Positions 1 to 36,791 of a stretch of 36,791 nt of DNA are shown here, piece after piece (position 1 is the stretch's first letter; the number at the start of each line of letters is the position of its first letter). The stretch comes from a virus: the IMG/VR virus record IMGVR_UViG_3300023284_000800, positions 1-36,791 of that record; one strand, given 5' to 3'. Made by a program: the position numbers and the translations under genes. The notes beneath the pieces are model-generated. The model made no database searches and was not told the origin of the DNA. It worked only from the letters and a program-made list of their open reading frames with translations.

Positions 1-144
1 CCTGATCCCCGTTGCAGGAATAGTACCCTTCGTTTTGGTGATAGAGGATCGTCACGGTAGATATTGTGATGGAGTAGTTGAGATTTTTTAACGTGTTTGA
101 ATTGCCGTTCGGTAGGGGCTGCTGGCGGTGCCATGTAGGTCGCC
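1..144. repeat. Circular-overlap repeat, left copy
   Basis: These 144 bases are identical to 36648-36791. They contain the 3' end of one small membrane-protein gene (stop at 89-91) and the start of the next gene. Because the repeat lies inside coding sequence about 5 kb from the terminase genes, it is better explained as the overlap of a circular assembly than as a packaged terminal repeat. Confidence 0.95.
2..91 (+). CDS. 3' part of small membrane protein (same gene as 36592-36738)
   Basis: This is the window-start fragment of the 48-aa gene whose complete copy lies at 36592-36738. The open frame runs to TAA at 89-91. It is not a separate gene; it arises because the circular genome was cut here. 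Confidence 0.85.
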   Translation: MIPVAGIVPFVLVIEDRHGRYCDGVVEIF

Positions 145-329
145 CGATCCTCGCCCTGGACCGGAGCTCACTATGCTTTAACTGCCTCTCGGATTGGTTC
201 GTAGGCGACGAGGATAGGGCCGCCACGTTCCTAGAGCGGAACCTGAACCATGCCCTAAATGCAGAGCTCCTCGCGGCGCGAAAAGATACTTTTGACAGGG
301 TGGTGGCGGGATGGAAAGCGAGGCTATAA
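78..329 (+). CDS. Small zinc-ribbon protein (83 aa)
   Basis: A CxxC pair near residues 16-19 and a second CxxC near residues 33-36 form a likely structural zinc site, followed by a charged helical C-terminus. TTG at 78 has GGAG 3-4 bases upstream and overlaps the end of the preceding membrane-protein gene. GTG at 93, two bases after that gene's stop, is an equally reasonable start. The stop overlaps the start of the next gene at 311. The function is not recognised; small zinc-ribbon proteins recur throughout this genome. Confidence 0.6.
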   Translation: MRFFNVFELPFGRGCWRCHVGRPILALDRSSLCFNCLSDWFVGDEDRAATFLERNLNHALNAELLAARKDTFDRVVAGWKARL

Positions 330-613
330 AACTACACCTTGAGGAAACCGAGGGAATCTGGCCGGACCTGGCTTTTTGTAAGGTCGTTAAGGCACCCGAT
401 GATGTGAACTTCCGGCCGGTACTCCCGAAACTCCTTTACTACCTAGAACCCGATTCCCTAGAGATCGCCAAGACCCAGACTAAGCCGGGCGAGAAAGATG
501 GGGGAGTCTACGTTAATCTCCGGATTGACCTACCGGATGGGAGCATTGCTCTGGTCGTGATGCCCCAGCAGGTGTTTTGCGAGGCAGTTCTTCCGCTCGT
601 AGATTTGATATAA
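311..613 (+). CDS. Hypothetical protein, paralogue of the protein before the terminase
   Basis: This 100-aa protein starts at ATG 311, with GGTGGCGGG upstream, overlapping the previous gene by 19 bases. Its C-terminal part contains LRIDLPDGSIAL followed by a hydrophobic helix. The protein at 31143-31409 has LRLDLPDGRVVL in the same relative place, so the two appear to be paralogues, one in the head-protease-proximal region and one directly before the large terminase. No enzyme motif is visible and the function is unknown. Confidence 0.75.
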   Translation: MESEAIKLHLEETEGIWPDLAFCKVVKAPDDVNFRPVLPKLLYYLEPDSLEIAKTQTKPGEKDGGVYVNLRIDLPDGSIALVVMPQQVFCEAVLPLVDLI

Positions 614-646
614 TCCCAGGGTCTACCGGGTTCCCCATGCCCCTAT

Positions 647-674
647 CCCCGCCGGGAGTCATCGTCCGGCGGGG
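647..674 (+). promoter_or_regulatory. Perfect 9-bp hairpin abutting a start codon
   Basis: CCCCGCCGG (647-655) and CCGGCGGGG (666-674) are perfectly complementary around a 10-base loop. The 3' arm ends immediately before ATG 675, so the only purine-rich ribosome-binding sequence for that small gene is locked in the stem. No U-tract follows, so a classical terminator is unlikely. I infer translational control or a transcript-stabilising element. Confidence 0.6.
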
Positions 675-779
675 ATGTTCGCCCGCATCGCTGCGAGGAT
701 CAGCATCAGTTGCTTTGCGGTTTTTTTCGTCGTGGTAGTAATCGTTACGGACTTTGCGCTCTGGTTGGTGCCACTGTGA
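675..779 (+). CDS. Single-pass membrane microprotein (34 aa)
   Basis: The frame reads MFARIAARIS, then a strongly hydrophobic stretch (about residues 13-24, including FFVVVVIV), then a short acidic/aromatic tail. The positive N-terminus and single membrane span suggest N-in topology. It ends with TGA at 777-779, overlapped by the GTG of the next gene (GTGA), which implies translational coupling. Holin-like or lysis-regulator roles are possible, but nothing in the sequence proves one. Confidence 0.55.
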   Translation: MFARIAARISISCFAVFFVVVVIVTDFALWLVPL

Positions 780-1105
780 CCACCCAAGCCGACTGCAAAA
801 AGGTGGCGAACCGGCTATTCAAGATGGCTGCCCAAAAAGGGTTTGTGGAAGGTGGCTTTGAACGGCCTCGGGTAACCGAGAAGGATGTGGAGAAGGCGGT
901 TAAAGACACTGACATTACGATCCACTTGCTCCTAGTTGGGTTCTTGCCCTACATAAGATTGGTGCGTTCCAACGCTGGGGGATTCGCCATATTTCGAAGA
1001 CCCGCTCCCGAAGAGGCAAATAATGGTCAAGAAACTAACCGCAAAAGACAAGGAAGTTATTGCTCAAACCTGCCGAGAGGCGGCGACCATCATTTGGTCA
1101 CCTGA
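776..1105 (+). CDS. Hypothetical protein (109 aa)
   Basis: GTG at 776 overlaps the stop of the membrane microprotein as GTGA. The first 80 residues look genuinely coded: a basic, helical N-terminal segment followed by a hydrophobic stretch (about residues 49-59, ITIHLLLVGFL). The last 28 residues overlap the next gene in another frame and have a low-complexity, basic look, so the natural C-terminus is less certain. No family is recognised. Confidence 0.55.
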   Translation: MTTQADCKKVANRLFKMAAQKGFVEGGFERPRVTEKDVEKAVKDTDITIHLLLVGFLPYIRLVRSNAGGFAIFRRPAPEEANNGQETNRKRQGSYCSNLPRGGDHHLVT

Positions 1106-1214
1106 GACTGTCCATCCCGCTTCCTACGTTCTGGATGTGACAACTCGACTCAGGACAATCGCTGAGAACTTGACTCCAGGCCCCAAGGAGGGGCTGGTGA
1201 AGAAAAAGGGATAG
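1023..1214 (+). CDS. Small helical protein (63 aa), possible amber-readthrough substrate
   Basis: ATG at 1023 follows a GAGG site and the gene overlaps its predecessor by 83 bases. The protein is amphipathic and lysine-rich at both ends. After its TAG stop (1212-1214) the same frame stays open to 1376 with charged, helical-looking coding sequence that has no start codon before 1302. The extension may be read through or may be the remains of a longer gene. Function unknown. Confidence 0.55.
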   Translation: MVKKLTAKDKEVIAQTCREAATIIWSPETVHPASYVLDVTTRLRTIAENLTPGPKEGLVKKKG

Positions 1215-1376
1215 CTATATCGCGGGGATCAACCATCGAAAAATGAAGAGGCGCTCGACCTGATCAACGCGATCCTGAGGGCGAAGCAGAAATCCAAAAA
1301 CATGAGGGACCGGCGGCGAGGCCGGTTGGGGCAGTTCAGCGATGGCAGACCAGGTACAAGAAACAGCCTCAGATAA
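1215..1376 (+). other. Open in-frame extension after amber stop
   Basis: Directly after TAG 1212-1214 the frame continues for 53 codons to TAA 1374-1376. It encodes a helix-like segment (NEEALDLINAILRAKQ) and then a strongly basic tail. No ATG, GTG or TTG precedes residue 30 of the extension. TAG is an ordinary stop elsewhere in this genome, so global recoding is excluded. Confidence 0.3.
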
Positions 1377-1506
1377 AGAGACCAACTTCATCGATGACGC
1401 GATTATCGAAGAGACCCGCATCGCTGTGGTATACTCCCGGAGTCGCAACCCGCGACTTACCATCAAAACAGGGACCTCGGCGCAGCCTCTACCGGCAAGG
1501 CCATAG
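1342..1506 (+). CDS. Small hypothetical protein before the head protease (54 aa)
   Basis: ATG at 1342 opens a 54-codon frame ending in TAG at 1504-1506, 25 bases before the protease start. The N-terminal half is acidic and the C-terminal half basic and proline-containing. It fills the otherwise empty stretch before the capsid genes. Evidence is limited to position, start codon and amino-acid composition. Confidence 0.4.
   Translation: MADQVQETASDKETNFIDDAIIEETRIAVVYSRSRNPRLTIKTGTSAQPLPARP
1427..1435 (+). promoter_or_regulatory. Candidate extended -10 promoter upstream of the head genes
   Basis: TGGTATACT matches an extended -10 (TGn plus TATACT) about 95 bases before the prohead protease start. 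No good -35 lies 16-18 bases upstream. It may start a separate transcript for the capsid block, but a chance match inside the small gene cannot be excluded. Confidence 0.25.
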
Positions 1507-1531
1507 TCCCAGCCCCTTGTGAGGCTGGTAT

Positions 1532-2296
1532 ATGGCCGGAGCCGAACACAAATCCTTCCAAGTCTCCCTCAAAGACGATGATGATACCGGCCAGATAATG
1601 GCCCAATTTGCCGTCTTTAACGAGGAAGATTCTGATGGTGATGTAACCCTCCCCGGCGCTTTCGGCAAACAGGATGTCCTAATGTCTCCCTGGGGCCATG
1701 CTGCCTGGATGGGCGGCGGCTCTAACCTTCCGGTCGGCAAAGGGTCTATCTCCGAAAAGGGCGATAAGGCCATTTTCGAGGGGCAGATATTCCTGGATAC
1801 TGAGTCCGGCCGCGATCATCACACTGTCCTTAAACAGACCCAGGGACAGCAGGAATGGAGCTATGGATTCCAGGTTCTAGAGGCGTCTTTTGGGGAGCAT
1901 GACGGCCATGAGGTCCGATTCTTAAAAAAGCTCAAAGTTATGGAAGTCTCCCCCGTAATGAAAGGAGCCGGTAGCGACACCCGGACGCTCGCCGTCAAGG
2001 GTAGTCGTAAGCTCTCAGAACACGGCGAGGAGCTCCTCAAAGAATTGGGTGATTACTCCCTCCGCCTTACGTCTCTAAAGGCTTTAAGGGCGCAGGATGG
2101 GAGGCCCCTATCCGAGGCGAACCTCACTACCCTCCAGGAGGTCAGGACCTCGCTGCGTGGGTTAGACGAGGGGTTGGCCTTGATCCTAGCGGAGGAACCC
2201 AAATCAGCGCAGCCGCCGGACGGCATGGCAGATGAGGCATATCTCCTATACCTAGCCCAACAACACCGGATGAATGTCGGAGGTATTTATGCCTAG
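1532..2296 (+). CDS. HK97-type prohead protease
   Basis: This 254-aa serine protease would mature the procapsid by cutting the N-terminal delta domain of the capsid protein. The family pattern is visible: a histidine in WGHAAW (H56) followed by NLPVGKG, and the QEWSYGF serine motif (S110), the usual His/Ser pair of this caspid-protease fold. The C-terminal third is helical and charged and may bind procapsid. GAGG precedes ATG 1532. The gene ends overlapping the capsid gene start by eight bases, consistent with a coupled protease-capsid pair. Confidence 0.93.
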   Translation: MAGAEHKSFQVSLKDDDDTGQIMAQFAVFNEEDSDGDVTLPGAFGKQDVLMSPWGHAAWMGGGSNLPVGKGSISEKGDKAIFEGQIFLDTESGRDHHTVLKQTQGQQEWSYGFQVLEASFGEHDGHEVRFLKKLKVMEVSPVMKGAGSDTRTLAVKGSRKLSEHGEELLKELGDYSLRLTSLKALRAQDGRPLSEANLTTLQEVRTSLRGLDEGLALILAEEPKSAQPPDGMADEAYLLYLAQQHRMNVGGIYA

Positions 2297-3569
2297 CCAA
2301 GCAGTAATCGAAGCCAATGAAGCTCTCGCGGCCAAGCAAGACGAGATTGACAAAATTTGGGATGAGGCTGGCGGTGACCGGACCTCCCACGAGTGGAGAC
2401 CCGACCTCAATAAAATCAAATCCTTGGAGGGTGACAACGCCTCCAAGCTGGCGAAGATCAACGCCCTGGGAGACGAGGCCTCGGCCCTCTACGATGTTGC
2501 CCAGAACCAGATTGCTTTGGACAAAACCCTCATAGTAGGGCAGCAGGTCAGGGACTATTTCGAGAAACCCAGCCAGCAGAAGGGGATAGAACATCCTCAC
2601 GGTGGGGGGATTGACGCGGCCAACTATAAGTCCTTGGGGCAGCAGCTAATTGAGTCCAAGGCTATGACGGAATTCCAGGTATCCGCTGGACAAGGGCCGG
2701 TTGCTACCCTTGATATAGAGCCGAAATTCTTCCTCAAGGCCGACTTCATAACTACCGCCGGTTTCCCTCCGGAGACCACGCGGACCGGAGCCCTAATCTT
2801 AGACGCCCAGCGGCCGATCCAGGTAATCGACCTTTTCCCTGCGACGACCACGGTACAGACCTCAGTCGTATTTATGGAGGAAACCACTTTCACCAATCCG
2901 GCCGCCGAAGTAGCGGAGATTGCTACCTTCCCCGAAGCTACCCTGATCCTGACTGAGCAGACTAGCCCAGTCCGGAAAATCGCGGTATTCTTGCCTGCCT
3001 CCGACGAGCAAATGGAGGACGTTCCCCGCGTTCAAGACTATGTAAATAACCGGCTCCAGTTCATGCTCATGCAACGGCTGGACTCCCAGACCCTAGTGGG
3101 AGACGGTATTGCACCTAACCTGGAGGGCATCCTAAACGTCACCGGTATCCTAACCCAGGCGAAAGGTGGCGATCCTACTCCGGACGCGATCTACAAAGCT
3201 GGCCGGCGGGTTAGGGTTACCGGACGGGCTATGCCCAACGCGGTAATCCTTCACCCCAACGACTGGGAAGCTATCCGGCTCTTGCGGACGGCGGACGGTA
3301 TTTATATCTGGGGTTCTCCTCAAGATGCGGGAGTAGCTCGTATCTGGGGCTGGCCGGTAGTAGAGGCGGACGCGATCATGGAAAATACCGGCCTGATCGG
3401 TGACTTCCGGAATTTCTCCGAGCTCGCAACCAGGAGGGGGATCGACCTCCAGATCACGAATAGCCATGGAACCGATTTTATTAACGGCCGCCTCGCTATC
3501 CGGTTGGATATGCGGGTTGCCTTGGTGGTTTACCGTCCTGCGGCTTTCTGCACGATCACCGGAATTTAA
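2289..3569 (+). CDS. Major capsid protein, HK97 fold
   Basis: This 426-aa protein begins at ATG 2289, seven bases after GGAGG (2278-2282); the in-frame ATG at 2274 lies upstream of that site. Residues 1-90 are a charged coiled-coil delta (scaffold) domain. A linker follows, then the capsid domain with hallmark segments such as EIATFPEATL, VRKIAVFLPASDEQMED and a C-terminal beta-rich A domain. No separate scaffold gene is present, so the delta domain probably serves that role. Two hairpins follow its stop codon. Confidence 0.95.
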   Translation: MPSQAVIEANEALAAKQDEIDKIWDEAGGDRTSHEWRPDLNKIKSLEGDNASKLAKINALGDEASALYDVAQNQIALDKTLIVGQQVRDYFEKPSQQKGIEHPHGGGIDAANYKSLGQQLIESKAMTEFQVSAGQGPVATLDIEPKFFLKADFITTAGFPPETTRTGALILDAQRPIQVIDLFPATTTVQTSVVFMEETTFTNPAAEVAEIATFPEATLILTEQTSPVRKIAVFLPASDEQMEDVPRVQDYVNNRLQFMLMQRLDSQTLVGDGIAPNLEGILNVTGILTQAKGGDPTPDAIYKAGRRVRVTGRAMPNAVILHPNDWEAIRLLRTADGIYIWGSPQDAGVARIWGWPVVEADAIMENTGLIGDFRNFSELATRRGIDLQITNSHGTDFINGRLAIRLDMRVALVVYRPAAFCTITGI

Positions 3570-3572
3570 ATC

Positions 3573-3622
3573 GCTGGCTAGTCTCGGCTAGCTAGCGCCT
3601 TCCTCTTGGGGCTCTGGCCCCA
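3573..3622 (+). terminator. Tandem hairpins after the capsid gene
   Basis: GCTGGCTAG (3573-3581) pairs with CTAGCTAGC (3588-3596), giving a 9-bp stem with one G-U pair. TGGGGC (3607-3612) pairs with GCCCCA (3617-3622). Both lie between the capsid stop and the next ribosome-binding site. No U-tract follows, so partial termination or protection of the capsid mRNA 3' end is more likely than full termination. Confidence 0.5.
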
Positions 3623-3641
3623 GGGGGATAGAGGAGAAAGT

Positions 3642-4112
3642 ATGGTAAGCCAATTGCAACAATCCGGGATCATCGAAGGTGGGGAGATCCAGCCATTTGG
3701 TGGGACCGCCCAGTTCCGGTTGGTGACCTTGAGCACCGCGCAAATTCTCGCTCTATTCGCTACTCCAATCTCAGTAATCCCGGCCCCTGGCGCCGGAAAG
3801 CTGAACGTAGTTGAGCGCATGGTAGCGATGCTGGACTTTAACGCGGCTGCCTACGCCGGTATTGCGGCCGGTGAGGACCTGGTCCTCAAGTACACCAACG
3901 CAGCTGGTGACACTATAGGGACGGTCGAGACTACCGGATTCCTAGACGCGGCGGCTGATGCCTGGGGAGTAATGTCCCACGCGGTTGACGTTGCTCCCTT
4001 GGTGAATGCGGCCATCGTCGCCCATATTCTAGTAGCGGAAGTCATTACCGGAGACTCTCCGGTCCACTTAGCGATTTGGTATCGCACTCTCCTGGCTGAG
4101 TGGCCTAATTAA
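3642..4112 (+). CDS. Putative capsid decoration / virion protein (156 aa)
   Basis: GAGGAG lies five bases before ATG 3642. The protein has the pattern of a small beta-sandwich found next to many phage capsid genes: an opening ending in LSTAQILAL, a PAPGAGK turn, AYAGIAAGED, and regularly alternating strands. No enzymatic residues are evident. Being directly downstream of the major capsid gene, it most likely binds the capsid surface. A structural role is inferred from position and fold-like pattern rather than from a named family. Confidence 0.75.
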   Translation: MVSQLQQSGIIEGGEIQPFGGTAQFRLVTLSTAQILALFATPISVIPAPGAGKLNVVERMVAMLDFNAAAYAGIAAGEDLVLKYTNAAGDTIGTVETTGFLDAAADAWGVMSHAVDVAPLVNAAIVAHILVAEVITGDSPVHLAIWYRTLLAEWPN

Positions 4113-4165
4113 TGACTAGCGGAGGGCTCCAAATATCTACGCTGCGCTCGCGGCGGGAGGCAAAT

Positions 4166-4465
4166 ATGGCGGTCTATATAGCAGACCGAAGGTTATGGCT
4201 AGACGCCGAGGGGAACGTAGTAGAGGACGGCGATCCCAAGGCCCACTCGCTCCTCGCGTCTGGACCTGGTAAGAAAATACCAGCAGCTAAAGCGCGAGCC
4301 CTGGGGCTTATGGTAGATGAGCCGATGCCTCCGGAGGATGCGGTACAGGACAATCTAACCGTAGATGAGCCGGTGGAGGCTCCACCGGATGCCCTAGCCG
4401 AGCAGGAATCCGAGCCGGTGCTACACGAAGCTAACCCAGAACCCCCCTCACGACGCAGGAGGTAG
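4166..4465 (+). CDS. Capsid-cluster acidic protein (99 aa)
   Basis: GGGAGG precedes ATG 4166. Residues 1-50 follow a recurrent phage pattern, VYIADRRLWLDAEGN, then GDP, LLASGPGK and AKALGL-like text. The rest is an acidic, proline-rich tail ending in RRRR. Such proteins commonly sit between the capsid and connector genes; their role is not established. The acidic tail and basic end suggest an electrostatic contact with another virion part. Confidence 0.7.
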   Translation: MAVYIADRRLWLDAEGNVVEDGDPKAHSLLASGPGKKIPAAKARALGLMVDEPMPPEDAVQDNLTVDEPVEAPPDALAEQESEPVLHEANPEPPSRRRR

Positions 4466-4471
4466 TCATAG

Positions 4472-4837
4472 ATGGCTAACAATAGATTAACCCCGGAGGC
4501 CGTTGTCAGGACCGGCCTTGCGGCCACCTACCTGATAGCGGGTGCCGGACAAGGGCAGCTAAATGTTGCTGATACCTACCAGGTCAATAACGATGGGCAT
4601 ACTATCCTCCATTGGAAAAAGTCGGGGGCTGGCGCCTGTATCGTCACCCTCACCACTCCTGGGACTGTAGATAGCCTAGCTATAACAGACAGGCTCGTGA
4701 CCGTTCCTGCTACAACCGGGGACATTTTCATGGGTCCTTTCCCCCCGTCCATTTATAACAATAATATCCACGATTTTGAGTTCACGATCGATGAGGTTAC
4801 CGGCCTGACTTTGGCCGTGTTGAGGATAGCCCCCTAA
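4472..4837 (+). CDS. Putative head decoration protein (121 aa)
   Basis: The sequence runs VVRTGLAATY, DGHTILHWKKSGAG, VTLTTPGTVD, and a GPFPPSIYNNN turn near the C-terminus. This order is familiar from small beta-barrel proteins encoded after HK97-type capsid genes. It is entirely beta-rich without catalytic motifs. The start lies three bases after an AGGAGGTAGTCAT region and the stop overlaps the next ATG (TAATG), so it is coupled to its neighbour. Confidence 0.75.
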   Translation: MANNRLTPEAVVRTGLAATYLIAGAGQGQLNVADTYQVNNDGHTILHWKKSGAGACIVTLTTPGTVDSLAITDRLVTVPATTGDIFMGPFPPSIYNNNIHDFEFTIDEVTGLTLAVLRIAP

Positions 4838-5151
4838 TGCCGATCGCTGGCCCTCTGCTGGTAGACAATAATGACTCTATCGTCGCAGACGTTGACGCGG
4901 CGGTAGCAGCCTCAGTTGGCCTCCGGCTCATAGGCTGGAATGCGCTTGCCACTGTGACGGGTAGCTTCCGCATCAAGAACGCGGCCACCGGCGCTGCTGG
5001 GACCCGTCTCGCCAGCGGTGGGGCTGTGGCCGGCGAGAGTATCGGGGAGTGGTATGGTCCTAAGGGGCTACCCTCTCCTGATGGGCTATCAATCGACTGG
5101 ATCCTAGGGACCTGGGATATTGACCTTTATTTCCTAGACGAGGAGGCGTAA
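4837..5151 (+). CDS. Beta-rich virion-associated protein (104 aa)
   Basis: TAATG couplings occur at both ends (4837 and 5151). The protein contains an alternating glycine-rich core (LIGWNALATVTGSFRIKNA) and a typical ESIGEWYGPKGLPSP turn, ending in an acidic tail. It resembles small surface-exposed phage beta proteins in composition. No named family is recognised. Position between two decoration-like genes supports a capsid-surface function. Confidence 0.7.
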   Translation: MPIAGPLLVDNNDSIVADVDAAVAASVGLRLIGWNALATVTGSFRIKNAATGAAGTRLASGGAVAGESIGEWYGPKGLPSPDGLSIDWILGTWDIDLYFLDEEA

Positions 5152-5591
5152 TGGCTAGCTTCGCATACAACAAACTCAAGACCCGTCTCCTCAAGGCAGA
5201 CGAAGATTTCGATACCGGAGACTACAGGATTATCCTCGTCTCCGCTATAACTACCGCTGATACTGAGGACGATACTGAGTTCGTATCGGGGTTTACTACA
5301 TTGGATGAGGTCACCGCTACCGGCTATGCTCGGCATACGCTGATCGGTGAGGCCGTCAATGAGGACCTCCCGAATAACCGAGCGGAGTTCGACGCCGACG
5401 ACGCGGCCTTCGGTGCCCTGGGGAATGGGGCCAATGATACTATCGACGGGGCGGTCCTTTTCCGGTTCGTAACCAACGATGCCGACAGTCCGGTAATCGC
5501 CCACATCGACACCGGAGGATTTCCTAAAACTACAAATGGCGGTACCTTCACGATTCAGTGGAACGCCGAAGGTATTTTGCAAACTACTTAG
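5151..5591 (+). CDS. Putative structural protein of the capsid cluster (146 aa)
   Basis: The N-terminus FAYNKLKTRLLKADEDFDTGDYRIILVS and the later pattern of AEFDADDAAFGALG, VLFRFVTNDADSPVIAHID and GTFTIQWNAEGI match the general outline of a widespread beta-rich phage structural protein. The gene starts with TAATG coupling to its neighbour. Ending with FTIQWNAEGIL is typical for that group. The precise virion location is unknown; capsid decoration or a tail accessory role are both possible. Confidence 0.75.
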   Translation: MASFAYNKLKTRLLKADEDFDTGDYRIILVSAITTADTEDDTEFVSGFTTLDEVTATGYARHTLIGEAVNEDLPNNRAEFDADDAAFGALGNGANDTIDGAVLFRFVTNDADSPVIAHIDTGGFPKTTNGGTFTIQWNAEGILQTT

Positions 5592-5603
5592 GAGGGGATC
5601 CTT

Positions 5604-6092
5604 ATGTTAAACCAGATTAGGAAAATCCTATCCCTTGGGCTGGTTGTCCTGGCGATCGTTGGGCTGATGGCTTTTGTCAATGCAGTCCCACCGGTATCGA
5701 ACGTTAGCATCATCGGGGGCGGGACTGACGATGGTGAACGGCTAAATAGTTCGGGCAGTTCCTACGTCCCGATGCTAACGGCTGGAGCTGACTTTGCCTC
5801 TGAGGGAGCAGAGCAGCAAGTGATGCCCGTAGCGGGTGAAGTATCGAACTTATATATTCGGCTCCATATTGCACCGGGGGCGGGGAACAAATTTATATTC
5901 GTCGTGAGGAAGAATGGGTCTGACGGAGGCCTTACCTGTGAAGTAGCCGGTGCTGTAGATAAGACGTGCTCCGACCTTACTAACACGGTAACTTTTGTAG
6001 TGGGTGATCTCATAAATATCGAGGCTGAGGCGGTCAGTGTTCCTAACCGCCCTGACATGCGCTGGACGGCGATGTTTGTGGCTGATCCTTAA
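5604..6092 (+). CDS. Signal-peptide beta-sandwich protein in the capsid cluster (162 aa)
   Basis: AGGAGGGG precedes ATG 5604. Residues 1-28 have the form of a signal peptide or membrane anchor: MLNQIRKILS, a hydrophobic core LGLVVLAIVGLMAFV, then NAVPPVS with a plausible cleavage site after NA. The remaining ~130 residues are beta-rich with GEVSNLYIRLH and KFIFVVRKNG, like jelly-roll decoration proteins, and two cysteines (CEVAG, CSDL) that could form a disulfide. An exported domain is unusual among cytoplasmically assembled head genes. Confidence 0.75.
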   Translation: MLNQIRKILSLGLVVLAIVGLMAFVNAVPPVSNVSIIGGGTDDGERLNSSGSSYVPMLTAGADFASEGAEQQVMPVAGEVSNLYIRLHIAPGAGNKFIFVVRKNGSDGGLTCEVAGAVDKTCSDLTNTVTFVVGDLINIEAEAVSVPNRPDMRWTAMFVADP

Positions 6093-6107
6093 CGGCCGGA
6101 GGGAATA

Positions 6108-6533
6108 ATGGCGACCTGCCCGATTACTAACGAGACTACTATCACCCGCAACTACATGAGGGTGACGGCTCCGGAAGCTGAGTTTAATGAGTTCATCAGC
6201 TTCTCGGTAACGACGCACCAAGCTCTTGACTGGATCTTGGATAACGCTCCAAAAGACGTCCAGATGCGGCTAGTCTGGAATCCCTACCAAGACCTCAGTC
6301 CGGATATCGGGTGTATCTGTGGCTGGATGGGAGATCACCCTCGGCGGGAGGAGCTCCGTGCGGTCCCCTACGGACCGGGACTGGGGCAACCGGCCTTAAA
6401 AACGGGAGCGGAAACCTGCCCTCGCTGTGGGAGGAATGTAGGAGATGCTCTGGTTGTGCGGGTTATTCCGGCAGGGAGCACCGCTGAGTTCATCCTGGAA
6501 AGAATGGTCGATATGAGGTTTTCCGAAGGATAA
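6108..6533 (+). CDS. Zinc-ribbon virion-cluster protein (141 aa)
   Basis: GGAGGGAATA precedes ATG 6108. A zinc ribbon is suggested by CICGW near residues 66-70 and CPRCGR near residues 104-109, flanked by beta-strand-rich segments (QMRLVWNPYQD and ALVVRVIPAGSTAEFILERM). The location among decoration-like genes suggests a structural role. A hairpin follows 35 bases after the stop. No family is recognised. Confidence 0.65.
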   Translation: MATCPITNETTITRNYMRVTAPEAEFNEFISFSVTTHQALDWILDNAPKDVQMRLVWNPYQDLSPDIGCICGWMGDHPRREELRAVPYGPGLGQPALKTGAETCPRCGRNVGDALVVRVIPAGSTAEFILERMVDMRFSEG

Positions 6534-6567
6534 CAATTTGGGGATTCACACTCCTAGTGAGAAGCCG

Positions 6568-6595
6568 AGCGGCGCGGTCTACGGGCCGCGTCGTT
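6568..6595 (+). terminator. 10-bp hairpin, possible weak terminator
   Basis: AGCGGCGCGG (6568-6577) pairs with CCGCGTCGTT (6586-6595) around TCTACGGG, with two G-U pairs. The following bases (CGTATGTC) are not a clear U-tract. It sits in the 111-bp gap between 6533 and 6645, the only real pause in the capsid cluster, so partial termination or mRNA processing is plausible. Confidence 0.45.
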
Positions 6596-6647
6596 CGTAT
6601 GTCTAGGATACGATGGAGCATGACCCCCGATTGGATAGAATATAGTG

Positions 6648-6968
6648 ATGACAAGTTTTGATTCTCGATTGGGTTTGAGTGGGGATGGCAATTTCCGTAA
6701 CAAAATTAAAGTCGCGGTCCTGAAAGTCGCCACCGATATTGTCGGAGAGATACCCGCCGCTGGCCCCAAGATCCCAAAGGACGATAAACGTCACGCTTTG
6801 GGAGTTTTGATACTGACCCCAGGTGCCATTACTTCCTATACTCTTTTATTTGCCGAGGCATGTGCGGCGCTCGGCACCCTCACTATAGCTAGCACCGATG
6901 CAGATGTGGAATTCACTGTTACCTCTATTTGGGATGATTTAGCCGGTGTAACCGGAGCTGAAGCGTAA
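6648..6968 (+). CDS. Hypothetical capsid-cluster protein (106 aa)
   Basis: ATG at 6648 is preceded by an in-frame GTG at 6645; only a weak GGATAG site lies upstream. The product is beta-rich after a basic N-terminal helix (NKIKVAVLKVATDIVGEI), with a PGAITSYTLLFAEAC segment. The stop overlaps the next start (TAATG). Base composition here is visibly more AT-rich than the genes before 6.5 kb, possibly marking a mosaic boundary. Function unknown. Confidence 0.65.
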   Translation: MTSFDSRLGLSGDGNFRNKIKVAVLKVATDIVGEIPAAGPKIPKDDKRHALGVLILTPGAITSYTLLFAEACAALGTLTIASTDADVEFTVTSIWDDLAGVTGAEA

Positions 6969-7594
6969 TGGCGACTATAACCCCAAATAAAACAGACAGC
7001 GTATCTGTTCTTACTCACCAACTCGCTACCCATCCGGTGACCATCGTCGGCTCGACGCAAGATGTGAGCACTAAACGGGCCGTGCTGATCTTCATGTATC
7101 ACGGTTATATAGAAGCGACGGCTGACACTAATCCTGGTAAATTCAAAATACAAGTCAGACCCGATGCCGGCTCGGGCTCAGTTTTAGAGCATTGGATAAC
7201 TATAGCTGAATATCTAGTTAAAGGAACAACCCCATCCGATGAAGCCTTAACGGCCACCGAACCCAGCGGTGAGACGGTACTGGCGATCGCATCAACTACT
7301 GGCTTAGCAGCGGAAGACCAGGTTTATATTCTCGACGCTGGAACGCTAGCTGATAGTGAATGGGGTGAGTTACAGGAAATTGTCACCGATACCTCCGCTA
7401 CTCTCATGGACGGATTGACCACTGGGAAAGATTCCTCAGACAGCATATTCAACGATGCCAGCAGGTTTGTCTGTGCTTTGAATCTTGAATTTGTGAAAGC
7501 CTACCGAGTAGTTTGGTCCCACGAAGGTGTAACCGGAGCCAATGGTCACGTTAAAGCCCTTGCAGTTACCTACGACTCGGACAACAACGCATGA
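6968..7594 (+). CDS. Putative virion protein (208 aa)
   Basis: The N-terminal half contains KRAVLIFMYHGYIEATA and GKFKIQVRPDAGSG, a beta-rich core. A middle insert (about residues 95-155) carries TVLAIASTTGLAAEDQVYILD, a pattern seen in phage virion proteins as a small beta domain inserted in a larger one. TAATG coupling upstream and ATGA overlap downstream. Likely capsid decoration or fibre-like, inferred from neighbours. Confidence 0.7.
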   Translation: MATITPNKTDSVSVLTHQLATHPVTIVGSTQDVSTKRAVLIFMYHGYIEATADTNPGKFKIQVRPDAGSGSVLEHWITIAEYLVKGTTPSDEALTATEPSGETVLAIASTTGLAAEDQVYILDAGTLADSEWGELQEIVTDTSATLMDGLTTGKDSSDSIFNDASRFVCALNLEFVKAYRVVWSHEGVTGANGHVKALAVTYDSDNNA

Positions 7595-8535
7595 CCTCTT
7601 TACTTGACTATCGGGCTGATAAGCCCGTGGATATGATCCAACCAGTTAATAAGCTGCACCCACTCAACCGTGGGCTTGTATCTTGGTGGTTGGCGCTACC
7701 TGGGACTATGGGCGGTGCTCGGTTAATGGATATTGTCAACCCAGGACCAAATGGGAACCACGGCACATTGACCAACATGAACCCACAGACCGATTGGGTA
7801 GGAAGCAACAGATTAGGTTCATGGGGTGCATTAGACTTCGATGGGAGTAACGACTACGTCAATGTGCCTCACCGCGCAGACTTGAACATTCGAACTGACA
7901 TAACCCTTGCAGCGTGGGTCAATATTAATACTCTTGGTGCCTTTGACACGTTCCTTAATAAAGGGGACCTCGGCGGGGCGGGTAACGTAACGTATGGGTT
8001 TCAAAAGAAAAACACGGATGTGTTCACGTTTTTCCACACAATTGGGGATACCGGACAGTTTACTAATTCTATTACTACGTTAGACGCCGATACTTGGTAT
8101 CATCTCGTGGCTACGGTGGACGCGGCTGATGAGTGCAGATTGTACCTTGACGGCGTAGAAGACGTGAATGGGAATGTTGGTTCTAGACCAAGCAACACAA
8201 CTATACTCACGGTTGGAGCCAGGGATTTAGGTGCTACGCAAAATTGGCCCGGCCTCATTGATGACGTTCGGATTAACAACCGTGCGCTGTCAGCGAATGA
8301 AGTAGCTTGGCTTTACCAGCTCAGCCAGCAAGGATACCCCGGGCTGCTTAATCGAATAGGGCCATTTTGGTTGGTGGGCGGTGCCGCTGTTGCTCAGACC
8401 GTCACCCCTTCCCCTATTGCTGTAATATTGGTGATGACGGTGCCGACAGTGATTTATACAATGCCGGAGCCTCCGCTAGTCTCCCCTGGAGCTCCGACCC
8501 TACATTCGCCGGCCGAGCCGAGGTTGAAATGCTAG
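7591..8535 (+). CDS. LamG / concanavalin-like domain protein (314 aa)
   Basis: Residues ~85-245 form a LamG-type jelly-roll: DFDGSNDYVNV, ITLAAWVNI, TWYHLVATVD, CRLYLDGV, and GLIDDVRINNRALSANEVAWLY, the classic closing strand and helix. Such domains bind carbohydrates or glycoproteins. The N-terminus (residues 15-35, LHPLNRGLVSWWLALPG) is the usual lead-in in phage versions. The C-terminal ~50 residues are hydrophobic and proline-rich. It starts with an ATGA overlap and its stop overlaps the connector gene. A surface role in host or substrate binding is likely. Confidence 0.88.
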   Translation: MTSLLDYRADKPVDMIQPVNKLHPLNRGLVSWWLALPGTMGGARLMDIVNPGPNGNHGTLTNMNPQTDWVGSNRLGSWGALDFDGSNDYVNVPHRADLNIRTDITLAAWVNINTLGAFDTFLNKGDLGGAGNVTYGFQKKNTDVFTFFHTIGDTGQFTNSITTLDADTWYHLVATVDAADECRLYLDGVEDVNGNVGSRPSNTTILTVGARDLGATQNWPGLIDDVRINNRALSANEVAWLYQLSQQGYPGLLNRIGPFWLVGGAAVAQTVTPSPIAVILVMTVPTVIYTMPEPPLVSPGAPTLHSPAEPRLKC

Positions 8536-9068
8536 CCAGGTTAAAAGAGAGATTCGAGACTGATATCAGCGACGCAGAGATCCAAAGAGTTCTGGATAAC
8601 TGCAACGAGGATGTACTAAACCAGTGGGGAGCCCACTCGGATGCTGGAACTCCTCTAACTATCCTGTTGGTAGGGGGAGCCAACGCGATCTTCCTTAACC
8701 GGCCGATCCAGGTGATTACCTCGGTCACCGAGACTGTGTCGGGGACCGGAGGCTTCGGAGAGACGACCACGGTCTTAGCCGCGGACGACTTTCGCATCTG
8801 GTTTGACGGACGAGCTCTGACCCGACTAGCGGATGGGACCAATCCCCGCGCCGTCTGGGGAAGCCGTGTTGAAGTAGTCTACGTTCCCCAGGACGATAAC
8901 AACCAACGCCAGGAAGTAATCCTCAAAGTAGCAGTCCTCGACCTCCAATTCACTGGGGTCAGGCAGGAGCGGATCGGCGATTACTCCGCTACCTATTACG
9001 ATCACCAGAAAGAACGCCAGGAGCTAATAAACTCCCTCCGGCCAAAGGGGAAAATGGGGGTCGCATGA
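8529..9068 (+). CDS. Head-tail connector (adaptor) protein
   Basis: ATG 8529 follows GAGGT and overlaps the LamG gene by seven bases. The 179-aa protein opens with a helix (LARLKERFETDISDAEIQRVLD), has a beta insertion in the middle (QVITSVTET, DDFRIWFDGRALTRL) and closes with helices (EVILKVAVLDLQFTG, YDHQKERQELINSL). This matches Ad1-type adaptors (HK97 gp6 / SPP1 gp15 group) that form the ring under the portal. It is the first gene of a canonical connector series. Confidence 0.85.
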   Translation: MLARLKERFETDISDAEIQRVLDNCNEDVLNQWGAHSDAGTPLTILLVGGANAIFLNRPIQVITSVTETVSGTGGFGETTTVLAADDFRIWFDGRALTRLADGTNPRAVWGSRVEVVYVPQDDNNQRQEVILKVAVLDLQFTGVRQERIGDYSATYYDHQKERQELINSLRPKGKMGVA

Positions 9069-9163
9069 CGAGAATACTAGCAGTTGTCCTATTATTGTCT
9101 TTCGGCTTCAAGAGACCAGAGGGTCAATGCCAGCCTAGTCTGAGACGGTGGAAACGCAGATGA
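9065..9163 (+). CDS. Hydrophobic-leader microprotein between connector genes (32 aa)
   Basis: ATG 9065 overlaps the previous stop as ATGA, and its TGA overlaps the next ATG (9160), again ATGA. It reads MTRILAVVLLLSFGF followed by a basic tail with one cysteine. Perfect coupling at both ends argues for real translation. The leader could be a signal peptide or a short membrane segment; alternatively the frame may act mainly as a translational relay to the stopper gene. Confidence 0.55.
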   Translation: MTRILAVVLLLSFGFKRPEGQCQPSLRRWKRR

Positions 9164-9513
9164 CCGCAAGGTCCAGGATGACTATGCGCTGCACCGTCCA
9201 GAGGGATTTCAATACCATTGTTGATCCCTACGGCGGCCCGGCCGGTCCCCAGTTCGGCCCCCACATCGCCTCACTGCCCTGCTACGCCTGGGCGACCAGG
9301 GAGCGTGAGGTTGTAGACGGAGAGAAAACCGCCGTGATTGCGGACTGGCGAGCGATCGTCCCGAAGGGAACGGACATCAATGAGGACGATAAACTGACCG
9401 AAATCCAGGACCGTCTTGGGGTGAGCATCGCCTCCGCAGACTTCCGAATCGAGTCGGTAATCCGGCGCCAGGGGCACCTAGAGCTCCTGCTGGAAGAGGT
9501 AAGGACATCGTAG
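9160..9513 (+). CDS. Head-closure (stopper) protein
   Basis: The 117-aa protein starts at ATG 9160, overlapping the preceding microgene. It has the outline of Hc1-type stoppers (SPP1 gp16 / phage head-tail joining proteins): an N-terminal CTVQRDFNTIVDPYGGP strand region, CYAWATRERE, the WRAIVPKGTDINEDDKLTEI core and a final EVIRRQGHLELLLEE-like strand. It would plug the connector after packaging. Position directly after the adaptor supports the call. Confidence 0.85.
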   Translation: MTARSRMTMRCTVQRDFNTIVDPYGGPAGPQFGPHIASLPCYAWATREREVVDGEKTAVIADWRAIVPKGTDINEDDKLTEIQDRLGVSIASADFRIESVIRRQGHLELLLEEVRTS

Positions 9514-9542
9514 CGCATGCACACGGCCTGGACCCGCAAGAC

Positions 9543-9725
9543 TTGCTGGACTTCCAACAGTTCTGCCAAGAAATGCGGGTTCCCCCTACTGAATATATGT
9601 ACCGTCTTTGGTTCAACCTGCCAGATGACAAGAGAGTAAACTATGGCGATCCCAGGCTTCCGGCTGGACTGGAAACAGGCGGCTATCCTCAAGCGGGAGA
9701 GGAACGCCTCGCGGCTGGCGATTGA
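9543..9725 (+). CDS. Uncertain small frame before the tail-completion gene
   Basis: TTG 9543 opens a 60-codon frame with natural-looking protein text (LDFQQFCQEM, PPTEYMYRLWFNLPDD), but with no convincing ribosome site and an 83-base overlap with the next gene. The same frame is open further upstream into the stopper gene. An alternative frame, 9517-9639 with ATG, reads as cysteine/serine-rich and less protein-like. It may be a short real gene or a remnant. Confidence 0.3.
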   Translation: MLDFQQFCQEMRVPPTEYMYRLWFNLPDDKRVNYGDPRLPAGLETGGYPQAGEERLAAGD

Positions 9726-9993
9726 TGACACCCTGATCCTCTGCGTCCCAATCGCTAAGAGGGAAACGCCTGTGGTCACTGGGACCGCCCAGGGATCGAT
9801 CATGTTTGAGCCGGCGACAATCCATGGCGAAAGGGTTATCGGCCGCTGGGGTTCCTTCGATGTTGACTACTTTATTTGGCTAGAGATCGGAGCTCGCGGC
9901 CGCCCTGGGCATTTCATGCTTCGGATGGCTGCGGATCAGGAGTATCCTAAGCTGCCCGAACGCATAAAAGAGAGGTTCAGATTGGCGGCATGA
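9643..9993 (+). CDS. Tail-completion / HK97 gp10-like neck protein
   Basis: The 116-aa protein contains RETPVVTGTAQGSI, then a GRWGSFDVDYFIWLEIGARGRPGHFMLRMA segment (in two parts: strand, then RPGHFM helix), the hallmark of the HK97 gp10-like family involved in head-tail joining. In the usual order adaptor-stopper-neck-tail terminator it lies exactly where expected. GAGAG precedes ATG 9643, and it ends in an ATGA overlap with the next gene. Confidence 0.85.
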   Translation: MAIPGFRLDWKQAAILKRERNASRLAIDDTLILCVPIAKRETPVVTGTAQGSIMFEPATIHGERVIGRWGSFDVDYFIWLEIGARGRPGHFMLRMAADQEYPKLPERIKERFRLAA

Positions 9994-10304
9994 CGATAGC
10001 TATGGAGGACATAAAAGGCCGGCTCCTGCTAGAGCTCTACACCCATTGGTGTCAGGGACGTTTCGGAGGCTACCAGCAACCTACCCCTACTGTGATGCGG
10101 GGCTTCGAGAATTACCTGGAAACTACGATCCTATCCGAGGGACCTACTACTGACCCGGTACATGAGGCTTGGACCCAATACCAGGTACCGGAGGCACTGC
10201 CCCCCCAGCCGCCGGATCCGGAAACACTCCCGTTTGAGCCGCAAGAACCTGACCTCCCGGTGGGAGTTACTAGACGGCGGCCGGGAGCCGCGAGTAATTC
10301 ATAA
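9990..10304 (+). CDS. Hypothetical proline-rich protein of the neck region (104 aa)
   Basis: ATGA coupling joins it to the neck gene and TAATG to the tail terminator. Residues 1-55 look helical (LLLELYTHWCQGRF), while residues 60-104 are proline-rich and acidic, ending in a basic stretch (TRRRPG). No family is recognised. An accessory function in tail joining is inferred from location alone. Confidence 0.65.
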   Translation: MTIAMEDIKGRLLLELYTHWCQGRFGGYQQPTPTVMRGFENYLETTILSEGPTTDPVHEAWTQYQVPEALPPQPPDPETLPFEPQEPDLPVGVTRRRPGAASNS

Positions 10305-10747
10305 TGCCAATTCCCGACCCCCTGGCGGCTGTCGTTTCTTACCTCCTGGCTGATACCGAAGTCCAGGCCCAGGTAGGATTAAAGGTATTCGGGGCAGAGC
10401 TCCCCCCGTTAAACACCCTCGGCTTTACCATGCCAGTTAAATGTATGGTTGTCGCCTACGCCGGTGGGACCGCGATCGGCCCTGGCGCTCGCTCCAAGGT
10501 CCCTCTTGGACTCTACCGGATGGACGTTAAGGCTTATGGCGGCACCCCTTTCGAGGCATCGGCCGTTTACCTAGCGGCGATGGACCGGCTTGTCAGGACC
10601 CTTGAACGATCGGTGGAACGAGGCACTACCCTACTCCATAATGCCGTTGTAGCTGGCGGACCTATCGGTCTCAGGGACGGCGATCTGGACTGGCCGATGG
10701 TCTTGTCTACTTATGAGATAATGATCTCGGAGGTCGCCGTTACGTAG
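10304..10747 (+). CDS. Tail terminator protein
   Basis: The 147-aa protein starts at a coupled ATG. It has the alpha/beta outline of tail-terminator proteins (DUF3168-like): an N-terminal helix PLAAVVSYLLAD, ELPPLNT, then strands around MVVAYAGG and GLYRMDVKAYGGT, a helix (ASAVYLAAMDRLVRTLER) and a closing strand. It would cap the tail tube before joining to the head. Its place before the tail tube gene agrees. Confidence 0.8.
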   Translation: MPIPDPLAAVVSYLLADTEVQAQVGLKVFGAELPPLNTLGFTMPVKCMVVAYAGGTAIGPGARSKVPLGLYRMDVKAYGGTPFEASAVYLAAMDRLVRTLERSVERGTTLLHNAVVAGGPIGLRDGDLDWPMVLSTYEIMISEVAVT

Positions 10748-10784
10748 CCGATTCAGGAATCCGTGGCGAATGACCTCCCAACGG

Positions 10785-10855
10785 CGCGGGTTAGTCGGAA
10801 CTGCCAGGGGCCCATAACCCCAGGCCACCGGGTTCGACTCCCGGACCCGCTACCA
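10785..10855 (+). tRNA. D-arm-reduced tRNA-like element, anticodon CAT (Met-like)
   Basis: CGCGGGT (10785-10791) pairs with ACCCGCT (10845-10851) in six of seven positions, the first pair being a C-T mismatch as in initiator tRNAs. The anticodon arm is GGGG-CCCATAA-CCCC (anticodon CAT, with C instead of T at position 33). The T arm is perfect (CCGGG, loop TTCGACT, CCCGG), followed by discriminator A and encoded CCA. The stretch between acceptor and anticodon stems is about four bases short, so no full D stem can form. It lies in the 176-bp gap between tail terminator and tail tube. It may be a decayed tRNA, a minimal tRNA, or a tRNA mimic. Confidence 0.6.
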
Positions 10856-10923
10856 AAAAAGAATATAGGCGCAGCCCCCAGAAGGGAGCACGGCCGTAAT
10901 TACTCCGACAGGAGGTAATCCTC

Positions 10924-11520
10924 ATGGCCGCTACAGCCCCTTTCGAGATCGTCGTAGCCCCTTTCCAAATCTACACGGCCCCTATTAACGAGGTTCGGCC
11001 CGACCTCGCGGATGCTCCGGCGGGTAACTGGTTACTCCTCGGAACGAATGGGTCCAAAAACTACTCTGAGGATGGTGTTTCCCTCACCCATGAGCAGGAG
11101 ACAGAGCGCATTTATACCCTAGGGAATACCGGACCGGTAAAGGCTGTCCGGACCAGGGAAGGGCTAATGGTGGCCTTCACGATGCTGGACCTGGACACCG
11201 ATCATTTCGCTAAAATCTTGAATGACATTACCGTTACTACCATAGCGGCCGCCTCCGGCACCGCTGGGATCAAGAGGTTTAGCAACCTCTTGGGAACGAT
11301 GGTTAACGAAGTCGCCCTCCTGGTTCGCGGTGATGTCTCCCCTCATGGCGCTAACTTTAAGACTCAATGGTGGGTCCCGAAGGCTTACCAGGAGTCCAGC
11401 CCCAACCCCGTTTTCCATAAAGGCGACCCTGTTGGGCTGGCTGTAAACTATATCGCCCTTGAAGATGCCACCAATGGCTTTGGGTTTTTTGAAGCCCAGA
11501 ACGCAGCCGCCCTCGCGTAA
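10924..11520 (+). CDS. Major tail (tube) protein
   Basis: AGGAGGTAATCCTC precedes ATG 10924, one of the strongest ribosome sites in the window, as expected for an abundant protein. The 198-aa product has the tail-tube outline: FEIVVAPFQIYTAPI, NWLLLGTNGSKNYSEDGVSL, an E-T-E-R-I-Y segment, a long helix (DHFAKILNDI), and a C-terminal beta domain ending FGFFEAQ. Its position between terminator and chaperones is canonical for long-tailed phages. Confidence 0.9.
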   Translation: MAATAPFEIVVAPFQIYTAPINEVRPDLADAPAGNWLLLGTNGSKNYSEDGVSLTHEQETERIYTLGNTGPVKAVRTREGLMVAFTMLDLDTDHFAKILNDITVTTIAAASGTAGIKRFSNLLGTMVNEVALLVRGDVSPHGANFKTQWWVPKAYQESSPNPVFHKGDPVGLAVNYIALEDATNGFGFFEAQNAAALA

Positions 11521-11528
11521 GGCGAATA

Positions 11529-11690
11529 ATGGACCCACAATTGACCGCTGCCCGTCTGCGATTAGACGAGGAGAGACGGCGGCTCAAGAAAAATATCAAG
11601 CGTGATCGGAAGCAGTTGGCGGTAACGTCCGCTGCTCTCGACGCGCTTGACGACTCTACTGCTAGGCACAGCCAGGAGGCAAAGCCATGA
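11529..11690 (+). CDS. Small charged helical protein (53 aa)
   Basis: ATG 11529 follows the tail-tube stop by eight bases with an AAGG site, and its TGA overlaps the chaperone start (ATGA at 11687). The product is almost entirely helix-forming, with an Arg/Lys-rich middle (EERRRLKKNIKRDRKQ), suggestive of a short coiled coil. Coupling at the 3' end supports translation. It may set the translation rate of the chaperone gene or be a minor tail assembly factor. Confidence 0.6.
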   Translation: MDPQLTAARLRLDEERRRLKKNIKRDRKQLAVTSAALDALDDSTARHSQEAKP

Positions 11691-12124
11691 CACCTGAACC
11701 CTTACTTGACCTTTCCACCTTAGCGCCTACTCGCCCTGCTATTCGTATTGACGGAGTAGAATATGAACTCTCTGTTATTGCGGATTTCGGCGCAGTCGGA
11801 TTGTACCGGCTCGAATCGCTTGCTTTGGCTGCCGAGAAAATAAACACGACTAAGCGGAAAGATTACACCGAGCAAACCGCCATTGATTTAAGTGTTAATC
11901 TTTCCTCCCAGGTCAAACTGATCGTCCTCGAATTACCTGATGACGTGCTAGACAAGCTGAGCGACAGCCAAAAAGGGGCAATTCTGACGGTTTTTTCGCA
12001 AGCGGTGAGTCCGGACGAGGAGCCCCCCCCGCCAGTCCGCCGCCGGAACCAACAGACTGGGGAGAAATCATCCCCCGCCTCCAGCGATTTTACGGCGGCA
12101 GCCCCAGCGGTTGGTTCAACCTAA
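11687..12124 (+). CDS. Tail assembly chaperone, short (G) form
   Basis: The 145-aa protein holds the N-terminal chaperone domain (RIDGVEYELSVIADFGAVG, helices around residues 35-95). After the C8 run at 12023-12030 the zero frame turns into low-quality sequence rich in Arg, Gln and Ser and stops at 12124, while the -1 frame continues with good protein. This is the layout of lambda gpG-like short forms made when ribosomes do not shift. It would coat the tape-measure protein during tail assembly. Confidence 0.85.
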   Translation: MTPEPLLDLSTLAPTRPAIRIDGVEYELSVIADFGAVGLYRLESLALAAEKINTTKRKDYTEQTAIDLSVNLSSQVKLIVLELPDDVLDKLSDSQKGAILTVFSQAVSPDEEPPPPVRRRNQQTGEKSSPASSDFTAAAPAVGST

Positions 12125-12471
12125 ACCTTCCCGTCGTAGATGCCTTCGCAAAGATGCTGCCGGTACTGCAAGGTGAAGAAGCTATGCGCTGGGCTACGGC
12201 AATTGCGGTCGGCACGGGTAGTCTTAAGAAAGAAGAGTCCCAACGTATCATGCGGGAATGGCGCCAGGGGAGTCACCCGCAACGTGCTCAACAGCCGAAG
12301 ACGATGAATGAACACATGGCGATGGTTGCATCCTTCGGTATCACCACCGTAATGATTACAGATTCCGGTGAGAAGGCACCAGTAACTTCAGGGCCAGAAT
12401 CGCCGGATATGCCAACTGCAAATCCTGAGGATATCAACATTACATCTTCCGGCTTTCCGGCATCCGGGTAG
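11687..12471 (+). CDS. Tail assembly chaperone, -1 frameshifted (GT) form
   Basis: A -1 shift at about 12026-12031 joins the G domain to the frame that reads PEPTDWGEIIPRL, RFYGGSPSGWFNLNLP, a helical middle and ends at 12471, giving about 261 aa. The T part contains the usual short helix with E-E-A-M-R-W-A-T-A. The ATG at 12154 within it is only an internal methionine; strong coding sense begins more than 100 bases upstream of it. The long form would link the tape measure to tail tube subunits, as in lambda gpGT. Confidence 0.85.
12023..12031 (+). other. -1 ribosomal frameshift site (C-rich slippery run)
   Basis: Eight C followed by G. In the zero frame it reads CCC CCC CCG, so C-CCC-CCG fits the X-XXY-YYZ slippery pattern. 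The -1 frame is open from well before the run to 12471. A second, weaker candidate is the GGTTTTTTC run at 11989-11997. Confidence 0.75.
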
Positions 12472-12486
12472 GAGATTCTTCAATAG

Positions 12487-15168
12487 ATGAGCACATCCCT
12501 CGGCTCCGCAGTCCTTGAGCTTTCAACCGACGACAAAGGTCTAAGTCGGGGGCTCAAAAAAGCCGAAGGCCGGATGGCTGGGTTTGCCCAGTCTGCCAAG
12601 AAAGTTGGAACTGTCTTGACTGGTATTGGGGCTGCTGGTGCCTTACTTATCGGTAAGACCGTATCGTCATTTTCTGGCTTTGAACTGGCTTTAACTAAGG
12701 CCGGGGCGGTAGCCGGAGCTACTTCAGAGCAAATGGGGACCATGAGTGACGTTGCCCGAGAATTGGGGCGCACCACCGCTTTCTCTGCTAAGCAAGCCGC
12801 CGAAGCCCTCACTTTCCTATCTATGGCCGGGTTCTCAGTAAAGGATAGTACCGCCGCCTTACCTGGGGTTCTACAACTAGCTGCCGCCGCTAATCTGGAC
12901 CTTGGGCAGTCGGCAGATATAGCCTCTAACGTATTGGCCGGCTTTGGGCTTGAGGTAGAGGACCTTGGCCGGGTCAATGACGTAATGACCAAGGCTTTCA
13001 CGTCGGCCAACACTGATCTAACACAACTAGCCCAAGCCCTGAAATTCGCTGGGCCGGTAGCTGCGGCGGCGGGCATAGGGTTTGAAGAGACGACCGCGGC
13101 TTTGGCCCTAATGGGTAACGCGGGGATTCAGGCTTCGATGGCTGGAACCGGATTGCGGGGGGCAATGACCCGGTTGCTAAATCCTACGGGTGCGATAGCC
13201 AAAACCATCAATCGGTTGGGGGTTGAGCTAACGGACACCGAGGGCAATCTACTACCTTTGGTTGACATTGTACGGGAGTTTGAGCGGGTGGGACTCAGCG
13301 CCGGGGACGCTATGGTGATCTTCGGGCAGCGGGCTGGTCCGGCCATGCTAGCGCTATTATCACAAGGTAGCGGAGCCTTGGAAAAACTGACTACCGATCT
13401 GGAAAACTCAGGAGGTACCGCCAAGCGTATCGCAGACGCTCAAATGGCCACATTCCACGGCTCGATGCTGAAGCTAAAGAGTGCTGTTGAAGGGTTGCAG
13501 ATTACTATGGGGAAAGCTCTAGCACCGACCATCAAGGCACTGGCGGGAATATTCACCGCTTTTACCAGCACTCTCGCCAATCTAAATCCCACGGTCGTTA
13601 AGATTGCGGCGGTATTGATTGGCTTGACCACGGCTATGGCGCTAATAGCTGGCCCCCTACTGTTGCTAATTGGATTCTTACCGGCGATGGCGAGCGGGCT
13701 CGCCATCGTCTCGGTCGCTTTCGGTGGGTTGACCCTAGCAATGGGGCCGGTCACCATCGCCATCTTGGCAATTGGGGCCGCAATCGCGGCGGGCATCTTA
13801 ATCTGGAAAAACTGGGATAAGATCGTCAATGTTGTCAAGGCGACCTGGACCGTTATCTCCAAAAAAATAGAGGGTATCTTCAAGTCCAAATGGGCCTGGC
13901 TCCTCCCCGGCGGTCCGTTAATCAAGGCAATTATCGCAATTAAGAAGAATTGGAAATCCATTTGGGACTTTGTCAGTAGAGTCTTTAGTACAGTGTCGGA
14001 TACAGTTTCCAGAGCATTTGCGTCAAAATGGGGATGGCTCTTGCCAGGAGGCCCACTGGTTAAAGCAATCCTGTGGATTAGAGATAACTGGACCAAAATA
14101 TGGCAAGGCGTTGCCTCAGATTTCCAGAGAATCTCCGACGTAATGTCGAAAGCACTGCGCCCTCTGCGTTCAATCATGGGGGATGTGCGGCAAGAGATGA
14201 TAAAGCTAGAAGCTGCCGCTGTGACTTATATAGCTACGGCCGATGACATACAGCAAGAAGTCGGAGACACAACCGCAATATTCAAGGACCAAATACCAAT
14301 TATCAAACTTGACATTCAGGCATTGGAAGAGGCCGCAGCAGCTAACAAGGAACTCGCTGATGCGGAGCTCGAGGCGAGACTGGAAGCCATCGAGTTTATG
14401 AATGAGGTCACGCGTTTGAGCGAAGAGAATAGAAAAGGTAGGGTTGCAGCACAAGAGTTCGCAGATGGGCTACAACGGATGGCGAACATCGTGGGGATTG
14501 GAGCCCAGGTAATGCAACTCTACCGGGATAAAGTGATCGGGGCTGAACTCGCCCAAAGGTTGCTTCAAGATGCGATTGATAAAACTACTGAGGAAGCAAG
14601 ACGTCAAGCTGATGCGTTTCAACGTGGCCTCACGGCGATAGAGGCGAACCGTGAGGCCTGGGAGCGGTGGGAGTTTCAGAATAGCTCCATCAACCGGGCC
14701 CTGCAGGAGAGTGGGGCTAGCTGGCAGGATATGCTCAACGCAATCGCGAGGAGTACCGGGCGCAACATCGGATCGATCAAGGAGGAGTTAATCGAGGCCG
14801 GTGTCCGTATAAATGATATCCAAGCCTTAATCAAAAGATTCGGTGGTACGTGGGTCGAACAATTTACCAGGATGGGAATGGAGACTGAGAAGGCGAGACA
14901 GGATCGATTGGAAAGTGCGCGGCAGGGACTGGCTAATCCAGCAATAGCCCTGGCCCATGGTGCTATCGTGACTTCTCCTACTCTAGCAATGATTGGTGAA
15001 AGGGGGCCGGAGGCAATCATACCGCTGGATAGACTGGGCTCTACGGGAGTGACTAACCAGTACTTTATAGAGAACCTCTTTGGCGTTGACGATCTGGAAG
15101 ATTTCGTTACCCAGGCGAACTTAAATCAGGACCGGCGGGGCGGAATTCCCCAGTTCCAGGTGGGCTAG
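12487..15168 (+). CDS. Tape measure protein
   Basis: The 893-aa protein sets tail length and carries the typical N-terminal tape-measure domain (ALTKAGAVAGATSEQM, RTTAFSAKQAAEALTFLSMAG, LTQLAQALK, about residues 60-250). A hydrophobic region with several predicted membrane segments follows (about residues 370-440), then a W-rich repeat block with two copies of WLLPGGPL (near residues 471 and 517), then a coiled-coil C-terminus. At about 1.5 angstrom per residue the tail would be near 130 nm. AGGAG precedes ATG 12487. Confidence 0.95.
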   Translation: MSTSLGSAVLELSTDDKGLSRGLKKAEGRMAGFAQSAKKVGTVLTGIGAAGALLIGKTVSSFSGFELALTKAGAVAGATSEQMGTMSDVARELGRTTAFSAKQAAEALTFLSMAGFSVKDSTAALPGVLQLAAAANLDLGQSADIASNVLAGFGLEVEDLGRVNDVMTKAFTSANTDLTQLAQALKFAGPVAAAAGIGFEETTAALALMGNAGIQASMAGTGLRGAMTRLLNPTGAIAKTINRLGVELTDTEGNLLPLVDIVREFERVGLSAGDAMVIFGQRAGPAMLALLSQGSGALEKLTTDLENSGGTAKRIADAQMATFHGSMLKLKSAVEGLQITMGKALAPTIKALAGIFTAFTSTLANLNPTVVKIAAVLIGLTTAMALIAGPLLLLIGFLPAMASGLAIVSVAFGGLTLAMGPVTIAILAIGAAIAAGILIWKNWDKIVNVVKATWTVISKKIEGIFKSKWAWLLPGGPLIKAIIAIKKNWKSIWDFVSRVFSTVSDTVSRAFASKWGWLLPGGPLVKAILWIRDNWTKIWQGVASDFQRISDVMSKALRPLRSIMGDVRQEMIKLEAAAVTYIATADDIQQEVGDTTAIFKDQIPIIKLDIQALEEAAAANKELADAELEARLEAIEFMNEVTRLSEENRKGRVAAQEFADGLQRMANIVGIGAQVMQLYRDKVIGAELAQRLLQDAIDKTTEEARRQADAFQRGLTAIEANREAWERWEFQNSSINRALQESGASWQDMLNAIARSTGRNIGSIKEELIEAGVRINDIQALIKRFGGTWVEQFTRMGMETEKARQDRLESARQGLANPAIALAHGAIVTSPTLAMIGERGPEAIIPLDRLGSTGVTNQYFIENLFGVDDLEDFVTQANLNQDRRGGIPQFQVG

Positions 15169-16701
15169 ATGCCAGAAATTGACTGGGTCCTCCTCGTAGA
15201 CTGGGACGGTGACCGCCTATTCGCTAACGCCAATAGCGATATCAGTACGGACATTATCAGCATTCCCAGCTACACCTTCGGGAAAAACTACGCTAGCCAG
15301 GTAAAGGGGCGCTCCGTTGCGGGGCGGCTCTCGGTAGTTCTCCGGAATGACCTTAATGTCTACTCCCGATTTAATGCCGGTAGCCCCATCGCGGGTTTAA
15401 TCCTTCCCAACCGTCGTGTGCGCTTGCGCGGGTCCACCCTTGCGGGTCCGGTAACTACCCAGTGGGAAGGGAACCTGGATGATATCCAGCCCGACCCCAG
15501 GGACGGAGGAGCGAACCGAGCTCGCTTAACCGCTCTGGGCCCCCTGGCCGCTATTCAGGCTGAGAAAACTTATGTAGACCAGAGGGAAACGATCCTAACA
15601 GGGACCGCCGTGACCGCGATCCTGGACGCCGATGGATTCCCGGCCGCTGACCGGAGCATAGACGGCGGTCAGACCACGATGAAACGGTGGTTTGTCCCTG
15701 GTGACTTCGGCTCAAACGCTACCCAGAAAGTAGCAGAGACCGAATCCGGTCTAATGCGAGAGACCAAGACGGGCGATATTCAATACGAGGACCGGCACCA
15801 CCGGATGAAGGCCGACCATCTAACCGTCCAGGCGACCTACAGCGATGCCCTCGGAGCCGCTATCGCGGTCAAGAAAGTCCCAGAGAGGGACCCGTTGAAA
15901 GAGGTCGCCAACATCATTACCGCTAAGGTAAAGAAGTGGACTACCAGCGCAGAGCAGACCCTCTGGACCCTACATGAAACCGGCGCCGATAGTCCGGCGC
16001 TGGGGGCGGGAGTTACTAGGGTCTATGTAGCTCACTACCCTAGCCCTGACGCGCCTCCGGAGAATAGCGCGGGTTCGGCAACGTGGATAATCCCGGTGAT
16101 GGTCACAGATTTTACCGCCAATTCTAAGGCGGACGGGTCTGGGACTGACTTAACCGCCAGCATATCGATCGGGGCCCTGGTTAAAGGGACCGACCAGGTA
16201 GAAATTCCCGTCATTAACGGGGCGGCCGTTACCGCATTTATCACGGCCCTCAAGATTCGGGGTACCGTCCTAGTAGAGACAAACCCCGCTACCGTCCAAT
16301 TCACTTCTAGCGCCTCTAAAGCTAAGTACCAGCCACGGCGCTATACCCTACCTGCTGAATTTATCCCGACCACAGACGAGGCAGATGACTACTGCCGGTA
16401 CGTGGCCGCCCAGATCGACGAGCCGTTCCCGGTCCTCACGGCGGAGTTCGACGCCAACGAATCCCAGTCCGCGATCCAGGAAGTCCTAGACAGGGATGTC
16501 TCTGATAAGATTACCCTGAACCTAGTGGCCGCCAGCGGGCTGGGGATTAACGAACCGTTCTTTGTGGAGCGGATTCGGGTTCGGGTCACCGAAGGGGGCA
16601 TAGTCAAATACCGGGCGGAGCTCTCGCCAGCTACGGTGACCGGACTAATCATCGTCCTGGATACGGGTCCGGGACTAGATACAGGCATCCTAGGATATTA
16701 G
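15169..16701 (+). CDS. Tail-tip / baseplate hub-like minor tail protein (510 aa)
   Basis: The gene follows the tape measure stop without a gap, where distal tail or hub proteins are encoded. The N-terminus (DWVLLVDWDGDRLFANAN, GRSVAGRLSVVLRND) and a barrel-like region up to residue ~120 resemble phage hub proteins. A central insert and a C-terminal part with LPAEFIPTTDEADDYCRYV and FFVERIRVRV follow. No hydrolase motif is visible. It is the only large protein between tape measure and fibre, so it may combine hub functions. Confidence 0.75.
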   Translation: MPEIDWVLLVDWDGDRLFANANSDISTDIISIPSYTFGKNYASQVKGRSVAGRLSVVLRNDLNVYSRFNAGSPIAGLILPNRRVRLRGSTLAGPVTTQWEGNLDDIQPDPRDGGANRARLTALGPLAAIQAEKTYVDQRETILTGTAVTAILDADGFPAADRSIDGGQTTMKRWFVPGDFGSNATQKVAETESGLMRETKTGDIQYEDRHHRMKADHLTVQATYSDALGAAIAVKKVPERDPLKEVANIITAKVKKWTTSAEQTLWTLHETGADSPALGAGVTRVYVAHYPSPDAPPENSAGSATWIIPVMVTDFTANSKADGSGTDLTASISIGALVKGTDQVEIPVINGAAVTAFITALKIRGTVLVETNPATVQFTSSASKAKYQPRRYTLPAEFIPTTDEADDYCRYVAAQIDEPFPVLTAEFDANESQSAIQEVLDRDVSDKITLNLVAASGLGINEPFFVERIRVRVTEGGIVKYRAELSPATVTGLIIVLDTGPGLDTGILGY

Positions 16702-16791
16702 CGTCCAAAACACACTAGCTACTAATAATCCCAGCAGCTTGGCGGCGTCGAAACGTCCGCACAGGATTGGTAAAACAGGGGCAAAATAATT

Positions 16792-17253
16792 ATGGTGCTA
16801 GATGAACAACCTGTCGGATTGGGCGACGGAATAATTGAATGGTGCGACTACGTTTCCCATTTCGAAGGCGGCATCCCAATGCCCCGCCAGGAGTATTTCG
16901 GCTACCTCCAGGACCACCACGTAAAATTAGTGGGTCGCCAGCTTCCCCTTTGGGCGGAGCCTTTCGACCAGTATCCGGATGTCGCCGTCTGGATAAGCTG
17001 CGGCCGATGGGTCTGGAAATGTCCTAGCTGCAATACCGGAATATGGGCCTGCTCCCACCGGCTCCTGACTATCTGTGTTAAATGCGGAGCCGGAGGCTGG
17101 AAGCGGCAGAAGTTCCCCCGGTCCAAACGCCGGATAGAGGACCTCTTGCTCAAGCGGGCTGGCTGGCGAGAGAACGCGCCGGATCGAACCTGGGAAATTG
17201 GGGAGACGCTAGCCCACCTGGAAGGGGAAAATATCATTTTGGGTGTCGGTTAG
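16792..17253 (+). CDS. Zinc-ribbon protein in the tail cluster (153 aa)
   Basis: A 90-base spacer precedes ATG 16792. Residues 75-105 contain CPSC, a further Cys and His, and CVKC: a likely four-cysteine zinc ribbon. The N-terminal half is aromatic and acidic, with FDQYPDVAVWISCGRWVWKC. The C-terminal half is basic then acidic. A zinc ribbon between two tail structural genes is uncommon; a chaperone or nucleic-acid contact role are both possible. No family recognised. Confidence 0.65.
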   Translation: MVLDEQPVGLGDGIIEWCDYVSHFEGGIPMPRQEYFGYLQDHHVKLVGRQLPLWAEPFDQYPDVAVWISCGRWVWKCPSCNTGIWACSHRLLTICVKCGAGGWKRQKFPRSKRRIEDLLLKRAGWRENAPDRTWEIGETLAHLEGENIILGVG

Positions 17254-17255
17254 CT

Positions 17256-17393
17256 ATGAGGATTCAAATAGGGAATCGCTCGGAGAGCGTCGTACAGGCG
17301 TTTACGGAAGCAGGGCTAGGTACTTATACCCGTAAGCCCGCCGCCGTCGTGCTCTCTAAGCTGGCGCGAGCCGCCGGGAGGGATCCTAGATGA
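17256..17393 (+). CDS. Small basic protein before the fibre (45 aa)
   Basis: ATG 17256 lies two bases after the previous stop, and its TGA overlaps the fibre start (ATGA at 17390). The protein is basic and helical (SVVQAFTEAGLGTYTRK, VVLSKLARAAGRD). The tight spacing on both sides supports translation. The TEAGLGTYTRKP pattern suggests a compact domain but no family is recognised. Confidence 0.6.
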   Translation: MRIQIGNRSESVVQAFTEAGLGTYTRKPAAVVLSKLARAAGRDPR

Positions 17394-18922
17394 TAGGCGC
17401 AACCAGGGTTTGGGTCGTGGGAGAAATTCTCACCGCGGCGAACATGAATACTTTCCTCTCAACTCTCATCGAGGACCTCGCCGGCCGTAACGGGGCGATC
17501 CTGTTGGAGGGACCCTTGGAGGTAGTCGGCGGGGCGAGTGGTTACTTCCGAGCTCCGAGCTTGACCACCGTCCAGAGGGATGCGCTGACCCCGGTTGACG
17601 GGTTCCAGGTCTATAACTCGACGGATAACCAGATGCAGTTTCGAGAGAACGGGGCCTGGGTTGCTATCGGTTCCCACGCCGCGACCCACGCTGGAGGCGC
17701 GGCGGATGATATCGGCGGCCAGGCCATGATCTGGACCGTTGACCAGGTGTGGAATGACAATATCGGGATCGTGCTAGGGACTAACGACCCAGGGCGGACC
17801 CGCATTTTCCACGATGGGACCGATTTGTTCTTTGATAATTTTGTCGGAGCCTCGGCCAGCGCCGTGATGATGGCCCTCGCGGATGGGTTCCCATCACCGG
17901 ATGGGACGGCGGTCCACATTTGGAGAGGGACGGCGGGAGTGGTGACGGCGGGAAGCGACGCGGCGCTGGTTATTGAGGACAACGGGGAGCTTGCCCTCCA
18001 ATTTCTAGCCCCAAATGCTAACGCCTCTCTAATATTTTTCGGGTCCTTGGCTAGTAATGTGCGAGGAGTGTTCGGCTATCATGGCTCGGCAGATACTCCC
18101 GCCGATACCTTCACCTGGCGGACGGCTGGCAATGTTGAGCGTCTCCGCTACTCCTCTGGAGCCTTCGCCTTCCAGGAGAGCACGACGATCAGCACGACCG
18201 CCGGAGACATCATCCTGAACCCTGCTGGTGATCTAAATACCAACACACGGCTAGTATTTACTGCCGGTAAAACGGTCACTGCCGGTGCCTACGTCATTCA
18301 ACGCGATACCTCACCGACCAATGACCTCATCATCAACGTCCCGACGGGCGCTCAAATTTCATTAAGAATAAATGATATAGACGAGCTATTAGTTGACCCT
18401 GATACTGTAGATATACAGGATAATAACCTGGTAACTACAGGAGAAGTTCAAGCAGCATTATACAAAACTGGATTGATAACGGTTTATAAGGCTTCAGGTG
18501 AAACTGTTGCCGGCACCACCTTGCAAGATGATGATGATTTAGTTTTTGCTGCTGGAACTAATGAAACTTGGTTAGGGCATATACTGTTAATTTATGCGGC
18601 AGCTGAGGCTGGCGATATTGCTTGTAGGTTAACAGGTCCAACTGGTTCAGTAATTACATTAGGTCAAATTGGAATGGATATAGGTAGTACATCTATCAAT
18701 GGAGAAGGGCGATGGGAGGGGTTATCGGAACAGGCCGTCACCACTGGCATAGTTGTTAATGGTGGGGAAGATAGTAGCGATGTAACATTATTACTTCCTT
18801 TCTCTGCTAAACTTGGAGGAACGGCGGGGAATATTCAATTACAGTGGTCTAAAAATGGCGCTGGTGGTGGTTCGACCACCGTAAGACCAGGTTCCTATTT
18901 GTTTGCAATGCGTGTATCTTAA
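17390..18922 (+). CDS. Tail fibre / receptor-binding protein (510 aa)
   Basis: Residues 10-30 (GEILTAANMNTFLS) are the typical start of phage fibre proteins. YFRAPSLTTVQRDALTPVDG and GFQVYNSTDNQMQFRENGAWV form the common fibre-shaft insert, followed by SHAATHAGGAADDI. Repetitive beta-rich middle; the C-terminal ~190 residues (LQDDDDLVFAAGTNETW, then glycine-rich strands) look like a globular tip. The DNA of that tip (about 18350-18920) is markedly AT-rich against the rest, suggesting the tip was swapped in. Confidence 0.88.
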   Translation: MIGATRVWVVGEILTAANMNTFLSTLIEDLAGRNGAILLEGPLEVVGGASGYFRAPSLTTVQRDALTPVDGFQVYNSTDNQMQFRENGAWVAIGSHAATHAGGAADDIGGQAMIWTVDQVWNDNIGIVLGTNDPGRTRIFHDGTDLFFDNFVGASASAVMMALADGFPSPDGTAVHIWRGTAGVVTAGSDAALVIEDNGELALQFLAPNANASLIFFGSLASNVRGVFGYHGSADTPADTFTWRTAGNVERLRYSSGAFAFQESTTISTTAGDIILNPAGDLNTNTRLVFTAGKTVTAGAYVIQRDTSPTNDLIINVPTGAQISLRINDIDELLVDPDTVDIQDNNLVTTGEVQAALYKTGLITVYKASGETVAGTTLQDDDDLVFAAGTNETWLGHILLIYAAAEAGDIACRLTGPTGSVITLGQIGMDIGSTSINGEGRWEGLSEQAVTTGIVVNGGEDSSDVTLLLPFSAKLGGTAGNIQLQWSKNGAGGGSTTVRPGSYLFAMRVS

Positions 18923-18945
18923 TGGCTATGCTACCGGAGGGATAA

Positions 18946-19209
18946 ATGCCTCAGACAGACATCGGAACCAAGGCATATTTTGATGGGAGTCGAGAGACCC
19001 GAGGCCCAATTGATGAGGGTACTGGTCAACCTGTAGGGGAAGAGGCGATGACTGATACCCAGCTAGATGACGTCTACGACTGGTTGGGGGATCATATCAG
19101 TAAGCCTGGTCGGGCGACCGCGGACGACCTAGCCAACTATTTTCACCAGCACCTTGGGGAGCAAGTGCTGTCCCATAAGAGGGGGCGTAACGTCCCGACC
19201 TGGGTATAG
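18946..19209 (+). CDS. Hypothetical acidic protein (87 aa)
   Basis: GGAGGGATAA precedes ATG 18946. The sequence is acidic, with a helical C-terminal half (TQLDDVYDWLGDHI, ADDLANYFHQHLGEQV). It lies just after the fibre gene, where fibre chaperones or lysis genes are often encoded, but no motif identifies either. Function unknown. Confidence 0.65.
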   Translation: MPQTDIGTKAYFDGSRETRGPIDEGTGQPVGEEAMTDTQLDDVYDWLGDHISKPGRATADDLANYFHQHLGEQVLSHKRGRNVPTWV

Positions 19210-19216
19210 GAGCATC

Positions 19217-19627
19217 ATGCAATTTCTCAAGGACGGCCCATTCCTCAATCTTCGTGGGAAGCCGGTTACCCTGGACGGCCACCTAGAAGTTACTATTGGG
19301 TTCGTCATCATGTTTGTGATGAAAGCCGAGAATCCAGGCTCCGGACTCAAGCTGACTAATAACGAGTTCAGAGAGTTCGATAAGGCGCTCCAGGTCCTGG
19401 AGGAAGGTGTTAACGACCAAGGATACTACGTGTTCGAGGATGGTTATTTCAATACCCTGAAAAAGGTCTGCTCCCACAACGGGCCCATAATGATAATGGA
19501 GGAGCTCCGTCGCGCCTCCCCGGTCCTAGAGGAGCTCCTCGGAAAAGTGACCGCCCGAATCCCTAGGGAAATGGAGGAATCAGCCAAGCCTAAAAAGGCA
19601 AAGGGCGGAGCCTCCAATGGCACTTAA
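19217..19627 (+). CDS. Hypothetical late protein (136 aa)
   Basis: AGGAG (19208-19212) supports ATG 19217. Residues 1-30 suggest two strands (PFLNLRGKPVTLDGHLEV), then a helical body with LTNNEFREFDKALQVLEEG and a EELLGKVTARIP helix, ending in a lysine-rich tail. The LKLTNNEFREFDKALQVLE pattern with a later YYVFEDGYFNTLKKV half suggests a small helical fold resembling phage proteins near lysis genes. It overlaps the next gene by 11 bases. Confidence 0.65.
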   Translation: MQFLKDGPFLNLRGKPVTLDGHLEVTIGFVIMFVMKAENPGSGLKLTNNEFREFDKALQVLEEGVNDQGYYVFEDGYFNTLKKVCSHNGPIMIMEELRRASPVLEELLGKVTARIPREMEESAKPKKAKGGASNGT

Positions 19628-19862
19628 TGACTACGAGCAGGGGGTATTCCAGGGGGAAACTAACGCACGACTAAACAGTCACGATCAGGCGATAGAATCC
19701 CTCACCAGTACCGTGGGGGCCGTAGACGGCAAATGTGACGATATCAAACTAATCCTAGCAAAAAATAATGGGCTCCGGTCACTCGCTAAGACGGGGGGAG
19801 CCGGAGCCGGTGGGGTCGGGTTAATTTACGGGCTGATCGAAGCGATCAAGGCCCTCTCATAG
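19617..19862 (+). CDS. Holin-like / XhlA-like small membrane protein (81 aa)
   Basis: The N-terminal ~50 residues are a charged coiled coil (RLNSHDQAIESLTSTVGAVD); the C-terminal ~25 contain a glycine-rich hydrophobic span (GGAGAGGVGLIYGLIEAIKAL). This layout, coiled coil plus one C-terminal membrane helix, resembles XhlA-type lysis accessory proteins. It is the last rightward gene of the virion block and overlaps the convergent regulator gene by 17 bases. A lysis role is inferred, not shown. Confidence 0.6.
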   Translation: MALNDYEQGVFQGETNARLNSHDQAIESLTSTVGAVDGKCDDIKLILAKNNGLRSLAKTGGAGAGGVGLIYGLIEAIKALS

Positions 19863-20085
19863 CAGCCTTTCTCTTACGGGTCCCTTGCCCTGGCCGGTGG
19901 GCAAGCTCCTTGCGTATCATGTCCTGGACGAAAATCGCTGGCGTCTCCCCTCTTTTCTCCGCCCTCTGTTGGAGTTTCTCATACTGAACAAGCCTAAGCC
20001 GAACCGAGACCAGAACAGTGGTCCGGCCCGTTTTGGGGCGACCCCTTCCCTGCTGCGTCCTGGTAGTAACCTCTGGTAATTCCAT
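19846..20085 (-). CDS. Ribbon-helix-helix DNA-binding regulator (79 aa)
   Basis: After a basic arm (RGRPKTGRTT) comes VLVSVRLRLVQYEKLQQRAEKRGETPAIFVQDMIRKEL split as strand, helix A and helix B, the RHH (CopG/Arc-like) fold. AGGAGGG lies upstream of ATG. It is the last gene of the leftward operon and its end overlaps the convergent holin-like gene. It is a good candidate to bind the direct repeats at the operon promoter, about 2.3 kb upstream; this is inference. Confidence 0.8.
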   Translation of the reverse strand: MELPEVTTRTQQGRGRPKTGRTTVLVSVRLRLVQYEKLQQRAEKRGETPAIFVQDMIRKELAHRPGQGTRKRKAAMRGP

Positions 20086-20103
20086 CCTGCTACACCCTCC
20101 TGA

Positions 20104-20119
20104 CGATTAAGTGGTTACC
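20104..20119 (-). promoter_or_regulatory. 16-bp motif shared with 35943-35958
   Basis: On the minus strand GGTAACCACTTAATCG lies 19 bases before the RHH regulator start. The same 16 bases occur on the plus strand at 35943-35958 after the portal gene. Both copies are intergenic and point toward the downstream gene. Confidence 0.4.
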
Positions 20120-20127
20120 GGATATTC

Positions 20128-20358
20128 CTAGTAGTGGGTCCGTTCCCAATGCCTATGCTCCTCTACGCTCTGTGGATGTAAGTGTCTCGGATGGTCTACT
20201 CTAGCCTCCCGCTTTAACTTCGTGATGTGATCCGTTAAGTGCTTGAGCATATCCGGGTACGCGAGAAAGGTAACTTGGGGAAGGTTCTTAGAGGCTAAGG
20301 ACGGCCGTTGCCCGGTCCAAAAATTCTTTATGCATCCTGGACACCATATCGCCGGCAT
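20128..20358 (-). CDS. Small zinc-site protein of the leftward operon (76 aa)
   Basis: The N-terminus has CPGC at residues 6-9 (IWCPGCIKNFW); the C-terminal half is histidine-rich (DHPRHLHPQSVEEHRHWERTH), which may complete a metal site. The ATG overlaps the stop of the gene before it (TAATG), with GGGGAGAA as ribosome site. No family recognised. Confidence 0.6.
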   Translation of the reverse strand: MPAIWCPGCIKNFWTGQRPSLASKNLPQVTFLAYPDMLKHLTDHITKLKREARVDHPRHLHPQSVEEHRHWERTHY

Positions 20359-20513
20359 TAGTTTCTCCCCGCTATTTCTGGATCTGGGTTCGGGAGTAAG
20401 TGCTCCAGCCTCCGGCAGCAGAAGCAGATCGAGTCCTGGATCTGCGCGGGAACCGGGATGTTGCAGTTACAGACCGGACACTCACAGGTGGTTAGGTATC
20501 CTTCTATAGCCAT
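20358..20513 (-). CDS. Cysteine-rich mini protein (51 aa)
   Basis: GAGGAG precedes ATG at 20513, and the TAA at 20360-20358 overlaps the next start (TAATG). The protein has seven cysteines arranged CECPVCNC and CFCC, a strong zinc-binding pattern in so small a protein, with a hydrophobic/acidic tail. It fits exactly into a gap between two neighbours in the same operon. Confidence 0.7.
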   Translation of the reverse strand: MAIEGYLTTCECPVCNCNIPVPAQIQDSICFCCRRLEHLLPNPDPEIAGRN

Positions 20514-20514
20514 G

Positions 20515-20928
20515 CTAGAAACTCCTCGGGGAAAAAGGATCGCGGAGGTCCCTAAGCCTCTGGTCGTGCTCTAGGTCGATGGTATCCAGATCGCGGTGGG
20601 GAGATGCTACCTCGGCCGTCGTGAGGTCCGGCCTGCCCAGTAGCGTCCGGACTAGGTGCGCCAGGTGGGGGATATCCTCTTCGTGAATCCAGCCCCCTCC
20701 GAGCTTCTCCCCGATGTAATCATCGGTTAGGAACCCTTTAGGCTGGAATAGATGGGCTCGCCCGTTTCCGGTCACCACCAGCCACCCTTCGTCTACCCAC
20801 CCTATATCTCCCACGCTCTGATTAGGGCCGACCCAAGGGACGGCGACGGCGGTATATTTTGCCCCGTTACCGGGCTCGTAGGTCCCGAATGAATGGGGGC
20901 CGACTACTTTAATTACTGGTATTGGCAT
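20515..20928 (-). CDS. Hypothetical protein of the leftward operon (137 aa)
   Basis: ATG at 20928, with GAGGAA upstream, overlaps the preceding stop (TAATG). The N-terminal 70 residues are beta-rich with IKVVGPHSFGTYEPGNG and VGWVDEGWLVVTGNG-like text; the C-terminal part is acidic and basic alternating (DLDTIDLEHDQRLRDL). No recognised domain. Early function is inferred from operon context. Confidence 0.65.
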   Translation of the reverse strand: MPIPVIKVVGPHSFGTYEPGNGAKYTAVAVPWVGPNQSVGDIGWVDEGWLVVTGNGRAHLFQPKGFLTDDYIGEKLGGGWIHEEDIPHLAHLVRTLLGRPDLTTAEVASPHRDLDTIDLEHDQRLRDLRDPFSPRSF

Positions 20929-21194
20929 TACTTCCTCACTTCGTACAGGTGCCAAACAAATGGCTCTTCCTGCCAGGTACCAATGTATTTGGCAGTTTCT
21001 GGGATAGTGTGCCCAGTCCCAAACACTTGAATGAACCGATTCTGAGCAGCACGTTCCGGCTCGACCTCAACCCAAACACATGGGCCAGAGCCAGGCTGTA
21101 TTGCCACATGAAGATAGTTCGCACCCTCCGGGAGTGGCAGGGATTCTGACTCGTTTGAGACACTGATTGGGAACTTCCACACGGTTTTATCCAC
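20928..21194 (-). CDS. DUF7352-like small phage protein (88 aa)
   Basis: I place the start at GTG 21194, two bases after the upstream stop, with GGGAGGAA in the right place; an ATG at 21290 would overlap the zinc-ribbon gene by 94 bases and lacks a ribosome site. The text KTVWKFPISV, LPLPEGANYLHVAIQPG, VFGTGHTIP, YIGTW and PFVWHLYE follows the order of a widespread small phage family that I know as DUF7352. Function unknown; common in early operons of actinophages. Confidence 0.78.
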   Translation of the reverse strand: MDKTVWKFPISVSNESESLPLPEGANYLHVAIQPGSGPCVWVEVEPERAAQNRFIQVFGTGHTIPETAKYIGTWQEEPFVWHLYEVRK

Positions 21195-21196
21195 GG

Positions 21197-21400
21197 TTAC
21201 TTCCTCCCTAGCTTTGACGTATGGGTTGATCCGACCTCCCGATCCAGGAGGTTCTTTTTGCGGGGCCGGTCCCAGTTGGGACTCCGGCATTTATGGTTAG
21301 CGCAGGTGGTCGGGAGGTCAGATTCTACCGACTTCCCGATCCAGGAATACCTGCACCGCTCACAGGTGTACAGGGGAACCATTACTGATCCGACTGCCAT
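21197..21400 (-). CDS. Zinc-ribbon protein (67 aa)
   Basis: AGGAGG lies seven bases before ATG 21400, which follows the upstream TAG directly. YTCERCRYSWIGK and CANHKCRSPNWDRPRKK give a CxxC...C-x4-C zinc ribbon followed by the SPxWDRPR motif often seen in small phage and archaeal zinc proteins. The basic C-terminus suggests nucleic-acid or protein binding. Confidence 0.78.
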   Translation of the reverse strand: MAVGSVMVPLYTCERCRYSWIGKSVESDLPTTCANHKCRSPNWDRPRKKNLLDREVGSTHTSKLGRK

Positions 21401-21616
21401 CTAGCGGCCTCCTGGGACTTCGTAGAATTGAGCATACTGGTGGCACTTCTGACAAGCCGTAGTGCTCGGCCGCTGGGGGCCCGACCAGGCCCAGCCTTTC
21501 GAGGGCTGGAATTTGCAGAGTGCTGCCGTTTGCCCTCCTGGGAAAAAGCTAGCCCACGGTACGAAATGGTAGACCCTACCGCCGTGGCCCATTACGTACA
21601 GGACTGATTCTGCCAT
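21401..21616 (-). CDS. Small CxxC protein (71 aa)
   Basis: GGAGG precedes ATG 21616. The sequence MAESVLYVMGHGGRVYHFV opens a beta region. CKFQPSKGWAWSGPQRP and CQKCHQYAQ form a likely zinc site; this W-A-W-S-G-P pattern recurs in small phage proteins. Its stop TAG abuts the next ATG. Function unknown. Confidence 0.72.
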   Translation of the reverse strand: MAESVLYVMGHGGRVYHFVPWASFFPGGQTAALCKFQPSKGWAWSGPQRPSTTACQKCHQYAQFYEVPGGR

Positions 21617-21646
21617 CTAGTAATCCTCCGGCCGGAGTATAATAGT

Positions 21647-22024
21647 TTACTTGCCTCGTGGTAGGTCCCTAGTAGGGTCAGTGGTAAGAGCATCATCCAA
21701 AGGGACAGGCTCGACCATTAGGTACTCGCCAAACTTAGTGATCTGCTGCTTTAGCCAGGTGTCGATGATACCGTTTCGTTCATCCAAAATGAGAGCATCA
21801 TCAACGGCGTGTATCTTCACCTTTTCAACATGCTCAAGTCCGGGATGCTGCCTAAGCAAGTAAGGGGCACACAAATCAGCTGCCTTCGGCAGCTGATGAG
21901 TCCAGAGCGAACTATCGGTCATGTAATTCAAAATGTCGTAAACGCCTTCCATGTGACGGGTCGAGACCAACTGACCCGTTGTGATGCTAAGGACGTCGCT
22001 GATGTGAAATTCTTTCCTAGTCAT
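21647..22024 (-). CDS. DUF7736-like protein (125 aa)
   Basis: AGGAGGGG precedes ATG 22024. The text FHISDVLSITTGQLVS, RHMEGVYDILNYMT, THQLPKAADLCAPYLLRQHP closely follows a widespread uncharacterised phage family (DUF7736). The N-terminal two-thirds is helical, the C-terminus has EYLMVEPVPLDD. It lies in the leftward early operon as in many actinophages. No activity is known. Confidence 0.82.
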   Translation of the reverse strand: MTRKEFHISDVLSITTGQLVSTRHMEGVYDILNYMTDSSLWTHQLPKAADLCAPYLLRQHPGLEHVEKVKIHAVDDALILDERNGIIDTWLKQQITKFGEYLMVEPVPLDDALTTDPTRDLPRGK

Positions 22025-22085
22025 TTATTTCCCCTCCTGTTCCCCTCGGCCAGCATCTTCAGGACGGGGCGGCCAGCCCCCGCCG

Positions 22086-22101
22086 ACCGCCCGAAGGCGG
22101 T
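22086..22101 (-). promoter_or_regulatory. UUCG-tetraloop hairpin in the leftward leader
   Basis: On the minus strand ACCGCC-TTCG-GGCGGT forms a C(UUCG)G tetraloop hairpin between the first and second leftward genes. A second stem (GGGGC/GCCCC) lies about 20-35 bases further on the transcript. No U-tract follows, so it is more likely an RNA-processing or attenuation element than a terminator. Confidence 0.45.
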
Positions 22102-22108
22102 TTCGCCG

Positions 22109-22330
22109 TTAATTATGAGTGCAGCCTTCGTTATTCAGGGCTCCCATGTCGACACATATTGGGCACCCGAGGTAATAACGAGCGTCCGCAACCGCTAGAC
22201 TGGGCTCTGTGATACCAACTTCATTTAAGTAATTGGCTAGATCGCTGTCGTCGTAACATTCGTCAACGATTGAACAAGTATTCTTCCCTACTACCGAGTC
22301 ATTCCGGATTGCTTCAATTCTTGCGTCCAT
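22109..22330 (-). CDS. First gene of the leftward operon (73 aa)
   Basis: GGGAGGACGAAC precedes ATG 22330. The protein has GKNTCSIVDECYDDSDLANYLNEVGITEPSLAVADARY, in two halves, a pattern of acidic helices seen in small phage proteins at the head of early operons, followed by a CPIC pair and HN end. It is the promoter-proximal gene, so it is probably made early and in quantity. Function unknown. Confidence 0.72.
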   Translation of the reverse strand: MDARIEAIRNDSVVGKNTCSIVDECYDDSDLANYLNEVGITEPSLAVADARYYLGCPICVDMGALNNEGCTHN

Positions 22331-22356
22331 GTTCGTCCTCCCTGCTAATTAAATCC

Positions 22357-22378
22357 TACACTGATAATATACACTGAT
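22357..22378. promoter_or_regulatory. Direct-repeat operator TACACTGAT
   Basis: Two exact copies of TACACTGAT at 22357-22365 and 22370-22378, 13 bp apart, flank and overlap the leftward -10 element. The arrangement fits binding of two dimers on successive turns, typical of small ribbon-helix-helix or repressor proteins. The RHH protein at 19846 and the XRE protein at 25647 are candidate binders. Confidence 0.55.
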
Positions 22379-22394
22379 GTATAGTAAATGTAAA
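22366..22394 (-). promoter_or_regulatory. Leftward sigma70-like promoter
   Basis: On the minus strand TTTACA (22394-22389) and TATATT (22371-22366) are separated by 17 bases, close to the sigma70 consensus. It reads toward the gene at 22330 and so would drive the nine-gene leftward operon. The direct repeats overlap the -10. Confidence 0.65.
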
Positions 22395-22401
22395 CACTTT
22401 T

Positions 22402-22410
22402 TGGTAGTAT
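22402..22410 (+). promoter_or_regulatory. Rightward extended -10 promoter
   Basis: TGGTAGTAT is an extended -10 30 bases before ATG 22440, with a weak -35 (TAGTAA at 22382-22387) 17 bases upstream. The same form, TGGTAAAAT, precedes the XRE gene at 25615. Confidence 0.4.
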
Positions 22411-22439
22411 TTAACCCTACTTTACGAGGAGGTACCAAA

Positions 22440-22994
22440 ATGGAGACTTTACCCGATATCCACGGAGCCACGGCGCTGGTCAAGGACACCAAGGAGCTCC
22501 TCCAGCAGGTGAGCGTAGACCTTTCGGAGGAGCGAAGCTGCTGGAGCATTAGCCTAACCTGTAGTGATCTTGGAGGGGAGAACTACCACGCTAACCACCA
22601 GCTCTATAAGCGGCTATTCCGAGCGAAGCAGGGGGATAAGCCGGTCAAGATCACCATCGAATTCCAGGAAGCGGAAATGAACCTGGAGCAACAGCAGATG
22701 TTCCCGCCGGATGAAGGGGAAGTCGAATTTTCTGAGCCCATGACCATCGATACCAGCCAGCCGGACGCGGCCGACGCCGATTGGAACCAGATCGGGGAAT
22801 CGACTATAGAGGAAGAGGCGGAGGTCCCAGACGCAGATGGGGTAGTCGGCCGGACCTACAAGATCAACGGCGAGGAGCACGAATATGGAGCAGGGACTCC
22901 TAATGATGATGAGGAACAACCGCTAGCCGAAGCTCCGGAAGCCGTCCAGGAGCCGCCCACCGGCCGCCGTAGGCGTGGGGCAGCCGCCGAGTAA
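22440..22994 (+). CDS. Hypothetical acidic protein upstream of RecT (184 aa)
   Basis: GAGGAGG lies seven bases before ATG 22440. Residues 1-85 look folded (ATALVKDTKELLQQVSVDLS, CWSISLTCSDLGG, KPVKITIEFQEAEM), the rest is a long acidic, disordered tail ending in GRRRRGAAAE. An acidic tail directly before a recombinase is reminiscent of single-strand-binding or accessory proteins, but no OB-fold signature can be claimed. Its stop overlaps the RecT start. Confidence 0.7.
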   Translation: METLPDIHGATALVKDTKELLQQVSVDLSEERSCWSISLTCSDLGGENYHANHQLYKRLFRAKQGDKPVKITIEFQEAEMNLEQQQMFPPDEGEVEFSEPMTIDTSQPDAADADWNQIGESTIEEEAEVPDADGVVGRTYKINGEEHEYGAGTPNDDEEQPLAEAPEAVQEPPTGRRRRGAAAE

Positions 22995-24346
22995 TGCTAG
23001 CACGTACGATTCAGCTACCGCTGCCAGGGTCGCCAGCTTTCATAGGCCCGATGCCGGTGGTCCAGAACCGGCTCTCCCAACTAGACCTCAATGCGCTCTA
23101 CGAGGAGCTCAAGCACCGGTATGACGGCTATCGGTGCGTGAAGTGTAAGCGCCAGCCCTGGACGTGCTGGGGCGGGAAGGATAACCCCACCCACGTTTTA
23201 CGGTGCTCCTGCGGGGTCGGCGCCTGGGCCAACCTAGAATCTAGCCAGAATTGGATGAAGGAGAAAGTGGCAAGTTTGATCGAACGACAAGGCGGAGGCG
23301 GCGCACTCGCCGTCTACGATAATGAAACAGCCCTGGCACGGGTTCAGGAGGGGAAAACTGCTGGGCTATTCCCTCAGAACGTAACTACTGAACAACTGGG
23401 GATGCTGGCCAAAGCCGCAGTTGCCTATGGGCTGGACCCTCTATTTGGGGAGCTCATCATCTATCAAGGCAAGCCTTACATCACCATCGAAGGGCGGCGG
23501 AGGTTGGATGCCAACGCGGGGCACCATCCATCGATTCGATACCGGCCGCTCACTGATGACGAGGAGCGATACTATAAATCCGTAGATGCCCTAAACCCAA
23601 GGGATGTGGCCTTAGTCTGTATTGGCACCGACGAGCATGGAGCGACTATAGAGGCTATCGGCATCCTACTAGCGGAGGAACGGGAAATCCACGGGAACAA
23701 CGCCTCGACTCCCCAGGTAAAACGGCCGATTGAAATGGTCCAAAAGCGGGGGGAAATGCGTTACCGCAAGCAGGCCTACGGTCCTCATCCCCTACCTGAG
23801 GGTATGGAGCGGATCATGGGAGACGACGACTCGGTTGTAGAGGGCAGTAGTCGGGTCCTGGACGCTACCCCGATTTCAGGGGCAAAGACGGCGCTCGCCG
23901 ATAAGGCCGAGGAGCAGCAAAAGGGCGACGGCACACCGAAGGCACCCCGCCAGCAAACCAAGCGCACACCAAAGGCGGCCGATCCCGAAAAGGTCTGTCA
24001 GGAGCACGGAAAGGGGTGGGCGCTAGACGGGGATGGCATCCAGTTCCACCCCATTGAGGGAGGAGCTCGGTGCGAAAAGGGGGCTACCCCCCAGGAAAAC
24101 GGGGTTGTACCCCCAGAGCAGACCCCAGAGGGGGCCGACCCCTCCGAGGAGGCCCCGACCACCTTCGCGCAGCTACAGTCTCGCCTGGACTCGGAGCAAG
24201 TCGCCTGGGACGGTTTCCAACTGCAGTACCTCGGCACATCCTGGAAGCTCTATACCGAGCAGGGCGGGACTGTGGCGAGTGCTTGGTCTATCTACCTGGA
24301 GAAAACGGCGGCAGTTGACCTACTAGAAAGCGAATTGGTAGATTAG
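22994..24346 (+). CDS. RecT-like single-strand annealing protein with zinc motifs
   Basis: This 450-aa protein has an N-terminal cysteine cluster (C48, C51, C58, C71, C73) likely to bind zinc. It then has a RecT-like core (about residues 110-280): LFPQNVTTEQLGMLAKAA, YGLDPLFGELIIYQGKPY, ITIEGRRRLDA, and PIEMVQKRGEMRYRKQAYG. A low-complexity linker leads to a CQEHG...HPIEGG..C segment (near residues 336-360), a pattern I recall in phage annealases, and an unassigned C-terminal domain. It would anneal complementary strands in replication-linked recombination. No exonuclease partner is encoded next to it. Confidence 0.82.
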   Translation: MLARTIQLPLPGSPAFIGPMPVVQNRLSQLDLNALYEELKHRYDGYRCVKCKRQPWTCWGGKDNPTHVLRCSCGVGAWANLESSQNWMKEKVASLIERQGGGGALAVYDNETALARVQEGKTAGLFPQNVTTEQLGMLAKAAVAYGLDPLFGELIIYQGKPYITIEGRRRLDANAGHHPSIRYRPLTDDEERYYKSVDALNPRDVALVCIGTDEHGATIEAIGILLAEEREIHGNNASTPQVKRPIEMVQKRGEMRYRKQAYGPHPLPEGMERIMGDDDSVVEGSSRVLDATPISGAKTALADKAEEQQKGDGTPKAPRQQTKRTPKAADPEKVCQEHGKGWALDGDGIQFHPIEGGARCEKGATPQENGVVPPEQTPEGADPSEEAPTTFAQLQSRLDSEQVAWDGFQLQYLGTSWKLYTEQGGTVASAWSIYLEKTAAVDLLESELVD

Positions 24347-24354
24347 GAGAGGAA

Positions 24355-25017
24355 ATGATGACACAAAGTTTAGAATGGCTTCAAGAATTAGTTGCAGCTC
24401 AGGAGATTAGGCTCGTTGAAATGTCAGGGGAATTTGAAAATCAGATCCGGGCGCAAGATCAACGGATTGAGAACGTTGTCGCCAACATCCACCATCGTAT
24501 CACTGAGTCGGAAAGGTCGATGACCACCTGGGTAGGGACCCAGCTAAAGGTAGCGAGGGACCTAATCCAGCTTGAGGAGGATAACCGGCGGGAGCTCGGC
24601 GGGGAATTTAGGCAGGAAATAACGGCGGTAAACGAGCGGGTCCGACTAATCGAGGACGGGCCGATCACCACGATAATGGATGTCCTGGGGGACCTACAAT
24701 CAACCGTCGGCCGGATTCAAAAGGACCTCGTTAGCGTGGACGATACCCTCCAGCACACCGAACATTCCGAGGACCGGCGGAGAGCTAACGCTAAACAAAA
24801 CGCGGCCGGAGAATGGCGAATAGACGCCACGGTCGAGCTCTACGGGGCAGAAGCCCATATTGTAGCCCAAGAGCTCGCCAAGGTGGTCGAGGAGTGTTGG
24901 CAGGCAATGGCGCGACCTACCGAGGGCTGGCCGGTTGAGCCGGAGCCGCCAGACCCTGACAACGAGCCCTCTACCGGATTCGGACAGACAGGCGATATCA
25001 CAGAGAAGGCTTTCTGA
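24355..25017 (+). CDS. Coiled-coil protein (220 aa)
   Basis: GGAGAGGAA precedes ATG 24355/24358. Residues 5-130 are almost continuous coiled coil with heptad-like spacing (QEIRLVEMSGEFENQIRAQ, RIENVVANIHHRITESE). The C-terminus (residues 150-220) contains EAHIVAQELAKVVEECWQ and a proline-rich acidic end. It is encoded between RecT and zinc-ribbon genes and may oligomerise or scaffold. No named family. Confidence 0.65.
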   Translation: MMTQSLEWLQELVAAQEIRLVEMSGEFENQIRAQDQRIENVVANIHHRITESERSMTTWVGTQLKVARDLIQLEEDNRRELGGEFRQEITAVNERVRLIEDGPITTIMDVLGDLQSTVGRIQKDLVSVDDTLQHTEHSEDRRRANAKQNAAGEWRIDATVELYGAEAHIVAQELAKVVEECWQAMARPTEGWPVEPEPPDPDNEPSTGFGQTGDITEKAF

Positions 25018-25172
25018 TGAAAACCCATCTAAAGGACACTAGTTCCCGGCTCCTCCCCCCCGTTACTGTGTGCGGTAGGGTTCGCCCCGCTCACCTAGTA
25101 ATAACGACGGATATACCGGCGGTTGATTGCGTCCTATGTATCGCTAAGATGTCCAAGCCCGGTAGGCGCTGA
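25017..25172 (+). CDS. Small H/C zinc-type protein (51 aa)
   Basis: ATGA at 25017 overlaps the previous stop and TGATG at 25170-25174 the next start. The text THLKDTSSRLLPPVTVCGR, TTDIPAVDCVLCIAKMS follows a frequent small phage pattern (H-x-n-CG, then T.D...V.C..C) that probably binds one zinc. Function unknown. Confidence 0.68.
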   Translation: MKTHLKDTSSRLLPPVTVCGRVRPAHLVITTDIPAVDCVLCIAKMSKPGRR

Positions 25173-25486
25173 TGGGGATGCCAGAGGAGCTGTCCGCAAG
25201 ATTCCTAGAGCGGGAAAAAATAGTAAGGGATCAATACCACGAGGAGATCAGAGTAATGGAGTTCCAGGAGTGGTGTCCCTTTCTCCTCTGCCTGGAGGAC
25301 ACCCCTCACGTCCACAATATCTGCCCCGACTGCGACACCGTTCGGTATGGCAACCTCGGTTGCTTTGGCTGCTGGCAGTTCTGGGGCTTTATCCGGGATA
25401 TGGACCCAGAGCTCCCACCAGGGCCCGACTGGAATCCCTTTAGCGCCAAGATTGAGATTGGAGGAGAGGAAAACCCCCAGGAGTGA
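25172..25486 (+). CDS. Zinc-ribbon protein (104 aa)
   Basis: The N-terminal half is helical and acidic; the middle contains CPFLLC, HVHNICPDCDTVRYGNLGC and CWQFW, a double zinc-site pattern seen in small actinophage proteins. Its stop lies within the 5' hairpin of the terminator region, so it is the last gene of the recombination block. Confidence 0.72.
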   Translation: MGMPEELSARFLEREKIVRDQYHEEIRVMEFQEWCPFLLCLEDTPHVHNICPDCDTVRYGNLGCFGCWQFWGFIRDMDPELPPGPDWNPFSAKIEIGGEENPQE

Positions 25487-25495
25487 CCCTGGGGG
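25474..25495 (+). terminator. Hairpin over the last stop of the recombination block
   Basis: CCCCCAGG (25474-25481) pairs perfectly with CCTGGGGG (25488-25495) around AGTGAC, which contains the stop codon. No U-tract follows. Together with the hairpin at 25519 it marks the end of a transcript. Confidence 0.6.
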
Positions 25496-25518
25496 AAACG
25501 TGTGGGGTGATGGGCTCT

Positions 25519-25556
25519 GCCGCCCCGGGTGAAGATTCCCGGGGCGGCTTGATTGT
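25519..25556 (+). terminator. Strong intrinsic terminator
   Basis: GCCGCCCCGGG (25519-25529) and CCCGGGGCGGC (25538-25548) form an 11-bp perfect stem with an 8-base loop, followed by TTGATTGT. It separates the recombination block from the XRE/methyltransferase transcript. Confidence 0.75.
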
Positions 25557-25614
25557 ACCACTAAAAATAGCTCAGAAAATAAACTAAACCCCCTAGAATC
25601 GGTGTTTTCTATTG

Positions 25615-25623
25615 TGGTAAAAT
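25615..25623 (+). promoter_or_regulatory. Extended -10 promoter before the XRE gene
   Basis: TGGTAAAAT in an AT-rich block (25557-25625) directly after the terminator. The transcript would begin only a few bases before the GAGGTG ribosome site at 25635. No clear -35 is present. Confidence 0.4.
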
Positions 25624-25646
25624 CCGCCCTAAATGAGGTGATAATG

Positions 25647-25892
25647 ATGACACAGCTCATCGCCCCCAGGATTACCCTGCCTGAATATTTGGTTATTCTT
25701 CGGCGCCGATCAGGTCTATCTCAGCTAAATGCGGCAAGTAGGGCAGGTCTAGCAAACCGCCATTTATACAGATTAGAGCACGGAGAAATTGCTTGTAAGG
25801 TCAAGGATCTCGTGGCGCTGTCTACCCTATACCAGGTGTCGCCGGCCACGTTTTGGGCGGTTGATGCCACGGCCCCCGAACCCGATGCCTAG
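25647..25892 (+). CDS. XRE-family HTH regulator (81 aa)
   Basis: ATG 25647 is six bases after GAGGTG; ATG 25644 is an alternative. Residues 11-66 form a Cro/CI-type helix-turn-helix: LPEYLVILRRRSGLSQLNA, SRAGLANRHLYRLEHGE, KVKDLVALSTLYQVSPATFW. It lacks a cleavable CI-like C-terminal domain. It stands directly after a promoter and terminator and overlaps the methyltransferase by eight bases, so it likely controls its own operon. The presence of one such gene alone does not prove lysogeny. Confidence 0.85.
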   Translation: MTQLIAPRITLPEYLVILRRRSGLSQLNAASRAGLANRHLYRLEHGEIACKVKDLVALSTLYQVSPATFWAVDATAPEPDA

Positions 25893-26637
25893 CCTCTTAG
25901 ACTTATACTGTGGAGCTGGAGGAGCGGCGATGGGATATTCCCGGGCAGGCTTTGAGGAAATCGTTGGTGTGGACAATCGGCCACAGAAGAATTACCCGTT
26001 CCGGTTCGTCCAGGCCGACGCCTTGGAGTATTTAGCCCAGCACGGGAAGGAGTATGACGCTATCCATACCAGCCCACCGTGTCAGGGATTCACTTCCATG
26101 AGGAAGATGTGGAACGCAAGGGAGCATCCTGACCTCCTCACGCCAACCCGTTTACTCCTTGTTGCCCTTAAAATCCCGTTTGTCATTGAGAACGTGCCGG
26201 GGGCTCCGATGTTGAATTACGTGACCCTTTGCGGCTCTATGTTTGGACTTGGCTCAGGAGATGCCGAACTCAGGCGTCATAGATGGTTTGAAATAAACCC
26301 TCCGCAAATGTGGTTACGGCGTCCCTGCGCTCATAACCAGCGGCCAAGAACCAACACAGTCTTGAGCCACGGAGGAAATGACGGTAGTCGTAACGGGCCC
26401 ACTGTGGGCGTCTACGGCCACAGTGGAGGCAGCAGCAACAGAGAAAAGGCAAGGGTCATTGGAGTCTATGGTGGGCATGGGCGTGACCACCGCCGGCGCA
26501 CCAACACCCAGGGGTTTTCCGTTAAGGAAAGGAGTGAGGCTATGGGCATCGACTGGATGACGGGGGATGAGCTCTCCCAGGGCATCCCGCCGGCTTACAC
26601 CGAGTACATTGGTAAGGAGCTGTTGAAGCAGCTATGA
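25885..26637 (+). CDS. C5 cytosine DNA methyltransferase (250 aa)
   Basis: ATG 25885 overlaps the XRE stop. Motif I DLYCGAGGAAMG (residues 6-17), motif IV SPPCQGF with catalytic C66, motif VI ENV (102-104), motif VIII RHRWFE (131-136) and the final IPPAYTEYIG (234-243) are all present in order. The variable target-recognition region (about 150-210) is short, Arg/Gly-rich and holds two related VGVYGHSGG / IGVYGGHGR segments. No restriction partner is encoded, so this is an orphan enzyme, probably protecting phage DNA. The target is unknown. Confidence 0.92.
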   Translation: MPSLLDLYCGAGGAAMGYSRAGFEEIVGVDNRPQKNYPFRFVQADALEYLAQHGKEYDAIHTSPPCQGFTSMRKMWNAREHPDLLTPTRLLLVALKIPFVIENVPGAPMLNYVTLCGSMFGLGSGDAELRRHRWFEINPPQMWLRRPCAHNQRPRTNTVLSHGGNDGSRNGPTVGVYGHSGGSSNREKARVIGVYGGHGRDHRRRTNTQGFSVKERSEAMGIDWMTGDELSQGIPPAYTEYIGKELLKQL

Positions 26638-27251
26638 CGTGGCTCAGAATTGACGACCACTATGCCTCCCACCCAAAGTTATTTACCGCCGGACCGATGG
26701 CGATGGCCCTGGACATCGCAGGAATGTGCTACTCCTCCCTTCACCTTACTGACGGGTTTATCCCTGAAAGTATCGTCGAGAGCTTAACCAAAATGAGCAA
26801 GAGCCAGGCCGACCGTGCGGTGATGCGATTGGTCGAAGTTGGGCGTTGGGAGCAAGGGGAGGTTGGCTGGAATATCCATGATTTTACCGATTTCAACCCC
26901 GCCGGTGAGTGGGTTAGAGAACGACGACGCAAGGATGCCGAAAGGCACCGCGACCGCCGTTCGTCCCAGCGGAGTCCCAGCGGAGTCCCAGCGGAGTCCC
27001 AGGACCGTCCCAGCGGAATCCCGCGACCCCGTACCCCGGCCCCGGCCCCGTCCCCGGGAGACCCTAGTAATATGTATATACCGTATAAGGAAGATGTCCA
27101 AAAAAACGGCCAGGAGGACGCCGATGGAATCCCTAGGAGAGATACTGAGCCGGATAGTCAACACCCAAGACAGGCCGAGGTTGACGCTGCAGCAGGTGAG
27201 CGAGCTAGTAACCGCCGAGGGCGACGGGCTGGCGGAGTGCCCGAAGTGTAG
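26634..27251 (+). CDS. Replication initiator / replisome organiser-like protein (205 aa)
   Basis: ATGA couples it to the methyltransferase. Residues 1-95 match the layout of phage replisome organisers: TWLRIDDHYASHPKL, SSLHLTDGFIPESIVESL, a winged-helix part (KSQADRAVMRLVEVGRWEQG), then WNIHDFTDFNPA, followed by an Arg-rich linker. An 11-bp tandem repeat lies within the linker. The last 43 codons overlap the helicase-loader gene in another frame, so the precise C-terminus is uncertain. It would bind the origin and recruit the loader. Confidence 0.72.
   Translation: MTWLRIDDHYASHPKLFTAGPMAMALDIAGMCYSSLHLTDGFIPESIVESLTKMSKSQADRAVMRLVEVGRWEQGEVGWNIHDFTDFNPAGEWVRERRRKDAERHRDRRSSQRSPSGVPAESQDRPSGIPRPRTPAPAPSPGDPSNMYIPYKEDVQKNGQEDADGIPRRDTEPDSQHPRQAEVDAAAGERASNRRGRRAGGVPEV
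26963..27017 (+). repeat. Five tandem 11-bp repeats (candidate iterons)
   Basis: Units of GTCCCAGCGGA at 26963, 26974, 26985 and 27007 are identical; the unit at 26996 differs in its last four bases (GTCCCAGGACC). The period is close to one DNA turn. An AT-rich stretch (27065-27092, TAGTAATATGTATATACC) follows 50 bases later. The arrangement inside an initiator gene resembles lambda ori. Confidence 0.7.
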
Positions 27252-27951
27252 CGGAGACGGCTGGCTTACCTATAACGTGAAGTTTGGGGAGCCCAACTTT
27301 GGGCACGTATTCCCTTGCAGCTGCACCGGTTGGTATGAAGGCGTTGAAAGGGATCGGATGCGCGAGCAGGATTTTGAAAACTTTCCGCACAAAAAAGCTC
27401 CAAGAAATTTCAAAAATTTTGAGCAAAATACTTCGCAGCGCGTTGAACTTTTTGAAAAAATATTTTCATGGGCGCAAGATTCTGACCGCGCGCACCTGTT
27501 GTCTCTGGCGGGTCCGAACGGCACCGGAAAGTCCCACGCACTGGAGAGTTTAGCCCGACATTTTTTTGACCAGGGATGGACGGTCCAGTTCCACAGCATG
27601 GGAAAACTGGCCGCTGAATTCCGTGGTCTAGTAGCGGAAAAGAAAAGCCTAGATGAAAAATATGCCAACCTCGCGGTGCCGGAGCTCCTAGTAGTCGATG
27701 ACATCACCGAGCGCGGCACCGATTTTACAGCGGAGGTCCTGGAGGTAATCCTGGAGCCTCGCTACCAGGGACGCGGCTATATGATCGTCGCCACGAATAT
27801 CCCGGATACGGTGATGGCCGAGGTCTGGGGGTTCCGGATTACCGATCGGGTGTTCGACCTCCACTCCGGCGACACGGAGCTAATCTATACGGCTGGCAAG
27901 AGCGCCAGGACCGGCCGCCACTGGCTGGAAATCAAGAGGAAAGTGAGATGA
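27124..27951 (+). CDS. DnaC-like AAA+ helicase loader (275 aa)
   Basis: AGGAGG (27112-27117) is six bases before ATG 27124; earlier in-frame starts lack such a site. An N-terminal CPKC / CSC zinc motif (residues 39-67) precedes the AAA+ core: Walker A GPNGTGKS (130-137), Walker B LLVVDD (188-193), sensor-1 ATN (223-225). It would load the host DnaB-type helicase at the origin. A segment of about 110 bp (27370-27480) before Walker A is strikingly AT-rich and uses different codons from its surroundings. Confidence 0.9.
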   Translation: MESLGEILSRIVNTQDRPRLTLQQVSELVTAEGDGLAECPKCSGDGWLTYNVKFGEPNFGHVFPCSCTGWYEGVERDRMREQDFENFPHKKAPRNFKNFEQNTSQRVELFEKIFSWAQDSDRAHLLSLAGPNGTGKSHALESLARHFFDQGWTVQFHSMGKLAAEFRGLVAEKKSLDEKYANLAVPELLVVDDITERGTDFTAEVLEVILEPRYQGRGYMIVATNIPDTVMAEVWGFRITDRVFDLHSGDTELIYTAGKSARTGRHWLEIKRKVR

Positions 27952-28148
27952 TTACACTCTACCATGTATGTAAGAACCTCCAGGCCCTTTCCCAAGCTGT
28001 TAGAGGGAAGGCTATCGAGCCTGGAATGGACGAGTATATTGTGCTGCAGATGGTAGTAGAAGTAATGTTAGAACAAGTCATCTGCCCGGCGGCGGCCCTT
28101 GAAAAAGTGGCGGATATGATCGCCATCCGCCGAGAGGAGGTTATGTAA
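27948..28148 (+). CDS. Small helical protein (66 aa)
   Basis: ATGA overlaps the loader stop and the next gene starts at TAATG. The protein is helical with YIVLQMVVEVMLEQVICP and ALEKVADMIAIRREEV. No motif is recognised. Its place in the replication block suggests an accessory role. Confidence 0.6.
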   Translation: MITLYHVCKNLQALSQAVRGKAIEPGMDEYIVLQMVVEVMLEQVICPAAALEKVADMIAIRREEVM

Positions 28149-28387
28149 TGACGGGACCGAAGGGACCCTACACTAAAATCCGGGACGGGCTCTACAAGGA
28201 CGCTAATGGCAGCCTGGTTATCAAGATTGAGGACATTTTACTAGCCGCCCGAGTTCCGGATACACCGGAGAATCGGGAGCTCGCCTGGCAGGTCTTCAAA
28301 GATATGGGGCTGGCCAAGCCCGGCACCATGATTCGGACTCCGGACGATCCGACTTGGTATAGGGTAGGTGAGATTGATGGACCTTAG
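28148..28387 (+). CDS. Hypothetical protein (79 aa)
   Basis: TAATG couples it to the previous gene, with GAGAGGAGG upstream. It opens with GPYTKIRDGLYKDANGSLVI and has a helical region with ENRELAWQVFKDMGL. The end overlaps the next small gene by 11 bases. Function unknown. Confidence 0.62.
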   Translation: MTGPKGPYTKIRDGLYKDANGSLVIKIEDILLAARVPDTPENRELAWQVFKDMGLAKPGTMIRTPDDPTWYRVGEIDGP

Positions 28388-28505
28388 AGGGTGGACCGAT
28401 ATAGAGCTCGTCAAACTACAGGCGGAGCTCCGGAAATACCCAGTGGACCGAGAGCTGCTAAACGAGGTATTACGCGAACTCGGACGGCGGGAGAAGGGGA
28501 AATGA
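28377..28505 (+). CDS. Helical microprotein (42 aa)
   Basis: ATG 28377 lies within the end of the previous gene with GTGAG upstream, and TGA overlaps the next ATG (ATGA at 28502). The text ELVKLQAELRKYP, ELLNEVLRELGRREKG is amphipathic helix throughout, like a short hairpin of two helices. The coupling at both ends supports it. Function unknown. Confidence 0.55.
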   Translation: MDLRGWTDIELVKLQAELRKYPVDRELLNEVLRELGRREKGK

Positions 28506-28801
28506 AGGGAAGGGAGCCAGAATACGAGTTTCCAGGTATGAGACGATACAACCCTAGGATTGGAAAGGTTATGCCGGAATGTAGATCGTGCGGAGCTCCC
28601 ATCCGGTGGGAAAAACAGAAATCCGGTAAGATGATGCCGGTCAACACTACAGCTGTCTATGTTGCGGATAGTGCTGATGACCCTGGGAAAAGGTACGAGC
28701 CGGGGACCTCGCACTTCGCCACCTGTCCGAACGCGGCCGGCCACCGGCAGGATACCCGCGAGAGGCTACAAGAAGGTATGGAGGGTCGCCGTGGCGAGTA
28801 A
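28502..28801 (+). CDS. Zinc-finger phage protein (99 aa)
   Basis: ATGA coupling upstream. ECRSCGAPIRWEKQKSGK, then MMPVN and SHFATCPNAAGHR, follow the order of a widely distributed small phage zinc protein (CxxCG, later a C...H pair). It would bind one zinc. Its end overlaps the next gene, which begins at GTG 28791. Confidence 0.75.
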   Translation: MKGREPEYEFPGMRRYNPRIGKVMPECRSCGAPIRWEKQKSGKMMPVNTTAVYVADSADDPGKRYEPGTSHFATCPNAAGHRQDTRERLQEGMEGRRGE

Positions 28802-29066
28802 AGCGGATTACGTTAAATCCCAGCCGCAAAGTCGGGCCCATGAGTGCCATTGGGCAGGGTGTACCCAGCAGGTTCCACCGGCTATGTGGGGATGTAGACG
28901 GCACTGGTTTAAGTTGCCGCTCGGGATCAGGAATAAAATCTGGGCGGCCTATCGACCAGGCCAGGAAAGCGATATGAGACCTTCCAGGGAATATGTGATT
29001 GCCGCTAGGGATGCTCAGCATTGGATAAAAATGGAGGAGTTCACAGGAGAGGATCGTCGTGGCTAG
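28791..29066 (+). CDS. Conserved small phage protein (91 aa)
   Basis: GTG 28791 follows GGAGGG and overlaps the previous gene by 11 bases. The sequence HECHWAGCTQQVPPAMWGC, RHWFKLPLGIRNKIWAAYRPG and PSREYVIAARDAQHWI follows a well-conserved small phage family with a metal-binding CxxxxC...C pattern. Its role is unknown; it usually lies near replication genes. Confidence 0.8.
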   Translation: MASKADYVKSQPQSRAHECHWAGCTQQVPPAMWGCRRHWFKLPLGIRNKIWAAYRPGQESDMRPSREYVIAARDAQHWIKMEEFTGEDRRG

Positions 29067-29322
29067 TCCTGAGTGGGAGGAAATGTTCGCGGCCTGTATG
29101 GACAATATTCGGGTCCGCCTTCAGGACAAAGAGGTTACGCCCTGGGCGCTAGTAGCCACTGACAGTGAAGGGAGTTACTATCTCCTGGCGCTTAACAGCG
29201 CCAGCCCCTACTTCGTCCAAAGGCTCCTGGTACAGACCGTGATCAAGCTACAGCAGTGGGTAGACCGGCATCCCCAGTTTGTCCAGATTCCGGAAGACCC
29301 GGAGGGAGGACCTAAAGAATGA
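29059..29322 (+). CDS. Hypothetical protein (87 aa)
   Basis: GTG 29059, with GAGAGGA upstream, overlaps the preceding gene by eight bases. A strand-rich middle (WALVATDSEGSYYLLAL) and helix (YFVQRLLVQTVIKLQQWVD) suggest a compact alpha/beta fold. It ends in an ATGA overlap with the resolvase gene. Not recognised. Confidence 0.65.
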   Translation: MASPEWEEMFAACMDNIRVRLQDKEVTPWALVATDSEGSYYLLALNSASPYFVQRLLVQTVIKLQQWVDRHPQFVQIPEDPEGGPKE

Positions 29323-29831
29323 AATTAGTAGCGATAGACCCAGGGACCCACATTACCGGCTATGCGATATTTAGTGACTACAGGGGGGAGCTATCTCAGG
29401 CCCTGGCGGAGTATATCCCCTTACGATCCTTCGGGTCGATCAAGCCGCCCAAAGCTATGCAGTTCGAGGACCGATTAAAGTTCATCATGGATTCGGTTAA
29501 CCAGTTGATCCCAGTGGATATCGTGGTCTGTGAGGCCCAGCCGACTATGAAGGGAAGGGTCTCCCCGGAGCTCGCCGTCTTGATCCGCCGGTTTAGACGG
29601 TGGGCTAGCTACTCGCTAAAAGTACCCTGGGAGCCGATCAATACCCAGACGGTCACGGCCGCTATGCGTAGGCACATCGGGAATCCGGCGACAGGGATCA
29701 AGAGGAAGCCCCCGATGACGCGAGCCTTGGCGATCCAGAAAATCTACGGGATCGATCCAGATGGGGTATCCCAGGACGTAATTGACGCGGTGGCCGTTGG
29801 CCGGGCCTTCCTCGAAAAAGGCCATCTGTGA
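29319..29831 (+). CDS. RuvC-like Holliday-junction resolvase (170 aa)
   Basis: The RNase H-fold active-site residues are in place: D7 in VAIDPGTHITGYA, E72 in VVCEAQ, and D153/D156 in SQDVIDAVAVG, close to the spacing of RuvC. The length of 170 aa is normal for RuvC. In phages such enzymes clear branched DNA before packaging, and it lies upstream of the terminase genes accordingly. ATGA couples it to the previous gene. Confidence 0.9.
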   Translation: MKLVAIDPGTHITGYAIFSDYRGELSQALAEYIPLRSFGSIKPPKAMQFEDRLKFIMDSVNQLIPVDIVVCEAQPTMKGRVSPELAVLIRRFRRWASYSLKVPWEPINTQTVTAAMRRHIGNPATGIKRKPPMTRALAIQKIYGIDPDGVSQDVIDAVAVGRAFLEKGHL

Positions 29832-30006
29832 CCACTGCGGCGGCCGGTTGGCCCACTGGCTGGACGAATATGGGTCGTTCGACCAGTGCCTAAACTGTGC
29901 CCGAATTTACTACGATAGGCCCTTTCGGCATCTGAAGGGGCAGGGAGATAGTCCGAAAAGTGGGAAGCGGAAACCGACCGACCCAGGAGCTCCGGATTCC
30001 CTGTGA
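29797..30006 (+). CDS. Zinc-ribbon protein (69 aa)
   Basis: TTG 29797 (or TTG 29782) opens this frame inside the end of the resolvase gene; no ATG is available and no strong ribosome site is seen, so the start is uncertain. CDHCGGRLAHWLDEYGS and QCLNCARIYYDR form a clear CxxCG...CxxC zinc ribbon, followed by a basic, proline-containing tail. Function unknown. Confidence 0.6.
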   Translation: MAGPSSKKAICDHCGGRLAHWLDEYGSFDQCLNCARIYYDRPFRHLKGQGDSPKSGKRKPTDPGAPDSL

Positions 30007-30265
30007 GGGGACCTATACCCATTATACTTGGCGATATTCCGGTGACGGCCCCATGAACGCCTTTAAGTACCGGAAGGACCTTGCGGTAACTATCCCCTGC
30101 CCGGCCCTATCCGGTGGGCAGTCGGTCTACTTCCATGGAAACGACTTAACTCCAGAGGTCCACTTTTGGTGCGCCCAGCACCTATCTACGATCAAGACGG
30201 GGAACGATTACCAAGGCTGGATCGCAACCTGTCTATTCGAGGAGATTGAGGGAACGGAAAAATGA
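29960..30265 (+). CDS. Hypothetical cysteine/histidine protein (101 aa)
   Basis: GTG 29960 has GGGAGA upstream; ATG 30053 is the alternative start. Residues 15-60 hold CEGTYTHYTWRYSGDG and IPCPALSGGQSVYFHGNDL; the end has HFWCAQHLSTI and ATCLFEEIEG. Several Cys/His residues could form a metal site. It ends in an ATGA overlap with the small terminase gene. Confidence 0.6.
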   Translation: MGSGNRPTQELRIPCEGTYTHYTWRYSGDGPMNAFKYRKDLAVTIPCPALSGGQSVYFHGNDLTPEVHFWCAQHLSTIKTGNDYQGWIATCLFEEIEGTEK

Positions 30266-30795
30266 CAACTGAGTTGTCGCAAACAGAAACGCCGGTTGTC
30301 AATTTACGGGAGCGGAGATCCATAATCGGCCGACTCTATATCAGGGGGCAGAAAGTACGGGCCATCCTCCGAGCCCTCCAGTCCCAGGGACACAATATCA
30401 ATATCCGGACCGTCTATCGTGACATAGAGCTCCTGAAAGCGGAGTGGCGCGAGGAGCTCCTCACCAATCCGGTGGCTACCAGGGCCAAGGAATTGGCCCA
30501 GATAGACGAGATAATTGCGGAGTGCTGGATTAAGTATTCGGCCGCTGGGCGAGCACAGGGAGATATTAAGTGGCTCGCGGAAATCCGAGCCTGGGCCGTC
30601 CGTAAGGCCAAGCTCCTGGGGCTGGACATCAAGAACGGGCCAGGGAGCTCCGAGGATAACCCGCTGTTTACCCAAGCCGTAATGCCGGAGGGCGAGGTAG
30701 ACTTGAGCCAGCTAACCGACGACCAGCTAGAGGAAATCTGTGGGATCGTAGAGGCGACCCGGACGATTAGGGGAGGTTATGAGAATCAGAGTTAA
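30262..30795 (+). CDS. Terminase small subunit-like protein (177 aa)
   Basis: An N-terminal helix-turn-helix (RSIIGRLYIRGQKVRAILRA, NINIRTVYRDIELLK) would recognise the packaging site, a helical central domain (AKELAQIDEIIAECW) would oligomerise, and the C-terminus (LTDDQLEEICGIVEATRT) would contact the large subunit. The gene lies 0.6 kb before the large subunit with small genes between. This layout agrees with TerS, though sequence similarity cannot be measured here. Confidence 0.75.
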   Translation: MTTELSQTETPVVNLRERRSIIGRLYIRGQKVRAILRALQSQGHNINIRTVYRDIELLKAEWREELLTNPVATRAKELAQIDEIIAECWIKYSAAGRAQGDIKWLAEIRAWAVRKAKLLGLDIKNGPGSSEDNPLFTQAVMPEGEVDLSQLTDDQLEEICGIVEATRTIRGGYENQS

Positions 30796-31027
30796 GGGCC
30801 CATCAGGTAAAACACTCTATGACGGCCCTTGTTCCGGTATACCACAACCGGGAGAATATATAAAGCTAGCAGATCAAGGGAGTTTCCGCATACTGAATGT
30901 AGGCCCCATTCCGAGTCCGGATTACATGCTATTGGAAGTCATTTCAGAAGAGGATCCGTTCCAGGATGTTCGGGATTTCCTAGAGGGTCGCCGCCGCCAA
31001 AACGACCGTGGGCACGGCGACACGTAA
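30779..31027 (+). CDS. Hypothetical protein between terminase genes (82 aa)
   Basis: GGGGAGG precedes ATG 30779, which lies within the end of the small terminase gene. Beta-rich N-terminus (RIRVKGPSGKTLYDGPCSG, SFRILNVGPIPS, YMLLEVIS) suggests a small barrel with an acidic-basic tail. TAATG joins it to the next gene. Function unknown. Confidence 0.62.
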   Translation: MRIRVKGPSGKTLYDGPCSGIPQPGEYIKLADQGSFRILNVGPIPSPDYMLLEVISEEDPFQDVRDFLEGRRRQNDRGHGDT

Positions 31028-31140
31028 TGCCAGCGAAGAGACGCTGTATCTACTGCGGATTCCCAGGGACCCTAGAACAGCTTGCCGCCCACTACCTGGA
31101 GAAGCACCGCCAGCCCAACGAGATTATGACGAGGCGTTAG
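31027..31140 (+). CDS. Single C2H2-type zinc-finger microprotein (37 aa)
   Basis: ATG 31027 overlaps the preceding TAA. The whole protein is CIYCGFPGTLEQLAAHYLEKH with basic ends, i.e. C-x2-C-x11-H-x5-H, a near-classical C2H2 finger with the knuckle, aromatic/leucine core and recognition helix. It is encoded two bases before the next gene and 0.27 kb before the large terminase; DNA binding in packaging or transcription is plausible. Confidence 0.65.
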   Translation: MPAKRRCIYCGFPGTLEQLAAHYLEKHRQPNEIMTRR

Positions 31141-31142
31141 CG

Positions 31143-31409
31143 ATGACAATGATTCGAGTAATAGCGGACGGCGATGATGCCTGGGTAGACCTGAAGGGGT
31201 GGGTCGAATCCGGGGACCCAAGGTTAATCATGGCAATGGGAAGTACCACTAGGTGGCAGCTAAGTTATCTGGAAGCGGGGATGGAATCTGGAAGTGCTAG
31301 CATCGGATTGAGGTTAGACCTTCCCGATGGGCGTGTGGTGCTCGCAGAGACATCCTGGGGAGCTTTGCAAATGGCATTTGCTGCGCTAAAGGGTAGGTCC
31401 GAACGATGA
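31143..31409 (+). CDS. Hypothetical protein before TerL, paralogue of 311-613 (88 aa)
   Basis: ATG 31143 or 31149. The C-terminal half contains LRLDLPDGRVVL followed by a hydrophobic helix (GALQMAFAALKG), like the protein at 311-613. ATGA overlap links it to the large terminase. The duplicated pattern flanks the packaging and head genes on the circle. No known family. Confidence 0.68.
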   Translation: MTMIRVIADGDDAWVDLKGWVESGDPRLIMAMGSTTRWQLSYLEAGMESGSASIGLRLDLPDGRVVLAETSWGALQMAFAALKGRSER

Positions 31410-32773
31410 CGCTAGCTACTATCTCCAAGGATGCCATTGGGTCTGTCTACGAAGAGGCCAGGAGACGGCTTGCCGCGAGCCAGCCGATTACGTTTATGGA
31501 GGATGTTCTGGGAGCTAATTTCTTCCCGCTACAAGAGGAAATGGTTTTCTCAGTAGCAGATAATCGGGCAACCTCCGTGGTCGGCGCAAACTCTAGCGGA
31601 AAGGATTACGCTGCTGGCCGGATAATCCTCTGGTGGCTTTATACCCATACGGAGGCCCTGGTAGTGCTTAACGCACCTACCCACCGCCAGGTTTCTGAAA
31701 TCGTCTGGAGGGAATCCCGCCGAGCCTTCCAGACGAGGAAATTAGAGCTCCCTGGACGGATGTATGAGAAGGCACCCAAGTACGAGATTAGTCCTTGGCG
31801 GTACGCGATCGGATTCTCTACCGACCGGCCGACGAATCTTACAGGCTTCCATAGTCCTCACCTACTCCTCATAATCTCAGAGGCCCACGGTGTTCCCCAG
31901 CCGGATATCGAGGCGCTCAAGCTCCTGAATCCGGAGCGGACACTGATGACAGGGAACGCCCTAAGCTCGTCCGGCGAGTTTTTTGATGCCCATAATGGGG
32001 CGTCCGCGGATCGCTATAACACGATCAAAATTAGCGCCTTTGACACCCCGAATTTCCAGGGGCGGGGGATCACACATCCTGGGCTAGTGACTCCCCAGGA
32101 CGCAGAGGAAAAGAGGCAAGACTGGGGAGAAGATTCCCCGCTTTACCGTTCTAGCGTTAAGGCTGAATGGTCGGGGGACAGCGATGACCAAATTGTCAGT
32201 ATGACCGATGCCCAAGCCGCCCTTGATCGGGACCTCACATCGGAAGCGGCCGCCGTCCTCGGTGTCGACGTAGCCCGGTTTGGGAGTGATGAGGCGGTAA
32301 TCTATAAGCGCCGTGGCCCGGTAGCCAGAAAGGTATGGTCGGCTAGGTCCTGTACCACCACTCAAGTCGTCGTAGCAGTACAGGACCAGATAAAAAAGGA
32401 TTCGACTATTGAAAGGGTGACAGTAGACGGAGTAGGTGTCGGAGCAGGGGTCGTGGATCGGTGCCGAGAGACAATATCAGTGCCCGTCGTGGACTTCCAA
32501 GGCGGAGCCAGAGCGATGAATCCCCGGAGATACTTCAACATTACCGCCGAGGTGTGGTGGGAAATGCGGAAGGCTTTCCAGGAAGGGAACCTGGACATTA
32601 CTGACAAGGCGCTAGTCGCCCAGGTGACTAGCCGTAAATTTAAGATCAGGAGCGACCGCCTTATCCAGCTAGAATCTAAGGAAGAAATCAAGCAACGAGG
32701 AGGACGGTCCCCAGACGAGGCCGACGCTCTCGCCATGACCTACCGGCCGACGCGGGGATGGCACCCGCTGTGA
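31406..32773 (+). CDS. Terminase large subunit
   Basis: The 455-aa packaging motor has an N-terminal ATPase (Walker A GANSSGKD, residues 60-67, with D in place of the usual S/T; Walker B LLLIISE, 153-159) and a C-terminal RNase H-like nuclease with acidic residues in GVDVARFGSDE (D288), VDGVGVG (D341) and SPDEADALAM (D437/D440). ATGA couples it to the previous gene and TGATG to the next. It would translocate and cut the concatemer. Confidence 0.94.
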   Translation: MTLATISKDAIGSVYEEARRRLAASQPITFMEDVLGANFFPLQEEMVFSVADNRATSVVGANSSGKDYAAGRIILWWLYTHTEALVVLNAPTHRQVSEIVWRESRRAFQTRKLELPGRMYEKAPKYEISPWRYAIGFSTDRPTNLTGFHSPHLLLIISEAHGVPQPDIEALKLLNPERTLMTGNALSSSGEFFDAHNGASADRYNTIKISAFDTPNFQGRGITHPGLVTPQDAEEKRQDWGEDSPLYRSSVKAEWSGDSDDQIVSMTDAQAALDRDLTSEAAAVLGVDVARFGSDEAVIYKRRGPVARKVWSARSCTTTQVVVAVQDQIKKDSTIERVTVDGVGVGAGVVDRCRETISVPVVDFQGGARAMNPRRYFNITAEVWWEMRKAFQEGNLDITDKALVAQVTSRKFKIRSDRLIQLESKEEIKQRGGRSPDEADALAMTYRPTRGWHPL

Positions 32774-33108
32774 TGTATTGCGGCTGCTGGGAGTGTAAAC
32801 AGAGGCTGGCACCCACCATGTGGCGACACCCTATAACCAATGACCTTATGCACGGAGTTATGATAGTGGAAAAACATGAATTGGCCCCAAAGCTGACCCC
32901 ATTGAGTGGCGGCTGGGAATACGAGACGAGCGACTTTGAGGACGGCTATATCCTCTACGGCCCCGCTCGTCGCCCAGTAGTGACCACTCATGGGGTAATT
33001 CTTAGGTTTCCAACGGTCCTATCTATGCGGGTATGGCTTCGAGATCACCAGGGACAGCCTGAACCTTTCGCCCCTCCGTTCCGAGATCGTATTGTCCCGC
33101 CTAGCTGA
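32773..33108 (+). CDS. Cysteine-motif protein after TerL (111 aa)
   Basis: TGATG at the terminase stop gives ATG 32773. CGCWECKQRLAP near the N-terminus is a CxCxxC motif. The rest is beta-rich with DLMHGVMIVEKHELAPK and GYILYGPARRPV. It overlaps nothing else of note and precedes another zinc-type gene. Function unknown. Confidence 0.65.
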   Translation: MYCGCWECKQRLAPTMWRHPITNDLMHGVMIVEKHELAPKLTPLSGGWEYETSDFEDGYILYGPARRPVVTTHGVILRFPTVLSMRVWLRDHQGQPEPFAPPFRDRIVPPS

Positions 33109-33118
33109 GAGGCTACTA

Positions 33119-33412
33119 ATGCCCTATATCCAGCTTGATTATGTCGAGTCTGACCACGACGGGCTTGAGCTCGTAGACCACCTTTGCTCGCGCGATTATT
33201 GTGGGAGGGCGACCCCTCCTCGGGTGGGGCATACCCGTCTCCATTTGGTATGCCTCTCGACGTGTCGGGGTAAAATGCACATTAGGGGAAGTGGTCAACC
33301 GACCTCGGAAACCTTCCTCCGATACTGGGAGTGCTGGGTTTGTAAGCGCAAAGCCAGGACCACACACTTACCGGATTCGTTAGTTATCAAGTTGCTGGGG
33401 AGGGCAAAATGA
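33119..33412 (+). CDS. Zinc-type protein before portal (97 aa)
   Basis: GAGAGG lies seven bases before ATG 33119. CSRDYCG, CLSTCRGKMHIRG and YWECWVCKRK provide three cysteine pairs, enough for one or two zinc sites. It ends in ATGA overlap with the next gene. No family recognised. Confidence 0.65.
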   Translation: MPYIQLDYVESDHDGLELVDHLCSRDYCGRATPPRVGHTRLHLVCLSTCRGKMHIRGSGQPTSETFLRYWECWVCKRKARTTHLPDSLVIKLLGRAK

Positions 33413-33672
33413 GAGGGCACAAAGATAGAATCCAGGCCAAGGATATACCGGAAATTGAAGTCCTATTGGCATGTAGGCGATGGATGGATAGCCCTGGGAC
33501 CAAGGGGGCCGGCTATCAACTAGCCGAGAAGTACCCGTTAAAGGTGGTGCAAGCCAAAATGGGAAAGCTGGATACGTTCATAGAGTATGGCGTATCGGAG
33601 ATGGTCTGCTGGCTTACCCCGGCGGGTGAGGAGCGCCTTTCCAACTTGTTACAGGTAAACGCAGATGCCTAA
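33409..33672 (+). CDS. Winged-helix-like small protein (87 aa)
   Basis: Coupled to the previous gene by ATGA and overlapping the portal start by eight bases. IPEIEVLLACRRWMDSPG, YQLAEKYPLKVVQAKMGKL and CWLTPAGEERLSNLL suggest three helices and a C-terminal wing with the LTPAGxExL pattern common in winged-helix proteins. It may bind DNA near the packaging machinery, but no family can be named. Confidence 0.62.
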   Translation: MRGHKDRIQAKDIPEIEVLLACRRWMDSPGTKGAGYQLAEKYPLKVVQAKMGKLDTFIEYGVSEMVCWLTPAGEERLSNLLQVNADA

Positions 33673-35941
33673 CAAATTAATCCAGGCAGCGGCTATTACA
33701 ATGGGATTCGTTAGGGCGATGGGTACGGCGGACGGCCGGAAAGCTTTCACCGAAATGGTTTTCCCCAGGGCGGGAGGTGGTACGGGGAACGTACTTGAAC
33801 CCCGAACCCGGCTAGACTACCAGCGTGAGGTAGGTGATGGGAGCCGGTCCTCAATCATTATGGCCTGCTATGGTTGGATCGCTAGACAGTTTCCGGAAGC
33901 TCCTCTAATCCTGATTAGAAAGCTACCCTCCGGAGAGCAGCCTATCGATGAGCATAGGGTATTAGACCTACTGGAAAAGCCAAACGATTTCTACTCTGGC
34001 GATACCATGTGGGCTGCCATCGAGCTTGATCTCTTGCTATCCGGCAACGGCTATCTAATAAAAGTATCCTCGGAGTCGAGTCAACCTGCGGAGCTATGGT
34101 GGGCTCCCTCTACGATTATCACACCGAGGTGGCCGAGGGACGGTCAAACATTCATTTCGCACTACGAATACCGACCAAACGGCTTTCCGATACGGCTAGA
34201 GCCGGAGGACGTGATCCACTTCCGGTCAGGTATTGATCCGGACAATACTCGGTTGGGGCTTTCTCCTCTAAGGTCTCTTTATAGGGAGCTTTTCACGGAT
34301 CTTGAGGCATCCCAGTGGACGGCAACCCTACTCCGTAACGGAGCGGTCCCTGGTCTAGTTATTTCCCCAGCTCCTGTTCCTGCGGGGGGTGGTGAGGTCC
34401 CGGGCTCGGAGGAAATGACCGCCACCAAAGAATATTTTCAGCAAGAATTTACTGGGGATCGGCGAGGGCGGACCCTGGTAATGTCCGGCCCTACCCAGGT
34501 GAGTCAATACGGGTTCAACCCGGAACAGATGAACGTCCGTGGGATCAGACAGATTCCGGAGGAACGGGTAACGGCTGTAATTGGGATACCGGCGGCCGTG
34601 GTCGGTTTGGGGACAGGGCTAGAACAGACTCAAGTTGGGGCGACCTTAAAAGAGCAAGAGCAGCAAGCCTATAGCAACGTCATTAGCCCCCTACAGAGAA
34701 TGATTGCGCGGGTGCTCAAAGCCCAGTTGCTGCCAGACTTCGTTAGCCAACCCAAAACCTACGAGTTTCGCTGGGACCTAACCCAAGTAAGGGTGCTTCA
34801 AGCTGACCAGGCAGAGGAAGCTAAGTTATGGAAGATGCTTGTAGAGGGGAGTATTGCGACTAGGGCAGAAGCTCGGGAGATATTCAGTCTCCCGAATGAG
34901 GACACCGATAAGGTCTACCTGATGCAAGCTAATATCATCGAAGTTCCCCAAGGCGAGGCGGCTCCTACTCCCCAAACCTCTCTAGCACCGTCTCCGCCGG
35001 AGACGCGGGAGTTCAGATTTAACATAGATGGGCTAGAAAGGTTTCACAACGGCGGTAGGACGATGAGCCCAGTAGTTGGATTTGACGGCAAGGTGCTCAA
35101 GGCCGACTCCCAGCAGCGCCGTATCATGGCCCGTTTCCGCGAGGACGCGAAGGACCTAGAGGCCCAATTCATCACGCAACTTGAAGTGATCTTTGAACAG
35201 TTAGGACAGCTTGCCGAGGACGCCGTCTTGACAGTGGATTTGTCAGAAATCGTTACCCGGGCAGATACCAATAACCATTATGAATGGAAGCAGGACCCCG
35301 AGCTAAACGCGATTGTTAATGCACTGATGGACGCCATGAATATCGAGGTTTGGCAGCAAGAAGCTCTAATACCAGGCTTTAACGACCACTACATTCGAAC
35401 TCTTAATGCTACAGTAGGGACCGTTAATGCGGAATTGGGGCTACAGGTTAACATCCCCGATGAGAAAGCCCGCGCTGTTATCGCCAACGGCGGGCGTCGT
35501 GCTGGTCTGATAGACATACCCACTCAAACTAGGGGTGCAATCTTCAGGGCTCTTGAGGAAGGGAGAGCGGCTGGGAGCGGCCCCATCGATTTAGCCAGGA
35601 AAATTCGGGAGCACGTAACTGCCGGCCGATTCGGAGTAGTTCCATCAGGGGCCAGTCCGCAGGAGGTTAGCAGAATTATCCAGAGGGGTATCAACTACCG
35701 TGCGGAAATGATCGCACGAACAGAAACTAAATTCGCCCAAAATGTATCTAGCCTAGCGACCTACTCCGAGGCCGAAGCAGTAACCGGAGTCGAAGCCTTC
35801 GATAACCAGACCGGCTTCGGGGATGAGGATTGCACTGCCAGGAATGGGACCATATTTACCTTCGCGGCGGCTGAGGCGGAAACCGAATTAGAGCACCCCA
35901 ATGGGACTTTGAGTTGGGCTCCGGTGGGAGAAGCTAATTAG
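33665..35941 (+). CDS. Portal protein fused to MuF-like head-morphogenesis domain (758 aa)
   Basis: Residues 1-~430 are a phage portal (GSRSSIIMACYGWIARQFPEAP, LLEKPNDFYSG, DVIHFRSGIDPDN, GVGTGLEQTQ-like GLGTGLEQTQ, and an IPEERVTAVIGIP segment). After a proline-rich linker (about 430-460), residues ~480-758 match MuF-type minor head proteins, with the typical end AEMIARTETKFAQN, DNQTGFGDEDCTARNG and EHPNGTLSWAP. The fusion would deliver a minor head protein in fixed stoichiometry with the portal. Confidence 0.93.
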   Translation: MPNKLIQAAAITMGFVRAMGTADGRKAFTEMVFPRAGGGTGNVLEPRTRLDYQREVGDGSRSSIIMACYGWIARQFPEAPLILIRKLPSGEQPIDEHRVLDLLEKPNDFYSGDTMWAAIELDLLLSGNGYLIKVSSESSQPAELWWAPSTIITPRWPRDGQTFISHYEYRPNGFPIRLEPEDVIHFRSGIDPDNTRLGLSPLRSLYRELFTDLEASQWTATLLRNGAVPGLVISPAPVPAGGGEVPGSEEMTATKEYFQQEFTGDRRGRTLVMSGPTQVSQYGFNPEQMNVRGIRQIPEERVTAVIGIPAAVVGLGTGLEQTQVGATLKEQEQQAYSNVISPLQRMIARVLKAQLLPDFVSQPKTYEFRWDLTQVRVLQADQAEEAKLWKMLVEGSIATRAEAREIFSLPNEDTDKVYLMQANIIEVPQGEAAPTPQTSLAPSPPETREFRFNIDGLERFHNGGRTMSPVVGFDGKVLKADSQQRRIMARFREDAKDLEAQFITQLEVIFEQLGQLAEDAVLTVDLSEIVTRADTNNHYEWKQDPELNAIVNALMDAMNIEVWQQEALIPGFNDHYIRTLNATVGTVNAELGLQVNIPDEKARAVIANGGRRAGLIDIPTQTRGAIFRALEEGRAAGSGPIDLARKIREHVTAGRFGVVPSGASPQEVSRIIQRGINYRAEMIARTETKFAQNVSSLATYSEAEAVTGVEAFDNQTGFGDEDCTARNGTIFTFAAAEAETELEHPNGTLSWAPVGEAN

Positions 35942-35942
35942 T

Positions 35943-35958
35943 GGTAACCACTTAATCG
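35943..35958 (+). promoter_or_regulatory. 16-bp motif shared with 20104-20119
   Basis: GGTAACCACTTAATCG, directly after the portal stop and 87 bases before the next gene, equals the minus-strand sequence before the RHH gene. It is part of an AGTGG...CCACT inverted repeat. The 103-bp gap (35942-36044) also contains a 6-bp stem (TAGGGT/ACCCTA). Confidence 0.4.
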
Positions 35959-36044
35959 CACGATCCACGGTGGCGCGGGGCCAGTAGGTAGTACGTAGAA
36001 AGGGTTAGGGTCAAAAAGCGATACCCTAGAATGGAGGGAGACGA

Positions 36045-36317
36045 GTGCCGCAGCAATTGCCGTTGGCAGGATCATTCGAGATTTTCATGCACACTGAAGT
36101 CACGGATTCGGAGAGTGGATTCACAGGGAATATAATCGCCCGGCAGGAAAGTGAAACCGGCCGCCGGACTTATTTAGTGGCCGCTCCGGGTCAGAGGGGA
36201 GTCGCACCACGCTGGTTTCACGAGGACCGTATCCGACCCCCAGCCCAGGTCGTCCTCCCAAAGCCGGTCGGAGTAGCGTCAACATACCCCGGAGGACCCA
36301 GGATCGTAAGCAAATGA
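36045..36317 (+). CDS. Hypothetical protein after portal (90 aa)
   Basis: GGAGGGAGACGA precedes GTG 36045. The N-terminal 55 residues are beta-rich (FEIFMHTEVTDSESGFTGNI, RRTYLVAAPGQRG), then WFHEDRIRPP and a proline-rich end. The pattern suggests a small SH3-like barrel. It overlaps the following membrane protein gene by four bases (ATGA). Function unknown. Confidence 0.65.
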   Translation: MPQQLPLAGSFEIFMHTEVTDSESGFTGNIIARQESETGRRTYLVAAPGQRGVAPRWFHEDRIRPPAQVVLPKPVGVASTYPGGPRIVSK

Positions 36318-36592
36318 CTCGCCTCACCCTTTTTGAACTTGGATGTTCTCTCATAGACTTGGCTAAAGCGGCCGCTAAGAGGGCCGTGGTGATTCTCTTT
36401 ACCGTCTGGGTCGGAGCTCTGGCTTCGGTCCTGGGCGGTATTATCCTGTTCCTGATAATTTCTACCTTCGGTTGGACCGAGGCTCCGCCGTCCGCCGTCC
36501 TGGAGGCTCCCCGCTGGCTAGAGGAGCAGATCGGCTGGGTCGCTAGGGCCGCCGAGTATTGGTGCCGGTCTCAGGAAGGATGTGCGGACTAA
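36314..36592 (+). CDS. Membrane protein, possible lysis-related (92 aa)
   Basis: ATGA coupling upstream, TAATG downstream. Residues 1-22 are an amphipathic N-terminus with basic residues; residues 24-51 hold a strong hydrophobic span (AVVILFTVWVGALASVLGG, IILFLIIS), long enough for one or two membrane passes. The C-terminal 40 residues are acidic/aromatic (RWLEEQIGWVARAAEYW). The layout could fit a holin or a membrane anchor, with no decisive motif. Confidence 0.65.
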   Translation: MTRLTLFELGCSLIDLAKAAAKRAVVILFTVWVGALASVLGGIILFLIISTFGWTEAPPSAVLEAPRWLEEQIGWVARAAEYWCRSQEGCAD

Positions 36593-36738
36593 TGAAGTGT
36601 AGCAAAAGATGCAAGGTGGAGGTTCACTGGTACGACTATCTTTTGTTCCTGATCCCCGTTGCAGGAATAGTACCCTTCGTTTTGGTGATAGAGGATCGTC
36701 ACGGTAGATATTGTGATGGAGTAGTTGAGATTTTTTAA
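36592..36738 (+). CDS. Small membrane protein spanning the genome junction (48 aa)
   Basis: TAATG at 36590-36594 gives the start; the frame ends at TAA 36736-36738 (= 89-91). The sequence MKCSKRCKVEVHWYDY is followed by a hydrophobic span (LLFLIPVAGIVPFVLVI) and an acidic-basic tail. A basic start and single span suggest N-in topology. It is the second membrane protein in a row, supporting a membrane-acting module here. Confidence 0.7.
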   Translation: MKCSKRCKVEVHWYDYLLFLIPVAGIVPFVLVIEDRHGRYCDGVVEIF

Positions 36739-36791
36739 CGTGTTTGAATTGCCGTTCGGTAGGGGCTGCTGGCGGTGCCATGTAGGTCGCC
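36648..36791. repeat. Circular-overlap repeat, right copy
   Basis: Exact second copy of bases 1-144. Joining the two gives a closed map of 36,647 bp and lets the small gene that starts at 36592 read through to its stop without interruption. Confidence 0.95.

Follow-up and report, generated by a model that had tools for sequence, protein, structure and literature searches.

Genes and sequence elements at the initiator locus

The window, that is, the whole stretch of viral DNA analysed here (36,791 nt), carries a 144-bp direct terminal repeat at positions 1–144 and 36648–36791, which makes it probable that the record represents a complete genome in the form of a 36,647-bp circle, in line with the circle size given in an earlier note on this DNA. 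At about 27 kb we identified a gene for a replication initiator (Rep) with a block of short direct repeats (iterons) inside it, followed by a C-rich array, an AT-rich stretch and a gene for a DnaC-like helicase loader. The features are listed below in window coordinates.

26634–27251, + strand: replication initiator gene Rep, 205 aa (phrog_2447, E 5e-29; phrog_3926; phrog_9474 'replication initiation protein'; tblastn matches to 54 actinophages)
26634–26897, + strand: winged-helix N-terminal domain of Rep, residues 1–88 (AlphaFold2, pLDDT 96, pTM 0.85)
26904–26963, + strand: long basic helix of Rep, residues 91–110, the proposed iteron-reading helix (AlphaFold2 prediction; covariation with iteron class)
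26963–27028, + strand: iterons, five 11-bp units GTCCCAGCGGA (TCC-N4-GGA) plus a decayed sixth (repeat scans; position and 11/12-bp phasing as in relatives)
27027–27055, + strand: C-rich array with CCCC runs every 6–7 nt, giving G-runs on the bottom strand, a G-quadruplex-type motif (motif scan; same place and strand in relatives)
27065–27088, no strand assigned: AT-rich stretch TAGTAATATGTATATACCGTATAA, proposed unwinding element (79% AT, top 0.16% of window 24-mers)
27124–27951, + strand: DnaC-like helicase loader, 275 aa, AAA+ (phrog_50, E 1e-19; phrog_3277 'DnaC-like helicase loader'; Pfam IstB_IS21 above cut-off)

The N-terminal domain of Rep is homologous to the phrog_2447 family: in an alignment of 60 sequences W3, D7, D8, G41 and L66 are invariant, and the window Rep is 25–42% identical to the 59 relatives. 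A Pfam search of Rep returned no family at E 0.1. AlphaFold2 gives a confident prediction for residues 1–111 (pLDDT 96), which form the winged-helix domain and then the long basic helix, and comparison of the model with the PDB by Foldseek produced only weak matches, to winged-helix proteins, none of them below E 0.001. The best start of the loader gene is at 27124 (AGGAGG), so that it overlaps the initiator ORF by 128 nt (27124–27251) in another frame. On the other side, rep is adjoined by an ORF for a C5-cytosine DNA methyltransferase (25888–26637; phrog_363, E 1e-35) with a 4-nt overlap (26634–26637); DNA methylases are also located upstream of rep in the Gordonia phages Murp and Gudmit.

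The iterons sit in the linker of Rep, right after the predicted basic helix. Identical units GTCCCAGCGGA occupy 26963–26973, 26974–26984, 26985–26995 and 27007–27017, the fourth unit in order is a variant (GTCCCAGGACC, 26996–27006), and the decayed sixth (ATCCCGCGACC) lies at 27018–27028. The unit carries an inverted repeat, TCC-N4-GGA. Since this array is the sole exact tandem duplication of a unit of at least 8 bp in all 36.8 kb, the iterons are not a chance pattern; if one mismatch is allowed, the unit occurs at a single further place in the window, 34767. The five consecutive 11-bp units, four of them identical, that the earlier note had placed in the linker of a replisome-organiser-like gene are therefore real (26963–27017), the gene being the 205-aa ORF with its matches to phage replication-initiation families. 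The order that it had described, initiator, repeats, AT-rich stretch and DnaC-like loader, holds as well, with a C-run array, its core at 27027–27055, as the GC-rich part.

Apart from this array, neither strand of the window has a place where four or more C3+ runs follow one another at gaps of 1–3 nt, and the array also has the most extreme bottom-strand G4Hunter score of the window (−2.16). Within the AT-rich stretch we found an 11-nt inverted repeat TATACCGTATA (TATAC-C-GTATA) at 27077–27087. The bottom strand of the region folds no better than shuffled sequences, and an Rfam search of 25–29 kb matched no RNA element.

Two general origin signals were also considered. The earlier note had expected a minimum of cumulative GC skew near 27 kb, and none is seen there: the raw minimum is at base 10 and the detrended minimum at 22.5 kb, at the end of a leftward gene block (block-shuffle p about 0.05). 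As the skew tracks gene strand, it is weak evidence either way, neither backing nor refuting an origin at 27 kb, and it was dropped as an origin marker. Even with one mismatch allowed, no DnaA box lies between 25,977 and 29,096, the nearest being at 25968 and 29097, and a DnaA-type origin was rejected for that reason.

Conservation of the layout in distant relatives

No close DNA relative of the window was found by megablast against phages or by single-protein peptide-pattern scans, so the question whether the repeats are absent from close relatives was addressed in distant relatives only. Protein-level searches yielded 54 actinobacterial phage records, to which 160 viral-contig rows and 78 loci in bacterial genomes were then added; removal of near duplicates at 80% identity over the N-domain left 157 non-redundant members. 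Owing to the way in which the searches were run, these come mostly from actinobacterial phages and genomes.

In 104 of the 157 members, at least four C3+ runs spaced by 1–3 nt are present on the coding strand at +250 to +700 nt from the initiator start, with 31 matches at 300–399, 61 at 400–499 and 10 at 500–599. Elsewhere over ±2.5 kb there are 0–2 matches per 100-nt bin, and almost none on the opposite strand. A looser definition (three runs) raises the number to 128 of the 157. The units are mostly of 5 bp (CCCGA, CCCGT, CCCAA, CCCAT) and sometimes of 6 (CCCGTA, CCCCGA); the arrays of some relatives (CCAAGA, CCAATA) have no triple C runs. By these sequence comparisons the GC-rich stretch, which the earlier note passed over, is the most conserved element of the layout. 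In several Streptomyces members (L222, L227, L237, L242, L244, L253) the C-array is missing, and the same place, about +450 to +520 nt from the rep start, carries a common motif close to GCAGGTCAGGAGGGGGTGTCACACCG; they possibly constitute a different origin sub-type.

The elements on either side of the array recur as well. In the relatives the DNA 5' of it is strongly enriched in repeats, scoring 11.5 where control stretches score 2.4, and the spacings that dominate among these repeats, 11, 12 or 21–24 bp, correspond to one or two helical turns; the comparison of the repeat array across related phages that the earlier note had proposed thus finds position and 11/12-bp spacing conserved, among distant relatives only. 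The first 20 nt after the array show an AT peak of 54% against a baseline of about 33–37%. A perfect hairpin of at least 6 pairs lies within 50 nt of the array in 66 of the 128 array-bearing relatives, compared with 5.6% in controls. These hairpins mostly have a C–G closing pair and a loop of TAAC, TAAA, TGAC or TAC, corresponding to GTTA, TTTA, GTCA or GTA in the bottom strand; GNA and GNNA loops are unusually stable in DNA. The window has no hairpin of this type, that is, no stem of at least 6 pairs in the 50 nt 3' of the array. DnaA-trio-like triplets after the array were set aside, as the enriched k-mers CTAACG, CTTCTA and TAGT are largely explained by hairpin stems and loops. Loader-like ORFs just 3' of the rep start were detected in three relatives besides the window (L144, L196 and L241; phmmer against the window loader, E 6e-10 to 6e-5), and in most relatives the flanks examined contain none.

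In a reverse scan of viral contigs, which started from the arrays, an ORF with the Rep domain lies at most 1 kb 5' of 54 of the 87 arrays of the type (CCCGA)n and of 17 of the 38 of the type (CCCAT)n. Many of the other arrays, located in frames that are short or have no notable features, give the impression of simple repeats with no connection to the layout. One (CCCAT)n array (L257, 987–1009) is found in a gene matching phrog_2509/9474 'replication initiation protein' outside the main family, and another (L258, 9795–9817) in a gene matching phrog_9327 'primosomal protein' and Pfam DUF1376. The C-array may be a wider phage-origin element.

The C-array is coding in 96 members, where it occurs in all three frames (45, 28 and 23), and in 8 others it is located 3' of the stop codon of Rep. 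Arrays in every frame or beyond a stop codon point to a constraint on the DNA and not on the protein. Since Rep ends before the array in those 8 relatives, its C-terminus may be dispensable, and changes in array copy number, which at 11 bp shift the frame, may be tolerated; the part of Rep past about residue 130, partly overlapping the loader gene, is probably little constrained.

It is highly improbable that the repeats reflect neutral slippage in a low-complexity, Ser/Pro/Arg-rich linker and have no function as DNA. The linker is indeed of low complexity, its units give one SPSGVPAESQ-type peptide whichever frame is read, and tandem repeats do expand by slippage, but the 11-bp and 5-bp units disregard the codon frame, the arrays persist past stop codons, strand and place are strictly kept, and the repeats covary with residues of the Rep helix, as described below.

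Covariation between the basic helix and the iterons

Iteron classes were set by hand from short motifs (GTCAC, CGTTA, GAACG, AAGCAA) for 73 members, which covers about half of the set, with 70 of the 157 unclassified. Counted from a nearly invariant Arg of the basic helix, positions +3, +6, +7, +10 and +11 are associated with iteron class at z of 13–22, whereas the best of 80 N-domain columns reaches 4.8. In the window the anchor is R98, followed by D101, A102, E103, R104 and H105, of which D101, A102, R104 and H105 are the key residues. Among pairs of proteins less than 45% identical, which are not phylogenetically independent, 93% share the iteron class if +3 and +7 both match and 14% if neither does. 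Leave-one-out prediction of the class among distant proteins succeeds in 85% of cases from six helix residues, an optimistic figure because these very data had served to select the positions, compared with 28% from N-domain similarity and 30% by chance. The pair and leave-one-out tests lessen the effect of shared ancestry and do not remove it.

None of the other members in the set of 157 falls into the iteron class of the window. The array scan provided a further locus, L311, with a Rep 30% identical to that of the window and a helix that reads DDAERKR in place of KDAERHR; its iterons are GTCCAAGCGGA/GTCCAAGAGGA at 12-bp spacing, as compared with GTCCCAGCGGA at 11 bp. Members with the helix pattern D-A/Q-x-R-K (L071, L088, L172, L348) have GTCC/GGAC or TCCG/CGGA half-sites above the background mean of 2.5, in some cases modestly. 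The covariation together with the match to L311 indicates that the initiator very probably reads the repeats within its own gene.

The spacing of the helix positions is familiar from another protein family. Basic regions of bZIP proteins use positions 0, +3, +4, +7 and +8 (Asn, Ala, Ala, Ser/Cys, Arg); the Rep helix has the same spacing, and the largest iteron class, GTCAC/GTGAC, is close to the bZIP half-site TGAC. This resemblance is an analogy, not homology.

The helix–iteron match argues for binding only, and the iterons could in principle be operators that let Rep repress or adjust expression of its own operon or of the loader gene, with the origin elsewhere. Initiators often autoregulate, and the loader starts just 3' of the sites. 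Nevertheless, we regard such a role as unlikely: the sites are 330 nt inside the gene, 3' of its start, whereas operators of rep would be expected upstream, and they come attached to a C-array and an AT stretch, with the position of the array and the AT peak both conserved.

A candidate origin and its relation to known systems

We consider it very likely that the region of iterons, C-array and AT-rich stretch is a phage replication origin embedded in the initiator gene, which would work via Rep binding, melting and helicase loading. The earlier note had proposed an origin here from the parallel with lambda; the conserved position and spacing and the residue-to-repeat covariation support that reading, and are stronger support than the parallel itself. 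Under the proposed mechanism, Rep would bind the 11-bp iterons at 26963–27017 via its basic C-terminal helix, and the 11-bp spacing would place successive Rep molecules in a stack along the same side of the double helix. Strain from the stacked copies would then open the adjacent AT-rich stretch at 27065–27088, and the DnaC-like protein from the neighbouring gene would load the host replicative helicase onto the exposed strand. The C-array would itself be an element of the origin: more speculatively, once opened, the G-runs of its bottom strand could fold and keep the bubble open.

A variant of the origin reading, which leaves the main claim in place, is that the C-array acts as double-stranded DNA, either as a rigid GC clamp or as a further Rep site phased by half-turns, and not as a folded or single G strand. 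Its probability is only a little short of even. A period of 5 bp is half a helical turn, some arrays (CCAAGA, CCAATA) are without triple C runs, and the basal unwinding origins of bacteria have a short GC-rich gap between the DnaA boxes and the unwound trios (PMC8287927). However, the strand bias and the runs of at least three C with gaps of 1–3 nt fit what a G-quadruplex motif requires and would not be needed for a clamp, and 98% of the array-bearing relatives reach a G4Hunter score of −1.2 and 81% a score of −1.5. The present data are compatible with a role of the G strand as well as with one as a clamp or extra Rep site.

Returning to the origin reading as a whole, it is possible, though we hold it to be rather less than an even prospect, that the origin of the window belongs to a large class of phage origins in which three parts lie within the initiator gene or directly after it. 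The first would be iterons specific to each initiator and read by a basic helix with a register like that of bZIP proteins (0, +3, +4, +7, +8); the second a strand-specific (GGGNN)n element of the bottom strand, which would fold or be bound as a single strand and so keep the bubble from closing; and the third an element that is AT-rich or forms a hairpin, the latter with GNA/GNNA loops on the bottom strand, for loading of helicase or primase. In this class the C-array would also mark initiator or primosomal genes outside the present family.

As far as the searched literature shows, most origins of actinobacterial phages are unmapped. From sequence alone, the layout described here indicates where the origin probably lies in considerably more than a hundred of these phages, and it offers candidate minimal replicons; the helix–iteron covariation would make the recognition code of a phage initiator readable. 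We found no description of the C-array layout or of the helix code in the literature searched, a weak negative given that subscription journals were mostly outside it. Should the G-rich strand element turn out to be required, the origin would contain a component that is not described in that literature.

The closest working parallel is the lambda origin in gene O, which likewise has iterons in the initiator gene, an AT-rich stretch 3' of them, a loader gene next to it and an inverted repeat in the iteron unit. The iterons of the window are of 11 bp, compared with about 18–20 bp in lambda, and in the window the C-array separates them from the AT stretch. The loaders differ as well: lambda P is not known to be an AAA+ protein, whereas that of the window is an AAA+ protein of the DnaC-like type. 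As Rep has no Pfam match, there is no homology to lambda O by sequence; membership of that group by homology was rejected, and the likeness is to the working of the lambda origin only. In that origin the iterons bind O dimers and are followed by a 40-bp A+T-rich region (PMC5043065).

The bacterial basal unwinding system, which consists of DnaA boxes, a GC-rich gap of about 4 bp and DnaA-trios (PMC8287927), has the same order of initiator sites, GC-rich element and unwound element. In contrast to that gap, the C-array is repetitive and about 18–45 nt long, and with no DnaA boxes near it the site is not an origin of this system. For extrachromosomal mycobacterial prophages with RepA, an origin inside or just upstream of repA has been suggested, as in lambda, and no repeated motifs were present in the region examined (PMC7157519). 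Their RepA is, like Rep, a phage initiator with a predicted HTH, but it is of 320–350 aa and related to plasmid RepA (PMC7157519).

Compared with the actinophage families phrog_2447, phrog_3926 and phrog_9474, the window has an iteron sequence of its own, an adjoining AAA+ loader that is rare among the relatives examined, and no hairpin of the kind seen in about half of the array-bearing members. It shares with them a homologous N-domain and, in most members examined, the layout of in-gene repeats and C-array.
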